A DNA stretch of 64,000 bases from Acidimicrobiales bacterium (GTDB lineage: Bacteria; Actinomycetota; Acidimicrobiia; Acidimicrobiales; RAAP-2). Where the stretch lies: assembly GCA_017883045.1 (NCBI GenBank), contig JADGOJ010000002.1:1-64000 (forward strand), read 5' to 3'. Numbering within the stretch: position 1 is the first letter of the stretch; each line of letters starts with the position of its first letter. The position numbers and the translations under genes are program-made. Shown piece after piece: positions 1 to 64,000 of this stretch. The notes under the pieces are model-generated. The model was not told where the DNA came from. It ran no database searches and saw nothing but the letters and a program-made list of their open reading frames with translations.

Positions 1-444
1 CGAGGGCCCAGCCCCGCGTCGGTCATCGCCTCACTAAAGGTCAAAGAGCGCAAGCTCCTCGATCTCTACTACGCCGACAAGATCGACCAGGACGGCTTCG
101 CCGACGAGTCAACGAGACTCACGAAGCACAGGATCGCACTCCAGAGTGAGGTCGACGCGCTCGAACACGCCCAGCGAACCATGGAGCACGCGGCATCTCA
201 GTTCGATGCGGTCTCTTCGTTGCTGGCCGACTTGAATCTCGAGTCAATGTGGGACGAAGCCAACCTCGCCGAACGACGGATTCTGATCGAAGACCTCGTT
301 GACTCGGTCAACATCTTCCCCGACCGACTGACGGTCCAGGTCGTCGGTGCACCGCCGATTCTCGTGACGCTTCAAGAGGTTGGATTGAACCAGGGTTGCA
401 AACCTGTGGTGTCGGAGGCGGGACTTGAACCCGCACGCCCCTAA
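1..444 (+). CDS. Serine site-specific recombinase, C-terminal part (5' truncated by window edge)
   Basis: Frame 1 is open from base 1: ...KERKLLDLYYADKIDQDGFADESTRLTKHRIALQSEVDALEHA...RRILIEDLVDSVNIFPDRLTVQVVGAPPILVTLQEVGL, typical of the coiled-coil C-terminal region of large serine recombinases. The ORF ends inside the tRNA-Leu gene. Confidence 0.75.
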   Translation, partial: RGPSPASVIASLKVKERKLLDLYYADKIDQDGFADESTRLTKHRIALQSEVDALEHAQRTMEHAASQFDAVSSLLADLNLESMWDEANLAERRILIEDLVDSVNIFPDRLTVQVVGAPPILVTLQEVGLNQGCKPVVSEAGLEPARP

Positions 445-493
445 GGGCACCAGCCCCTCAAGCTGGCGCGTCTGCCTATTCCGCCACTCCGAC
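407..493 (-). tRNA. tRNA-Leu (anticodon GAG), CCA encoded
   Basis: Minus strand GTCGGAG...CCAGC-TTGAGGG-GCTGG...long variable arm...GGTTCAAGTCC...CTCCGAC-A-CCA. 7-bp acceptor stem, class II arm. Confidence 0.95.
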
Positions 494-538
494 GCGGATT
501 TCCACTTTAGCCGCTAATGAAGAACGACTTCGTCAACG

Positions 539-2206
539 TCAACTTTGAGCCGCTGGAGTAACGGACGTCCAGCCCGGCAACTGGTCAAGCAACCCGGGAA
601 TCGAGAAACTCGGATTCACTACGGCCAGTGAATTCGACCACTCCGAGAGAGACGGCGAAGTGAAGAGTGGCCGCACCCAAAAGGAGTTAAGTACCGCCTG
701 ATCGATTGTCAGCCAGGTCGTGGAGGCACTCACCGGATTGAAGTTGGCGATGGCCTTCTTGAAGAGGGACGTGATGGCATCAGAGCGCCATCCTCCGGGA
801 TAGGAGTCCACGAAGCCGGGACCGAACCACGAACGAGCGGCGTACGAGGCGGCCGTGTTCGTGGGCCGCGCGAAGATCGCCAGATCGGCCTGACTGGAGG
901 AGACCTCGGCCGCGGCCGCCATCTCGCTCGGGACATCGACCCGGTTGACTAGTATGCCGATCCGCGCCCACTGGCGCACGGCGGTGGTCGCCACCGAGGC
1001 GTCAAGGCCGCTGGGCCCGACGGCCATGCGCAGGATGAGCGGGAATCCGCCGCTCGTGGCCCAGCCCGACGATGTTCGATGGAACCCGTTCTTGTCGAGC
1101 ACGTCGATCGCGCACGCCAGGCAGTCGGCGAGGCCAACGGCCGAGCCGTTCGCCACCAGGGTCGTGGTGGTGGACTGCGACGACGGTCCGCTACCGCTGG
1201 CACCGGGATAGTTGCTCTGACCCTGCGAATAAAGGGCCGAGGCGCCTGGCGAGGGCGAGAACGTGACCGCGCCCCAGAGCTGGTTGATCAGGCTCTGGCG
1301 GTCGACCGACCAGCTCAACGCTTCGCGCACGGCGATCCTCTTGGTGAACGGTCGATCCGGTGCGAAGGTGATCTCCTCGATGTTGGTCGACGCCCCGATG
1401 TGGCTGAGTACCGTCGGGTGCGAGCTCAGCGCCAGCAGCTGGGCCCGACTGACGTCGAGGGAGTAGTTCACGAACTGGGCGTTGGGCGAGGCTGGCAGCG
1501 CGCCCGCGTTGGTCAGGACGATTCGACCGAACCGGTGGATGTTGAGTGGCCAGTTCGTGTTCATCATCAGCACAATGCGGCTCGGAGTCGCGCTCATCAC
1601 CCAGTAGGGCCCGAGTGACGGGCGCTGGACGAGGGCTCGCAGCGAGCAGCCCGACGAGGCGCCCAACGCTTCGACGTCGCGAAAGAGGAGATTCCAGTCG
1701 GCGTAGGGTGACGCGAAGGTCGCGGTGACCGTCAGGCCGTCCTTCGAGACGACCAGCGTCTTGATCGCGCGGTAGCCGTCGCTCTGGACGCTCGCGAGGC
1801 CTCGGGCCTTGAGCCACCATCCGCGTAGGTCGTCGCCGGTGAACGACGCGCCGTTGCTCCACTTCTCGTGGGGGGCGATGGTGTAGCGCACCACCTCGGG
1901 CGCCAGCGAGGTCAACTCGGCCGACGCGATCGGCCCTCCCGCGCCGTAGGGATTACCCAAGTAGGTCGTGAGGAAGGCCGACGGGCGGATGAGGTCGAGG
2001 ATGGAGTTCGAGGTGGCGGTCGCCGCACCGTCAAGGAAGGTGCAGCCACTAAACGGTCCGGGCAGCGAGACGCTGAGGGTCTTGGCGGTATTCGAGGGCC
2101 CAGCGCTCGCCGCCGTCGTCGCGTCCGACTGGCCGATCGGCACCAGCGCCACGGCGAGGATGAGTGCACCGATCGCGGCACGGCGAATCGATCCTCTGGG
2201 GATCAT
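539..2206 (-). CDS. ABC transporter substrate-binding protein, family 5 (Dpp/Opp-like)
   Basis: Signal peptide-like N-terminus; VRYTIAPHEKWSNGASFTGDDLRGWW and later TKRIAVREALSWSVDRQSLINQLWG resemble SBP_bac_5. Starts 6 nt after the secG stop. Confidence 0.8.
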   Translation of the reverse strand: MIPRGSIRRAAIGALILAVALVPIGQSDATTAASAGPSNTAKTLSVSLPGPFSGCTFLDGAATATSNSILDLIRPSAFLTTYLGNPYGAGGPIASAELTSLAPEVVRYTIAPHEKWSNGASFTGDDLRGWWLKARGLASVQSDGYRAIKTLVVSKDGLTVTATFASPYADWNLLFRDVEALGASSGCSLRALVQRPSLGPYWVMSATPSRIVLMMNTNWPLNIHRFGRIVLTNAGALPASPNAQFVNYSLDVSRAQLLALSSHPTVLSHIGASTNIEEITFAPDRPFTKRIAVREALSWSVDRQSLINQLWGAVTFSPSPGASALYSQGQSNYPGASGSGPSSQSTTTTLVANGSAVGLADCLACAIDVLDKNGFHRTSSGWATSGGFPLILRMAVGPSGLDASVATTAVRQWARIGILVNRVDVPSEMAAAAEVSSSQADLAIFARPTNTAASYAARSWFGPGFVDSYPGGWRSDAITSLFKKAIANFNPVSASTTWLTIDQAVLNSFWVRPLFTSPSLSEWSNSLAVVNPSFSIPGLLDQLPGWTSVTPAAQS

Positions 2207-2211
2207 GGCAG

Positions 2212-2445
2212 CTACTGCAAACGCAGGTCGAGCGTCAGCGTGGCGAACGTGAAGATCAGCGCTACGGCAATCGTGATGCGGTCCAGATTGCGCTCGACCA
2301 CGGTCGAGCCCGACGCCGCGGAGCCCATGCTGCCACCGAGCAGGTCAGAGATGCCGCCACCGCGTCCCGAGTGCAAGAGCACCAGGAAGATCAGTCCGAC
2401 GGCCGACATGGCCTCAACAACGATGAATGTCCACGTGAACATCAC
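2212..2445 (-). CDS. secG: Preprotein translocase subunit SecG
   Basis: 77 aa, two TM segments, LHSGRGGGISDLLGG motif; next to tpiA. Confidence 0.93.
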   Translation of the reverse strand: MMFTWTFIVVEAMSAVGLIFLVLLHSGRGGGISDLLGGSMGSAASGSTVVERNLDRITIAVALIFTFATLTLDLRLQ

Positions 2446-3239
2446 GACCTCCGATTAGCCATTAAAGCGTAGCAGTCGTCGCACGCCTGGACTACGGCGA
2501 GGAACGACTCGGCCTTGAGGCTCGCTCCCCCGACGAGGAAGCCGTCGACCCGGCCCTCACTGAGGATTGACGCAGCGTTCTGCGCGCTGACCGATCCGCC
2601 GTACAGCACACGGCTCGCGCCCATCGACAGGGTGGGCAGCACCAGGCGGATGTGCGTCGTCATCGCGCGCACCTGCTCAGTCGATGCAGTGAGTCCCGTG
2701 CCGATCGCCCAGACCGGCTCGTAGGCGACGGTCACTTGATCGTGGAACTTGGGATCGAGGCCGTTCAAAGCGCTGAGCAACTGCTCGCGCACGAACTCGT
2801 CCTGTCCGTCGGCCTCTCGGACCTCCAGGGCCTCTCCGACGCAGAGCACCGCCTTCATGCCGCTTCGCACGACGGCACGCAGCGTCGCGGCGACCACGGC
2901 GTCGTCCATCGCGTAGCTCGCCCGTCGCTCGGAGTGCCCGACGAGGACCCACTCGACACCAAGTCGCTTCAGCATCGACGTGCTGACCTCGCCGGTGTGG
3001 GCCCCGTTGTCATGGGGATTGACGTGCTGGGCGCAGACCGCGATCGGGATCCTCTCGGAGGTGACGATCGAGGACACGCTGCGGATGTCCACGAAGGGTG
3101 GCGCCACCACGATCTCGGTGTGTTCGGCCGGCTTGTTGCGCAGCATCACCCCGATCTGCTGGCCCAGGTGCACCGCCTCGACGAAGTCGAGGTTCATCTT
3201 CCAGTTGCCGATCACGAGCGGCTTGTTCACGGTCGACAT
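2442..3239 (-). CDS. tpiA: Triosephosphate isomerase
   Basis: NWKMN, VGHSERR, VAYEPVWAIGTG motifs. Confidence 0.98.
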   Translation of the reverse strand: MSTVNKPLVIGNWKMNLDFVEAVHLGQQIGVMLRNKPAEHTEIVVAPPFVDIRSVSSIVTSERIPIAVCAQHVNPHDNGAHTGEVSTSMLKRLGVEWVLVGHSERRASYAMDDAVVAATLRAVVRSGMKAVLCVGEALEVREADGQDEFVREQLLSALNGLDPKFHDQVTVAYEPVWAIGTGLTASTEQVRAMTTHIRLVLPTLSMGASRVLYGGSVSAQNAASILSEGRVDGFLVGGASLKAESFLAVVQACDDCYALMANRRS

Positions 3240-4379
3240 TCAGTTCCACTTGCTTTCACGAAGGGCCCGCAGGCCCGGGAGGTCGCCGAGTTCGACGAGC
3301 TCCAACGACGCGCCGCCTCCGGTGGAGACGAAGGTGACGTCACCCTCGAGGCCGTAGGACTGGAGCGCGGCGACCGAGTCACCGCCGCCGACCACCGACA
3401 CCGCGTGCGATGCGGCGACCGCGCGAGCGACCGCCTCGGTGCCGCGGCTGAACCGGGGGTCTTCGAAGACCCCCATCGGGCCGTTCCAGAGGATCGTCGC
3501 CGCCCCGGCGATTGCCTTGGTGAAGGCCGCCACGGTCTCGGCACCCACGTCGAGGCCGACGAATCCGTCGGGGATGCTGACCCCGAAGTCGACCACCTCG
3601 TCGGTCCCGCCGTCGCGGCCGAACGGAGCACCCTCGGGCAGGCCCCTCGAGTCGTTCGGGACGAGGACCCGGCCACCGGCAAGGAGCGACGCGCACTCCT
3701 CGACGTGCGTTGGGTCGAGGATCGAGGCGCCGATGGTGTGCCCGAGCGCGACCTCGAACGTGAAGGCCATGCCGCCCCCGACGATCACGGTGTCGGCCTT
3801 CTCGGCCAGGACCTTGACGATGCCGAGCTTGTCGGCCACCTTGGCCCCGCCGACGATCGCCACGAACGGGCGCGCCGGGCTCGCCAGCAGTCCCTGGATC
3901 GTCGCGACCTCGCGCTGGAGGTTGGGACCCGCGGCGCTGGGGATGAGCGTCGGGGGGATCATGATCGACGCGTGGGCGCGGTGCGATGCGCTGAAGGCCT
4001 CGTTGACGTAGTAGTCGAAGCCTTCGACGAGCGAACGCCCGAACTGCGGGTCGTTGGCCTCCTCACCGGGATTGAAGCGGAGGTTCTCCAAGAGCTCGAC
4101 GTTCGGGCACAGCTCGGCCAGGCGACGGCGCACCGGTTCGACGCTGTACTTGGCCACGACCTGCCCCTTCGGACGGCCGAAGTGCGTGCAGGCGACCACC
4201 GTCGCCCCGCGAGCGAGCAGGTCCACGAAGAGGGGCACCGTCGAGCGGATGCGAAAGTCGTCGGTGACCTGCACGACGCCGTCGATCTCGGCCACCGGAG
4301 TGTTGAAGTCCACGCGCACGAGGACCTTCTTGCCGGCGAGACTCCCCCAGCGCTCGTAGGAAGGCAGGGAGGTCGTCAC
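3240..4379 (-). CDS. pgk: Phosphoglycerate kinase
   Basis: VRVDFNTP, PFVAIVGGAKVADKLG, GGGDSVAAL motifs. Confidence 0.98.
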   Translation of the reverse strand: MTTSLPSYERWGSLAGKKVLVRVDFNTPVAEIDGVVQVTDDFRIRSTVPLFVDLLARGATVVACTHFGRPKGQVVAKYSVEPVRRRLAELCPNVELLENLRFNPGEEANDPQFGRSLVEGFDYYVNEAFSASHRAHASIMIPPTLIPSAAGPNLQREVATIQGLLASPARPFVAIVGGAKVADKLGIVKVLAEKADTVIVGGGMAFTFEVALGHTIGASILDPTHVEECASLLAGGRVLVPNDSRGLPEGAPFGRDGGTDEVVDFGVSIPDGFVGLDVGAETVAAFTKAIAGAATILWNGPMGVFEDPRFSRGTEAVARAVAASHAVSVVGGGDSVAALQSYGLEGDVTFVSTGGGASLELVELGDLPGLRALRESKWN

Positions 4380-4382
4380 TGG

Positions 4383-5390
4383 CTACTGGCCGACGTGGGC
4401 GGTCAGGTCCACCAGTCGGTTCGAGTAGCCCCACTCGTTGTCGTACCAGCCGAAGATCTTGACGAGGCTCCTGGTGTCGTCGATCCGCTGGACCATGGTC
4501 ATCAGCGAGTCGAACGTGCACGACGCCGGGCTGCCCACGATGTCCGACGAGACGATCGGATCCTCGGTGTACACGAGCACGCCCTTCAGCGCACCCTCGG
4601 CCGCGGCCTTGAACGCGGCGTTGATCTCCGCGACCGTGGTGGAGCGCACGATGGCGGTGAAGTCGGTGATGCTGCCGTCGGGGATCGGCACGCGCAGCGA
4701 CGTCCCGTCCAGGCGGCCCTTCATCGCCGAGAGCACCAGGCTGGTCGCGCGCGCGGCGCCCGTGGAGGACGGCACGATGTTGACCGCGGCCGCCCGGGCG
4801 CGGCGCAGGTCCTTGTGCTCGAGGTCGAGGAGGTTCTGGTCGTTGGTGTAGGCGTGCACGGTCGTCATCAGGCCGGCGTCGACGCCGAAGGCGTCGTCGA
4901 GCACCTTGACCATCGGCACGAAGCAGTTCGTGGTGCACGAGGCGTTGCTGATCACGTGCTGGGTCGCCGGGTCGAAGGTGTCCTCGTTGACGCCCACGAC
5001 GAACGTGCCGTCGACGTCGGTCGCCGGCGCCGAGATGATGACCTTCCTCGCGCCCGCACTGAGGTGGGCGGCGGCGGCGTCACGAGTGGTGAAGCGTCCG
5101 GTCGACTCGATCACCACGTCGATCTTCCACTCGCCCCAGGGCAGCGCCGCGGGATCGCGCTCGGCGAGCACCTTGATCGTCCGGTCCCCCACCTTCATGC
5201 CGTCGTCGGTGATGCTGACCGGCGCGTCGAGCCGCCCCTGGGTCGAGTCGTACTTCAAGAGGTGGGCGTTGGTATGGGGCGATGTCAGGTCGTTGACCGC
5301 GATGACCTCGACGTTGGGGTTCGACAGCGATGCGCGCAGGTAGCCACGTCCGATACGTCCAAATCCGTTGATTGCCACGCGTATTGCCAC
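4383..5390 (-). CDS. gap: Glyceraldehyde-3-phosphate dehydrogenase
   Basis: INGFGRIGR, SNASCTTNC. GTG start at 5390 preferred over the ORF-track start at 5519. Confidence 0.97.
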   Translation of the reverse strand: MAIRVAINGFGRIGRGYLRASLSNPNVEVIAVNDLTSPHTNAHLLKYDSTQGRLDAPVSITDDGMKVGDRTIKVLAERDPAALPWGEWKIDVVIESTGRFTTRDAAAAHLSAGARKVIISAPATDVDGTFVVGVNEDTFDPATQHVISNASCTTNCFVPMVKVLDDAFGVDAGLMTTVHAYTNDQNLLDLEHKDLRRARAAAVNIVPSSTGAARATSLVLSAMKGRLDGTSLRVPIPDGSITDFTAIVRSTTVAEINAAFKAAAEGALKGVLVYTEDPIVSSDIVGSPASCTFDSLMTMVQRIDDTRSLVKIFGWYDNEWGYSNRLVDLTAHVGQ

Positions 5391-5419
5391 TGGGCACTCC
5401 TCTTCTCGTCGGACATCAA

Positions 5420-6277
5420 TCATCGCACCTCGGCGACAACCGCTTCGGCCAATTTTTGCACATCGTGCACCAGGCCATTTCTGCCCGAGAGGTCCGCTGC
5501 GTGGACCTCGAGCGAGCACGGCTGGGTGGCGTAGAGCGAGCGCTGGTCGACGAGCACCACGTCGGGGGCCACGCCGTGGCGCTCCAGCGCGTCCACGTGA
5601 TCCTGGAGCGTGAATCCCTCGGTCTCGGGGACCTGGGGGCGCAGATTGGCCACGTAGACCTTGCGGGCCCTCGTGCCCGAGAGCGCCTGGGTGATGCCCG
5701 GCACGACGCAGGCCGCGAGCACGCTCGTGAAGAGCGAGCCCGGACCGATCAGCACGAGGTCGGCACGCTCGATGGCCTCGACCGCGACGATGGGTGCGGC
5801 GGGGTTGGCCGGCTCGAGACGGATTCGCCGGATCGTCGAGGAGCGCATCACCTCGGTCTGCCCGCGCCGGTCGCCCTCTTCGGTGGTGGCGACCAGCACG
5901 ACGCCTTCACAGCTCGCCGGCACGATCGTGCCCTTGACGCCCATCACCTGGGCGACGGCGCGCACCGACTCCTCGAGGTTCCCCGTGGCGTCGATCAGAC
6001 CGACCAGCAGGAGGTTTCCCACGGTGTGCCCGTTGAGCTCGCCCACGCTGAATCGGTGCTCGAAGGACTGGGTCAGGGGGTTCTGGGGATCGGCGAGCGC
6101 CCCGAGGCACTTGCGCAGGTCGCCCACGGCCGCGACGTCGAGCATGGCGCGCAGGCGACCACTGGAGCCGCCGTCATCGGCGACCGACACCACGCCGGTG
6201 ACGTCGTCGCAGACCCGGCGCAACGCCCTCAGCGACACGGCGGTGCCGTGGCCACCGCCGACCGCCACCGCCTTCAT
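5420..6277 (-). CDS. yvcK: Gluconeogenesis factor YvcK/GlmR (CofD-like)
   Basis: MKAVAVGGGHGTAVSLRALRR, SVADDGGSSGRLR; adjacent to rapZ. Confidence 0.93.
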   Translation of the reverse strand: MKAVAVGGGHGTAVSLRALRRVCDDVTGVVSVADDGGSSGRLRAMLDVAAVGDLRKCLGALADPQNPLTQSFEHRFSVGELNGHTVGNLLLVGLIDATGNLEESVRAVAQVMGVKGTIVPASCEGVVLVATTEEGDRRGQTEVMRSSTIRRIRLEPANPAAPIVAVEAIERADLVLIGPGSLFTSVLAACVVPGITQALSGTRARKVYVANLRPQVPETEGFTLQDHVDALERHGVAPDVVLVDQRSLYATQPCSLEVHAADLSGRNGLVHDVQKLAEAVVAEVR

Positions 6278-7119
6278 CGCGCGAGATCGCGATGGAAGAC
6301 AGCGTGCTCGATGTGAAGGCGTCGACGAAGCTCTTCGGCGATCGCCACCGAGCGGTGCCGCCCGCCCGTGCAGCCGATCGCGATCGAGAGGTACGACTTG
6401 CCCTCCTTGGCGAACTCGGGGATCTGCCACTCGAGCATCGAGACCACGTCACGCAAGAAGTGCTGGGCCGGCTCTTGCTCGAGCACGTACGTGGCGACGG
6501 CCTCGTCGAGGCCCGACAACGGGCGCAGTTCCTCGACCCAGTGCGGATTGGGCAGGAACCGGCAGTCGAACACCAGGTCGACGTCGCGCGGGATGCCGTT
6601 GGAGTAGCCGAAGGACACGAGCGACACGCGCAAGGGGCCCGTTCCGCTCGACTCGGTGAAGGTCTCGACGATCCTCGAGCGCAACTGGTTCGTGTTGATC
6701 GAGCCCGTGTCGATCACCAGGTCGGCGGCGTCGCGGATTGACTGCATCGACGCGCGCTCGCCGGCAATCGACTCGGCGAGGGTCGCGGCCTCGAACGGGT
6801 GGCGGCGCCGGTTGCCCTCGAAGCGGTGGATCAACACGTCGTCGGGGGCGTCGAGGAAGAGGATCTTGGCGTTCGTGTGGCGCTGCTGGAGTTCCTTCAC
6901 CACGGCGAGCAGGGCATCGGGCTGGACCGCCCCCGAGCGCCCAACGATGAAGGCCACGCCGGCGTAGTCGCGCGACCCGGTGGTGGCGAGTTCGCCGACG
7001 CGCACGATCAGCTCGAGCGGGAGGTTGTCGATGACGAACCAGCCCATGTCCTCGAGCGCGGCCGACACGGTCGAACGACCGGCGCCCGACATCCCCGTGA
7101 CCAGCAACACCTCACTCAT
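6274..7119 (-). CDS. rapZ: RapZ/YvcJ nucleotide-binding protein
   Basis: GMSGAGRSTVSAALEDMGWFVIDNLP and GCTGGRHRSV; start trimmed to 7119. Confidence 0.95.
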   Translation of the reverse strand: MSEVLLVTGMSGAGRSTVSAALEDMGWFVIDNLPLELIVRVGELATTGSRDYAGVAFIVGRSGAVQPDALLAVVKELQQRHTNAKILFLDAPDDVLIHRFEGNRRRHPFEAATLAESIAGERASMQSIRDAADLVIDTGSINTNQLRSRIVETFTESSGTGPLRVSLVSFGYSNGIPRDVDLVFDCRFLPNPHWVEELRPLSGLDEAVATYVLEQEPAQHFLRDVVSMLEWQIPEFAKEGKSYLSIAIGCTGGRHRSVAIAEELRRRLHIEHAVFHRDLAR

Positions 7120-8976
7120 CGTGTGGACTCCCCTTCGCGGGCCGCGGTCGAGACGGCGCATGTAGTCGATCGTAGAGCCTTGCCGCGACGTCGTCGGGCA
7201 GCCACGCGAGGGCCCTGAGCTCGTCTGACGTCGCGCGGCGCAGCGCGTCGAGCGATCCGAACTCGGCGAGGAGCCGATCACGCCTCGCCGGGCCGAGCCC
7301 CTCGATGCCCGAGAGGGTGGAGGCGACCATCGACTTGCCGCGCTTGGAGCGGTGGAACGAGATGGCGAAGCGGTGCGCCTCGTCGCGCACGCGCTGGACC
7401 AGGTAGAGGCTCTCGGACCCACGCTCGAGGCCGATCGGCTGGTTCGAGCCCGGGCGGTAGAGCAGCTCCTCGCGCTTGGCGAGCGCGACGAATTCGACCT
7501 CGTCGCTCACGCCCGCCGCCACGGCGGCCTTCTGGGCGGCGTGCAGCTGGGGCAGGCCTCCGTCGATGATGATCAGGTCGGGGCGGCGGAACTTGGTGGC
7601 GCCCTGGTTGTCGTTCCAGTGGGCTAGGCGTCGCCGGACGACCTCCTCCATCGCACCGACGTCGTCGTTGCCGAGCGCCTCCTTCACGTTGAAATGGCGG
7701 TAGTCGCCCTTGACTGGCAGGCCGTCCTCGAACACCACCATCGACCCGACGTAGTTCGTGCCCTGCAGGTGGCTCATGTCGAAGCACTCCACGCGAAAGG
7801 GCGGCTGGACGAGGCCCAGCGCCGCGCCGAGCTCTTGGAGCGCCCGGGCGCGCACGTTGTGGTCGCTTTGGCGGCGCAGGGAGTCACGGTTGATCACCGA
7901 CTGCGCGTCGTTCTGCGCCAACTCGACGGTGCGCCGGCGCTTGCCCCGTTGGGGGGCGACCACCTCGACCCTCTTGCCGCGCAGATCGGCCAGGAACTCC
8001 CCCACTAACGCGGTCGCCGAGGAGCGACTCGCGACGAGCACGACCGGCGGCACCGACTCGGCGTCGACGAACATGTCGGTGAGCACGCTCTCGAGGATCT
8101 CGGCGTCGTCTTCGTCCATCGAGCGATCGACCAGGTGCACCGTGCGTCCGATGATCCTTCCGAAGCGGACACGGAATCGCGCGACCGCGGCCCGCCCGCC
8201 GTCGGTCGCGACCGCGATCGCGTCGAGATTCGAGTGGTCGTCGAGCACGACGCTCTGGGCGCTCGCGGCGCGCTCGAGCGCCTCGAGGCCGTCTCGGGCC
8301 CTCGCCGCGGCCTCGTAGTGCTTCTTCTCCGAAGCCTCGTTCATCTGCTGGGTCAGCAGGGTGCGCAGCTGGCGCACGTCGCCGTCGAAGAACTGGGCCC
8401 ACGACTGGACGAGCTTGCGGTAGCCCTCGGCGTCGACGGCCCCAACGCACGGCCCCGAGCACTTGCCGATGTCGTAGAGCAGACAGGGGCGCCCGATGCG
8501 CTGCTGGTAGTTGAACTTGTGCTCGGTGCACGATCGCAGCGGGAACGCCTGGAGCAGCTCGTCCATGGTGACGCGCAGCGCTCGCACGTCGGCGAACGGC
8601 CCGAAGTAGCGCACGCCCTTCACGTGACGGCTGCGCGTGGTGAACGGGACCGGGAAGTCCTTGCGCAGGTCGAGGGCCACGTACGGGAAGCTCTTGTCGT
8701 CCTTCAGGCGCATGTTGTAGCGCGGCTGGTTCTCCTTGATCAGCTCGTTCTCGAGGATCAGCGCGTCGAGCTCGGTGGGCGTGACGATCCACTCGACCGA
8801 CGTCGCCTCGACCATCAGGGCCTGGGTCTTGTGCGAGAGCCCGTCGGAGCGCTGAAAGTAGCTGCTCAGGCGCTGGGCGAGGGAGCGGGCCTTGCCGACG
8901 TAGACGACGGACCCCTTCTCGTTGCGAAAGAGGTAGCAGCCACTCTGGCGCGGGATGCCCGAAGGCTTGGCGAGCA

Positions 8977-8977
<1 letters not shown>
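7112..8977 (-). CDS. uvrC: Excinuclease ABC subunit C
   Basis: GIY-YIG N-terminus (SGCYLFRNEKGSVVYVGKA), UvrC core, HhH end; TAGTG overlap with the uvrA stop. Confidence 0.98.
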
Positions 8978-11814
<2,837 letters not shown>

Positions 11815-11826
11815 GATGGGAATCTA
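11815..11826 (-). promoter_or_regulatory. Putative leaderless promoter -10 of uvrA
   Basis: TAGATT-cccatc-ATG. Confidence 0.55.
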
Positions 11827-11830
11827 CCGG

Positions 11831-13849
11831 TCAGCCATCGAAGACCAGTTCGTCGACCGGCGTCGCGACGCCCTGGCGTTGCAGTGAGTGCAGGATGTCG
11901 CGCAGCGCGGCCGCCTCCTCGAAGCGCAGTTCGCCCGCGGCGAGCAGCATCGCCTTCTCCACCCGGGCGATCTCGAGCGACAGGTCGTCGGGCAGCATGG
12001 CCTCGAGCGAGGAGATGCCGTGGCTCTTGTTCGAGGGCTCGGGCATCGATTCGCTGCGCAGCCGTCCGAGGATGTCGGCGACGTTCTTCATGACCGTCTG
12101 GGGCTCGATGCCGTGTTCGAGGTTGTAGGCGATCTGGAGCATGCGCCGGCGCTCGGTCAGCGAGACGGCCTCGCGCATGGAGTCGGTCATCCGGTCGGCG
12201 TAGAGGATGGCCTGGCCGTTCGAGTTGCGAGCGGCGCGCCCGATGGTCTGGATCAGGGCGCTGCGCGACCTCAGGAACCCTTCCTTGTCGGCGTCGAGGA
12301 TCGCCACCAGCGACACCTCGGGAAGGTCAAGGCCCTCACGCAGAAGGTTGATGCCGACCAGGACATCGAACTCACCGAGGCGCAACGAGCGCAGGATCTC
12401 GATGCGCTGGATGGTGTCGATGTCGCTGTGCAGGTACTGCACCCGGTAGCCGGCCTTGGCGAGGAAGTTGGTGAGGTCCTCGGCCATGCGCTTGGTGAGC
12501 GTGGTCACCAGCGCGCGCTCGTTCCTCTCGATCACGACGTCCAGGCGCACGCGTAGGTCGTCGATCTGGTTCTTGGTGGGTACGATCGTCACGACCGGGT
12601 CCAGCAGTCCCGTGGGACGGATCACCTGCTCGACGATCTGGTCGCTGTGCTCGAGTTCGTAGGGACCGGGCGTCGCCGAGACGAAGACCATCTGGGGGAC
12701 CAGCTCCATGAACTCGTCGAAGTTGAGCGGCCGGTTGTCCATGGCGCTCGGCAGGCGGAACCCGTGCTCGACCAGCGTCTCCTTGCGCGACCGGTCGCCG
12801 GCGTACTGTCCGCGCACCTGGGGCACCGCCACGTGGGACTCGTCGATCACGACGAGGAAGTCCTCGGGGAAGTAGTCGAGCAGGGTGTAGGGCCGCTCGC
12901 CGGGCCGGCGCCCGTCGAGGTGGGCCGAGTAGTTCTCGATGCCGGCGCACACGCCGGTCTGCTCGAGCATCTCGAGGTCGTGCTCGGTGCGCGAGCGCAG
13001 CCGCTGCGCCTCGAGGAGCTTGCCTTCGGCCTGGAACGTCGCCAACTGCACCTGGAGCTCGTCCTCGATCGACCGGCAGGCCCGCTGCAGGGTCTCGACG
13101 CCGGTGGCGTAGTGCGACGCCGCAAAGAGGGTGAACTCCTTGACCCGGCCCCGCGTCTCCTGGGTCAGGGGGTTAAAGAACGAGACCCCCTCGATCTCGT
13201 CGCCGAAGAACGAGACCCGGATCGCTTCGTTGCTGTACGCCGGCTGGATTTCGAGGGTGTCACCCTTCATGCGAAAGGACCCGCGCTCGAGGACCAGCTC
13301 ATTGCGGCTGTACTGCATCTCCACGAGCCGGCGCAGCAGGGCCCGTTGGTCGATGCTCTCGCCGACCTCCAACTGCAGCATGCGCTCGCGGTACTCGACG
13401 GGCGAGCCCAGTCCGTAGATGCACGACACCGACGCCACGACGATCGTGTCGCGGTGGGTCAGTAGCGACGAGGTCGCAGCGTGGCGCAGTCGGTCGATCT
13501 CCTCGTTGATCGAACTGTCCTTCTCGATGAAGGTGTCGGTTCGTGGTATGTAGGCCTCGGGTTGGTAGTAGTCGTAGTACGACACGAAGAACTCCACCCG
13601 GTTCTGGGGCAGCATCTCTTTCAGCTCCGAGGCCAGTTGGGCCGCAAGTGACTTGTTCGGCTCGAGGATGAGCGTCGGGCGCTGCACGTGTTCGACGAGC
13701 CACGCAATGGTCGCGGTCTTGCCGCTGCCAGTGATGCCCTCGAGTGTCTGGAAGCGCAGCCCGTCCTCGACCCCCTCGGCGAGCGCGGCGATCGCCGCCG
13801 GCTGGTCGCCGGCTGGTTTGAAGGGTGACTCGACGAGGAACCTATCCAC
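11831..13849 (-). CDS. uvrB: Excinuclease ABC subunit B
   Basis: [16 protein letters not shown], beta-hairpin [13 protein letters not shown]-terminal UVR motif. Confidence 0.99.
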
Positions 13850-14438
13850 TCGCCACGCCGCTCTCTCGAAGGGCCACGTCGACCTGCGCGTACAGTTCGT
13901 CCAGCGAGCCCTCGTTCCAGATGACGCGGTCGACGATCGCAGAACGCTCCTCGTTGCTCATCTGGTTCGCCAATCGAGCCCGGGCGTCCTCTTCGCGGAA
14001 CCCGCGCAACTCGCACAGTCGCCGCACGGCGGTCTCCGGGTCGACGAGGACGGCCCACGCCTCGTCGAGCTTGAAGATGGCACGATGCTCGGGGCGAAAG
14101 AGTGGAAGGGCGACGAACGATGCCGGGCCATTGGCCGCAACGAGCTGACGGGCGATCTCCATCCCGATCTGGCCGTGGGTGATGCCGTTGAGCCGACGCA
14201 GGGCCGAGGCGTCATTGAACACGATCTCGGCGACGAAGGCGCGGTCGAGCGAGCCGTCATCGCCCAGCACGGCGTCGCCGAAGGCATCGCGCAGCGCCTG
14301 CCACGCCGGACTCCCCGGTTGGGTGATCTGATGGGCGATGACGTCGGCATCGATGACCGAATAGCCGAGCGCTTCGAGGCGGTCGCCGAGCGCCGTCTTT
14401 CCAGCGCCTATCCCACCCGCGATCGCAATCCTTTTCAC
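13842..14438 (-). CDS. coaE: Dephospho-CoA kinase
   Basis: IAGGIGAGKTALGDRLEALGYSVIDADVIAH; next to uvrB. Confidence 0.96.
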   Translation of the reverse strand: MKRIAIAGGIGAGKTALGDRLEALGYSVIDADVIAHQITQPGSPAWQALRDAFGDAVLGDDGSLDRAFVAEIVFNDASALRRLNGITHGQIGMEIARQLVAANGPASFVALPLFRPEHRAIFKLDEAWAVLVDPETAVRRLCELRGFREEDARARLANQMSNEERSAIVDRVIWNEGSLDELYAQVDVALRESGVASG

Positions 14439-14450
14439 GAGACCACGGTA
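14439..14450 (-). promoter_or_regulatory. Putative leaderless promoter -10 of coaE
   Basis: TACCGT-ggtctc-GTG. Confidence 0.6.
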
Positions 14451-14571
14451 GTCACGGCCTGCTACATCCGCGACTCGTCGAGCGCCCCGATCGAGCCGGG
14501 AGCCGGCGCCTCACCCAGTCCCCTCCTAGGAAGCGCCACAGAACCCCGCCGGAGCTCGATGCGGCCGAGGC

Positions 14572-15522
14572 TCACCCCAGGTAGGCAACGTCGACGTTCA
14601 CCGCGAGGCTCGATGACGGCGATCCGCGTTGAATCGTCGAGATCACCGGTTGTCCCGAGCCGAGGCCGATACCCTGCAGCGTGGTGGGAGTGAACCCGAG
14701 CGACTTCAGCTGCGCGACGAGATACTTGTACACCGCCCTCACGCGGCTCACGGCCAGCTGTCGAGCGGGGCCCGCGGGTCCCTTGACGCTCTGGTGTCCG
14801 ACGAAGCGGACCGCGGTCGGCGTCATGGCGCTGAGGGCGACCGCGTCACGGTAGATCTGCAGCTTCTGCAGGGGGTCCAATGCCGAGGAGTTCAGGGCGA
14901 ATCGCGCGATGGTGTAGCGGGTCTTGGCCGCGAGGTCGATGCCGCTCGTCGGGATCAGGGTCGACTGCGAGACGGCGACCGCCTCGGCCTGACTCGGCGA
15001 GAGATTGACGGTGAAGAGGAACGCCAGGACATTCGACGAGATCCAACCGATGACCGTCTTCGGCAGTCCCGAGCCGCTGTCGATGCACGACACCTCGACC
15101 GAACCGGGGATCAGCGCAACGCTCGTCGTGGTCTGGGTGACGCCCGCCGGCGCAGGACACGCGTCGACGACAGCCGAACTCAGACCGAGGGACTCGCTTG
15201 GAACGGGGACGGTGAAGGCGGCCAACTCGGAGACGACCTCCAGCTGTGTCCCCTGGTCCACCCACCCGGCCACCGCAATCTTCGCGTAGCCACTGCCGCC
15301 GAGGTCTGCGTCGGCGGCATTCTCACCGGAGGTGATGAGCGGCTGCAGCACGTTGTCGGCGATCGCGACGCCGTTCGCCAACGGATTCGTGATGAGATAC
15401 CGACTGATCACCGCGTCACCGGTCGCACCGGCGCCAACCGACAGACACAGGGTCGACACCATCACGGTCGCACCAGCGAACGCTGCCACTCGTCGCAGAG
15501 TGCTCGAAACACCTTTGGTCAT
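14572..15522 (-). CDS. Secreted protein with possible OmpA-like C-terminal domain
   Basis: Signal peptide; C-terminal VRFVGHQS...RQLAVSRVRAVYKYLV...LQGIGLGSGQPV resembles the OmpA_C pattern. Start chosen at MTKGVSS. Confidence 0.5.
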   Translation of the reverse strand: MTKGVSSTLRRVAAFAGATVMVSTLCLSVGAGATGDAVISRYLITNPLANGVAIADNVLQPLITSGENAADADLGGSGYAKIAVAGWVDQGTQLEVVSELAAFTVPVPSESLGLSSAVVDACPAPAGVTQTTTSVALIPGSVEVSCIDSGSGLPKTVIGWISSNVLAFLFTVNLSPSQAEAVAVSQSTLIPTSGIDLAAKTRYTIARFALNSSALDPLQKLQIYRDAVALSAMTPTAVRFVGHQSVKGPAGPARQLAVSRVRAVYKYLVAQLKSLGFTPTTLQGIGLGSGQPVISTIQRGSPSSSLAVNVDVAYLG

Positions 15523-15703
15523 CGAGCACTCCCTGGTCATGTCTGATGCAGAATTCACACACTCTTGTCGGTCACCCTAGTCGTCAGACCACGGCCCTCA
15601 CAGCTCAATTGTGACATTGTGCCGAAACTCCCATCTCTCTTCACAGCGACCGAAACCGTCACCATCGCAAGAGCACGAATAGTCCGATCGGTTGCATCGA
15701 CCA

Positions 15704-15729
15704 TCCTTCGATCACGCCTCCTCGAAGGA
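15704..15729. repeat. 8-bp perfect inverted repeat upstream of the dpp-like operon
   Basis: TCCTTCGA (15704-15711) / TCGAAGGA (15722-15729), 10-nt spacer. Confidence 0.55.
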
Positions 15730-15842
15730 GCCGTCGGGCGTCGAGCCCTTTGTCGAGCCGTTCGCGCCGAGCGGGCCTCTCGCGTGACAGTTGGCAACCT
15801 CGGGTGTTGAGTATTGTCCTAGACAGTCTTAGAGGGGGAAGA

Positions 15843-16793
15843 GTGCTCAGGTACGTGACCAGACGATTAGTGATGCTCCTCGGCATCGTCTTCGTCATCT
15901 CGGTCGGGAGCTTCTACCTGATCCACCTGCTTCCCGGCGACCCCGCCGTCGTGATCCTCGGGACCGGGGCCACCCCGGCGAACAAGGCGGCGCTCTTCAA
16001 GCAACTGGGCCTCGACAAGCCGATCTACCTGCAGTACTTCACCTGGATCGGGAACGTCATCCGAGGCAACATGGGCACGTCGTTCATCTCCCAGTCGTCG
16101 GTGGCGGCCACCATCCGGGCCGCACTGCCGATCGACCTCGAGATCATCGTGCTGAGCCAGCTCCTCGCCTTCGTGGCCGCCATCCCGATGGCGATGCGCT
16201 CGGCGCGCAAGCCCGACGGCCCGCTCGACCGGGTCCTTGGAGCGAGCAGCTTCACCCTCCTCTCGGTGCCGCCGTTCATCATCATCGTGCTGCTGGTGCT
16301 CTTCGTCTCGATCAAACTGGGCATCCCCCACACGGGACCCTCGTCGTACGTCACGTTCGCGAGCGACCCGATCGGCAATCTCGAGAGTCTGGCGCTGCCC
16401 GCGTTCACGCTGGCCATCGGGTCCTTCGTCGTCTACTACCGGGTGTTGCGCAGCGACCTCATCGCAACGCTCCAAGAGGAGTTCATCACGATGGCCCGCT
16501 CCAAGGGCATCAGCCAGCGAAGAATCATGTGGCGCCACGCGTTTCGCCCTTCGTCGGTGGCGTTGCTGGGCGCCGCCAGCGTCAACATCGGCGGGTTGCT
16601 GGCCAGTGGCTTCGTCGTCCAGTACCTGCTCGCGATCCCCGGGCTCGGCTACACCCTGATCTCCGCCATCAACACGAGCGACTTCCTTCTCGTGCAGGGC
16701 ATCGTGCTCACCGTCTCGGTTGGTGTGGTCTTGATCAACTTCATCTTCGACTTCGTCATCAATATCGTGGACCCGAGGATCAGCCGTGAGTAA
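15843..16793 (+). CDS. ABC peptide transporter permease (DppB/OppB type)
   Basis: RYVTRRLVMLLGIVFVISVGSFYLIHLLPGDPA and EFITMARSKGISQRRIMWRHAFRPS; GTG start preceded by GGGGGAAGA. Confidence 0.95.
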   Translation: MLRYVTRRLVMLLGIVFVISVGSFYLIHLLPGDPAVVILGTGATPANKAALFKQLGLDKPIYLQYFTWIGNVIRGNMGTSFISQSSVAATIRAALPIDLEIIVLSQLLAFVAAIPMAMRSARKPDGPLDRVLGASSFTLLSVPPFIIIVLLVLFVSIKLGIPHTGPSSYVTFASDPIGNLESLALPAFTLAIGSFVVYYRVLRSDLIATLQEEFITMARSKGISQRRIMWRHAFRPSSVALLGAASVNIGGLLASGFVVQYLLAIPGLGYTLISAINTSDFLLVQGIVLTVSVGVVLINFIFDFVINIVDPRISRE

Positions 16794-17670
16794 CGTAGCC
16801 AACGAGTTCTCGCTTCTCGAGGAGACGTTGCTCATCGAGAAGCCCGAGAAGACCGAGCCGCTCGGGATCCTGTTCTGGATCTGCGTCGGATGGATCGGCG
16901 TCAACGTCCTGGCTGCGATCTTGGCCAACGTCCTGCCGATGAAGAACCCTCTGTTCGAGGACTACAACGCCATCAACGTCGGGCCGGGCCTGCACCACCT
17001 CTTCGGCACTGACGACCTGGGACGCGACATCTTCTCGCGCGTCGTCTTCGGGTCGCGGGTCTCGATCGCCGTCGGCGTCGGCGCCATGGTCATCGGGTTC
17101 GGCGTCGGCGCGCCACTCGGCATGCTGGCGGCCTACAAGCGCGGACGCTTCGACACGGTGCTGACCACCTTCATGTACGTCCTGCTAGCCTTCCCCGCCA
17201 TCATCGCCACCATCGCCGTGCTCTCGTTCTGGACCCCGCGGGCGCTGTTGAAGATCATCGTGGTCATCGGACTGGCCTCGGTCCCGCTGGTGTACCGCGT
17301 GATCCGCACCGCCACTTTGAACGTCGCCACCAAGGACTACATCATCGCGGCCAAGGTCCAGGGTGCCACCGACCGCCGGATCCTGATCAAGGAGTTGCTG
17401 CCCAACATCGCGCCGATCGGCGTCTCGTTCCTGCTGATCGGCATCGCGACGGTGATCACGCTCGAGGGCGCCCTGGCGTTCCTCGGCCTGTCGGTCAACC
17501 CCCCGACACCGTCGTGGGGCAACATGATCAATGAGGCGCGCACGGTCCTGGCCCAGAATCCGTGGCTCGTCATCTTCCCTTCACTGGCCCTTTGCCTGTT
17601 CCTTCTGTGCCTCAACTTCATCGGCGACCGCCTGCGCACCCACTTCGACGTGACCGAGGTCAAACTATGA
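16786..17670 (+). CDS. ABC peptide transporter permease (DppC/OppC type)
   Basis: GTDDLGRDIFSRVVFGSRVSIAVG signature. Confidence 0.95.
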   Translation: MSNVANEFSLLEETLLIEKPEKTEPLGILFWICVGWIGVNVLAAILANVLPMKNPLFEDYNAINVGPGLHHLFGTDDLGRDIFSRVVFGSRVSIAVGVGAMVIGFGVGAPLGMLAAYKRGRFDTVLTTFMYVLLAFPAIIATIAVLSFWTPRALLKIIVVIGLASVPLVYRVIRTATLNVATKDYIIAAKVQGATDRRILIKELLPNIAPIGVSFLLIGIATVITLEGALAFLGLSVNPPTPSWGNMINEARTVLAQNPWLVIFPSLALCLFLLCLNFIGDRLRTHFDVTEVKL

Positions 17671-18671
17671 GCGAGAGCGAGAAGCTGCTCGTCGTCAAGG
17701 ACCTGGCGACGACGTTCGCGACCGCCGGCGGCCTCGTGCCCGCGGTCGGCGGGGTCTCGTTCGACCTCGAACGCAACGAGACCCTCGGCATCGTCGGCGA
17801 GTCGGGTTCGGGCAAGACGGTGCTGTCGCGCACCATCATGGGGCTCCAGCCGCGCGCCAACGTGACGGTCACCGGTTCGGCGCGCGTCAACGGCTTCGAG
17901 GTCGTGGGGGCCAGTGAGAAGGAGAAGCGCCAGATCTGGGGCACCGAGGTCGCCATGGTCTTCCAGGACCCGATGACGTCGCTCAACCCGGTCATGCGCA
18001 TCGGCAAGCAGATCGACGAGGCCCTGCGCGTGCGCATGGGGATGAACCGCGCCGCCGCCAGGGCCCGGGCCATCGAGCTGCTCGAGCTGGTCGGCATCCC
18101 CTCGCCCGCCCAACGCTACGACGCCTATCCCGGCCAACTCTCGGGCGGCATGCGCCAGCGCGTCGTGATCGCGACGGCGCTCGCCTGCTCGCCCAAGCTG
18201 CTGATGGCCGACGAACCCACGACGGGCCTCGACGTCACGATCCAGGCCCAGATCCTGAACCTGCTCGACGAGCTGAAGGACCGCTTGAAGATGTCGGTGA
18301 TCCTCGTGACCCACGACCTCGGGGTCGTCGCGACGCGAACCTCGCGCATCGTCGTCATGTACGCCGGGCGGATCGTCGAGACCGGCTCGACCCGCGAGGT
18401 CTTCTACCACCACCGCATGCCCTACACGCGTGCGCTGCTCGAGAGCTCGCCCAAGGTCTCGAACCACCCGCACACGCGACTCGCGACTATTCCCGGCCGG
18501 CCGCCGAACCTTCTGAAGCTGGCCCAGGGGTGCAGCTTCGCGCCGAGGTGCGCGTACGCGACCGACCGCTGCCACCAGGAGCGCCCCGAGCTGCAGCCCG
18601 CCGCCGAACCGGGTCACTCGTTCGCCTGCTGGAACCCCCTTCCCACCACCCGAGGAGTCGCGGCCCCATGA
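17667..18671 (+). CDS. ABC peptide transporter ATP-binding protein (DppD/OppD type)
   Basis: GESGSGKTVLSRTIMG, LSGGMRQRVVIATAL, C-terminal oligopeptide/dipeptide Cys motif. Confidence 0.95.
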   Translation: MSESEKLLVVKDLATTFATAGGLVPAVGGVSFDLERNETLGIVGESGSGKTVLSRTIMGLQPRANVTVTGSARVNGFEVVGASEKEKRQIWGTEVAMVFQDPMTSLNPVMRIGKQIDEALRVRMGMNRAAARARAIELLELVGIPSPAQRYDAYPGQLSGGMRQRVVIATALACSPKLLMADEPTTGLDVTIQAQILNLLDELKDRLKMSVILVTHDLGVVATRTSRIVVMYAGRIVETGSTREVFYHHRMPYTRALLESSPKVSNHPHTRLATIPGRPPNLLKLAQGCSFAPRCAYATDRCHQERPELQPAAEPGHSFACWNPLPTTRGVAAP

Positions 18672-19642
18672 CCGACACGCGCCAGCCCCTCTTGAGGGTC
18701 CAGGACCTCACGGTCACCTTCGGCCATCACCACCACGCGGTCAGCGCCGTCGCGGGGGTGAGCTTCGAGATCTACGAGGGTGAGACCCTCGGGCTGGTCG
18801 GCGAGTCCGGTTGCGGCAAGTCCACGACCGGCAAGGCCCTTATGCGCATCGTCGAGCCGTCGAGCGGCACCATCGAGCTCGGGGGCGTGGACATCACCGA
18901 ACAGAACGGACGGGCGCTGCGCAACGCGCGCACCCACATGCAGATGATCTTCCAGGACCCGATCAGCTCGCTCAACCCTCGTCGGCGCGTGAAAGACATC
19001 GTCGCCGAGCCCCTCGACTGCTGGAAGAAGGTGCGGGGCCCCGAGCGCGACGCGATGATCAGCGACCTCTTGAGCAAGGTCGGCATCGATCCCGCGGTCT
19101 ACGGCAACCGCTACGCCCGTCAGTTCTCCGGGGGCCAGTGCCAGCGCATCTCCATCGCCCGCTCGTTGGCGATGCGGCCCAAACTCTTGATCTGCGACGA
19201 GATGGTCTCCGCGCTCGACGTCTCGGTCCAGGCCCAGATCCTCAACCTCCTCGAGGACCTGAAGGCCGAGTACGGACTGACCCTGCTCTTTATCGCCCAC
19301 GACCTCGCGGTCGTGAAGAACGTCAGCGACCGCGTCGCGGTGATGTACCTGGGCAAGATCTGCGAGATCGGGCCGGCCGACGCGCTCTACGAGGCGCCGG
19401 CGCACCCGTACACGAAGTTCCTGCTGGGTGCGGCGCTCGAGGCCGACCCCGATTCGCCGATGCACAGCCAGGTGCTCGAGGGTGAGCCGCCGAGCCCCAT
19501 GAACCCGCCGAGCGGGTGTCGCTTCCGCACCCGGTGCCCCAACGCCACGGAGCGGTGCGCCGCCGAAGAGCCCCAGCCCCGCGAGGTGGCCCCGGGCCAC
19601 CAGGTGGCCTGCCACTTCCCTCTGTCCATCACTCGCAAGTAA
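18668..19642 (+). CDS. ABC peptide transporter ATP-binding protein (DppF/OppF type)
   Basis: [50 protein letters not shown]. Confidence 0.95.
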
Positions 19643-19666
19643 CCCCTTGACGGCGCCGACAAGGGG
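19643..19666. terminator. Hairpin between convergent dppF-like and cupin genes
   Basis: CCCCTTG-A-CGGCGCCG-A-CAAGGGG immediately after the dppF-like stop; perfect 7-bp arms, no T tract. Confidence 0.6.
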
Positions 19667-19692
19667 CGACAACGGACCGGTAGGTTCCTCCG

Positions 19693-20040
19693 TCAGCGCC
19701 AGTGCGGGTAGGTGACGTAGAAGAACTTCCCGTACGAGTCGGTCTCCCACAGCACCACCAGTCCCTTGGCCTGGGGTATGTACACGACGTCCCCGGGCAG
19801 GAATCGGTGCTTCTCTCCACCTTCGCTGAGCGTTATCTCCCCTTCGAGCATGTAGCACACCGCGCAGTCGTTGTCGTAGTCGAAGTCCACCGGCGCCGAC
19901 TTCCAGATCTCGGCCACTCCCGCCGAGACGGGAGCACCCTGGGCCTGAGAGACGACGTCCACCAGACTGAATCTTCCTGGGCCGACGTCCAGCGGCTCAG
20001 GCGTGATGGTCTTGCTGGCAAATAGGAGCATGGTCGGCAC
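19693..20040 (-). CDS. Small cupin protein (EutQ/DUF861-like)
   Basis: CYMLEGEITLSEGGEKHRFLPGDVVYIPQAKG cupin motifs. Confidence 0.75.
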   Translation of the reverse strand: MPTMLLFASKTITPEPLDVGPGRFSLVDVVSQAQGAPVSAGVAEIWKSAPVDFDYDNDCAVCYMLEGEITLSEGGEKHRFLPGDVVYIPQAKGLVVLWETDSYGKFFYVTYPHWR

Positions 20041-20065
20041 CTCATTCTTTCGTCACGTCACGCGA

Positions 20066-20166
20066 CCTCCGCCGGCGCCCGCTCAGTCGAGTAGACGCCA
20101 CTTCGGCCCTCTCCAGCGGACTCTACCCCCGCCGCGCACGAGTGCCGAAGGCGACGCCGGCGGAGG
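20066..20166. repeat. 12-bp perfect inverted repeat enclosing a second imperfect inverted repeat
   Basis: CCTCCGCCGGCG (20066-20077) / CGCCGGCGGAGG (20155-20166); inside, CTTCGGCCCTC (20101-20111) / GAGTGCCGAAG (20140-20150), one mismatch. Confidence 0.7.
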
Positions 20167-20252
20167 CCCGCTCCTCTGCGCGCGGCCGGGGCCGCGTGCG
20201 GCCGACGAACCCATCTCTCAGCACAACCCTGCGTCGGACGCTCGGTGTGCCA

Positions 20253-20281
20253 GCGGAAGAACGCGAAAAGCCCGTTCCCGC
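20253..20281 (-). terminator. Hairpin downstream of rpsA
   Basis: Minus strand GCGG-GAACG-loop-CGTTC-TT-CCGC, about 40 nt after the rpsA stop; no clear U tract. Confidence 0.45.
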
Positions 20282-20322
20282 CACCTTCGGCGCCGAGAAC
20301 GAGCTAGTGCGAAACGGAATGA

Positions 20323-21738
20323 CTACTCGCCCGCGGGCTCCTCGGGCGTCTCGACGGCCTCGGTCGCCTCGACGGCCTCGGTCGCCTCGGTAGCTGGCTC
20401 GTCGCTCGCGACGTCGGCGTCCCCATCTTCGGGCGCCTTGCCGGCGACGTCGACGGCGTACTCGGCCCACGCGGCCTGGGCCTCGGTCTCGGGAGTGAAC
20501 TCGCCGTACTCGATGCCACCGATGTAGTTGCCCTCGTTGTCGTAGGCGTGCGATCCGAAGGCTTCACGGTACTCCTCGGAGACCTCCCCGCCCTCGGCGG
20601 CCTGCTTGATCGACAGGCTGATGCGGCGTCGCGCGGTGTCGAGCTCGATGATCTTGACCCACAGCTCCTCGCCGGCGGTGACGACCTGGTCGGGCGACTC
20701 GACGTGGTGCGCGGCCATCTCCGAGATGTGCACGAGTCCCTCGATGCCCTCGCCCACCTGGACGAACGCGCCGAACGGCACGAGCTTGGTGACGCGGCCA
20801 TACACCAACTGGTCCACCGCGTGGCTGTCGGCGAAGACCTGCCACGGGTCGGACTGGGTGGCCTTCAGCGACAGCGAGATGCGCTCCTTGGAGAAGTCCA
20901 CGTCGAGCACCTCGACGTCCACCTCGTCGCCGACGGCGACGACCTGGCTCGGGTGGTCGATGTGCTTCCAGCTGAGCTCGGAGACGTGGATGAGCCCGTC
21001 CATGCCGCCCAGGTCCACGAAAGCGCCGAAGTTGACGACCGAGGAGATGACGCCGTGGCGACGCTCGCCGGGCTTGAGGTTGCTGAGGAAGTCGCCTCGC
21101 TGTTCCTTCTGGGTCTCTTCGAGCCAGGCGCGGCGCGACAGCACGACGTTGTTGCGGTTGCGGTCGAGTTCGATGATCTTGGCCTCAACGGTCTTGCCGA
21201 TGTAGGGCTGCAGCTCGCGAACGCGACGCAGCTCGACGAGCGACGCGGGCAGGAAGCCGCGCAGGCCGATGTCGACGATGAGTCCACCCTTGACCACCTC
21301 GATGACGACGCCCTTGACGACCTCGTCGCGGTTCTTCAACTCTTCGATGTTGCTCCAGGCCTTCTCGTACTGGGCGCGCTTCTTGGAGAGGACGAGACGT
21401 CCCTCCTTGTCCTCCTTCTGCAGGACGAGGCACTCGATGCGCTCGCCGAGCGAGACGATCTCGGAGGGGTCGACGTCGTTGCGGATCGAGAGCTCGCGAG
21501 CGGGGATCACGCCTTCGGACTTGAAGCCGATGTCGAGCAGCACTTCGTCGTGGTCGATCTTGACGACGGTGCCGCTGACCAGATCGCCGTCCTCGAACTC
21601 GAGGACACTGTCGCCGACGAGGGTGGCGAGGTCGGTGCCGACCATGTTGTCTTCGGTGATGACGCGAGGGACATAGTTGCCGTCCTCGTCGAAGGTTCCC
21701 ATCTGGATTGGGGAGAGGAGGCTGGTGCCGTCCGACAT
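20323..21738 (-). CDS. rpsA: 30S ribosomal protein S1
   Basis: Four S1 domains (e.g. SSVVNFGAFVDLGGMDGLIHVSELSW) plus acidic repetitive tail; AAGGAAG Shine-Dalgarno. Confidence 0.97.
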   Translation of the reverse strand: MSDGTSLLSPIQMGTFDEDGNYVPRVITEDNMVGTDLATLVGDSVLEFEDGDLVSGTVVKIDHDEVLLDIGFKSEGVIPARELSIRNDVDPSEIVSLGERIECLVLQKEDKEGRLVLSKKRAQYEKAWSNIEELKNRDEVVKGVVIEVVKGGLIVDIGLRGFLPASLVELRRVRELQPYIGKTVEAKIIELDRNRNNVVLSRRAWLEETQKEQRGDFLSNLKPGERRHGVISSVVNFGAFVDLGGMDGLIHVSELSWKHIDHPSQVVAVGDEVDVEVLDVDFSKERISLSLKATQSDPWQVFADSHAVDQLVYGRVTKLVPFGAFVQVGEGIEGLVHISEMAAHHVESPDQVVTAGEELWVKIIELDTARRRISLSIKQAAEGGEVSEEYREAFGSHAYDNEGNYIGGIEYGEFTPETEAQAAWAEYAVDVAGKAPEDGDADVASDEPATEATEAVEATEAVETPEEPAGE

Positions 21739-21833
21739 GCGTACTTCCTTATTGCGACCACACCGGGGTCAGCTAGACGATTGGGGTTGGGTTTCCGGTG
21801 CAAACCCAGGAAATAACCTTAGCATTCAGGGAT

Positions 21834-24467
21834 TCAGCCCTTGGCGGTCGCCCAGTTGTCGCCCCAGTGCAGCGAGACCTCGAGCGGGACGCTGAGATTG
21901 GCCGCGTTGGTGAGCGCGTCGACGATGATCGCGCCCACGCGGGCCTGTTCGTCAGGCGGGGTCTCGACCAGGACCTCGTCGTGGACCTGGAGGATGAGGC
22001 GGGCCTCGAGCTCTTCGGCGCGCAGGCGCCGGTCGAGGCGCACCAGCGCGGACTTGAAGACGTCGGCCGCGAGACCCTGGATGCCGGCGTTCATCGCCTG
22101 GCGCTCGGCCGCCTGGCGCTGGGGGCCGGTCGCCGTGGCGAGGTCGGGGAACGGGCGGATCCGGCCGAACTCGGTGCGCGAGTAGCCCTGGTTGCGTATC
22201 TCCTTGATGGTGTTGTCCATGTAGGCGCGCAGGCTTGGGAAGCCGGCGAAGTACTTGTCCATGACCTCCTTGGCCGCAGCGACGCTGACCCCGAGGCGCT
22301 GACTGAGCCCGTACGCCTCCATGCCGTAGGCGAGGCCGTAGGAGACGGCCTTGGCCTGTTCACGCTGCTCGGAAGTGACCTGGTCGGGCGCGACGCCAAA
22401 GACCGACGCGGCGATCGTGCGGTGCACGTCCTCGTTCGATGCAAACGCGGTGAGCAGGCCCGAGTCCTGAGAGAGGTGGGCCAGGATGCGCAGTTCGAGC
22501 TGGTTGTAGTCCGACACCGCCAGGACCCATCCCTCGCTCGGCACGAAGGCGTAGCGCAGCCGTCGCCCCTCTTGGCTGCGCACGGGGATGTTGTGCAGGT
22601 TGGGGTTGTCCGACGAGAGCCGGCCGGTGCGCGCCACGGTCTGGTTGAACGTTGCGTGGATTCTCCCGTCGGCGGCGACCGCCGCGATGAGGGGCGGTCC
22701 GTAGGTCCCGCGCAGCTTCTCCACCTCGCGATAGCGCAGGATGAGCGCCACGATCGGGTGCTCGGTCTGTATCGCCTCGAGGCTCGAGGCGTCAGTCGAG
22801 TAGCCGGACTTGATCTTCTTCACCGCCGTCAGCCCGAGCTCGTCGAACAGCACGGTCTGGAGTTGCTGGGGCGAATTGACCTTGAACTCGTGGCCGGCGA
22901 CCTCTTGGATCTGGGCGTCGAGGGCGCTCGCCTCGGCCGCGAACTCCCCGGCGATAGTGCGCAGCATCTCGACGTCGACGCGGATGCCCCTCGCCTCCAT
23001 GCGCCCGAGCACCATCACCAGCGGCAGCTCGATCTGCTCGTAGACGAAGCTCAACTCCCAGCGCTCGATCTCCGCGCGCAGATGCTCGCGCAGACGCGCG
23101 ATCAGCTGCACCTCGTAGAGCAGCGTCTCGTCGTCCGACGACGACTCGAACAGCGAGGGTGTCGTCGCGGCGATCGGCTCGTCGAGGAAGCGGTTGGCGA
23201 CGTCGGCCAGGTCGTAGCGTCCGCTGGTTGCGTCGACCAAAAAGGCCATGATCGCCGTGTCGTCGGCCGGCTCGGGCACCGCGAGACCCTGTTGGGCGGC
23301 GAGGCGGTAGAGGCCCTTCAGGTCGTGGCCGCTCGGCGCGGCGTCGCCGATCGACTCGAGGAACTCGACGGCGTCGCCAAGGGCGGCGGTGCCCCTCGCC
23401 GGATCCAAGACGGCGACCCGGCCCGCGCGGTACGAGACGACCGGTGAAGCCGTCGTCGCCATCACGGTGGCCAGGCGCTTCTCCACCTTCAGCGCCTTGG
23501 CGGGCGGGGCCTTCGCGGGCGCCAAGTTCGCCGTTGACGTCGACGCCGTCGAGGCGGGCTCGCCGAGCAGGCCCTCCTTCATCAACTTGTCGAACCGAGC
23601 GCGCATCGTGTTCATCTCAAAGCGCTCGCAGTAGGTGGCGACCTCGTCGCGGTTCCACCCCCCGAGCGTTATTTCGCGCAACGTGAAGTCAAGGGGCACG
23701 TCGCGCACCAGGCGCATGACCTTCTCGTTGTTTCGAGCGCGCTCCTCGTAGGTGGCGATGTTCTCGCGCAGCTTGGGTGTCAGTTCCGCGAGGTGGTCGT
23801 AGAGGTCGTCCAGGTCGCGGTACTGGGCGAAGAGTTTCGCTGCGGTCTTCTCCCCGACCCCGGGCACGCCGGGCAGGTTGTCCGAGGGGTCGCCGCGCAG
23901 CGCCGCGAGCATCGGATAGCGCTCGGGCTCGACTCCGGTGCGCTCGAAGATGCCGGCCTCGTCGTAGAGCGAGTAGTCCGACACGCCGCGCCGGTTGTAG
24001 AGGACCTTCACGTAGGGGTCTTCGACGAGTTGGAAGGTGTCTCGGTCGCCGGTCACGACGATGACGGGGATCTTCTCCTCGCGTCCCCACGTGGCGAGGG
24101 TCGCCAGCACGTCGTCGGCCTCGAAGTTCTTCACTCCGAGCACCGGGATGTGCAGCGCCTTGCAGAGGTTCCTGATGAGATCGAACTGGGGATCGAGCTC
24201 GGGCGGCGTCTCGGCGCGCCCGCCCTTGTAGTCCTCCACCATCTCGTCTCGGAACGTCCCTCCGGGCAGGTCGAAGGCGACCGCGAGGGCCCTGGGATGC
24301 TGGGTCTGGACGAGCGACACGAGCATCGACGCGAACCCGTGCAGGGCGTTGGTGACCAGGCCGTCGGAGGTCTTGATGTCGGTGGGCAGGGCGAAGAAGG
24401 CGCGAAACGCCAACGACATGCCATCCAACAGCAGAAGCGGCCGCTGGTCGGTCGAGTCGTCAGCCAA
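21834..24467 (-). CDS. polA: DNA polymerase I
   Basis: 5'-3' exonuclease domain and polymerase motifs A-C (SDYNQLELRILAHLS, QVHDEVLVE). Confidence 0.98.
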   Translation of the reverse strand: MADDSTDQRPLLLLDGMSLAFRAFFALPTDIKTSDGLVTNALHGFASMLVSLVQTQHPRALAVAFDLPGGTFRDEMVEDYKGGRAETPPELDPQFDLIRNLCKALHIPVLGVKNFEADDVLATLATWGREEKIPVIVVTGDRDTFQLVEDPYVKVLYNRRGVSDYSLYDEAGIFERTGVEPERYPMLAALRGDPSDNLPGVPGVGEKTAAKLFAQYRDLDDLYDHLAELTPKLRENIATYEERARNNEKVMRLVRDVPLDFTLREITLGGWNRDEVATYCERFEMNTMRARFDKLMKEGLLGEPASTASTSTANLAPAKAPPAKALKVEKRLATVMATTASPVVSYRAGRVAVLDPARGTAALGDAVEFLESIGDAAPSGHDLKGLYRLAAQQGLAVPEPADDTAIMAFLVDATSGRYDLADVANRFLDEPIAATTPSLFESSSDDETLLYEVQLIARLREHLRAEIERWELSFVYEQIELPLVMVLGRMEARGIRVDVEMLRTIAGEFAAEASALDAQIQEVAGHEFKVNSPQQLQTVLFDELGLTAVKKIKSGYSTDASSLEAIQTEHPIVALILRYREVEKLRGTYGPPLIAAVAADGRIHATFNQTVARTGRLSSDNPNLHNIPVRSQEGRRLRYAFVPSEGWVLAVSDYNQLELRILAHLSQDSGLLTAFASNEDVHRTIAASVFGVAPDQVTSEQREQAKAVSYGLAYGMEAYGLSQRLGVSVAAAKEVMDKYFAGFPSLRAYMDNTIKEIRNQGYSRTEFGRIRPFPDLATATGPQRQAAERQAMNAGIQGLAADVFKSALVRLDRRLRAEELEARLILQVHDEVLVETPPDEQARVGAIIVDALTNAANLSVPLEVSLHWGDNWATAKG

Positions 24468-25032
24468 CGAACTCGCCCTTCAAGATCTGTTGGGCGACGT
24501 CGCGCATCCGAGTGCGTCCACGCATCGCGGACTGCTGGATTATCTCGAAGGCCGCGGGCTCGTCCAGGCCGCGCTGCTCCATCAGCAGCTCCTTGGCGCG
24601 CTGGACGATCTCGCGCGTCTCGATCTTGTCGTCAACGTGGCTCGCCTCGGGCTCCTCGTGCGGTGCGGCCGTGGCCGGATGCAACAGCGCCGCCAACTTG
24701 GGCAGTAGCTCGCTGCTGCGAAAGGGCTTCACCAGGTACGCAACGACGCCGGCGTCGCGCGCGCTCTCGATGAGCGAACGCTGGCTGAACGCCGTGAGCA
24801 GCACGACCATCGTGCCCGAGCCCTTCAGCTCCCGGGCGACCTCGATGCCGTCGATGCCGGGCATCTTCACGTCAAGCAGGGCCAGGTCGGGCTCGAGTTC
24901 GCGGATCATGGCGAGGGCGTCGTCACCGCGAGCGGCTTCTCCGACCACCAGGTAGCCGTCGCCCTCGAGGATCTCCTTGAGGTCGAGACGGATGATCGAC
25001 TCGTCGTCGGCGATGACAACACGTTTATCCAT
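24460..25032 (-). CDS. pdtaR: ANTAR-domain response regulator (PdtaR-like)
   Basis: Receiver domain (ADDESIIRLDLKEILE, LLDVKMPGIDG, LVKPF) plus C-terminal ANTAR; adjacent to polA as in mycobacteria. Confidence 0.9.
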   Translation of the reverse strand: MDKRVVIADDESIIRLDLKEILEGDGYLVVGEAARGDDALAMIRELEPDLALLDVKMPGIDGIEVARELKGSGTMVVLLTAFSQRSLIESARDAGVVAYLVKPFRSSELLPKLAALLHPATAAPHEEPEASHVDDKIETREIVQRAKELLMEQRGLDEPAAFEIIQQSAMRGRTRMRDVAQQILKGEFVG

Positions 25033-25324
25033 GGTCGTCCTTCGGTGTCCAGTTGCGCAGGAGCTCGTCCCTCGCGGCGGTCAATTCTTTCACTTCCTGG
25101 GCCCGCCGTTTCATCTCGGCGTTGGCCGCCGCGACGTGGCGCGAAAGTTCGTCGTATTCGTGGGCCTGCAGGGGCGTTTCGGAGACCAGGGCGCGGATCC
25201 GCGCGTCGTCCAAGGCGTCATTCCACACGGCGACCTGCTCTTGGAGGACGTTGAGGCTCTCGCGCGCCACGGACAGCACCCTCTGCACGTCCTCGAGATG
25301 GCGCTTGTGCAGGCGTGAACCCAT
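25025..25324 (-). CDS. Hypothetical coiled-coil protein, translationally coupled to pdtaR
   Basis: 99 aa helical protein; its stop TAA lies inside the pdtaR start (ATGGATAA). Confidence 0.7.
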   Translation of the reverse strand: MGSRLHKRHLEDVQRVLSVARESLNVLQEQVAVWNDALDDARIRALVSETPLQAHEYDELSRHVAAANAEMKRRAQEVKELTAARDELLRNWTPKDDHG

Positions 25325-25336
25325 GCAATCAGTCTA
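25325..25336 (-). promoter_or_regulatory. Putative leaderless promoter -10 of the coiled-coil/pdtaR unit
   Basis: TAGACT-gattgc-ATG. Confidence 0.6.
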
Positions 25337-25345
25337 AATCCGTCG

Positions 25346-26401
25346 TCAGTCGACCGACGTGACGACGGCGGCGTGCGCCAGCATCTCGGGCGAGGGTACG
25401 ACGCCGAAGCCGCCCGGCGCCTCATCGACCTCGCGGTCGTAGCCCACGAGCACCACCGGCACCGGACCGAGGTCGCTCGGCTCGTCGACCCCATTGGCGG
25501 CAAGCGCGCGATGGACCGAGCGGGCGTAGGGCGATTCGAAGAAGCCCCCGACGTAGGGCCGCAGCCCCGACTCCTGGGCCTTGGCGATGAGGGTGCGCGC
25601 GTTGGCGAGCCCGCCCACGCGCGCCGGCTTCACGCAGATGATCGACGCCGCGCCGTAGCGCACCAGTTGGGCGAGGTCGCGCAGCGATCGCACGCCCTCG
25701 TCCACGCTGAGCGGCACATCGAGCAGCGCGGCGAGTCGCGCCTGGTCGATGACGTTGCCGACCGCGAAGGGCTGCTCCACCACCACCACCCGAGCCACGG
25801 CACGAATCGCGCGCACCTGTTCGACCACCTCGGCGTCGCTGGTGGCGGTGCAGTTGAAGTCGAGCAGGACCGGGCGGTCGAGGGCGGCGAGGCGCTCGAG
25901 GGCCCAGGCGCTCGGCGTGCCCGGCGCGGTCTTCGCGCGAACCCGGGCGACGTCGCGCTCGACATGCCATTCATCCTCGTCGAGCAGCGACACCGTCGCC
26001 TGCAGAGGGGTCGCGTAGCGCGCCGGCCAGAGGTCGCCGATCGAACGACCCGACGCTCGAAGTTCGCGGTCCAAGAGCGCCATCTCGAGCAACGCGACCG
26101 CGGGATTGCTCGCCGCCCTCGAGCCGGCGAACCTCGCGACCCGGCTCCACGACGGCACGGTGCCTTCGCGTGCGACGATCTGCTCGAGCTGGGGCAGCAC
26201 GAAGACGCGCACCTCGTCGAGCACGTCGGCGAGTCCCGGATCGCCATTCAACGCGTGCGGCTGGGGGGCCACTTCGCCGTAGCCGACGACGCCGTCGTGC
26301 TCGACCTCGAGGAACAGCCGCGAGCGCGCGTCGTGGCGCTGCGCACCGGCGCGGACGGCGAAGCGAATCTCGATGTCCTGTCGCCAGAGCGTCGCTCTCA
26401 T
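25346..26401 (-). CDS. menC: o-Succinylbenzoate synthase (enolase superfamily)
   Basis: Metal ligands in LLDFN, VVEQPF, LSVDEG; ICVKPARVGG lysine. ATG at 26401 or GTG at 26410. Confidence 0.82.
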   Translation of the reverse strand: MRATLWRQDIEIRFAVRAGAQRHDARSRLFLEVEHDGVVGYGEVAPQPHALNGDPGLADVLDEVRVFVLPQLEQIVAREGTVPSWSRVARFAGSRAASNPAVALLEMALLDRELRASGRSIGDLWPARYATPLQATVSLLDEDEWHVERDVARVRAKTAPGTPSAWALERLAALDRPVLLDFNCTATSDAEVVEQVRAIRAVARVVVVEQPFAVGNVIDQARLAALLDVPLSVDEGVRSLRDLAQLVRYGAASIICVKPARVGGLANARTLIAKAQESGLRPYVGGFFESPYARSVHRALAANGVDEPSDLGPVPVVLVGYDREVDEAPGGFGVVPSPEMLAHAAVVTSVD

Positions 26402-26440
26402 TCCCGCCACCTTACGGTTACTGCTACCGTTGTCGCCGCA

Positions 26441-26524
26441 GCCCGGATGGCGGAATCGGCAGACGCGGAGGCCTCAAAAGTCTTTACTCGAGAGGGTGTG
26501 TGGGTTCGAGTCCCACTCCGGGCA
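26441..26524 (+). tRNA. tRNA-Leu (anticodon CAA), CCA not encoded
   Basis: GCCCGGA...GAGGC-CTCAAAA-GTCTT...GGTTCGAGTCC...TCCGGGC-A; class II variable arm. Confidence 0.95.
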
Positions 26525-26530
26525 CGCTGT

Positions 26531-26542
26531 TACCGTAAGAAG
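26531..26542 (+). promoter_or_regulatory. Putative leaderless promoter -10 of fabD
   Basis: TACCGT-aagaag-GTG. Confidence 0.6.
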
Positions 26543-27472
26543 GTGCCAGAACTGACGAACCTGCCCTTTCGCGACGACGTGGTCGTGCTCTTCCCCGGCC
26601 AGGGATCGCTCTCGGGAGGCGCGGGACTTGCGTGGCAGTCGTCGCGCCACTGGAACGAGATCGATCGCATCAGCGAAGCCGCACGTCTCGACGTCGCGCA
26701 ACTGCTGCTGAGCACCTCGGACGAGGAGGTCGTGCGCACCGACCGCGCCCAGATCGCCACCTTCGCCCTCTCCATCGTTGGCTACCTCGAACTGCTCGAC
26801 CGCGGTGTTCGGCCGCGCTACCTACTCGGCCACAGCCTGGGCGAGTTCTCGGCCCTGGTCGCCTCGGGCCTGCTGTCGATCGAGGACGGCGCGCGACTGA
26901 TCGGCGTGCGCGGCGCGGCCATGGCCCGCGCCGCCAAGGAGACCGAGGGCTCCATGGTTGCGCTGATGGGGGGCGACGACGGCGCGCGCCAGGCACTCTT
27001 CGAACTTGACGAGGTCTGGGTCGCCAACATCAACGGCCCGAGCCAGATCGTGGTGAGCGGGACCACGGCCGGGCTCGAGGTCGTGTTGAACCGTCACAAG
27101 GAGATTGGGTGGCGCCGCGCCACGCCGCTCGCGGTCGGTGGCGCGTTCCACTCGCCACTGATGGCGCCGGCCCAGGCCGAGCTCGACAAGGCGCTGTCGA
27201 GCGTCGAGTGGGGAACAACCGAAGCCATGCTGATCGCCAACGTCGACGGGGAGGTGCACACCAGCGCCGAGGAGTGGCGCGCACTGCTGTCGCGCCAGCT
27301 CACCTCGCCGGTGGAGTTCCTTCGTGCGACGCTCGCGCTGCCCGAGTCGGTGACGACGACCGTCGAGATGCCGCCGGGTGCGGTTCTGACCGGACTCACC
27401 AAGCGCATCCGTTCCTTCGAGGTCCAACTCTCCCCCGCCACACTCAGTGAAATGCAGGAGGTCTCGCTGTGA
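26543..27472 (+). CDS. fabD: Malonyl CoA-acyl carrier protein transacylase
   Basis: VVLFPGQGS, LLGHSLGEFSALVASG; GTG at 26543 lies after the tRNA. Confidence 0.95.
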   Translation: MPELTNLPFRDDVVVLFPGQGSLSGGAGLAWQSSRHWNEIDRISEAARLDVAQLLLSTSDEEVVRTDRAQIATFALSIVGYLELLDRGVRPRYLLGHSLGEFSALVASGLLSIEDGARLIGVRGAAMARAAKETEGSMVALMGGDDGARQALFELDEVWVANINGPSQIVVSGTTAGLEVVLNRHKEIGWRRATPLAVGGAFHSPLMAPAQAELDKALSSVEWGTTEAMLIANVDGEVHTSAEEWRALLSRQLTSPVEFLRATLALPESVTTTVEMPPGAVLTGLTKRIRSFEVQLSPATLSEMQEVSL

Positions 27473-28173
27473 GCCGACACGTCATCGTCACCGGAGCCAG
27501 TCGCGGCATCGGCGCCGCCATCGCGGAGTTCTTCATCCACGAAGGCGACCGGGTGGTCGCGATGTCGCGCTCGGGCGACGCGCCCGACGGGTGCGCCAAG
27601 TCCTTCGCCCTCGACGTCGCCGACTCCCGGGCCGTCAACGAGGCCGTGAAGGCCGCGATCGAGGAGTTCGGCCCGGTGGGGGTGGCGGTCGTGAACGCGG
27701 GCGTGACGCGCGACGGACTCGCCATGCGCATGTCCGACGAGCAGTGGCACGAGGTCATCGCCACGGACCTCGACGGGGCGTTCTACACCGCCCGCGCGAC
27801 CATGGCCTCGATGGTGCGTGCCCGGACCGGTTCGATCATCTTCATCAGCTCCATCAGCCCCTTCGTCGGCGTGCCCGGCCAGGCGAACTACGCCGCGGCC
27901 AAGGCCGGTCTGGTGGGCCTGGCGCGGTCGCTCGCCAAAGAGGTCGCCGCCCGCGGGGTCACCGTGAACGTCGTGGCCCCGGGCCTCATCGACACCGATA
28001 TGACCACCGACCTCGGCGCCGCCAAGGACACCATGGCCGCCATGATCCCGATGGGCCGCATCGGACAGCCCAGCGACGTCGCGGGCGTCGTCGGGTTCCT
28101 CGCCGGCAATCAGGCCCGTTACATCACCGGAGCGGTGCTCTGCGTCGATGGCGGAATGGCGATGGGCCACTAG
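27469..28173 (+). CDS. fabG: 3-oxoacyl-ACP reductase
   Basis: VTGASRGIGAAIAE, NYAAAKAGLVGLARSLAKE. Confidence 0.95.
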   Translation: MSRHVIVTGASRGIGAAIAEFFIHEGDRVVAMSRSGDAPDGCAKSFALDVADSRAVNEAVKAAIEEFGPVGVAVVNAGVTRDGLAMRMSDEQWHEVIATDLDGAFYTARATMASMVRARTGSIIFISSISPFVGVPGQANYAAAKAGLVGLARSLAKEVAARGVTVNVVAPGLIDTDMTTDLGAAKDTMAAMIPMGRIGQPSDVAGVVGFLAGNQARYITGAVLCVDGGMAMGH

Positions 28174-28231
28174 GTGTCACAGGTCCCTGGACCGTTTAGT
28201 ACGATGAAGCGACAGAAAAAGGGGTAAGACC

Positions 28232-28471
28232 ATGGACCGCAACGAAGCTCTAACGAAATTCACCGATAACGCCGTCGAGGTGCTGGCGGTGGACCCCTCG
28301 AAGGTGACGATGGAAGCCTCCTTCGCCGACGACCTCGGTGCCGACAGCCTCGACCTGGTCGAGCTCGTCATGGCCCTCGAAGAGACGTTCGACATCGAAG
28401 TCGCGGAAGACGAGCTCAAGGACATCCGAACCGTCGGCGAAGCCTTCGAACTCATCTACGCCAAGCTGTAG
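28232..28471 (+). CDS. acpP: Acyl carrier protein
   Basis: [21 protein letters not shown] phosphopantetheine site; AAAGGGG Shine-Dalgarno. Confidence 0.97.
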
Positions 28472-29670
28472 TGCAGGTAGCCGTCACCCCATCGGGGCCG
28501 GTACAGGGTCGCCGGGTCGCCGTCACCGGGCTCGGGGCACTCACGTGCGCGGGCATCGGCGTGGACGCGCTGTGGAGCGCGCTGGCCAAGAGCACCGCGC
28601 CCGAGAGCAAGCGCATCGCGCCCTTCGACGCCTCGCACATCGGCGGACCCAAGGAGTTGCGCCGCCTCGACCCCTTCTCGCTCTACGCGTTGATGGCCGC
28701 CGACGAGGCCTGGAACCAGAGCGGTCTCACCGGACCGATCGTCGACGCGGGCAGCATCGTCACCACCGGCATCGGTGGGCTTCAGACCGTGATCGAGCAG
28801 CTGCGCATCCTCAATGAGAAGGGTCCCGACCGGGTCTCGCCCTTCATGGTGCCCATGATGATGCCCAACGCCGCCACCGCCGCGGTCTCGATGCGCTTCG
28901 GTCTGGGTGGGCCGTGTGAGACGGTGACCACCGCCTGCGCGGCTGGGACCCACGCGATCGGCAACGCCGCGCGGCTCGTCGCCACCGGTCGCAGCACCGT
29001 CGCGATCGCCGGCGGGGCCGAGGCCGTGATAGTGCCGATCGCCGAAGCCGGGTTCCGCAACATGACCGCGCTCAGCAGCGGCGACTTCTCGCGGCCTTTC
29101 GACGTCGACCGCGACGGCTTCGTCATGGGCGAGGGTGCGGGGATCGTCGTGCTCGAAGAGTGGGAGCACGCGCTCGCGCGCGGCGCCACCATCTACGCCG
29201 AGGTCCTCGGCGCCGCCTCGACCGCCGACGCCCACCACATCACCGCACCCGACCCCTCGGGCCACGGCGCCATCCGCTGCATGGAGTTGGCGTTGGTCGA
29301 CGCCGGCGTCAGCGCGACGGACGTCTCGCACATCAACGCCCACGGCACCTCGACCCCGCTCAACGACCTGGCCGAGTCGGTCGCCGTGCGTCACGTCTTT
29401 GGCGACCACGCTCCGCCCGTGACCTCCATCAAGGGCCACCTGGGGCACTCGCTCGCCGCCGCCGGCGCGCTCGAGGGCGTGGTCTCCGTGATGACCTTGC
29501 TCAATCAGTTGATCCCACCCACCGCCGGCACGGTGAACGTCGACCCCGAGTGCGGGCTCGACGTGGTCATCGGCGAACCGCGCAGGGCCGACATCGAGGT
29601 GGTGCTGTCGAACTCGTTCGGTTTCGGCGGCCATAACGGCAGCGTGGTCTTTCGCCGCTTCAACGGCTGA
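28471..29670 (+). CDS. fabF: 3-oxoacyl-ACP synthase II
   Basis: TTACAAGTHAIG active site, NAHGTSTPLND, KGHLGHSLAAAG. Confidence 0.97.
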   Translation: MQVAVTPSGPVQGRRVAVTGLGALTCAGIGVDALWSALAKSTAPESKRIAPFDASHIGGPKELRRLDPFSLYALMAADEAWNQSGLTGPIVDAGSIVTTGIGGLQTVIEQLRILNEKGPDRVSPFMVPMMMPNAATAAVSMRFGLGGPCETVTTACAAGTHAIGNAARLVATGRSTVAIAGGAEAVIVPIAEAGFRNMTALSSGDFSRPFDVDRDGFVMGEGAGIVVLEEWEHALARGATIYAEVLGAASTADAHHITAPDPSGHGAIRCMELALVDAGVSATDVSHINAHGTSTPLNDLAESVAVRHVFGDHAPPVTSIKGHLGHSLAAAGALEGVVSVMTLLNQLIPPTAGTVNVDPECGLDVVIGEPRRADIEVVLSNSFGFGGHNGSVVFRRFNG

Positions 29671-30336
29671 TCAGAGCGGCCACTCGTCGTGGTGACGCTC
29701 AACGTAGGTGTGGTCGTAGGCCCAGCGCGCGTTGGCGATGAACTGGCCCAGCAGGACCGGATCCTTCACGCCCGGCGCGGTCTCCACTCCCGAGCGCACG
29801 TCCACACCCCACACCGGGTAGTTCTGCACGATGTCGACGACGTTGGAAGGGTTGAGCCCACCCGAGGCGATCATCGGGGTGCGCACGGCGTCGTCGAGGA
29901 ACAGAGCGAGGCAGTCCACCAGCGAGTCGTGATCGTCAGAGTCGGGCAAGACGAGGTAGTCGACTCCGGGGATCGGCACGGCGAGGTCGGGGTTGCCGAT
30001 GCCGGGCAGTGAACGCATCACCGTGTTGACTCGTTCGGCCACGTAGGCGAGCGCGCCTGACGTGATCGCGCCGTCGAGCTGGACGGCGGAGAGGCCCAGC
30101 GTATTGGTGATCTCGACGACGCGCTCGGGCATCTCGTTTCGAAAGACCCCCACCGAGATCGCGCCCCCGGGCAGTCGGCGCACGATGTCGTGGGCGGCAT
30201 TGACCGAGATCTGCCGGGGTGTGGGACCAAAGTCGAAGCCAACCGCGCTCGCGCCGAGCCCGATGGAGAACAGCGCGTCCTCCTCCGTGGTGACCCCCGA
30301 GACCTTGATGAATAGACCTTCAGTGTTCAACCGCAC
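29671..30336 (-). CDS. TrpF-like (phosphoribosylanthranilate isomerase family) protein with altered active site
   Basis: IKVSGVTTEEDALFSIGLGASAVGFDFGPTPRQIS, PMIASGGLNPSNV, WGVDVRSGVETAPGVKD align with TrpF; expected KxCG reads KVSG. Confidence 0.75.
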   Translation of the reverse strand: MRLNTEGLFIKVSGVTTEEDALFSIGLGASAVGFDFGPTPRQISVNAAHDIVRRLPGGAISVGVFRNEMPERVVEITNTLGLSAVQLDGAITSGALAYVAERVNTVMRSLPGIGNPDLAVPIPGVDYLVLPDSDDHDSLVDCLALFLDDAVRTPMIASGGLNPSNVVDIVQNYPVWGVDVRSGVETAPGVKDPVLLGQFIANARWAYDHTYVERHHDEWPL

Positions 30337-30382
30337 GTGGCGACTCCTTCATCACCACGTTAACGGCGCCACCTGACGCCGC

Positions 30383-31081
30383 TCAGGCAATCGGCTCGAC
30401 GACGACATCCTCAACGGCGTCGAGCAACTCGTCGCCCAGCAGGGTGCGGTGCGCAATGCCCAGGGCGATCACCGTCTCGCCGGTACGCACCGCGCTGGTG
30501 ACGCCCTGGTGGCCCGCGGGCCCCTTCGATCGCAACACCTCGTCGATCCGTTCGAACGACGGACCCGAGGCCCGCACCAGGCGCCACGGAACGCTCGATC
30601 CGCGTGCGTCGAGCCGTCCGACCAACTCCTGGCCGGTGAAGCAGCCCTTGGTGAACGAGATCGTCGACGCCACAAACGAACGGCCGAAGCTGTGCGGCGT
30701 CAACCCACCGGCGAACTCCGCCGGTCCCGGGGCGCCGGCGCGAATCTGCTCAACGATCGTGTGGAATGGTCCCTCCTCCACCTCGACGAGATCGAGGGTG
30801 CATTCGGTGCGCAACAGGAACCGTCGCAAGCGTGCCAGCGCCGCCTCACCGAGCGATCGCGGCACCGTCAGCGCGAAGCCCTCGAAGACCCTCGTGACCT
30901 GGCACGAGGTGATGACCACGCTGTCGGGGGCGAGGATCAGGGCCCACAGACCCTCATCGGGCACCGCCGAGAGGTCCTGGCTCAGTTGGCCCTGGAGGAA
31001 TTGCTCGCTCTGGGGCCCGCGCACGAGGATCCTCGACCACGCCAAGGCTCCCTCACCCGCTGCGCTCGTCGAATCACTCAT
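30383..31081 (-). CDS. YgfZ/GcvT-like folate-binding protein
   Basis: KGCFTGQELVGRLDARG signature. Confidence 0.88.
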   Translation of the reverse strand: MSDSTSAAGEGALAWSRILVRGPQSEQFLQGQLSQDLSAVPDEGLWALILAPDSVVITSCQVTRVFEGFALTVPRSLGEAALARLRRFLLRTECTLDLVEVEEGPFHTIVEQIRAGAPGPAEFAGGLTPHSFGRSFVASTISFTKGCFTGQELVGRLDARGSSVPWRLVRASGPSFERIDEVLRSKGPAGHQGVTSAVRTGETVIALGIAHRTLLGDELLDAVEDVVVEPIA

Positions 31082-31131
31082 CGACCACTACAGTAAGCGC
31101 GAGCGAGAAGCGCCCGAGCGAAAGCCAGTCG

Positions 31132-31320
31132 ATGAGCATGCACACCGAACTCAACACGATCACCTCGACGCTCAACGAGCTCTCCGCGCGCATCACCGCG
31201 CTCGTCGAGACCGAGGGCTCGGCGATGCCCCCCGACACCTACACCGAACTGGTGGCGGCGGAGCGCACGATCGGGGCGCTGCTGCGACGGCTGAACCGCG
31301 TGGCTGGCCGAATTGGCTAG
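31132..31320 (+). CDS. Small helical hypothetical protein
   Basis: 62 aa ORF between ygfZ-like and mshD; acidic/helical composition. Confidence 0.5.
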   Translation: MSMHTELNTITSTLNELSARITALVETEGSAMPPDTYTELVAAERTIGALLRRLNRVAGRIG

Positions 31321-31330
31321 GGCGCGCCGA

Positions 31331-31342
31331 TAACCTTCCTCC
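31331..31342 (+). promoter_or_regulatory. Putative leaderless promoter -10 of mshD
   Basis: TAACCT-tcctcc-ATG. Confidence 0.6.
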
Positions 31343-32188
31343 ATGACTGATTCGTGGCAGCGTTGCACCACCCTGACCCCCGAGCGGCGTTTGGACGTGC
31401 TCAACCTGCTGAACCGCACCGAGTCGCTGCTCGGGCGCGAGGCGATCGACGAGGCTCGCCGGCGCACCGTGGTCCACGGATGGCGGGCCGAGCACTGGTT
31501 GCAGTACCACGGCGAAGTCCTGGTCAAGTACGCCATGGTCAACGGTACCGAGCACGCGATGGTCGAGATGTGCGGTGGCGACGTCGACGAAGCACTGCTC
31601 TCGAACCTGCTCGCAACCCACGAGACCCTCGACTGGTGGACCCGGGGGCCCCAGACGCCCGCCCATGCGAAGTGCCAGGTCGTTCGCACGCTCCAGCTCA
31701 TGCAGGTGGCGTTGCCCGTGGCCTGCGTGGACGTCCCGGCCGGCGCGACGCTTCGCAACTTCGAACCCGGACGTGACGAGCAGGCCTGGCTCGAGCAGAA
31801 CAACGCGGCCTTCGCCTCGCACCCCGAGCAGGGCGCGTGGCTGCTCGCCGACCTCGACGAGCGCACCCGTGAGCCGTGGTTCGACCCCTCGGGATTCCTG
31901 CTGCTCGAGATTGACGGCCGTCTCGCCGCGTCGTGCTGGACCAAGGTCCACGAGCTGCATCCCGACCGCTTCGGCGAGATCTACATCATCTCGGTCCACC
32001 CCGACTTCCAGGGACGCGACCTCGGCCGCGTGATGGTCACCCAGGGCCTCGAGGTCCTTCGGCGCAAGGGCGTCACCCACGCGATGCTCTTCGTCGACGA
32101 GTCCAACGTTGGCGCGAAGGCCCTCTACGAGTCGCTGGGCTTCAAGGTCGTGCGCGACGACCGGCTCGTACGCTTCACGCGCTCCTAG
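31343..32188 (+). CDS. mshD: Mycothiol synthase (tandem GNAT)
   Basis: C-terminal GNAT EIYIISVHPDFQGRDLGRVMVTQGLEVLRRKG...LFVDESNVGAKALYESLGF. Confidence 0.88.
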   Translation: MTDSWQRCTTLTPERRLDVLNLLNRTESLLGREAIDEARRRTVVHGWRAEHWLQYHGEVLVKYAMVNGTEHAMVEMCGGDVDEALLSNLLATHETLDWWTRGPQTPAHAKCQVVRTLQLMQVALPVACVDVPAGATLRNFEPGRDEQAWLEQNNAAFASHPEQGAWLLADLDERTREPWFDPSGFLLLEIDGRLAASCWTKVHELHPDRFGEIYIISVHPDFQGRDLGRVMVTQGLEVLRRKGVTHAMLFVDESNVGAKALYESLGFKVVRDDRLVRFTRS

Positions 32189-32883
32189 TGACCCACCAGT
32201 CGGCCGATGCCGTAGGTGACCGCGGCCGCCAGGGCGGCGATGGCGACCTGGCGCATCGCCCAGCGCGCGATGCCGTTGCGCGTCATCCACCCGATCGCCC
32301 CGCCGACGACCGCCGCGCCGACGCCCGCGAGGACGCAGCTCACAACCAGCTCGTTGCCTCGCGAGGTGAACAGCCACGGCAGCAACGGCACGAGCGCGCC
32401 CAGGGAGAAGGCGATCAGGGAGGAGAAGGCCGCGGACCACGGGGAACCCGTGGCCGAGGGGTCGATGCCGAGCTCCTCACGCGCGTGGGTGCGCAGCGCC
32501 AACTCAGGGTCGCTCATCAGGTCGGTCGAGAGCCGGTCGGCCAGTTCGGGCTCGATGCCCTGGCTGACGAAGAGGTCACGAAGCTCCTTCTGCTCGGCTT
32601 GGGGGTGCTGCGCGAGCGACCGACGCTCCACGTCGATCTCGTACTCGAGCATCTCCTTGTGGGCGCGCATCGAAACGTACTCACCGCTCGCCATCGAGAA
32701 GCTCCCCGCGACGAGGCCGGCGAGTCCCGCGAGGCGCACGACGCCGTGGCCCGGATTGGCACCGGCGAAGCCGAGGATCAGCGAGACGTTGGTGACCAGA
32801 CCGTCGCTCACGCCAAATATCGCCGCGCGGAACCAGCCGCTCTCGATCTGGCGATGCTCTTCGGCATGGACGACGGAACTCAT
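32185..32883 (-). CDS. VIT1/CCC1 family transporter
   Basis: ESGWFRAAIFGVSDGLVTNVSLILGFAGA, SMASGEYVSMRAHKE. Confidence 0.88.
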   Translation of the reverse strand: MSSVVHAEEHRQIESGWFRAAIFGVSDGLVTNVSLILGFAGANPGHGVVRLAGLAGLVAGSFSMASGEYVSMRAHKEMLEYEIDVERRSLAQHPQAEQKELRDLFVSQGIEPELADRLSTDLMSDPELALRTHAREELGIDPSATGSPWSAAFSSLIAFSLGALVPLLPWLFTSRGNELVVSCVLAGVGAAVVGGAIGWMTRNGIARWAMRQVAIAALAAAVTYGIGRLVGH

Positions 32884-32895
32884 GTCGCGATTCTA
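32884..32895 (-). promoter_or_regulatory. Putative leaderless promoter -10 of the VIT1-like gene
   Basis: TAGAAT-cgcgac-ATG. Confidence 0.6.
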
Positions 32896-32960
32896 TGCCG
32901 AGACTCCACGACCGCAGGGCGGAGCAGGGCCGAAAAGATAGAGTTGTCGAGGAGGCTCCT

Positions 32961-33416
32961 ATGACGACCCATGTGAAGAGCATTGAAGACCTGACGCCCC
33001 TCATCGGCACCCACCTCGGCTACTCGGACTACCACACCGTGACCCAGGAGCAGGTCAACCTGTTCGCCGACGCGACCGGCGACCACCAGTGGATCCACGT
33101 GGACCCCGAGCGCGCCAAGACCGGCCCTTTCGGCCAGACCATCGCCCACGGCTACCTCACCCTCTCCCTGATCCCGGTGCTGCTGGGCAGCGTCATGAAG
33201 GTCGAAGGCGTCGCCATGGGCGTCAACTACGGCACCAACAAGGTGCGGTTCACGAGCCCGGTGCCGGTCGGCTCACCGATCCGCGCCGGCGCGACGCTCG
33301 CCTCGGTGGAACCGGTGGCCGGTGGCGTGCAGGTGGCCCTCGACGTCATCGTCGAGGTGCAGGACGCCGCCAAGCCGTCGTGCGTCGCCCAAGTGGTCTT
33401 TCGCTACTACAGCTAG
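32961..33416 (+). CDS. MaoC-like (R)-specific enoyl hydratase
   Basis: FADATGDHQWIHVDPERAKTGPFGQTIAHGYLTLSL hot-dog motif; GAGGAGG Shine-Dalgarno. Confidence 0.88.
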   Translation: MTTHVKSIEDLTPLIGTHLGYSDYHTVTQEQVNLFADATGDHQWIHVDPERAKTGPFGQTIAHGYLTLSLIPVLLGSVMKVEGVAMGVNYGTNKVRFTSPVPVGSPIRAGATLASVEPVAGGVQVALDVIVEVQDAAKPSCVAQVVFRYYS

Positions 33417-33421
33417 TTCAC

Positions 33422-34114
33422 TTGCCCGAGAGCCCCCTCCCCCAAGGCGAAGAGAAGACCCGCCAGGTCCGCGCCATGTTCGACGCCATCGCGTCGCGCT
33501 ACGAGCTGGTGAACAAGCTGATGACGTTCGGCCTCGACGCGCGCTGGCGGCGTCGTGCCGTGAGCGACCTGCGACTGCCTCCCAAGAGCGTCGTGCTGGA
33601 CATCGCGGCGGGCACCGGCGACTTCACCCGGGAACTCGAGCGCCAGGGCCACAGCGCTGTCGCCACCGACCTCTCCTACGGCATGCTCGCCGCCGGGCGC
33701 GCGATGCCCGAGCGGGTCCAGGCCGACGCCGCGTCGTTGCCGTTTCGCAGCGCCAGCTTCGACGGTGTGACGTGCGGCTACGCGCTGCGCAACTTCACCG
33801 ACCTCGCCGCCACCCTCGACGAGATGGCGCGTGTGCTGCGCGCGGGCGGGCGGCTCTCCCTGCTCGAGGTCGCCGAGCCGCGCTCGGGCCTGTGGCGCGC
33901 CGGCTTCAGGTTCTGGTTCCGCCGCGTCGTGCCGTTCATCGGATCGTTGCTCTCGGACCGCGCCGCGTACCGCTACCTGCCCCAGTCGACCGCCTACCTG
34001 CCCGAAAGCGACGAGATCGCGCGGATGCTCAATCGTTCGGGCTTCAGCGCCGTCAACCACCGCCGCGTGATGGGCGGGCTCAGTCAGCAGTTCATCGCGA
34101 CGAGGACGTCGTGA
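33422..34114 (+). CDS. menG: Demethylmenaquinone methyltransferase (UbiE/MenG)
   Basis: MFDAIASRYELVNKLMTFGLDARWRR, DIAAGTGDFTREL; probable TTG start. Confidence 0.9.
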   Translation: MPESPLPQGEEKTRQVRAMFDAIASRYELVNKLMTFGLDARWRRRAVSDLRLPPKSVVLDIAAGTGDFTRELERQGHSAVATDLSYGMLAAGRAMPERVQADAASLPFRSASFDGVTCGYALRNFTDLAATLDEMARVLRAGGRLSLLEVAEPRSGLWRAGFRFWFRRVVPFIGSLLSDRAAYRYLPQSTAYLPESDEIARMLNRSGFSAVNHRRVMGGLSQQFIATRTS

Positions 34115-35355
34115 GGTTCCTGCGCGACGCCATCGAGCCCCAGCGGCTCGACGCACTGCGCGCGGTCGGAGCCCGCGACGGATGGCTGCTCGAGACCGCC
34201 GACGTCATCCGGGTGGGCTTTGGCCGCTCGGTCGACCAGGTCGTGCTGGACGAGGGGCTCGAAGCACCCTTCGACGCGCGCGGTGCGCTGCATCGCCACG
34301 AGCTCGCCGGCAGCGACGGACCGTCCGGCTCGGGGATCGTCGCCTTCGGCGCTCTGCCCTTCGACCGCTCGGCGCGCGCCCAACTCGACGTTCCCGAGTT
34401 CTGCGTCACCCAGACCAAAGAGGGCGACGCGTGGATGACGCGCCTCGAGGGGTCCTCGGGCTGGCAGGAGATCCTCGCCGGCGCGACGGCTCCGGTCCAG
34501 GAGACCCAGAGCCTGCGATCGCTGACCTTGCAGCCGACGCCCGAGGAGTACGCCCACAACGTGGCCCTGGCCGTCGAGATCCTGCGTTCCAAGGAGATCG
34601 ACAAGGTCGTGCTCGCTCGCGCGGTGCTCGGTTCGGTGCCCGAGCCGATCGACCCGGCGGCCGTCGCCCAGCGACTACGACTACGCGAGCCGATCTGCGC
34701 CATCTACTCGATGCCCACCGCCGACGGCCGTCGCTACGTCGGAGCCACCCCCGAACTGCTCGCGAGGCGCTCGGGCGCGCACCTGCAGTCCCACCCGCTC
34801 GCCGGCACCATCGCGCTGCCGCCCAACGTGGCGCCCGACGACTACCAGAAGTGGCTGCTCGGCAGCACGAAGAACCTCCACGAACACAACGTGCCGGTGA
34901 ACGAGATCGTCAACACCCTCGCCACCGTCTACGACGACGTGACGGCTGACCCCACGCCGTCGATCGTTTCACTGCGGACCCTCGCGCACCTCGGCACCTG
35001 GGTCTACGCCTCGTGCCACGACCAGTCCGCGGCGCCTGACGCGCTCGAGGTGTTGCGACTGCTGCACCCGACGTCGGCGGTGGGCGGAGTGCCGCGCGCG
35101 AGCGCCTACGAGCTGATCCGGCGCCTCGAGCAGCACGACCGGGGCAACTACGCCGGTCCGCTCGGCTGGATCGACGCCAACGGCGACGGCGAGTGGTGGA
35201 TCGGATTCCGCGGCGTGCTGTTGAACGGCGCCCAGTTCGAGGCCTGGGCCGGCGCCGGGATCGTCAGCGAGTCCGACCCGACCGCCGAGCGTGAGGAGAC
35301 CAAGGCCAAGCTGGCGAGCGTCTTGTCGTCGGTGCTGGTCGACGCCGTTCAGTGA
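34111..35355 (+). CDS. menF: Isochorismate synthase
   Basis: Chorismate-binding domain (KVVLARAV, HPLAGTI, YASCHDQSA, GNYAGPLGWIDANGDGEW); GTG start. Confidence 0.88.
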   Translation: MRFLRDAIEPQRLDALRAVGARDGWLLETADVIRVGFGRSVDQVVLDEGLEAPFDARGALHRHELAGSDGPSGSGIVAFGALPFDRSARAQLDVPEFCVTQTKEGDAWMTRLEGSSGWQEILAGATAPVQETQSLRSLTLQPTPEEYAHNVALAVEILRSKEIDKVVLARAVLGSVPEPIDPAAVAQRLRLREPICAIYSMPTADGRRYVGATPELLARRSGAHLQSHPLAGTIALPPNVAPDDYQKWLLGSTKNLHEHNVPVNEIVNTLATVYDDVTADPTPSIVSLRTLAHLGTWVYASCHDQSAAPDALEVLRLLHPTSAVGGVPRASAYELIRRLEQHDRGNYAGPLGWIDANGDGEWWIGFRGVLLNGAQFEAWAGAGIVSESDPTAEREETKAKLASVLSSVLVDAVQ

Positions 35356-36067
35356 GCCCGCGGCCGAAGAGCCGCTCGATCGCCCACTTCGTGACCAGCA
35401 ACAGCGCCTCGAGCACGATGGCGCCCGACATCTTGGACTCGCCGCGCTCGCGGTCCGTGAACGAGATGGGCGACTCGACGATCGACACGCCAGCGCGTCG
35501 GGCACGGTACGTCATCTCGATCTGGAAGCCGTAGCCGTCGGCGGTGACCGTCTGGTAGCCGATCCTCTCGAGCGCGTGCTGCGAATAGACGCGGTAGCCG
35601 GCCGTCGAGTCGGCGACCTTCAGCCCGAGCATGATCGAGGCGTACTGGTTCCCGCCACGCGAAAGCATCCGCCGCGAGAACGACCATTGCGGGATGTGAC
35701 CGCCGGGGACGTAACGCGAGCCAATGACGACGTCGCTGGTCTCGGCCGCCGCGAGCAGCGCCGGCAGGGTCAGAGGGTCGTGGGAGAAGTCGCAGTCGAT
35801 CTCCACGAAGTGGTCGTAGCCCCGCTCGAGCCCCCAGGTGAACCCCGCACGGTACGCGCCGCCCAGGCCGCTCTTGGCCGTGCGATGAAGGATCTCGATC
35901 CGGCCGAGTTCGTCGGCGACCTTCCGAGCCAGTTCGCCGGTGCCGTCGGGGCTCGCGTCGTCCACGACCAGGACGTCGCACTCGGGCACGACCTGGCGCA
36001 AGGCGCGCAGCATCGCCTCGACGTTCAAGATCTCGTTGTACGTGGGTAGGACCACAAGCGTACGCAT
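35264..36067 (-). CDS. Polyprenol monophosphomannose synthase/GT2
   Basis: VVLPTYNEILNVEAML, VVDDASPDGTGELA, EIDCDFSHDP; C-terminus overlaps menF antisense. Confidence 0.88.
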   Translation of the reverse strand: MRTLVVLPTYNEILNVEAMLRALRQVVPECDVLVVDDASPDGTGELARKVADELGRIEILHRTAKSGLGGAYRAGFTWGLERGYDHFVEIDCDFSHDPLTLPALLAAAETSDVVIGSRYVPGGHIPQWSFSRRMLSRGGNQYASIMLGLKVADSTAGYRVYSQHALERIGYQTVTADGYGFQIEMTYRARRAGVSIVESPISFTDRERGESKMSGAIVLEALLLVTKWAIERLFGRGLTERRRPAPTTRRSPAWPWSPHARRSGRTR

Positions 36068-36079
36068 CTGACGATTCTA
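36068..36079 (-). promoter_or_regulatory. Putative leaderless promoter -10 of the polyprenol mannosyltransferase
   Basis: TAGAAT-cgtcag-ATG. Confidence 0.6.
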
Positions 36080-36141
36080 CCGGCGCCACCGCGGCCGCCA
36101 CTTTCCAATTCTCCCGTTTGATGAGGGGATAGTCGCACGCT

Positions 36142-36153
36142 TAAGGTACTGTC
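36142..36153 (+). promoter_or_regulatory. Putative leaderless promoter -10 of the flippase-like gene
   Basis: TAAGGT-actgtc-ATG. Confidence 0.6.
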
Positions 36154-37209
36154 ATGTCCGAACCCGCGAAGAAGAAGCGATTCGCGCTGCCTCGCGAGGT
36201 CCGGATCATCCTGAGCGTCGGCTCACTGGTCTTCGTGTTCGAGTACCTGGTGCTACCTCAGTTCGCCTCGGCGAGGCGTTCGCTGCATCTGCTCGCCTCG
36301 CTCAATCCGCTGCTCGTGACCCTGGCCGTGCTCCTCGAGGTGGCCGCCATCTACTGCTACGTCGAGCTGACCCGCTCGGTGCTCTACCCCCACGCCCCCG
36401 GGCGCTTCAACCTGCTGCGCGTGAACCTCGCGGGACTCGCCATCAGCCACGTGGTGCCCGGCGGCACCGCCCCGGCGGGCGCGCTGTCGTATCGCATCTT
36501 CAGCGAGATCGGCGTGCCCAGGGAGACCAGCGCCTTCGGACTGGCCGTGCAGGGCAGCGGTTCGGCAGTCGTGCTGAACATGATCTTCTGGCTGGCGCTG
36601 GTGATCTCGATCCCGCTGCGCGGCTTCAACCCCGCCTACGGCTTCGCGGCCCTCGCCGGCGTCTTCCTGCTCGCGGCCTTCTTCGGCACGATTCTCCTGA
36701 TCACGAGGGGTCAGAGATGGGCCGCCAACTGGCTGCGCTTCCTCGCGAGGCACGTGCCCGCGCTCGACCCCGAAAAGGTCACCGTCCTGCTCGCCAAGGT
36801 CGCCGACCGCATCACGATGCTGGTCAACAACCGCAGGACGCTCTGGGCCGCGTTCATGTGGGCGGCGCTCAACTGGCTGTTCGACGCCGCGTGCCTGTGG
36901 GTCTTCATCTGGTCCTTCGGCCACATCATCTCGCCCATCGACCTGCTCGTCGCCTACGGCCTCGCCAACATCCTCGCGGCCATCCCGATCACCCCGGCCG
37001 GGCTGGGCGTCATCGAGGGAGTCTTGATTCCGACGCTCGTCGGCTTCGGTGTCCCCCACAGCGAGGCGATCCTCGCGGTGCTCGCCTACCGGCTGGTCAA
37101 CTTCTGGATCCCGATCCCCATCGGGGGCATCTCGTACGCGAGCCTGCAGTGGCGAAAGGACGACTCCCTTACGAAAGCGCCGGTGACCGATCCTTCACCC
37201 GACGCTTGA
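36154..37209 (+). CDS. Flippase-like integral membrane protein (LPG synthase TM/UPF0104 family)
   Basis: Multi-TM, NLAGLAISHVVPGGTAPAGALSYRI, ITPAGLGVIEGVLIPTL. Confidence 0.85.
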   Translation: MSEPAKKKRFALPREVRIILSVGSLVFVFEYLVLPQFASARRSLHLLASLNPLLVTLAVLLEVAAIYCYVELTRSVLYPHAPGRFNLLRVNLAGLAISHVVPGGTAPAGALSYRIFSEIGVPRETSAFGLAVQGSGSAVVLNMIFWLALVISIPLRGFNPAYGFAALAGVFLLAAFFGTILLITRGQRWAANWLRFLARHVPALDPEKVTVLLAKVADRITMLVNNRRTLWAAFMWAALNWLFDAACLWVFIWSFGHIISPIDLLVAYGLANILAAIPITPAGLGVIEGVLIPTLVGFGVPHSEAILAVLAYRLVNFWIPIPIGGISYASLQWRKDDSLTKAPVTDPSPDA

Positions 37210-39232
37210 ACTCCCGCTGGGCCGAGAAGTTGTTCACCGACTGCAGGCGACGCCAGCGACGATCGGTACCGAGCACCCACGTGAAGAGGTCGTCGCGCCA
37301 GGTGATCTCGAAGGCCTCGAGCAGTTCGCGCTGCAACGACTCGTCCTCGATCGGCACCATGACCTCGACGCGACGGTCGAGGTTGCGCTCCATCAGGTCC
37401 GTCGAGCCGAGGTAGATCGAGAAGTCCGCCTCGCCCGGGCGCCCGAAGACCAGGATGCGCGAGTGCTCGAGGAACTCGCCCACCAGACTGTGGACGGTGA
37501 TGTGCTCCGAGAGCCCCACGACGCCGGGCCGCAGGCAGCAGAGCGTTCGCACCTCGAGGCGGATCTCCACGCCCGCGGCGCTCGCCTCGTAGAGCGCGTC
37601 GATGATCGCGGGGTCGGTGAGGCCGTTCACCTTGATCGCGATCTTCCCCTGGTCGCCGCGCGCGCGTTGGGCGTCGATCAACTCGATCACTCGGGTGCGC
37701 GTGGCCATCGGGCTCACGATGATCTTCTTGTAGTGGCCGATTCTCGCGAAGCCCGTCAGGTAGTTGAAGAGCTCGCCGACGTCGTCGGTGATGGCGGGGT
37801 CGCAGGTGAACAGCCCGAAGTCCTCGTAGGTCCGCGCCGTCTTGCCGTTGTAGTTGCCCGTGGCGATGTGCACGTAGCGCGCCGTGGTGTCGCCTTCGCT
37901 GCGCAGCACCAAAGCCGTCTTGGAGTGCGTCTTCAGCCCGACGATGCCGTAGACGACGTGGACGCCGGCGTCTTCGAGGGCCTTGGCCCACTCGATGTTC
38001 GCGGCCTCGTCGAAGCGCGCCTTCAGCTCGACGAGCGCGACGACCTGCTTGCCCCGTTCGGCCGCCTGGATCAACGACGCCACGATCGGCGAGTCACCCG
38101 ACGTGCGATAGAGCGTCTGCTTGATCCCGACCACCTTGGGGTCGGCGGCGGCTTGGGCGATGAACATCTCGACCGAGTCGGTGAAGGACTCGTAGGGGTG
38201 GTGCAGCAGGATGTCACCCTCGCGGATCGCCGCGAAGATGTCGCCGACGTGGTCGCCGTCGAGCAGCCGCCGGGGGGTGACCGGTGACCACCCCTCGCCC
38301 TTCAGGTCGGGACGGTCGATGGCGTAGAGGCTCCAGAGGTCGTGCAGCCCCAGCGGCGCGTCGGTGACGTACACGTTCGACGGGTCCAACTCCAGCTGGT
38401 CGACGAGCAGCTCGAGGAACTCCGCGGACATGCCGCTCTGGATCTCCACGCGCAGCGCCTCGCCGAAGCGACGACGGCGCAACTCGACCTCGAGCGCGAC
38501 CAACAGGTCGTCGGCCTCGTCCTCGTCGAGCGACAGGTCGGCGTTGCGCGTGACCCGAAAGAGGTCGGCTCGCCCGATGGTCATGCCCGCGAACAACCGT
38601 CCTAGGTTCGCCATGATCAGCTCCTCGAGCAGGCACCACTGGTTCGCGCCGGCCTGCAAGAAACGGGGCAGAGAATTGGGCACCTTGACGCGTGCGCTGC
38701 GCTCCTCGCCCGAGATCTCGTCGCGCACGATGACCGCGATGTTGAGCGAGAGGTTCGAGATCATGGGGAAGGGGTGGCCCGGGTCGACGGCCAGCGGGGT
38801 CAGCACCGGATAGACGTTCTCGTCGAAGTACTTGGTGAGGTGCTCTTGCTCCACTTCGTCGAGTTCGCTGAAGCGCACGATGGCGATGCCGCTCTGGGCC
38901 AGCTCGGGCAGCAGCGAGTCGAGCATCAGACGGTCCTGGCGCTCGACGAGCGAGAGGACGCGCTCGCGGATGGCGGCGAGCTGCTGGCGCGGGCGCACGC
39001 CGTCGACCGACGGCGTCTGGACCCCGGCGGCCACCTTGTCGCCCAGGCTGACGACGCGAACCTGAAAGAACTCGTCGACCATGTCGGCGAAGATCGCCAC
39101 GAACTTGCAGCGCTCGAGGATCGGCAGCTGGTGGTCGTCAGCGAGGTCGAGCAGGCGTGCGCCGAACTCGAGGCGCGACAACTCTCGCGAGGAGAACCGC
39201 TCCGGTCCGAACGAGGTGACGTCGATGCTCAA
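37169..39232 (-). CDS. ppk: Polyphosphate kinase 1
   Basis: RELSRLEFGARLLDLA, HHPYESF, ATGNYNGKTARTYEDFGLFT; TTG start. Confidence 0.96.
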   Translation of the reverse strand: MSIDVTSFGPERFSSRELSRLEFGARLLDLADDHQLPILERCKFVAIFADMVDEFFQVRVVSLGDKVAAGVQTPSVDGVRPRQQLAAIRERVLSLVERQDRLMLDSLLPELAQSGIAIVRFSELDEVEQEHLTKYFDENVYPVLTPLAVDPGHPFPMISNLSLNIAVIVRDEISGEERSARVKVPNSLPRFLQAGANQWCLLEELIMANLGRLFAGMTIGRADLFRVTRNADLSLDEDEADDLLVALEVELRRRRFGEALRVEIQSGMSAEFLELLVDQLELDPSNVYVTDAPLGLHDLWSLYAIDRPDLKGEGWSPVTPRRLLDGDHVGDIFAAIREGDILLHHPYESFTDSVEMFIAQAAADPKVVGIKQTLYRTSGDSPIVASLIQAAERGKQVVALVELKARFDEAANIEWAKALEDAGVHVVYGIVGLKTHSKTALVLRSEGDTTARYVHIATGNYNGKTARTYEDFGLFTCDPAITDDVGELFNYLTGFARIGHYKKIIVSPMATRTRVIELIDAQRARGDQGKIAIKVNGLTDPAIIDALYEASAAGVEIRLEVRTLCCLRPGVVGLSEHITVHSLVGEFLEHSRILVFGRPGEADFSIYLGSTDLMERNLDRRVEVMVPIEDESLQRELLEAFEITWRDDLFTWVLGTDRRWRRLQSVNNFSAQREFKRRVKDRSPALS

Positions 39233-39281
39233 GGGCGAGGTTCCTTCTGAATCAGTCAGGTCAATCGTCCCATGCTAGGAC

Positions 39282-39293
39282 TAACCTTCAAAC
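39282..39293 (+). promoter_or_regulatory. Putative leaderless promoter -10 of the FtsW/RodA-like gene
   Basis: TAACCT-tcaaac-GTG. Confidence 0.6.
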
Positions 39294-40658
39294 GTGGCGA
39301 GACACACGAAGACCGCGCTGGCCCGCGCAGAGAGCACGCCAGCGGCGAAGCCGTCACGCGGACGCGGCACCGAGTTCGGTCTGATGGCCCTGGCGTGGAT
39401 CATCATCGGATCGTTCTACGTGCTCGCGTCACTCGGTGCCAAGGGCCACATGCCCCAGCGCCTGTGGCTCTTTCTCACCTCGGTCGTGGTCATCTCGCTG
39501 GTGATGCACGTCGCGGTGCGTCGCCTCGCCCCCAACGCCTCGCAGATCCTTCTGCCCATCGCGACGCTGTTGAACGGCGTGGGCTACGTCGAGATCGCCC
39601 GGTGGAACCCGATTCGCGCCGGCTATCAGGCGCTCTGGTTCCTGATCAGCGCGGTCGGCCTGATCGTGACTCTCGCGGTCGTGCGACACGTGCGCGACCT
39701 CGACCGCTACCGCTACCTGACCCTGGTGGGAGCGATGGGCCTCTTGGTGATGCCGCTGATCCCCCACTTCGGGCGGAACATCAACGGCGCGCGCCTGTGG
39801 GTCGTGGTGGGACCGATCTCCTTCCAGCCCGTCGAGATCGCCAAGATCCTGCTCGTCTTCTTCTTCGCCTCGTACTTCGCGGCCAATCGCGAACTGCTCT
39901 CGACGCCCACCCAACGCCTCGGCCCTCGCAACATCGTGCCGCCGCGGGTGCTGCTGCCGATCCTCTTCGCCTGGGGCGTCTCGATGGCCGTGCTCGGAGC
40001 CGAGAACGACATCGGCTTCGCACTGCTGCTGTTCGCCCTGTTCATCTCGCTGCTCTGGGTGACGACGGGCCTGAAGACCTACGTGGTGCTCGGCGCGATG
40101 CTGTTCGGTGGCGGCTCGATGGTGGCCGCCCAGCTGTTCACCCAGGTCCACGCCCGCGTCAGCCTCTGGTTCGACCCCTGGACCAGCTGCATCCACGCGG
40201 GAAGCTGTCAGCTGGCCTACGGATGGTTCTCGATCGCCGCCGGCGGCATCACCGGCACCGGCCTCGGCCTCGGCCAGTCGGGCAACGTCGCCGAGATCAC
40301 CTCGGACATGATCTTCGCCGCGGTGGGCGAGGAGTTGGGCTTCCTCGGCATCATCCTGGTCCTGTGCCTCTTCGCCGCGTTCGTAGGCGAGGGCTTCCGC
40401 ATTGCCCAGAAGGCGCACTCGGACTACGTGCGCCTCGCCGCCACCGGGCTGTCGGCGCTGATGGGCTTCCAGGCGTTCTTCATCATGGCCGGCGTGCTGC
40501 GCATCCTGCCCTTCACCGGCATCACCCTGCCGTTCATGGCCTACGGTGGCAGTTCGCTCTTCGCGAACTACCTCATCGTCGCGCTGCTGCTGCGCATCTC
40601 GGACGAGTCCAGCGGCGAGCGCCGCGGCGGCGAGATCATCGCCCTGCGCTTCGACTAG
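39294..40658 (+). CDS. FtsW/RodA/SpoVE family glycosyltransferase (first copy)
   Basis: Multi-TM; PISFQPVEIAKILLVFFFASYFA, LPFMAYGGSSL. Confidence 0.9.
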   Translation: MARHTKTALARAESTPAAKPSRGRGTEFGLMALAWIIIGSFYVLASLGAKGHMPQRLWLFLTSVVVISLVMHVAVRRLAPNASQILLPIATLLNGVGYVEIARWNPIRAGYQALWFLISAVGLIVTLAVVRHVRDLDRYRYLTLVGAMGLLVMPLIPHFGRNINGARLWVVVGPISFQPVEIAKILLVFFFASYFAANRELLSTPTQRLGPRNIVPPRVLLPILFAWGVSMAVLGAENDIGFALLLFALFISLLWVTTGLKTYVVLGAMLFGGGSMVAAQLFTQVHARVSLWFDPWTSCIHAGSCQLAYGWFSIAAGGITGTGLGLGQSGNVAEITSDMIFAAVGEELGFLGIILVLCLFAAFVGEGFRIAQKAHSDYVRLAATGLSALMGFQAFFIMAGVLRILPFTGITLPFMAYGGSSLFANYLIVALLLRISDESSGERRGGEIIALRFD

Positions 40659-41140
40659 CTGTAGAGGGCCTCGAGCACCGCTTCGGCGCACAGCACCGGC
40701 GCGGGCGGGACCTGGCGGGCGGCGAAGATCAGGGCGTCGCTCGTGCGACAGTCGAAGACCTCGCGACCCTTGGGCGTCATGAGGTCGAGCTCGGCGTAGA
40801 AGACGCCCTGCTCGCAGCGCACGATGCGCGCCGCGATGACGTCGCACTGCAGGCGTCGCAGCACCGACGCGACCAGCTCGTGGGTGCCCGGTCGGCGTCC
40901 GTCGATGTCCGAGACCGCGTGGTGCAGGGCCACCGCCTCGGGCAGCGCGATGGGGATCGTGAGGTAGCGGTAGGGCGGCTCGGCCTCGGTGAGGTGCACG
41001 AGCGGCGAGGGGTCCGAGAGGTCGTACATCACGGACTCGACGGTCATCACCTTGAACATGACGACGGGCTCGGCGACCCCCTCGTCGACCGGCTCGACGG
41101 CGACGTCGCTCTCGTTGGGAACCGGCGCTCGATCACTCAT
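40655..41140 (-). CDS. Bifunctional nuclease (BFN/DUF151) family protein
   Basis: YRYLTIPIALPEAVALHHAV, FYAELDLMTPKGREVFDCRTSDALIFAAR. Confidence 0.88.
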   Translation of the reverse strand: MSDRAPVPNESDVAVEPVDEGVAEPVVMFKVMTVESVMYDLSDPSPLVHLTEAEPPYRYLTIPIALPEAVALHHAVSDIDGRRPGTHELVASVLRRLQCDVIAARIVRCEQGVFYAELDLMTPKGREVFDCRTSDALIFAARQVPPAPVLCAEAVLEALYS

Positions 41141-41152
41141 CAGGTCACCAGA

Positions 41153-42292
41153 CTAATTGGCGCCTCGACGCGACACCGAGAGCACCAGTCCCCCGGCGAC
41201 GAAGAAGACGAGGGCCGAGGATCCGCCGTAGCTGAGCAGCGGCAGCGGGATGCCGGTCACCGGCATGATGCCCATCGTCATGCCGATGTTCTCGAAGCAG
41301 CTGAAGGCGAAGAAGACGAACACCCCGATGCAGAGCAGCCGGCCCATCGTGTCCTTGGCGTTGCGCCCGATCACGAACATGCGATAGGCCACGAAGCCGA
41401 GCAGCGACACGATCAGGACCGAGCCGACGAAGCCCAGCTGCTCGCCAATGGCGGTGAAGATGAAGTCGGTGCGCTGCTCGGGCACGTAGCCGAGCACGGT
41501 CTGGAGCCCTTGGAAGAACCCCGCCCCGTGCAGCCCGCCCGACCCGATGGCGACCTTGGCGTTGTTCACCTCGTAGATCAGCGCCGCGAGTCGCGGGTCG
41601 TTGGAGTTCTGGTTGATGAACGAGATGAAGCGGTCGATCTGGTACTTGTGCAGCACCTGCAGGTACACCCCCGCCACCACCGAGATCGAGCCGACCACGG
41701 CGAGCAGCGTCATGAACCTCGGGGGCACGCCGGCGATCACCATCATCGACCCGACCACGAGCACGATGATGATCGTGGTGCCGAGGTCGGGCTGGCGAAA
41801 GATGAGCAGCATCGGCACGAGGGTCATGACGATGAGCCGCGCGACGTCGTACATCGTGAGTCCCTCGGGCCGTCGTTGACAGAACGTCGCGATCGCCAGG
41901 ATGAGGATCAGCACGGTGAACTCGCTGGGCTGGATCTGGATGAAGCCGAGGTTGTACCAGCGCTGGGCCCCGAGGGCGCTCTGGCCCACGACGAAGACGC
42001 CCGCGAGGCCGAGCAGCGCGCCGACGTAGAGCGGCGTGGCCACGATCTCGAGGCGCCGGTAGTCGATCAGCGACGTGATGTACATCGCCACGATCCCGAG
42101 CACGACGAAGAGGCCCTGACGCTCGAGGTAGTAGTGGGGGTTGTAGCCGGCGTGGAGCAGCGGCTGGCGCGTGGCGCTGTAGATCATGATGACCCCGGTC
42201 ACCCCGAGCGCGGTCAGGCCCCAGGCGAGGCCCAGGTCGAGCGAGTCCTTCGCGCGCAGGCGCGTCGTGAGGGCGCTGAGGGTGTCGGTCAC
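41153..42292 (-). CDS. rodA: Rod shape-determining protein RodA (second SEDS copy)
   Basis: LGFIQIQPSEFTVLILILAIATF, GIPLPLLSYGGSS; GTG at 42292. Confidence 0.9.
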   Translation of the reverse strand: MTDTLSALTTRLRAKDSLDLGLAWGLTALGVTGVIMIYSATRQPLLHAGYNPHYYLERQGLFVVLGIVAMYITSLIDYRRLEIVATPLYVGALLGLAGVFVVGQSALGAQRWYNLGFIQIQPSEFTVLILILAIATFCQRRPEGLTMYDVARLIVMTLVPMLLIFRQPDLGTTIIIVLVVGSMMVIAGVPPRFMTLLAVVGSISVVAGVYLQVLHKYQIDRFISFINQNSNDPRLAALIYEVNNAKVAIGSGGLHGAGFFQGLQTVLGYVPEQRTDFIFTAIGEQLGFVGSVLIVSLLGFVAYRMFVIGRNAKDTMGRLLCIGVFVFFAFSCFENIGMTMGIMPVTGIPLPLLSYGGSSALVFFVAGGLVLSVSRRGAN

Positions 42293-43071
42293 GAGACCAC
42301 CTCGAGCAGCGCGGCCCCGTCGATCGCCACGTCCCACCACCACTGCATCTGCAGCGCGGCCTGGTAGGCCAGCATCGCCAGGCCGTTCTGCGTGCGACAA
42401 CCGGCCTGCTCGTAGAGCACGCGCCACGCCGACACGCGTGGCTCGTAGGTGATGTCCACGGCCACGGTGCCGGGGCCGACGCCGTGCAGCACGGCCGCCT
42501 CGGTCACCCGACCCGACGCGGGCACGGTGTTGACGATCAGGTCGATCGGCCGGAAGGTCAGGGAGAAGTCGTAGACGTTCTCGTAGCGCGACGTGAGGGC
42601 CTCGACGTTGGCCTGGGTGCGACCGTGCACCGCCACCGACGCGACGTTCGCGCCGACCAGCGCGTCCACGATGGCGCGCGCCGCTCCCCCGGCCCCCAGC
42701 ACCACGGCGTGGCGGTCCTCGACGAGCAGGCCCATCTGGGCGCTCAGCGCGTCCAGGAAGCCCTGGCCGTCGGTCGACGTGCCGAGCACCCGGCCGTCGC
42801 GCACGAGCAGCGAGTTCACCGAGCCGGTGCGCTCGGCCACGGCGTCGAGCGAGTCGCAGTAGTCGCCCGCGACGTCCTTCAGCGGCATCGTGATCGACAG
42901 CGCGTCGAACCGGGCGCCCAGCAGCTCGCCCAGGCGAGCGGCGTCCTCGCGACGGATCTCGACGCGCTCGGAGCTACCGTCGAGACCCGCCAGACGCAGT
43001 CCCTCGCCGTGCAGCTGGGGCGAGACCGAGTGCTCGATGGGGCAGCCGGCGACGCCGAGACGCCACATCAT
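42289..43071 (-). CDS. aroE: Shikimate dehydrogenase
   Basis: GVAGCPIEHSVSPQLH, SITMPLKDVAGDYCD, TDGQGFLDAL; 5' end overlaps mltG stop. Confidence 0.93.
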   Translation of the reverse strand: MMWRLGVAGCPIEHSVSPQLHGEGLRLAGLDGSSERVEIRREDAARLGELLGARFDALSITMPLKDVAGDYCDSLDAVAERTGSVNSLLVRDGRVLGTSTDGQGFLDALSAQMGLLVEDRHAVVLGAGGAARAIVDALVGANVASVAVHGRTQANVEALTSRYENVYDFSLTFRPIDLIVNTVPASGRVTEAAVLHGVGPGTVAVDITYEPRVSAWRVLYEQAGCRTQNGLAMLAYQAALQMQWWWDVAIDGAALLEVVS

Positions 43072-44078
43072 CCGATCCCGTTCTCGGCCGCGATCTGCTC
43101 GTTCTTCAACTGCTCGGCGAACGTCGTCGCGAACGCCATCGTCCCGTCCTTGTTGACGAGGGTGAAGTAGAGCCACGGGCCCGCCGGGGCGTGCAGGACG
43201 GCATTCAGGGCGATCGTGGAGACCACGCAGATCGGCGTCGGCGTCAGGCCGGGGTTCAGGTAGGTGTTGTAGGGCGTCGGGGTCTGGAGCATGGCGTGCG
43301 TCACGGTGCCCCCGTCGAGGCCCAGGTAGTAGAGCACCGTGGCGTCCATCTGCAACGGTCCCCCGCGCTGCAGGCGGTTGAAGATCACCCGGGCCACCTT
43401 TGGCATGTTCTTGGGGTAGTAGCCCTCCTTCTCGACGATGGAGGCGGCGATGACGAGCTGGTAGGCGTCGAGGCCGCTCAACGTCGTCGACGGCGTCAGG
43501 CCAACCGACGACGCCTCCTTCACGAAGCCGTCGACCATGCGTCTGGCCAGCTGGGCGGGCGTCGTGCCCGGCGTGATGATGTACTGGCCCGCGCCGATCA
43601 GGCCCTCGAGCGAGCTGCCCTTGGCGAAGGGGCTGTGGGTCGCGTCGTTGGTGGCGGCCTTCACGAACGAGTTCGCCCACGACGAACCCTTGGCGCTGGC
43701 GACGTTGAGCGCCACCTCGTGCAGGGTCAGCCCCGGGGTGACGTCCGCCACCTTTACGTTGGGCGCCGCGCCGAGGACGGCCCTCACCTTGGCGAAGGAC
43801 GACCCCTGGGCCATCTCGTACGAGCCAGGGTGCACGACCGGCGCGCCGAAGAGGGTGTAGATCCGAAAGGCCAGCGGCGAGGCTATGACGCCCTCGGCGT
43901 GCATCTGCGCGGCGATCGTGGCGAGCGAGTCGCCCGGATGCACGGTGACGATCACCTCCTTGCCGGCACTCGAGAAGATCGGGTCGACCTGGAGGGCGAA
44001 CCATCCCAGCGCCACCAAGATGACCACGGCGCAGGCCGCGAGGAGTCGGCCGAGCGGCCTAGTCAGAATGGAGGGCAT
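43068..44078 (-). CDS. mltG: Endolytic transglycosylase MltG (YceG-like)
   Basis: VIAASIVEKEGYYPKNMPKVARVIFNRL, LQMDATVLYYLG. Confidence 0.93.
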   Translation of the reverse strand: MPSILTRPLGRLLAACAVVILVALGWFALQVDPIFSSAGKEVIVTVHPGDSLATIAAQMHAEGVIASPLAFRIYTLFGAPVVHPGSYEMAQGSSFAKVRAVLGAAPNVKVADVTPGLTLHEVALNVASAKGSSWANSFVKAATNDATHSPFAKGSSLEGLIGAGQYIITPGTTPAQLARRMVDGFVKEASSVGLTPSTTLSGLDAYQLVIAASIVEKEGYYPKNMPKVARVIFNRLQRGGPLQMDATVLYYLGLDGGTVTHAMLQTPTPYNTYLNPGLTPTPICVVSTIALNAVLHAPAGPWLYFTLVNKDGTMAFATTFAEQLKNEQIAAENGIG

Positions 44079-44475
44079 CTATATAGTTTTGCAGCATGAT
44101 GACCGAGGCCGCGCTGTCGACGTGCTCGCGGTGGTCTTTCGTCTTCAAACCGGCCTGTGACAACGACTTCTGGGCCTCGAAGGTCGTCAGGCGCTCGTCC
44201 CACTGGACGACCGGCATCTCGGCGAAGCGGTTGAGGATCGCCTCGTAGAGCTCGTCGGCCAGCCTCGTGCTGGCGGTCTCGTGGCCCGAGAGGGCGACCG
44301 GACGACCGATAACGACGCCCCCGATCGACTCCTCGTCGATCAGCTGGGCCAGTTCGTCGAACAGGGTTGCGTCGTTGACGAGCGCCGGCCGTGGGAACGC
44401 CATGGTCTGGGCCGAGTTCGTGACCGCAATGCCGCAGCGGCGCGTGCCGGGATCGATGCCGAGTAGTCGGGTCAT
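44059..44475 (-). CDS. ruvX: RuvX/YqgF Holliday junction resolvase-like
   Basis: MTRLLGIDPGTRRCGIAV, QWDERLTTFEAQKSL. Confidence 0.92.
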   Translation of the reverse strand: MTRLLGIDPGTRRCGIAVTNSAQTMAFPRPALVNDATLFDELAQLIDEESIGGVVIGRPVALSGHETASTRLADELYEAILNRFAEMPVVQWDERLTTFEAQKSLSQAGLKTKDHREHVDSAASVIMLQNYIDALHSD

Positions 44476-44482
44476 CGAAGGT

Positions 44483-47037
<2,555 letters not shown>

Positions 47038-47041
<4 letters not shown>

Positions 47042-48363
47042 TCTACCGGCGGGCCGGGATTGTCCTGGTCGTCGAGGTTCATCCTCGCGCGCCACTGCTC
47101 GACGATCTCCTGCTCGCGGCCGTAGTCCGAGGGCTCGAAGAACTGCGTGCCGAGCAGCGAGTCGGGCAGGTACTGCTGGGCCACCCACCCGCCCGCGAAG
47201 TCGTGGGGGTAGTCGTAGCCGGTGCCGAAGCCCTGCTCCTCGGCGCCGCGGTAGTTCGAGCCGCGCAGGTGGTCGGGCACCTCGATGGGACCCCCGGCCT
47301 GGACCGCGCGCGTGACCGCGCCGAGCGCGCGGGTGACCGAGTTGCTCTTGGGCATCAGGGCGAGGGCGATCGTCGCGTGGGCCAGGGTGAGTCGACCCTC
47401 GGGCAGCCCGATGAACTCGACGGTGCGCGCCGCGGCGTCGGCGAGCACCAGGCCCATGGGGTCGGCGAGGCCGACGTCCTCGCTCGCGAGGATCACGAGG
47501 CGGCGTGCGAGGAAGCGCGGGCTCTCGCCGGACTCGAGCATCGTGACCAGCCAGTACAGCGCGGCGTCGGGGTCCGAGCCGCGCACCGACTTGATGAAGG
47601 CGCTGATCTGGTCGTAGTGGGTGTCGCGCGACTGGTGGTAGAGACGCCCGTCACGGGCCTGGGCGACGTGGGCGACGTCCACGAGGTTGGTGGGCGGCTC
47701 GTCGGAGCGCGCCAGGATGATCGCGGTGTCGAGGGTGGTCAGCGCCACCCGGGCGTCGCCGTCGGCCGACGAGGTGATCGCCTCGAGCGCCTCGTCGGTG
47801 ATCGACGCGCCGCGCAGGGCCAGCCCGCGGCGCACCAGCACCGCGAGATCCTCGGCCGCGAGGCTGCGCAGCCGCCACAGCGTCGAGCGGCTCATCAGGG
47901 CGGCGTTCACCTCGAAGTAGGGGTTCTCGGTGGTCGCGCCGATCAGCACCACCTGGCCGGTCTCGGTGGCGGGAAGCAAGAGGTCCTGCTGGGACTTGTT
48001 GAAGCGGTGCACCTCGTCGATGAAGAGCACCGTGCGCTGGCCGTGCTCGCCGAGGCGCTCGTTCGCCCGCACTAAGGCCTCGCGCACGTCCTTGACACCG
48101 CTCGTCACGGCCGACAGGCTCTCGGTGGCGTAGCCCGCCGAGGTCGCGAGGATCCGGGCCAGCGTGGTCTTGCCGGTGCCGGCGGGTCCCCAGAGGATCA
48201 TCGAGGTGAGCTGCTTGGCCTCGACGAAGCGGCGCAGCGGTCCCTCCGGTCCGACCAGGTGGTCCAGGCCGACGAGCTCGTCGAGGGTCCGGGGCCGCAG
48301 GAGGTCGGCGAGCGGGGCCGCCTGCTTGAGGCGCTGGGCGACGGCGTCGTCGAAGAGTGACGT
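47038..48363 (-). CDS. rarA: RarA/MgsA-type AAA ATPase; N-terminus without canonical start
   Basis: MILWGPAGTGKTTLARIL, FIDEVHRFNKSQQD. Upstream in-frame codons encode ATSLFDDAVAQRLKQAAPLADLLRPRTLDELVGLDHLVGPEGPLRRFVEAKQLTS, the conserved RarA N-terminus. First ATG/GTG/TTG is at 48201. Confidence 0.88.
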
Positions 48364-48365
48364 GG

Positions 48366-50105
48366 CTAGCCCTTCGGCGCGGTCTTCAAACGCAGGTCGC
48401 GGGCCTGGCGCTCGGAGATGCTCTTGGGCGCGCCGGTCATCAGGTCCGCGCCGGACTGGGTCTTGGGGTACGCGATGACCTCACGGATGTTCTCCTCGCC
48501 CGCGAAGATCGCGGCCAGTCGGTCGAGGCCGACCGCAAAGCCCGCGTGGGGCGGCGCGCCGTACTTGAAGGCGCCGAGCAGGAAGCCGAAGCGGCTCTCC
48601 GCCTCCTCGTCACTGATCCCGAGCGCCTTGAAGACGCGCGACTGGATGTCGGCGCGATGGATGCGCACCGAGCCGCTGCCGAGCTCCCAGCCGTTCAGCA
48701 CCAGGTCGTAGGCCTGGGAGCGGACCTTCAGCGGATGCGTCTCGATCAGGTCGAGGTCGTCGGGGTGGGGCATCGTGAAGGGGTGGTGGGCGGCTTGGAG
48801 GTTGCCGTCCTCGTCGACGCCCTCGAACATCGGGAAATCGGTGATCCAGACGTAGTGGTGCGGCCCCTCGCTCACCGGTGGCGAGCCGAGGGTGACGCGC
48901 AGCGCCCCGAGCACCTTGCAGGCCTCGCTGTGCTCGTCGGCGACGCACAGGACGATGTCGCCGACCTCGGCCCCGTCGACGGCCCTGATGGCCGCGCTCT
49001 CGGCCTCGTTGAGGAACCTCGCCAGCGGCGAGTCGAGCCCCTCGGGGGTGATGCGGAACCACGCGAGGCCCTTGGCGCCGAGCTCTTTGGCGTGGTCGGT
49101 CAGCTGGTCGAGCCGGCTGCGCGAGAAGCTGGCGCCGCCGGGCACTCGCATCGCCTTCACGGTCGTGGCGCTGAAGGCCTTCACCTCGGTGCGCACGAAC
49201 ACCTCCGAGAGGTCCTCGAGCGCCATGCCAAAGCGCAGGTCGGGCTTGTCGGTGCCGTAGCGGTCGAGCGCCTCGGCCCAGGTCATCGACGGGATGGTCC
49301 CGGGGCGCACGCCGGTGACGGCCTCGGCGGCGTCGAGCACGGCGCGCGACACGAAGCCGAGCACGTCGTCTTGGGTGACGAAGCTGGCCTCGAGGTCGAG
49401 CTGGGTGAACTCGAACTGACGGTCGGCGCGCAGGTCCTCGTCGCGCAGGCAGCGCGCGATCTGGTAGTAGCGATCGAAGCCGCCGACCATCAGCAGCTGC
49501 TTGGCGATCTGGGGGCTCTGGGGAAGGACGTAGAACTCGCCGGGGTGCAGTCGCGAGGGCACCACGAACTCGCGCGCGCCCTCGGGCGTCGGAGCCCACA
49601 GCAATGGCGTCTCGACCTCGCAGAAGCCCTGGGCGTCCATGGCCCGGCGAAGGGCGCCGTTCACGACCGCGCGCAGGCGCAGGTTCCGCTGCATCTGCTC
49701 GCGGCGCAGGTCGAGGAACCGGTAGCGCAACCGCACCTGCTCGTCGATGTCGACGCGGTCGTCGAGCTGGAACGGCGGCGGCTCCGCGGCGGACAGCACC
49801 TCGACGGTGCAGTCGGTCAGCTCGATTCGGCCCGTCGCGAGCCGGTCGTTGAGCGTGCCCTCGGGACGGCGCGTCACCGTGCCGGTGACCCTCACGACGT
49901 ACTCGCTGCGCACGTCGACCGATCCGTCGACGACGGCCTGGACGAGGCCCGTGCGGTCGCGGATGTCGAGGAACGCGAGGTGCTCGCCGTGCTCGCGGCG
50001 CTTCGCGACCCAACCGCACACGCTCAGCACGCGCCCGACGTGGCTCTCGTCGAGCGAGGCGCACAGGAGGTCGCGCATGCTGGTGGATTCGTGGTGCTGG
50101 GACAT
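48366..50105 (-). CDS. aspS: Aspartyl-tRNA synthetase
   Basis: VCGWVAKRREHGEHLAFLDIRDRTG, RYRFLDLRREQMQRN, GFAVGLDRLAA. Confidence 0.97.
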   Translation of the reverse strand: MSQHHESTSMRDLLCASLDESHVGRVLSVCGWVAKRREHGEHLAFLDIRDRTGLVQAVVDGSVDVRSEYVVRVTGTVTRRPEGTLNDRLATGRIELTDCTVEVLSAAEPPPFQLDDRVDIDEQVRLRYRFLDLRREQMQRNLRLRAVVNGALRRAMDAQGFCEVETPLLWAPTPEGAREFVVPSRLHPGEFYVLPQSPQIAKQLLMVGGFDRYYQIARCLRDEDLRADRQFEFTQLDLEASFVTQDDVLGFVSRAVLDAAEAVTGVRPGTIPSMTWAEALDRYGTDKPDLRFGMALEDLSEVFVRTEVKAFSATTVKAMRVPGGASFSRSRLDQLTDHAKELGAKGLAWFRITPEGLDSPLARFLNEAESAAIRAVDGAEVGDIVLCVADEHSEACKVLGALRVTLGSPPVSEGPHHYVWITDFPMFEGVDEDGNLQAAHHPFTMPHPDDLDLIETHPLKVRSQAYDLVLNGWELGSGSVRIHRADIQSRVFKALGISDEEAESRFGFLLGAFKYGAPPHAGFAVGLDRLAAIFAGEENIREVIAYPKTQSGADLMTGAPKSISERQARDLRLKTAPKG

Positions 50106-50112
50106 GGTCACT

Positions 50113-51399
50113 TCAATCGTTCAGTAGGTTGGCGAGCGCGAGGGCGACCTCTCGTCGAGCGACGCTTCGCTGGAGCTGCTCGAAGTTGTCGCTGCGCAGG
50201 TCCCTAATCGTAACCTCGCCGGCCGCGTGCTCCTTGGGGCCGATCAAGAGCGCGAACCGGGCCCCGGACTTGTCGGCCACCTTCATCTGGGCCTTCATCG
50301 AGCGCCGGTCGTAGGCGCGGTCGGTCGCGAAGCCCGCCGAGCGCAGCTCGTCGACGAGGACGGTGGCGACGTCCTCGTCGGTCGTGTCGATGACGAACAG
50401 GTCGAGGGTGCGGTTGAGAAGGTTGCGCGGCTCGACGTCCTCGGCGTCGCGCGCGAGCAAGAGCCGCTCGATGCCGCTGCCGAAGCCGATCCCGCTCGTG
50501 GGCTTGCCGCCCAGCTGCTCGGCTAGCTTGTCGTAGCGCCCTCCCCCGCCAATGGCGTCCTGGGCGCTGTCGAGGGCCTCGGAGACGAACTCGAACGTGG
50601 TGCGGGTGTAGTAGTCGAAGCCGCGCACCAGACGCGGGTTCAGCGAGCTCTCGATGCCGATCGACGAGAGGCCCGCCACGACCGTCTCGAAGTGCGCGCG
50701 GCACGGGTCGCAGATGTGGTCGATCAGCATTGGCCCCATCGTCGTGACCGCGACGCACTGCACCTTCTTGCAGTCGAGCACCCGCAGCGGATTCTGGTGC
50801 CAGACGTCCCTGTGGTCGACGCAGAGCCCGTCGACGTTCTCCACGAGGTGCTTGCGCAGCCGCTCGACGTAGGCCGCGCGGCACTCGTCGTGGCCCATCG
50901 AGTTCACCATGAGTCGCACGCGCGCCAGCCCGATCGCCTCGTAGAAGCGCTGCGCGAGGGCGATCACCTCGACGTCGACGGCGGGGTCGTCGGTGCCGAG
51001 CACCTCGACGCCCAGCTGGTGGTGCTGGCGGTAGCGCCCGGCCTGGGGCCGCTCGTAGCGAAAGGCCGGCGTGACGTACCACGCCTTCCAGGGCGTGGTC
51101 GGGTTGTGCTGGACGTAGGCGCGCACGATCGGCGCGGTCCCTTCGGGTCGCAGCGCGTAGATGCGGTCGCCCCGGTCGGCGAAGACGTACATCTCCTTCT
51201 TGGCGACGTCGCTGTGCTCACCGATCCCCCGGTTGAACACGCCGACCTCCTCGAACATCGGCGTGACCGCTAGTTCGAAGCCGTAGCGGTAGGCGAACTG
51301 AGCGAAGGTGGCGACCAGTCCCTCCCACTGCGCCGACGCGGGACCGAGGACGTCGTGGGTCCCGACGGGGGCCTGGAATGTCGTGATCGGTTCGCTCAT
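50113..51399 (-). CDS. hisS: Histidyl-tRNA synthetase
   Basis: LRPEGTAPIVRAY, GRYDKLAEQLGG, class II motifs. Confidence 0.97.
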   Translation of the reverse strand: MSEPITTFQAPVGTHDVLGPASAQWEGLVATFAQFAYRYGFELAVTPMFEEVGVFNRGIGEHSDVAKKEMYVFADRGDRIYALRPEGTAPIVRAYVQHNPTTPWKAWYVTPAFRYERPQAGRYRQHHQLGVEVLGTDDPAVDVEVIALAQRFYEAIGLARVRLMVNSMGHDECRAAYVERLRKHLVENVDGLCVDHRDVWHQNPLRVLDCKKVQCVAVTTMGPMLIDHICDPCRAHFETVVAGLSSIGIESSLNPRLVRGFDYYTRTTFEFVSEALDSAQDAIGGGGRYDKLAEQLGGKPTSGIGFGSGIERLLLARDAEDVEPRNLLNRTLDLFVIDTTDEDVATVLVDELRSAGFATDRAYDRRSMKAQMKVADKSGARFALLIGPKEHAAGEVTIRDLRSDNFEQLQRSVARREVALALANLLND

Positions 51400-53609
51400 G
51401 AAGTCTTGTTCTGTCCGGGGAGCTGGCGGAACGCGTCGAAGACTCCGTCAACTCCCTTGAGGGCTGCCAAGAGACTACTGAGGTGCGCGGGGTCGGCGAG
51501 CTCGACGTCAAAGACCATGCGCACGATCCGCGAGCCCGACGTCGAGGAACTGCTCGAGATGATGTTGAGGTGGTACTCGGCCACGACCTTGGACACGTCG
51601 AGCAAGAGCCGCGAGCGGTCAAAGGCCATGACCTCGAGCACGGCGCGGTACTGCCCGCTCACCGAGCCGTCCCACTCGACGTCGATGATGCGCTCGCCGA
51701 GGCGGTGCGCGAGCGCCACCGCGTTGGAGCAGTCGTCGCGGTGCACCGACACGCCGCGTCCCTGGGTGATGAAGCCCATGATGCTGTCACCGGGCACCGG
51801 CGAGCAGCATCGCGCGAGGTGGATCATGACGTCGTCGAGGCCCTCGACGTAGACACCCGCGGAACGGCGCGTCGTGCGGCTCGAGCGCGGCATCTTGGTG
51901 ACGGTCGTGGGCATCTGCTCGGACTCGCCCCCGCCGCGCAGCTCGCGGTCGAGGCGTTGGACGACCGCGAGCGCCGAGATCTGGCCGCTGTCGATCGCCA
52001 TGAACAGAGCGTCGATGTCCTCGAGGTTCATCGAGGCGATCACCGCGTCGAGCGCGCTCGAAGAGAGCGACGTCGCGATGGGCAGGCCCTCGCGGCGCAG
52101 CGCCTTGGTGAGCTCCTCGCGACCGCCTTCGATCGCGTCGTCGCGACGCTCGCGCTGGAACCACTGGCGGATCTTGGACTTGGCCCGCGAGGACTGGGCG
52201 ATGGCGAGCCAGTCGCGCGACGGACCCGCGCTCGCGCTCTTGGAGGTGACGATCTCGACGACGTCGGCCGAGCGCAGCACGGTGTCGAGCGGCACGAGCC
52301 GACCGTTCACCTTGGCGCCCACGCAGTGGTGGCCGACCTCGGTGTGCACGGCGTAGGCGAAGTCGATGGTGGTAGCCCCCTCGATCAGGGCGATCACCCG
52401 GCCCTTGGGCGTGAAGACGTAGACCTCATCCTGACCGAGGTCGAGCTTCAGCGCCTCGAGGAAGGCGATCGGGTCGTTCTCCTCCTCTTCGACGTCGGCC
52501 AGGCGCTGCATCCAGGCGACCTCCTTGTTCGAGGCCCCCTCCTTGTAGCCCCAGTGGGCCGCGACGCCGAACTCCGCGCGACGGTGCATCTCGTGGGTGC
52601 GCACCTGGACCTCGACGGACTTGCCGCGCGGTCCGATCACCGTCGTGTGCAGCGACTGGTACAGGTTGAACTTGGGTGAGTTGATGTAGTCCTTGAACCG
52701 ACCCTGCACCGGGGACCAGAGCGCGTGGATCGCCCCGAGCACCGCCCAGCAGTCGCGCTCCTCGTCGACGATGACGCGCAGACCCACCAGGTCGAAGATC
52801 TCGTCGAACTCCTTGCCGCCGATGACCATCTTCTCGTAGATGCTCCAGAGGTGCTTCGGTCGTCCCCGGACCTCGCCCTTGATTCCGAACTCGTCGAGCT
52901 TGGCCGAGAGCGTGGTCATGACCTCGCCGAGGTAGGCCTCGCGCTCGGGCTGGCGCGCGGCGACCATCTGCTCGATCTCCGCGTAGCGCTTGGGGTGCAG
53001 CGTCGCGAAGCTGAGGTCCTCGAGCTGCCACTTGACCTGCTGGACACCGAGTCGGTGCGCGAGCGGGGCATAGACGTCGAGAGTCTCCTGGGCGATCGAG
53101 CGCTGACGGGCCATCGGCATCACCGAGATCGTGCGCATGTTGTGCAGTCGGTCGGCGAGCTTGATCAGCAGCACGCGCCAGTCCTGGGCCATGGCGATGA
53201 ACATCTTGCGGATCGTGGCGGCCTGCTGCTCCTCCTTGGAGTCGAACTCCAGCCGGTCGAGCTTGGTGACCCCGTCGACCACGGCGGCGACCTGGTCGCC
53301 GAACTCCTTGCCCAGCCACTCCTTGGTGACGCCGGTGTCCTCCACGGCGTCGTGCAGCAGCGCCGCCGTGATGGTCACCTCGTCGAGGCCCAGGTCGGCC
53401 GCGATGCCGGCCACCGCGATCGGGTGGGTGACGTAGGGCTCGCCCGTGCGGCGCAGCTGGCCCTCGTGGGCGTTGATCGCGGCGAGGCCGGCCCGGCGAA
53501 TCAACTCGACATTCCCGTCCTCGTGGTGCTCGAGGAAGTGCCCGATGACACGCTCGATCGAGCCGATCAGCGCCGGATCGGCCGATGACCTCGAAGTGAC
53601 ACTGACCAT
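51396..53609 (-). CDS. relA: Bifunctional (p)ppGpp synthetase/hydrolase
   Basis: HD domain ITAALLHDAVEDT, synthetase KSIYEKM-like region, TGS and ACT domains. Confidence 0.97.
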   Translation of the reverse strand: MVSVTSRSSADPALIGSIERVIGHFLEHHEDGNVELIRRAGLAAINAHEGQLRRTGEPYVTHPIAVAGIAADLGLDEVTITAALLHDAVEDTGVTKEWLGKEFGDQVAAVVDGVTKLDRLEFDSKEEQQAATIRKMFIAMAQDWRVLLIKLADRLHNMRTISVMPMARQRSIAQETLDVYAPLAHRLGVQQVKWQLEDLSFATLHPKRYAEIEQMVAARQPEREAYLGEVMTTLSAKLDEFGIKGEVRGRPKHLWSIYEKMVIGGKEFDEIFDLVGLRVIVDEERDCWAVLGAIHALWSPVQGRFKDYINSPKFNLYQSLHTTVIGPRGKSVEVQVRTHEMHRRAEFGVAAHWGYKEGASNKEVAWMQRLADVEEEENDPIAFLEALKLDLGQDEVYVFTPKGRVIALIEGATTIDFAYAVHTEVGHHCVGAKVNGRLVPLDTVLRSADVVEIVTSKSASAGPSRDWLAIAQSSRAKSKIRQWFQRERRDDAIEGGREELTKALRREGLPIATSLSSSALDAVIASMNLEDIDALFMAIDSGQISALAVVQRLDRELRGGGESEQMPTTVTKMPRSSRTTRRSAGVYVEGLDDVMIHLARCCSPVPGDSIMGFITQGRGVSVHRDDCSNAVALAHRLGERIIDVEWDGSVSGQYRAVLEVMAFDRSRLLLDVSKVVAEYHLNIISSSSSTSGSRIVRMVFDVELADPAHLSSLLAALKGVDGVFDAFRQLPGQNKTS

Positions 53610-53621
53610 GAGGTCAGCCTA
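53610..53621 (-). promoter_or_regulatory. Putative leaderless promoter -10 of relA
   Basis: TAGGCT-gacctc-ATG. Confidence 0.6.
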
Positions 53622-53629
53622 CCGGTGAG

Positions 53630-54793
53630 CTAACGCCGTTTCTGCTTGCGGGCGCGGGCCTGGATGGCGTTGCTCGAGGAGGGGGCCGTGCCGTTGCCCG
53701 TCGTGGAGCTGCGCATCTTGCGCTGGACACCGGCGCCCGAGAGCTGGGCGGCGGCGGCCGGACTGAGCACGCGGCGCTCGTTTCTCTGCGCCGAGCGGAT
53801 CGCCAGCTCGCGGAATCGCGGCTCGCGCTCCTTCATCCAGGCGAGCAGCGGGCTCGCGATGAAGATCGAGGAGTAGGCCCCGCTCATCAGGCCGACGAAG
53901 AGCGCCAGGCCGTAGTTCTGCAGGGTCGTGGCGCCCAGGAGGTAGGCGCCGACGGCCAGCACCGAGAACACCGGCAGGATGGCCACCAGCGACGTGTTGA
54001 TCGAGCGCGCCAGCGTCTGGTTCATCGAGAGGTTGACCATCTCGCCGTAGCTCATGTCGCCGGACTTCAAGACGCTGCCGGTATTGTCGCGCACGCGGTC
54101 GAACACGACCACCGTGTCGTAGAGCGAGTAGCCGAGGATCGTCAGGATCGCGATGACGGTGTCGGGCGTGATCTGGAAGCCCATGAGCGAGTACACCCCG
54201 ACCGTGATGAGCAGGTCGTGGACCATGGCGATGAACGCGGCGAGGGCCATCTTCGGCTCGAAGCGGATGCTGATGTACGCCACGACCGCGATGAAGAAGA
54301 CGATCAGCGCCTCGAGCGCGCGATTGGTGATCTGCCCACCCCAGGTCGGCCCGACGCTGCTCGTCGAGACCTGGTTGGGGCCGACCTTGGCGACCGTGGC
54401 GAGCGCGTTCACCACGTTGTTGGTCACGTTCAGTTGCTGGCTCGAGGAGAGCGCGTTCAAGTCGGCGCTGACCTGGTAGGTCTTGCTGCCGAGCTTCTCG
54501 ACGATGGGATTGGTCAGCCCGGCCTTGGCGACCGCGGAAGTGACCGCCGAAACGCTGGTGTGCGGGGCCAGGACCTCCCACGAGCTGCCGCCCTTGAAGT
54601 CGATGCCGAGGTTGAAGCCGCGGATCGCGAGCGAGCCGAGTCCGATCACGATGACGATGATCGAGATCGTGAACCAGGTCCGCTTGCGGCCCACGAAGTC
54701 GATCGTGGTGAGGCCCTGGTAGAGGCGGCCGAAGTGGCCGGGCGCCTTGGTTGCTTCGGGCTGGACGTCGGCGGTCATGGTCTCGTCACTCAC
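53630..54793 (-). CDS. secF: Protein translocase subunit SecF
   Basis: RGFNLGIDFKGGSSWEV, YDTVVVFDRVRDN. Confidence 0.96.
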   Translation of the reverse strand: MSDETMTADVQPEATKAPGHFGRLYQGLTTIDFVGRKRTWFTISIIVIVIGLGSLAIRGFNLGIDFKGGSSWEVLAPHTSVSAVTSAVAKAGLTNPIVEKLGSKTYQVSADLNALSSSQQLNVTNNVVNALATVAKVGPNQVSTSSVGPTWGGQITNRALEALIVFFIAVVAYISIRFEPKMALAAFIAMVHDLLITVGVYSLMGFQITPDTVIAILTILGYSLYDTVVVFDRVRDNTGSVLKSGDMSYGEMVNLSMNQTLARSINTSLVAILPVFSVLAVGAYLLGATTLQNYGLALFVGLMSGAYSSIFIASPLLAWMKEREPRFRELAIRSAQRNERRVLSPAAAAQLSGAGVQRKMRSSTTGNGTAPSSSNAIQARARKQKRR

Positions 54794-56303
54794 CTTGGGC
54801 TCCCGAATAGAGGCCGGCCGCCATCGACAGCGCCGAGTGGCCCTGCGATTCGCGCCGGCCGAGCAGCACGACGAGGGGTCTCGTGAAGTACCAGGTGATG
54901 AAGACGTCCATCAGCGTCGAGAGGCCGAGGAAGAAGGCGAAGCCTCGAACGTCGCCCACGGCGATCACGTAGAGCAGCACCGCGGCGAGCAGACTGACGG
55001 TGTCGGCCGCCAGCACCGTGCGCCACGCCGAGCGGAAGCCCCGGTCGACCGAGGTGCGCACCGTGCGCCCTGCTCGGGCCTCGTCTTTCAATCGTTCGAA
55101 GTACACGATGTAGCTGTCGACCGTGATGCCGATCGACACGATCAGCCCCGTGACGCCCGCGAGGTCGAAGCTCGGCGCGAAGGCGGTGTGGCCGAGCGCG
55201 GAGATGATCGCCCAGAGCAGCGCTGCGGTCACGACGAGCCCGAACACGATCACCAGCCCGAGCGCGCGGTAATAGAGGATCGTATAGAGCAGAACGAGCG
55301 CGAGGCCCACGAGTCCCGCGCCGAGTCCAGCGACAAGCGAGCTGTGGCCGAGGGTCGGCGAGACCGTCTGGGTGGTGAGCGCGTTCAGGCGAACGGGCAG
55401 CGAACCGAACTGCATGGCGATCGCCAGGTTCTTCGCGGACGCCTGGGTGAACGACCCCGAGATCTCGCCCGAGCCAGCGAAACTGGTGAAGGACGCCTGC
55501 GTGGGCTGGATGAGTGGCGCGGACTGGACCACGCCGTCGAGCTCGATGGCCAGCTCCTGGTGGAAGTTGGCTTGGGCGACCTGGTCCCACAGTGGACTGC
55601 CCTTGGCGGTGAGGTTGTAGTTGACGACCCAGGCGCCGATCTGGTTCTGCTGGGCGAAGGCCTTGGCGACGGACTGACCGGTCATCTGCGCCGGTCCCAG
55701 GAGATAACGGACGCCCGGCTGGCCCAGCACGGGAAGGATCACGTCCTTGGTCGGGTCATCATTGGCCGGAAGGGTCGAGGCGACCTTGGCGTACTTGGGA
55801 TCGGGCGCGATGCCGTTGTTGGAGTGGAAGCCCGCCGGCGAGTTGTCCGGCGTCACGGCGAGGTTGGCGGCGCTCAGCAGGTACTGCGCGCCACAGGCCG
55901 GCAACGTGCCGCTGTAGGCGACGGTCTTCTTCGCCTGGGTGACCTGACAGAGCACCGGGCGGAAGAGCAACTGGGCGGTCTGGCCAACGGCCGCCAGCAC
56001 GGCGCGCGCGTCGGTGACGCCCGGCACGCTCACGACGACGTTCTTGCCCTGGAGGTTGACCTTGGCGCCCGAGACACCGAGGCCGTTCACGCGGTTGGTG
56101 AGTACCGTCACGACCTCTTGCATGTTGGCGGTCGTCGCGGGGGTCGCGGGCTTGTAGACCACCGACAGCCCGCCGGCCAGGTCGAGCCCCAGTTTGGGAC
56201 CCCAGCCGAGTGACAGGGTCGCCAACAGCGAGCCGAACGCGATAACGATCGTCAGTGTGAGACTGACGGCCATCGACCGTCGTGAGCCAACCTGCTGGGC
56301 CAT
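54786..56303 (-). CDS. secD: Protein translocase subunit SecD
   Basis: GLDLAGGLSVVYK, GITVDSYIVYFERLKDE. Confidence 0.96.
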   Translation of the reverse strand: MAQQVGSRRSMAVSLTLTIVIAFGSLLATLSLGWGPKLGLDLAGGLSVVYKPATPATTANMQEVVTVLTNRVNGLGVSGAKVNLQGKNVVVSVPGVTDARAVLAAVGQTAQLLFRPVLCQVTQAKKTVAYSGTLPACGAQYLLSAANLAVTPDNSPAGFHSNNGIAPDPKYAKVASTLPANDDPTKDVILPVLGQPGVRYLLGPAQMTGQSVAKAFAQQNQIGAWVVNYNLTAKGSPLWDQVAQANFHQELAIELDGVVQSAPLIQPTQASFTSFAGSGEISGSFTQASAKNLAIAMQFGSLPVRLNALTTQTVSPTLGHSSLVAGLGAGLVGLALVLLYTILYYRALGLVIVFGLVVTAALLWAIISALGHTAFAPSFDLAGVTGLIVSIGITVDSYIVYFERLKDEARAGRTVRTSVDRGFRSAWRTVLAADTVSLLAAVLLYVIAVGDVRGFAFFLGLSTLMDVFITWYFTRPLVVLLGRRESQGHSALSMAAGLYSGAQGE

Positions 56304-56653
56304 TACTTCTTGTCGCCCTCTTCGGCCTCACTGTCGTCGCTCGACTCGGCCACGACCGGGTCGAACCGTCGTGCGATCGCCGAGGGGATGAAGTCGAGCT
56401 CCACGCCACTGGCGCTGCGCAGCGTCACGAGGTTGTCCTCCTGCTTCACCACGGTCCCGACGAATCCTCCGATGGTCTGGGCGCGCTGACCCACCTCGAC
56501 CTTGCGACCCTCTTGTCGCGCGGCCTTCTGCTTCTTAGAGCGCGGACGCAGGTAAAAGAAGTACAGGGCACCGAAAACGATGACGTAGATGATGAGAATC
56601 GACGACGAACTACCTTTGCTTGCAGCCAACAACATGTGGATTTCCTCCGGCAA
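56303..56653 (-). CDS. yajC: YajC translocase accessory subunit
   Basis: FGALYFFYLRPRSKKQK, VGQRAQTIGGFVGTVV. Confidence 0.92.
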   Translation of the reverse strand: MPEEIHMLLAASKGSSSSILIIYVIVFGALYFFYLRPRSKKQKAARQEGRKVEVGQRAQTIGGFVGTVVKQEDNLVTLRSASGVELDFIPSAIARRFDPVVAESSDDSEAEEGDKK

Positions 56654-56689
56654 TAGACAAAGAAACCCTAGTCGCTGGCGGTCTTGGCG

Positions 56690-57726
<1,037 letters not shown>

Positions 57727-57730
<4 letters not shown>

Positions 57731-58299
57731 TGGCGCCTCAGCAGCTGCAGGGCGTGGCGAAGCGCGGCGGACTCGTCGTCGGGCAGGGTGACCCCCGCGA
57801 GGGCGCTGCGCACCTCTTGGGTGCTGTAGCCGAGACCGCGCAGGGCGTCCTCGATGGCGTCGTGCTCGGGTGACGAGGACGACGTCGCGACGTAGGAGCC
57901 GGGCACCATCACCTTGCCCTTCAGCTCGAGCACGATGCGGCTCGCGGTCTTGGCGCCAATCCCGGGGATCGTGGCGACGCGCTTGGCGTCGTCGTTCTCG
58001 ATCGCCGTCGCCAGTTCGCCCGTGGTCATCGTGCGCAGCGCCGCCAGCGCGGTCGAGGGACCGACGCCCGGGGTGACCAGCAGCAGCTCGAAGAACTCAC
58101 GGTCCTCGTAGGTCACGAATCCGTAGAGCAGGATCGCGTCACCGCGCACGACGGTATAGACGAACAGGTCGACCACGTCACCGATGCGAAAGTCGTCGAG
58201 CGACGCGACGTGCACTTCGTAGCCCACGCCGTGCACGTCGAGCACGACCGCGCCGTCGTGGTGGTGGTGCAGGACCTGCCCGTGCAGCCAGCCGATCAT
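57727..58299 (-). CDS. ruvA: Holliday junction protein RuvA
   Basis: MIGWLHGQV, VTPGVGPSTALAAL, IPGIGAKTASRIVLELK. Confidence 0.96.
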
Positions 58300-58808
58300 G
58301 CGCGGTTCCCCACGGGGTACTTCTGCTCGCTGCGCACGACCATGAAGTAGGTGATGGCGAGCGCCAGCGCGTCGGCCGCGTCGGCGGGCTTGGGGATCTC
58401 CGCGAGTCCGCAAAGCCGCGCGACCATCCCCTGGACCTGGGACTTGCTCGCCGCGCCGTAGCCGGTGACGGCGAGCTTCACCTCCTGCGCGTTGAACTGG
58501 CGCACGGGCAACTCGAGCGCGCTGGCGAGTGCGACGGCGACGCCGCTCGCCTGCGCGACGGGGATGGCCGTCTTGGCGTTTCGCTGGTAGAAGACGCGCT
58601 CGACCACGACGGCGTCGGGCTTGGTCTCTTCGAGCAGCGCTCGCAACTCGACCAGGACCTGTCCCAGCCGTTTCTCGACCGCGGTCTCGTGGCTGGTCTC
58701 GATGGTTCCGGCGCGCACGGCCCGGAACGACTCGACACCGCGGAACGATCCCTCGACGAGGCCGTAACCGCAACGGGTCAGCCCAGGGTCGATTCCGAGT
58801 ACGAACAT
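58296..58808 (-). CDS. ruvC: Holliday junction resolvase RuvC
   Basis: VLGIDPGLTRCGYG, VERVFYQRNAKTAIPVAQASG, DAADALALAI. Confidence 0.96.
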   Translation of the reverse strand: MFVLGIDPGLTRCGYGLVEGSFRGVESFRAVRAGTIETSHETAVEKRLGQVLVELRALLEETKPDAVVVERVFYQRNAKTAIPVAQASGVAVALASALELPVRQFNAQEVKLAVTGYGAASKSQVQGMVARLCGLAEIPKPADAADALALAITYFMVVRSEQKYPVGNRA

Positions 58809-58821
58809 ATGTTCGATACTA
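58809..58821 (-). promoter_or_regulatory. Putative leaderless promoter -10 of ruvC
   Basis: TAGTAT-cgaacat-ATG (7-nt spacing). Confidence 0.5.
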
Positions 58822-58848
58822 TCCCCTGGCACCCCGTTCGCCTAGGTT

Positions 58849-59598
58849 TTAGCCCTCGTAGGCGGCCATCAGTTCGTCGGGGATGTCGAAGTTCGAAAAG
58901 ACGTTCTGGACGTCGTCGTGGTCGTCGATCGCGTCCATCAGGCGCAGGATCTTCTTGGCCTCGACCTCGGATTCCACGGGGATCGAGTTCTGGGCCACCA
59001 GGGTCAGCTCGGCGCTCAACACCTTCACGCCGAATCCTTCAAGGGCGTCGCGCACCGAACCCAGGTCGTGGGGCTCGGTGGTGACGGTGAAGTTGTCACC
59101 GTTGGCCTCGAAGTTCTCGCCGCCGGCCTCCATGACCCATTCGAGGAGCTGGTCCTCGTCGAGGGGGCCCTGGACTTCGACGATCCCCTTGCGGTCGAAC
59201 TGCCACGAGACCGCGCCAGGCTCGGCGATGGTCCCGCCGTTCCTCGCGAAGACGTGCTTGATCTCGGCGCTCGTGCGGTTGCGGTTGTCGGTGAGCGTCT
59301 CGACGATCACCGCGACCCCGTCGGGACCGTAGCCCTCGTAGCTGATCGCCTCGTAGCGCACGCCCTCGAGCTCACCGGTACCGCGCTTGATGGCGCGTTC
59401 GATCGTGTCGAGCGGCACGGAGGCCTCACGGGCCTTCTGGTACATCGTGCGCAGCGCCGCGTTGGTGTTGGGGTCGCTTCCCCCCTCGCGCGCGGCCACC
59501 TCGACCTGTCGGATGAGCTTGGCGAATACCTTGGCGCGGGCGCTGTCCTTGGCACCCTTACGGTGCTTGGTCGTTGCCCACTTCGAATGGCCGGACAT
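58849..59598 (-). CDS. yebC: YebC/PmpR family regulator
   Basis: MSGHSKWATTKHRKGAKDSARAKVFAKLIR; AGGAGGAAC Shine-Dalgarno. Confidence 0.97.
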   Translation of the reverse strand: MSGHSKWATTKHRKGAKDSARAKVFAKLIRQVEVAAREGGSDPNTNAALRTMYQKAREASVPLDTIERAIKRGTGELEGVRYEAISYEGYGPDGVAVIVETLTDNRNRTSAEIKHVFARNGGTIAEPGAVSWQFDRKGIVEVQGPLDEDQLLEWVMEAGGENFEANGDNFTVTTEPHDLGSVRDALEGFGVKVLSAELTLVAQNSIPVESEVEAKKILRLMDAIDDHDDVQNVFSNFDIPDELMAAYEG

Positions 59599-59640
59599 TG
59601 TTCCTCCTGCCCAACTGGGCTTAGTTATCGTATCGAAGTT

Positions 59641-60225
59641 TCAAAGTGACTCGACGAAGAGCCGGTGCAGCCGATCGTCACTCGTCAGCTCCGGATGGAA
59701 CGAACAGCCCCAGACCGCGCCGTAGCGCACGAGCACCGGGTGGTCCCCGTCACCGTGGTCGTGCATCGCGAGCACCTCGAGGTCGCTCGACCACGTCTCG
59801 ATCTTGGGCGCCCTGATGAAGACGCCGGGGATCGCTCCGATGCCCTTCACTTCGACCACCGACTCGAAGCTCGCGATCTGGCGGCCGTAGCCGTTGCGGC
59901 GCACCGCGAGCGGCAGGGCGGCGAAGCTCCACTGGTCGCTGCGCCCGTCGAGGATCTCACTGCTGAGCAGGATCAGTCCCGCGCAGGTCCCAAAGACGCT
60001 CAGCCCTTCGTGCAGCCGCGCTTCGAGCACCGGGCGGATGCCCGAGGTCGCCATGAGACGGGCGATCGCCGTGGATTCGCCCCCGGGCAGCACCAGTCCG
60101 TCGAGGCCGTCGAGGTGCTCGACCTGGCGAACGGCCACCACCTCGGCGCCGACCTCTGCGAGCATCGCGGAATGTTCGCGCACGTCGCCCTGCAGGGCGA
60201 GCACACCAACGCGTGGCACTACCAA
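59641..60225 (-). CDS. pdxT: Pyridoxal 5'-phosphate synthase glutaminase subunit
   Basis: [34 protein letters not shown]. Confidence 0.97.
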
Positions 60226-61115
60226 CCGCGCTCGGCCAGACGCTGCTCGAGCGATGCGGTCTCGATGCCCTTCATCGCCGCTCCGAGCCCCGTGGAGACC
60301 TTCGCCACCACGCCAGCGTCAAGGTAGTGCGTGGTCGCTTCGACGATGGCCTGGGCCATGCGAACCGGATCGTCGCTCTTGAAGATCCCCGAGCCCACGA
60401 AGACCGCCTCGGCGCCCAACTGCAGCACGAGCGACGCGTCCGAGGGGGTCGAGATGCCCCCCGCGCAGAACAGCGGCACGGGCAGCGCGCCCGTGCGGGC
60501 GACCTCTTGGACGAGCGCCAGGGGCGCCTGCAGGTCCTTCGCGAGGGCGAACAGCTCGGCGTCGTCGGCGCTCGTCAGTCGACGCATCTGGGCGTTGATG
60601 GTACGCAGGTGGCGCACGGCCTCGACCACGTTGCCGGTGCCCGCCTCGCCCTTGGAGCGAATCAGGCAGGCGCCCTCGCCGATGCGCCGCAGGGCCTCGC
60701 CGAGGTTGGTCGCGCCGCACACGAAGGGGACCGTGAAGGCCCACTTGTCGATGTGGTTCTCCTCGTCGGCCGGGGTCAGCACCTCGGACTCGTCGATGTA
60801 GTCGACGTCGAGAGACTGGAGGACCTGGGCCTCGGCGAAGTGCCCGATGCGGGCCTTGGCCATCACCGGGATCGTCACGGTCGCCTGGATCTCCCGGATC
60901 ATCTGGGGGTCGCTCATGCGTGCGACGCCGCCGTCACGGCGGATGTCCGAGGGCACCCGTTCGAGGGCCATCACCGCGACCGCGCCGGCGTCCTCGGCGA
61001 TCTTGGCCTGCTCGGGGTTGACGACGTCCATGATGACGCCGCCGCGCAGCATGTCGGCGAGTCCGCGCTTGACCAGCGCCGAACCTATGGTTGAGGGGTC
61101 GTGCGGAGAATTCAT
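60219..61115 (-). CDS. pdxS: Pyridoxal 5'-phosphate synthase subunit PdxS
   Basis: [27 protein letters not shown]. Confidence 0.98.
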
Positions 61116-61127
61116 CCCTTCAGCCTA
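61116..61127 (-). promoter_or_regulatory. Putative leaderless promoter -10 of pdxS
   Basis: TAGGCT-gaaggg-ATG. Confidence 0.6.
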
Positions 61128-61141
61128 ACTGGCGAGGGGCT

Positions 61142-62044
61142 CTACCACTCCTCGAGGGCCCGGGCGCGAAGCTCGACGTCGTCGAGGTCGCTGAGGTCCG
61201 AGTCACGGCGGTCGCTCCAGATGTTGAACCAGATCCAGCGCCACTGGGCGTAGGTCGGCGTGACGAAGAACGAGGTCGACGGCGTCAGGTGGCGCTCGCA
61301 CTTGCGAAGCGCTCCGGCGATGCCGAGCGGGTAGCGGATAGCGGCCGCGGCGACCTCGTCGGCACGATAGGCCAAGCCCGGGCCCGCAAGCTCGCGCCGG
61401 GCATCGTCGCTGAGGCTCGACAAGGCCGACGCGCTCTCGCGCGTCAGCAGGCCGAGGCGCTGGCGCGCGAGGCAGTGGGCCACGACGCCCTCGAGCTCGA
61501 TGAGTTCGAAGTCGCGCATGAGGGCGCTGGTCACGAAGAGGGAGAATCCAGTGCCGTTGGGAACGAGCGCGGCGTTGTAACCGGGGTCGTCCACGATGTA
61601 CGTCGTGACGTTGTCGACGCCGAAGGTCGCGGCGAGCCGGTCGAGCACCGTCGACAGCCGCAGGCGGTCACTCGGACTGCCGCCGGTCTTGAACTGCTCG
61701 ATCATGAGGTTCCCGAGCAGCGTCCCGCGCTGGTCGTAGCGCACGAGCGAACGGCGCAGGTCCCACGCGTCGAGGGCCGCTACCGCGACCCCGATGATCG
61801 GCAGCCACCACGCGACGACGACGCCGACGACGAGCGCCAGCGCCACCACGCCCACGACGATGGTCTGGGGGAGCTTGCGGCGCAGCGCGAAGGCCCGCAC
61901 CGCGCGTTGGTTGGCGTGCTTCTCGGCACCGGAGGGCGCGTAAGGGCTCTGCCAGGTCGGATCGAGCACCGGCGCGACGTAGCGCGGCGTGCGATCCCTC
62001 GACGGACTCGACCTGCGTGAACGCGAACGCTGCTTAGTTGCCAC
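61142..62044 (-). CDS. M48 metalloprotease-like protein with degenerate zinc site (predicted pseudo-enzyme)
   Basis: NAALVPNGTGFSLFVTSALMRDFELIELEGVVAHCLARQR resembles M48 NAF...VTSGLL...ELEGVLAHELAH; two TM segments upstream; GTG start. Confidence 0.7.
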   Translation of the reverse strand: MATKQRSRSRRSSPSRDRTPRYVAPVLDPTWQSPYAPSGAEKHANQRAVRAFALRRKLPQTIVVGVVALALVVGVVVAWWLPIIGVAVAALDAWDLRRSLVRYDQRGTLLGNLMIEQFKTGGSPSDRLRLSTVLDRLAATFGVDNVTTYIVDDPGYNAALVPNGTGFSLFVTSALMRDFELIELEGVVAHCLARQRLGLLTRESASALSSLSDDARRELAGPGLAYRADEVAAAAIRYPLGIAGALRKCERHLTPSTSFFVTPTYAQWRWIWFNIWSDRRDSDLSDLDDVELRARALEEW

Positions 62045-62056
62045 GGAGCAAGGCTA
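62045..62056 (-). promoter_or_regulatory. Putative leaderless promoter -10 of the M48-like gene
   Basis: TAGCCT-tgctcc-GTG. Confidence 0.6.
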
Positions 62057-63154
62057 CTTGCCAGACTCGAATCGCTCGCGGGCCTTGGCGTAGAGCGGCT
62101 CGTACGAGTCCATCAACGACGCCATCGACCAGCGCTGCGCGTACTCTCTCGCGGCGCCGATCGACGCGGGCGTCTCACTCGACAGCGCGTCCTCGACGGC
62201 TCGTTCGAGGCTCAGGTCGTCGCCCGGCTGGAACAGCGTCGCGTGGCCGCCCGCGGCCTCGCGGTAGCCGGTGATGTCGCTCGCCACCACCAGGGTCTCG
62301 CTCGCCATGGCCTCGAGCAGCACCAGCCCGAAGCTCTCACCGCGTAGCGCCGGCGCGACCACTGCGCTCGCGCGCCGATACCACTGGCGCTTCACGTCGT
62401 CGCTCGCGGCGCCGAAGAAGACGATCATGTCATCGTGCGCGGCGAGCGCCTCGAGCATCGCGCGCTGGGGTCCGTCGCCGATGACGACCAGTCGCCACTG
62501 GCGGGCGCCCTTCGCGTTGTGCGCGCGAACGGCGCGGATCGCGTGCGCGGTGCCCTTGCGGTCTTCGAGGCGTCCGACGGTCATCAGCAGGACCTCGTCG
62601 GTCCGTTCGCGCGCGGTCGCGACGAACCGCTCGGTCTCGAAGCCGTTGAACAGCACCTCGGGATCGATTCCACAGGCGGCCTGGACGGTCCTCGCGGCCG
62701 GTTCGCTTACGGCGACCGCGACGTCGATGTCGCGCGCCAGCGCGCGCAGCAGCGGCTTGGTGAGCCGAAGAGCCGGCCCGGCGCCGCTGCGATGGAAGGT
62801 GCCGACCGCCGCGGCGCGGTGGGTGCGCAGCACCCCCCAGCCGATCAGTGGGGCGAACGGCTCGTGGAAGTGGACCACGTTGGGCTTGAAGCGCTCGACC
62901 GCGAACCAGGCCCGGCGCGTCGCGAGGGGCGAGAGGGTGAGCGGCGCCCGGGATCCGTTCGCCGGCAGCGACCACAGGCGTCCGAAGCGCTCGACCGTGG
63001 CGGGGGTGTCGTAGGTGGCGTGGTCGTGGCCGTCGGGCGCGACGATCAGCACCTCATGGCCGCGTCGGGCGAGTTCGCGGCTCATCGCGAGCGTCTGCTC
63101 CTGCACGCCGCCAAAGACACTCAGCGCGTACGGACTGACGAGCGCGACGCGCAT
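62054..63154 (-). CDS. pimA: Phosphatidylinositol mannosyltransferase-like GT4
   Basis: VSPYALSVFGGVQEQTLAMSRELARRGHEV, NVVHFHEPFAP, ESFGLVLLEAMAS. Confidence 0.88.
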   Translation of the reverse strand: MRVALVSPYALSVFGGVQEQTLAMSRELARRGHEVLIVAPDGHDHATYDTPATVERFGRLWSLPANGSRAPLTLSPLATRRAWFAVERFKPNVVHFHEPFAPLIGWGVLRTHRAAAVGTFHRSGAGPALRLTKPLLRALARDIDVAVAVSEPAARTVQAACGIDPEVLFNGFETERFVATARERTDEVLLMTVGRLEDRKGTAHAIRAVRAHNAKGARQWRLVVIGDGPQRAMLEALAAHDDMIVFFGAASDDVKRQWYRRASAVVAPALRGESFGLVLLEAMASETLVVASDITGYREAAGGHATLFQPGDDLSLERAVEDALSSETPASIGAAREYAQRWSMASLMDSYEPLYAKARERFESGK

Positions 63155-63157
63155 CGC

Positions 63158-64000
63158 CTAGGGCCCCTCGAAGCGGGGCTGAAGCACGTGCCACTGCTCG
63201 GGGGCGCGCCGGATCAGGCCCTCGAGCTCGTGGGCGACCAGCTGGGTCACGCGCGTGACGTCGTCGCGCAGGCGTCCGGTGCGTTCGGCCGGTATCGGCG
63301 GCGTGATCACCGCGAAGTGGTCGCGGCCCGGACCGGAGTAGCAGGCGGCCGCGACGAGCGTCGCGCCGGTGCGCAACGCCAGCGTCGCGGGTCCGGCGGG
63401 GATCTTCGCGCGCTCGCCGAAGAACTCGACCTCGACGCCGTTGCCCTGGATGTCGCGGTCGCAGAGCAGACCAACCACTCCCCCGTCCTTCAGGGTCTGC
63501 AAGAGCACCGTGCCGGCGTGCTCGTCGAGCGGCTCGATGCGGATGCCGATCGACTCGCGCTTCTGCTTGAACCACGCGAACAGCTCGGGCGGCTCGAGGT
63601 CTTCGGCGACGGCGGTCATGCCGAGGCCCAGTGAGTTCAAGAACGATCCGCCCCACTCCCAGCTGCCGATGTGCGGCAGGGCGATGACGGTGCCGAGCCC
63701 CTTCTCCTTGGCGGCGTAGAGGTGCTCGAGGCCCTCGCCGATGCGAAAGCGCGCGAAGACCTGGGCGGGCTCGAGGCCGGGCAGCTTGGCCCCCTCGGCC
63801 CAGTACTGGCCGTAGCTCGCGAAGGCGCGTTCGGTGAACCGGTCGAGCACCCCTTGGTCGACGTCGCCGCCGACCGGGCGAAGCGCGTGGGCGAGGTTGC
63901 GAGCCAGGTGCGCTCTGGCCTTCTTGCTCCGTCGACCGAAGGCGGAGGCGACCGCGCTGGCGACCCCGACGTCGACGCGTTCGGGCAGCGCCTCCATCAC
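63158..64000 (-). CDS. PatA-like lipid acyltransferase (lipid A acyltransferase family; 5' end at window edge)
   Basis: LPHIGSWEWGG (HX4E), GLLCDRDIQGNGVEVEFFGERAKIPAGPATLALRTGA; next to pimA. Confidence 0.87.
   Translation of the reverse strand: MMEALPERVDVGVASAVASAFGRRSKKARAHLARNLAHALRPVGGDVDQGVLDRFTERAFASYGQYWAEGAKLPGLEPAQVFARFRIGEGLEHLYAAKEKGLGTVIALPHIGSWEWGGSFLNSLGLGMTAVAEDLEPPELFAWFKQKRESIGIRIEPLDEHAGTVLLQTLKDGGVVGLLCDRDIQGNGVEVEFFGERAKIPAGPATLALRTGATLVAAACYSGPGRDHFAVITPPIPAERTGRLRDDVTRVTQLVAHELEGLIRRAPEQWHVLQPRFEGP

Follow-up and report, generated by a model that had tools for sequence, protein, structure and literature searches.

The open reading frame at 29671..30336 on the minus strand of the window (the whole stretch of 64,000 nucleotides of Acidimicrobiales DNA that was analysed) encodes a TrpF-derived protein, hereafter the orphan, which is best explained as the trpF of the original trp locus, turned into a pseudoenzyme that has probably been recruited to a non-catalytic binding or scaffold role. 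Loss of the catalytic residues with persistence of the fold and of purifying selection is the mark of a pseudoenzyme, and this is the combination found in the orphan. The relevant features of the window are the following:

28471..29670, plus strand: FabF, convergent; downstream border of the old trp operon
29671..30336, minus strand: TrpF-derived pseudoenzyme, 221 aa, GTG start; subject of the study
29782..29802, minus strand: DVRSGVE (179-185), phosphate element after strand 8, kept, with Ser180 replaced by Arg (alignment)
29854..29862, minus strand: Gly-Gly-Leu (159-161), phosphate-binding element after strand 7, kept; missing in loci L162, L166, L167 and L168
29914..29943, minus strand: residues 132-141, in place of the GSG...W substrate loop (alignment)
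29944..29946, minus strand: Pro131 codon, replacing the general-acid Asp126; Pro in 100% of 66 relatives, Asp in 98% of catalytic copies
30094..30204, minus strand: helices alpha2-alpha3 (residues 45-81), of highest conservation relative to catalytic TrpF
30298..30300, minus strand: Ser13 codon, replacing the general-base Cys7; Ser in 97% of 66 relatives, Cys in 98% of catalytic copies
30344..30349, minus strand: ribosome-binding site AAGGAG, 7 nt upstream of the GTG (from the sequence)
30383..31081, minus strand: YgfZ-like protein with a KGCFTGQE motif, upstream and co-directional; also in the ancestral trp operon
31343..32188, plus strand: MshD mycothiol synthase; upstream border of the old trp operon

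The orphan reading frame ends directly against the fabF stop codon. Its product is matched end to end by the Pfam model PF00697 (PRAI; 79.4 bits against a cut-off of 22.7, residues 11-201, profile positions 2-192 of 193), and the closest solved TrpF is that of T. maritima (1lbm), both by sequence (E 4.5e-24) and as the best PDB match in a fold search (E 1.3e-16) with the structure predicted for the window protein by AlphaFold2, a (beta-alpha)8 barrel of the TrpF type (pLDDT 90.7). The full-length homology to TrpF proposed in an earlier, sequence-only reading of this DNA is thus borne out by the Pfam score and by the solved TrpFs. The HisA family model (PF00977) left the window protein unmatched, Pfam giving PRAI only, and a search of the genome with PF00977 listed HisA and HisF elsewhere. 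As the orphans match the TrpF family models, automatic annotation may label them trpF, and such mislabelling would be a trap for metabolic reconstruction.

TrpF depends on Cys7 and Asp126 for catalysis, and its Arg36 binds the carboxylate of the substrate (PMC2667513). The alignment comprised 66 orphans and 53 catalytic copies, with Thermotoga TrpF as the reference for residue numbering. In the orphans, Gly134-Ser135-Gly136, 98-100% present in the catalytic copies, are lost, and Trp141 is replaced by Leu in 94%, the window protein included; in the latter, KxCG reads KVSG, QLHG reads QLDG, and the counterpart of the LLD...GSG...W stretch is YLVLPDSDDHDSLVDCLALFL. The sequence-only reading had indeed noticed the missing Cys, the missing GGxGxxFDW loop and the QLDG motif, all of which hold, the first two throughout nearly all of the aligned relatives; the loss of the general acid (Asp126 to Pro) was absent from its list. 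The active-site changes of the window protein recur in nearly all main-clade relatives, far above chance. Among the 66 orphans, Arg36 is retained in 86%, and GGL (158-160), Asp178, Gly182 and Glu184 are mostly retained, Ser180 is Arg in 91%, and new polar residues (D134, Q171, R181 and N202) are nearly fixed. The window protein keeps the phosphate-binding GG and D-S-G elements.

The same genome encodes, on another contig (C47:7052-7630), the canonical TrpF whose existence had earlier been raised as a point to check, with Cys7, Asp126 and the GSG loop in place; it belongs to a trpC-trpF-trpB-trpA run, with trpD divergent alongside and trpE apart from it on C20. With all catalytic residues present in this second TrpF, the orphan is almost certainly not the organism's PRA isomerase. 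HisA, HisF and Rpe are also all encoded, so that the orphan fills no gap in those pathways, and a function as substitute for HisA/PriA or Rpe was ruled out on these grounds. That the orphan might still catalyse the PRA isomerase reaction, through an unusual active site, could be argued from its homology and fold, and from the TrpF of genome G168, in which Cys7 is Asp with the rest intact, so that the base position tolerates change; however, with Pro for Asp126 in 66 of 66 aligned relatives, the substrate loop gone and a TrpF with all catalytic residues co-occurring, this reading deserves almost no credence. The orphan's residues and the complete second TrpF in its trpCFBA operon make it nearly certain that the protein is not a PRA isomerase, as had been suspected.

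How such a protein came to lie between ygfZ and fabF is answered by its relatives. A trpE-ygfZ-trpC-trpF-trpB-trpA operon is found between mshD and fabF in nine genomes (G005, G015, G124, G136, G180, G181, G182, G184 and G187), all with Cys7 in the in-place TrpF, and the same in-place operon is found, on shorter contigs or in pieces, in G012 and in G168, whose TrpF has Asp at position 7. This arrangement recurs elsewhere in the order, in further genera and families, often adjoining fabF. In the window and in the orphan-bearing relatives, the mshD-fabF interval holds ygfZ and the orphan only, and the orphan still shows a trace of the ancestral TrpF tail at its C-terminus (...FDW to ...DEW). Lying in the interval of the ancestral operon, the orphan is thus a remnant of it rather than a newcomer among fatty-acid genes. 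The earlier description of the gene as sitting beside fatty-acid genes and not in a trp operon is therefore correct for today's neighbourhood, but not for the site, which synteny identifies as the ancestral trp locus.

The phylogeny agrees with this origin. The orphans form a single clade (SH-aLRT 100), which answers the earlier question of whether they are distinct; its sister is the G124 in-place catalytic TrpF, followed by those of G005, G168 and G181, and the operon TrpF copies form a separate group beside the in-place TrpF of G182 and G184. Both the tree and the AU test reject a duplication of the operon TrpF as the source of the orphan; grouping orphans with operon copies gave a p-AU of 0.005. 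The placement of the clade fits one loss of catalysis in the lineage inheriting the original locus. Both trees include a badly trimmed row (L162_G158div, less than 20% filled), which strays in the first tree and, in the AU-test tree, joins its correctly trimmed twin in the orphan clade, its wrong group label bringing the orphan group count to 2.

From synteny, sequence and tree, the orphan would be the vertically inherited trpF that originally belonged to the trpE-ygfZ-trpC-trpF-trpB-trpA operon of this locus. One branch of the genus would rely for tryptophan on a second trp operon elsewhere; trpE, trpC, trpB and trpA would then have gone from the old site, and ygfZ and trpF would have stayed, probably still co-transcribed (synteny shows the arrangement, whereas the sequence of events is an inference). 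By sequence and tree, Cys7, Asp126 and the substrate loop were lost a single time, on the stem branch of the clade, so that PRA isomerisation by the established mechanism would be impossible for the orphan.

The orphan, full-length or in pieces, is present in about 85 of the 99 genomes of the genus. As tallied by hand, 71 genomes carry the main type (one without its first residues), eight a divergent full-length copy and six a copy split by contig ends or gaps; the catalytic operon is in place in 11 others and three have neither. In G175 and G177, ygfZ abuts fabF and the orphan is cleanly lost, so it must be dispensable somewhere; in G145, one of the three genomes with neither, fabF was not found. 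The orphan site is identical in every relative with sufficient flank. A copy in G123 was considered as frameshifted, which is unsupported, the break consisting of unknown bases (X in the translation). No orphan without a catalytic TrpF was encountered among the genomes at least 90% complete; G130 and G176, of only 86% and 70% completeness, are without trpA and a second trpF, but are too incomplete to count as tryptophan auxotrophs with the orphan alone. No second TrpF (PRAI match) was found in the genomes of the family's other genera. A scan of GTDB species genomes yielded 69 loci, in part from the same genomes as the genus set, with titles almost all of Acidimicrobiales or Actinomycetes, and nearly all of the named records are metagenome assemblies. 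Four loci titled Acidobacteria or Saccharibacteria (L084, L101, L106 and L129) have the same Acidimicrobiales gene order and come from mislabelled or contaminated assemblies.

Across same-genome pairs, mean identity is 61% for the orphan, 47% for the catalytic TrpF, 50% for YgfZ, 59% for TrpC, 64% for MshD and 80% for FabF, and the orphan exceeds the catalytic TrpF in 165 of the 166 shared genome pairs. By a simple counting method, in which saturation is possible, its dN/dS lies at 0.18-0.32 for the closest pairs, with a median of 0.31 versus 0.48 for the operon TrpF. A decaying pseudogene would not be expected to show such conservation and dN/dS. A slowly decaying, functionless relic of the dismantled operon would account for what looks like a stepwise loss, first of the catalytic residues, then of the phosphate elements (G010, G138, G158 and G166) and finally of the gene (G175 and G177), but it is a very improbable explanation for a protein that surpasses the functional TrpF in conservation in all but one of those pairs, whose dN/dS of about 0.3 indicates purifying selection, whose predicted fold and ribosome-binding site are intact, and for which internal stops are absent among the matches listed. 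Being catalytically dead but better conserved than the working copy, the orphan probably has a new, non-enzymatic job.

The constraint has also shifted within the barrel. Relative to those catalytic TrpFs of the genus that are still in place, the orphans are more conserved in strand 1-helix 1 (74 versus 64%), helix 2 (60 versus 48%), beta3-alpha3 (66 versus 44%) and helix 8 (69 versus 53%), and less so in the loops of strand 6 (51 versus 74%) and strand 8 (67 versus 78%).

In the divergent subclades, the value holds at 60% for the N-terminal half and drops to 41% for the C-terminal half. The phosphate elements (GGL and DxxSG), kept by most copies, are lost in at least three subclades that retain helices alpha2-alpha3: GG and SG in G138/G158/G010 (Lys11 too, where the N-terminus is visible) and in G166/G171, SG in G144/G148/G157/G159, and one Gly of a phosphate element in G008/G023/G024. 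The G158 protein no longer gives the Pfam PRAI match, yet a full barrel is predicted for it (pLDDT 91.5). With the phosphate site lost in several subclades, ligand binding is not a function common to all of these proteins. Thus, the statement of the sequence-only reading that the phosphate-binding ends are intact applies to the window protein but not to several subclades in which the gene persists, and its suggestion that another phosphosugar may be bound is weakened as a core function of all members. The regulatory role that it offered as an alternative may still apply.

These observations bear directly on the chief rival explanation, namely that the orphan is a new enzyme, which has kept the phosphate site and acts on another phosphosugar via, for example, the newly fixed Asp134, Arg181 or Gln171. 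The retention of GGL and Asp178 in the main clade, together with the near-fixation of D134, Q171, R181 and N202, speaks for it, and the kept GGL and DxxSG could equally signal such an enzyme. It is nonetheless unlikely, given that at least three subclades are without GGL and/or SG while the reading frame is still intact, that Q171 and R181 are missing from the divergent copies, and that no obvious metabolic gap exists, with HisA, HisF and Rpe all encoded.

A different possibility is that the orphan activates, or forms a heteromer with, the working TrpF or another enzyme of the tryptophan pathway. The precedents are TSB-like of eudicots, a dead paralogue of the tryptophan pathway that activates TSA (PMC12727527), and, as cited in that paper, PDX1.2, a dead paralogue of a biosynthetic enzyme with a demonstrated role in vitamin B6 synthesis. 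The co-occurrence of the orphan with a catalytic TrpF in every genome at least 90% complete would agree with such a partnership, although a catalytic TrpF is expected in these genomes anyway; G175 and G177 manage with an operon TrpF and no orphan, and the fast evolution of the operon TrpF does not suggest a fixed interface. We regard this explanation as distinctly doubtful. Like TSB-like, the orphan is a catalytically dead paralogue of the pathway kept by selection, but TSB-like belongs to the TrpB family and has a demonstrated partner, TSA, and the orphan is a dead copy at the original locus with the working copy elsewhere. PDX1.2 shares with the orphan the condition of a non-catalytic paralogue of a biosynthetic enzyme, and differs in enzyme family and pathway, in being eukaryotic and in working with its catalytic paralogue.

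Returning to the favoured explanation, the protein would have kept a TrpF barrel, as predicted; it is under purifying selection stronger than that on the working TrpF, and its conservation has shifted away from the catalytic loops towards strand 1 and helices alpha1-alpha3. Binding or scaffolding without catalysis would most likely take place via this N-terminal helix face, and in most species a phosphorylated ligand may bind at the surviving phosphate site. YgfZ comes first among the candidate partners solely on account of the transcription unit that it shares with the orphan, the two genes being adjacent, co-directional and from the same ancestral operon; the distance correlation between orphan and YgfZ is not above those with FabF and FabG (partial 0.19 versus 0.32 and 0.31). 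The more specific proposal that the orphan is a dedicated partner or regulator of YgfZ or of another housekeeping machine, acting as a sensor of a phosphoribosyl ligand in the majority of species and as a pure protein-protein module in the others, is accordingly a speculative one, with little probability attached to it.

In the open literature searched, no report of a TrpF-derived pseudoenzyme was found, an earlier mention being possible. The orphan resembles TrpF (PF00697) in its end-to-end homology, predicted barrel and phosphate elements and descends directly from a catalytic trpF of the same site, but is unlike it in having neither Cys7, Asp126 (PMC2667513) nor the GSG...W loop, in having no adjacent trp genes and in coexisting with a TrpF that has the catalytic parts. 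In Actinomycetota, phosphoribosyl isomerases of the HisA-related PriA family were reshaped after gene loss (PMC13055916); PriA, SubHisA, SubTrpF, PriB and AdeK are, however, HisA homologues that kept catalysis, whereas the orphan is a TrpF homologue that lost it. The locus offers an unusually complete bacterial record of the passage from enzyme to non-enzyme, with all stages (intact operon, dismantled operon, loss of catalysis, later loss of the phosphate site and loss of the gene) found in living relatives at one site. With the dead copy better conserved than the working one, it is also a good test case for gain of function in pseudoenzymes.

Some further observations concern the pathway itself. 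Although published accounts have trpF regularly missing from Actinomycetota, a genuine trpF within a trp operon is general across the Acidimicrobiales, which bears on the timing of the origin of PriA. TrpC and TrpF domains share a single open frame, likely a TrpC-TrpF fusion, at L056:3677-5632 (G001) and L059:2803-5757 (G003), and several more genomes of the genus have TrpF open frames of about this length. The only TrpF found in G168 (L149, approximately 3395-4030, plus strand) reads KIDG, with Asp for Cys, and has the GSG loop and Asp126 intact; HisA and PriA carry Asp at the general-base position, and this protein is possibly, as judged from its residues, an active Asp-base TrpF. In G018 and G184, 96-97% complete, no HisA/HisF match above 30 bits was obtained, rpe being present and G018 retaining the orphan, so that histidine auxotrophy is possible in both. 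Finally, ygfZ lies between trpE and trpC in loci L062, L139-L143, L145, L147-L149, L151 and L153-L156, from several families of Acidimicrobiales, and its presence inside the trp operon is an unexplained link of an iron-sulfur/folate protein to tryptophan synthesis.
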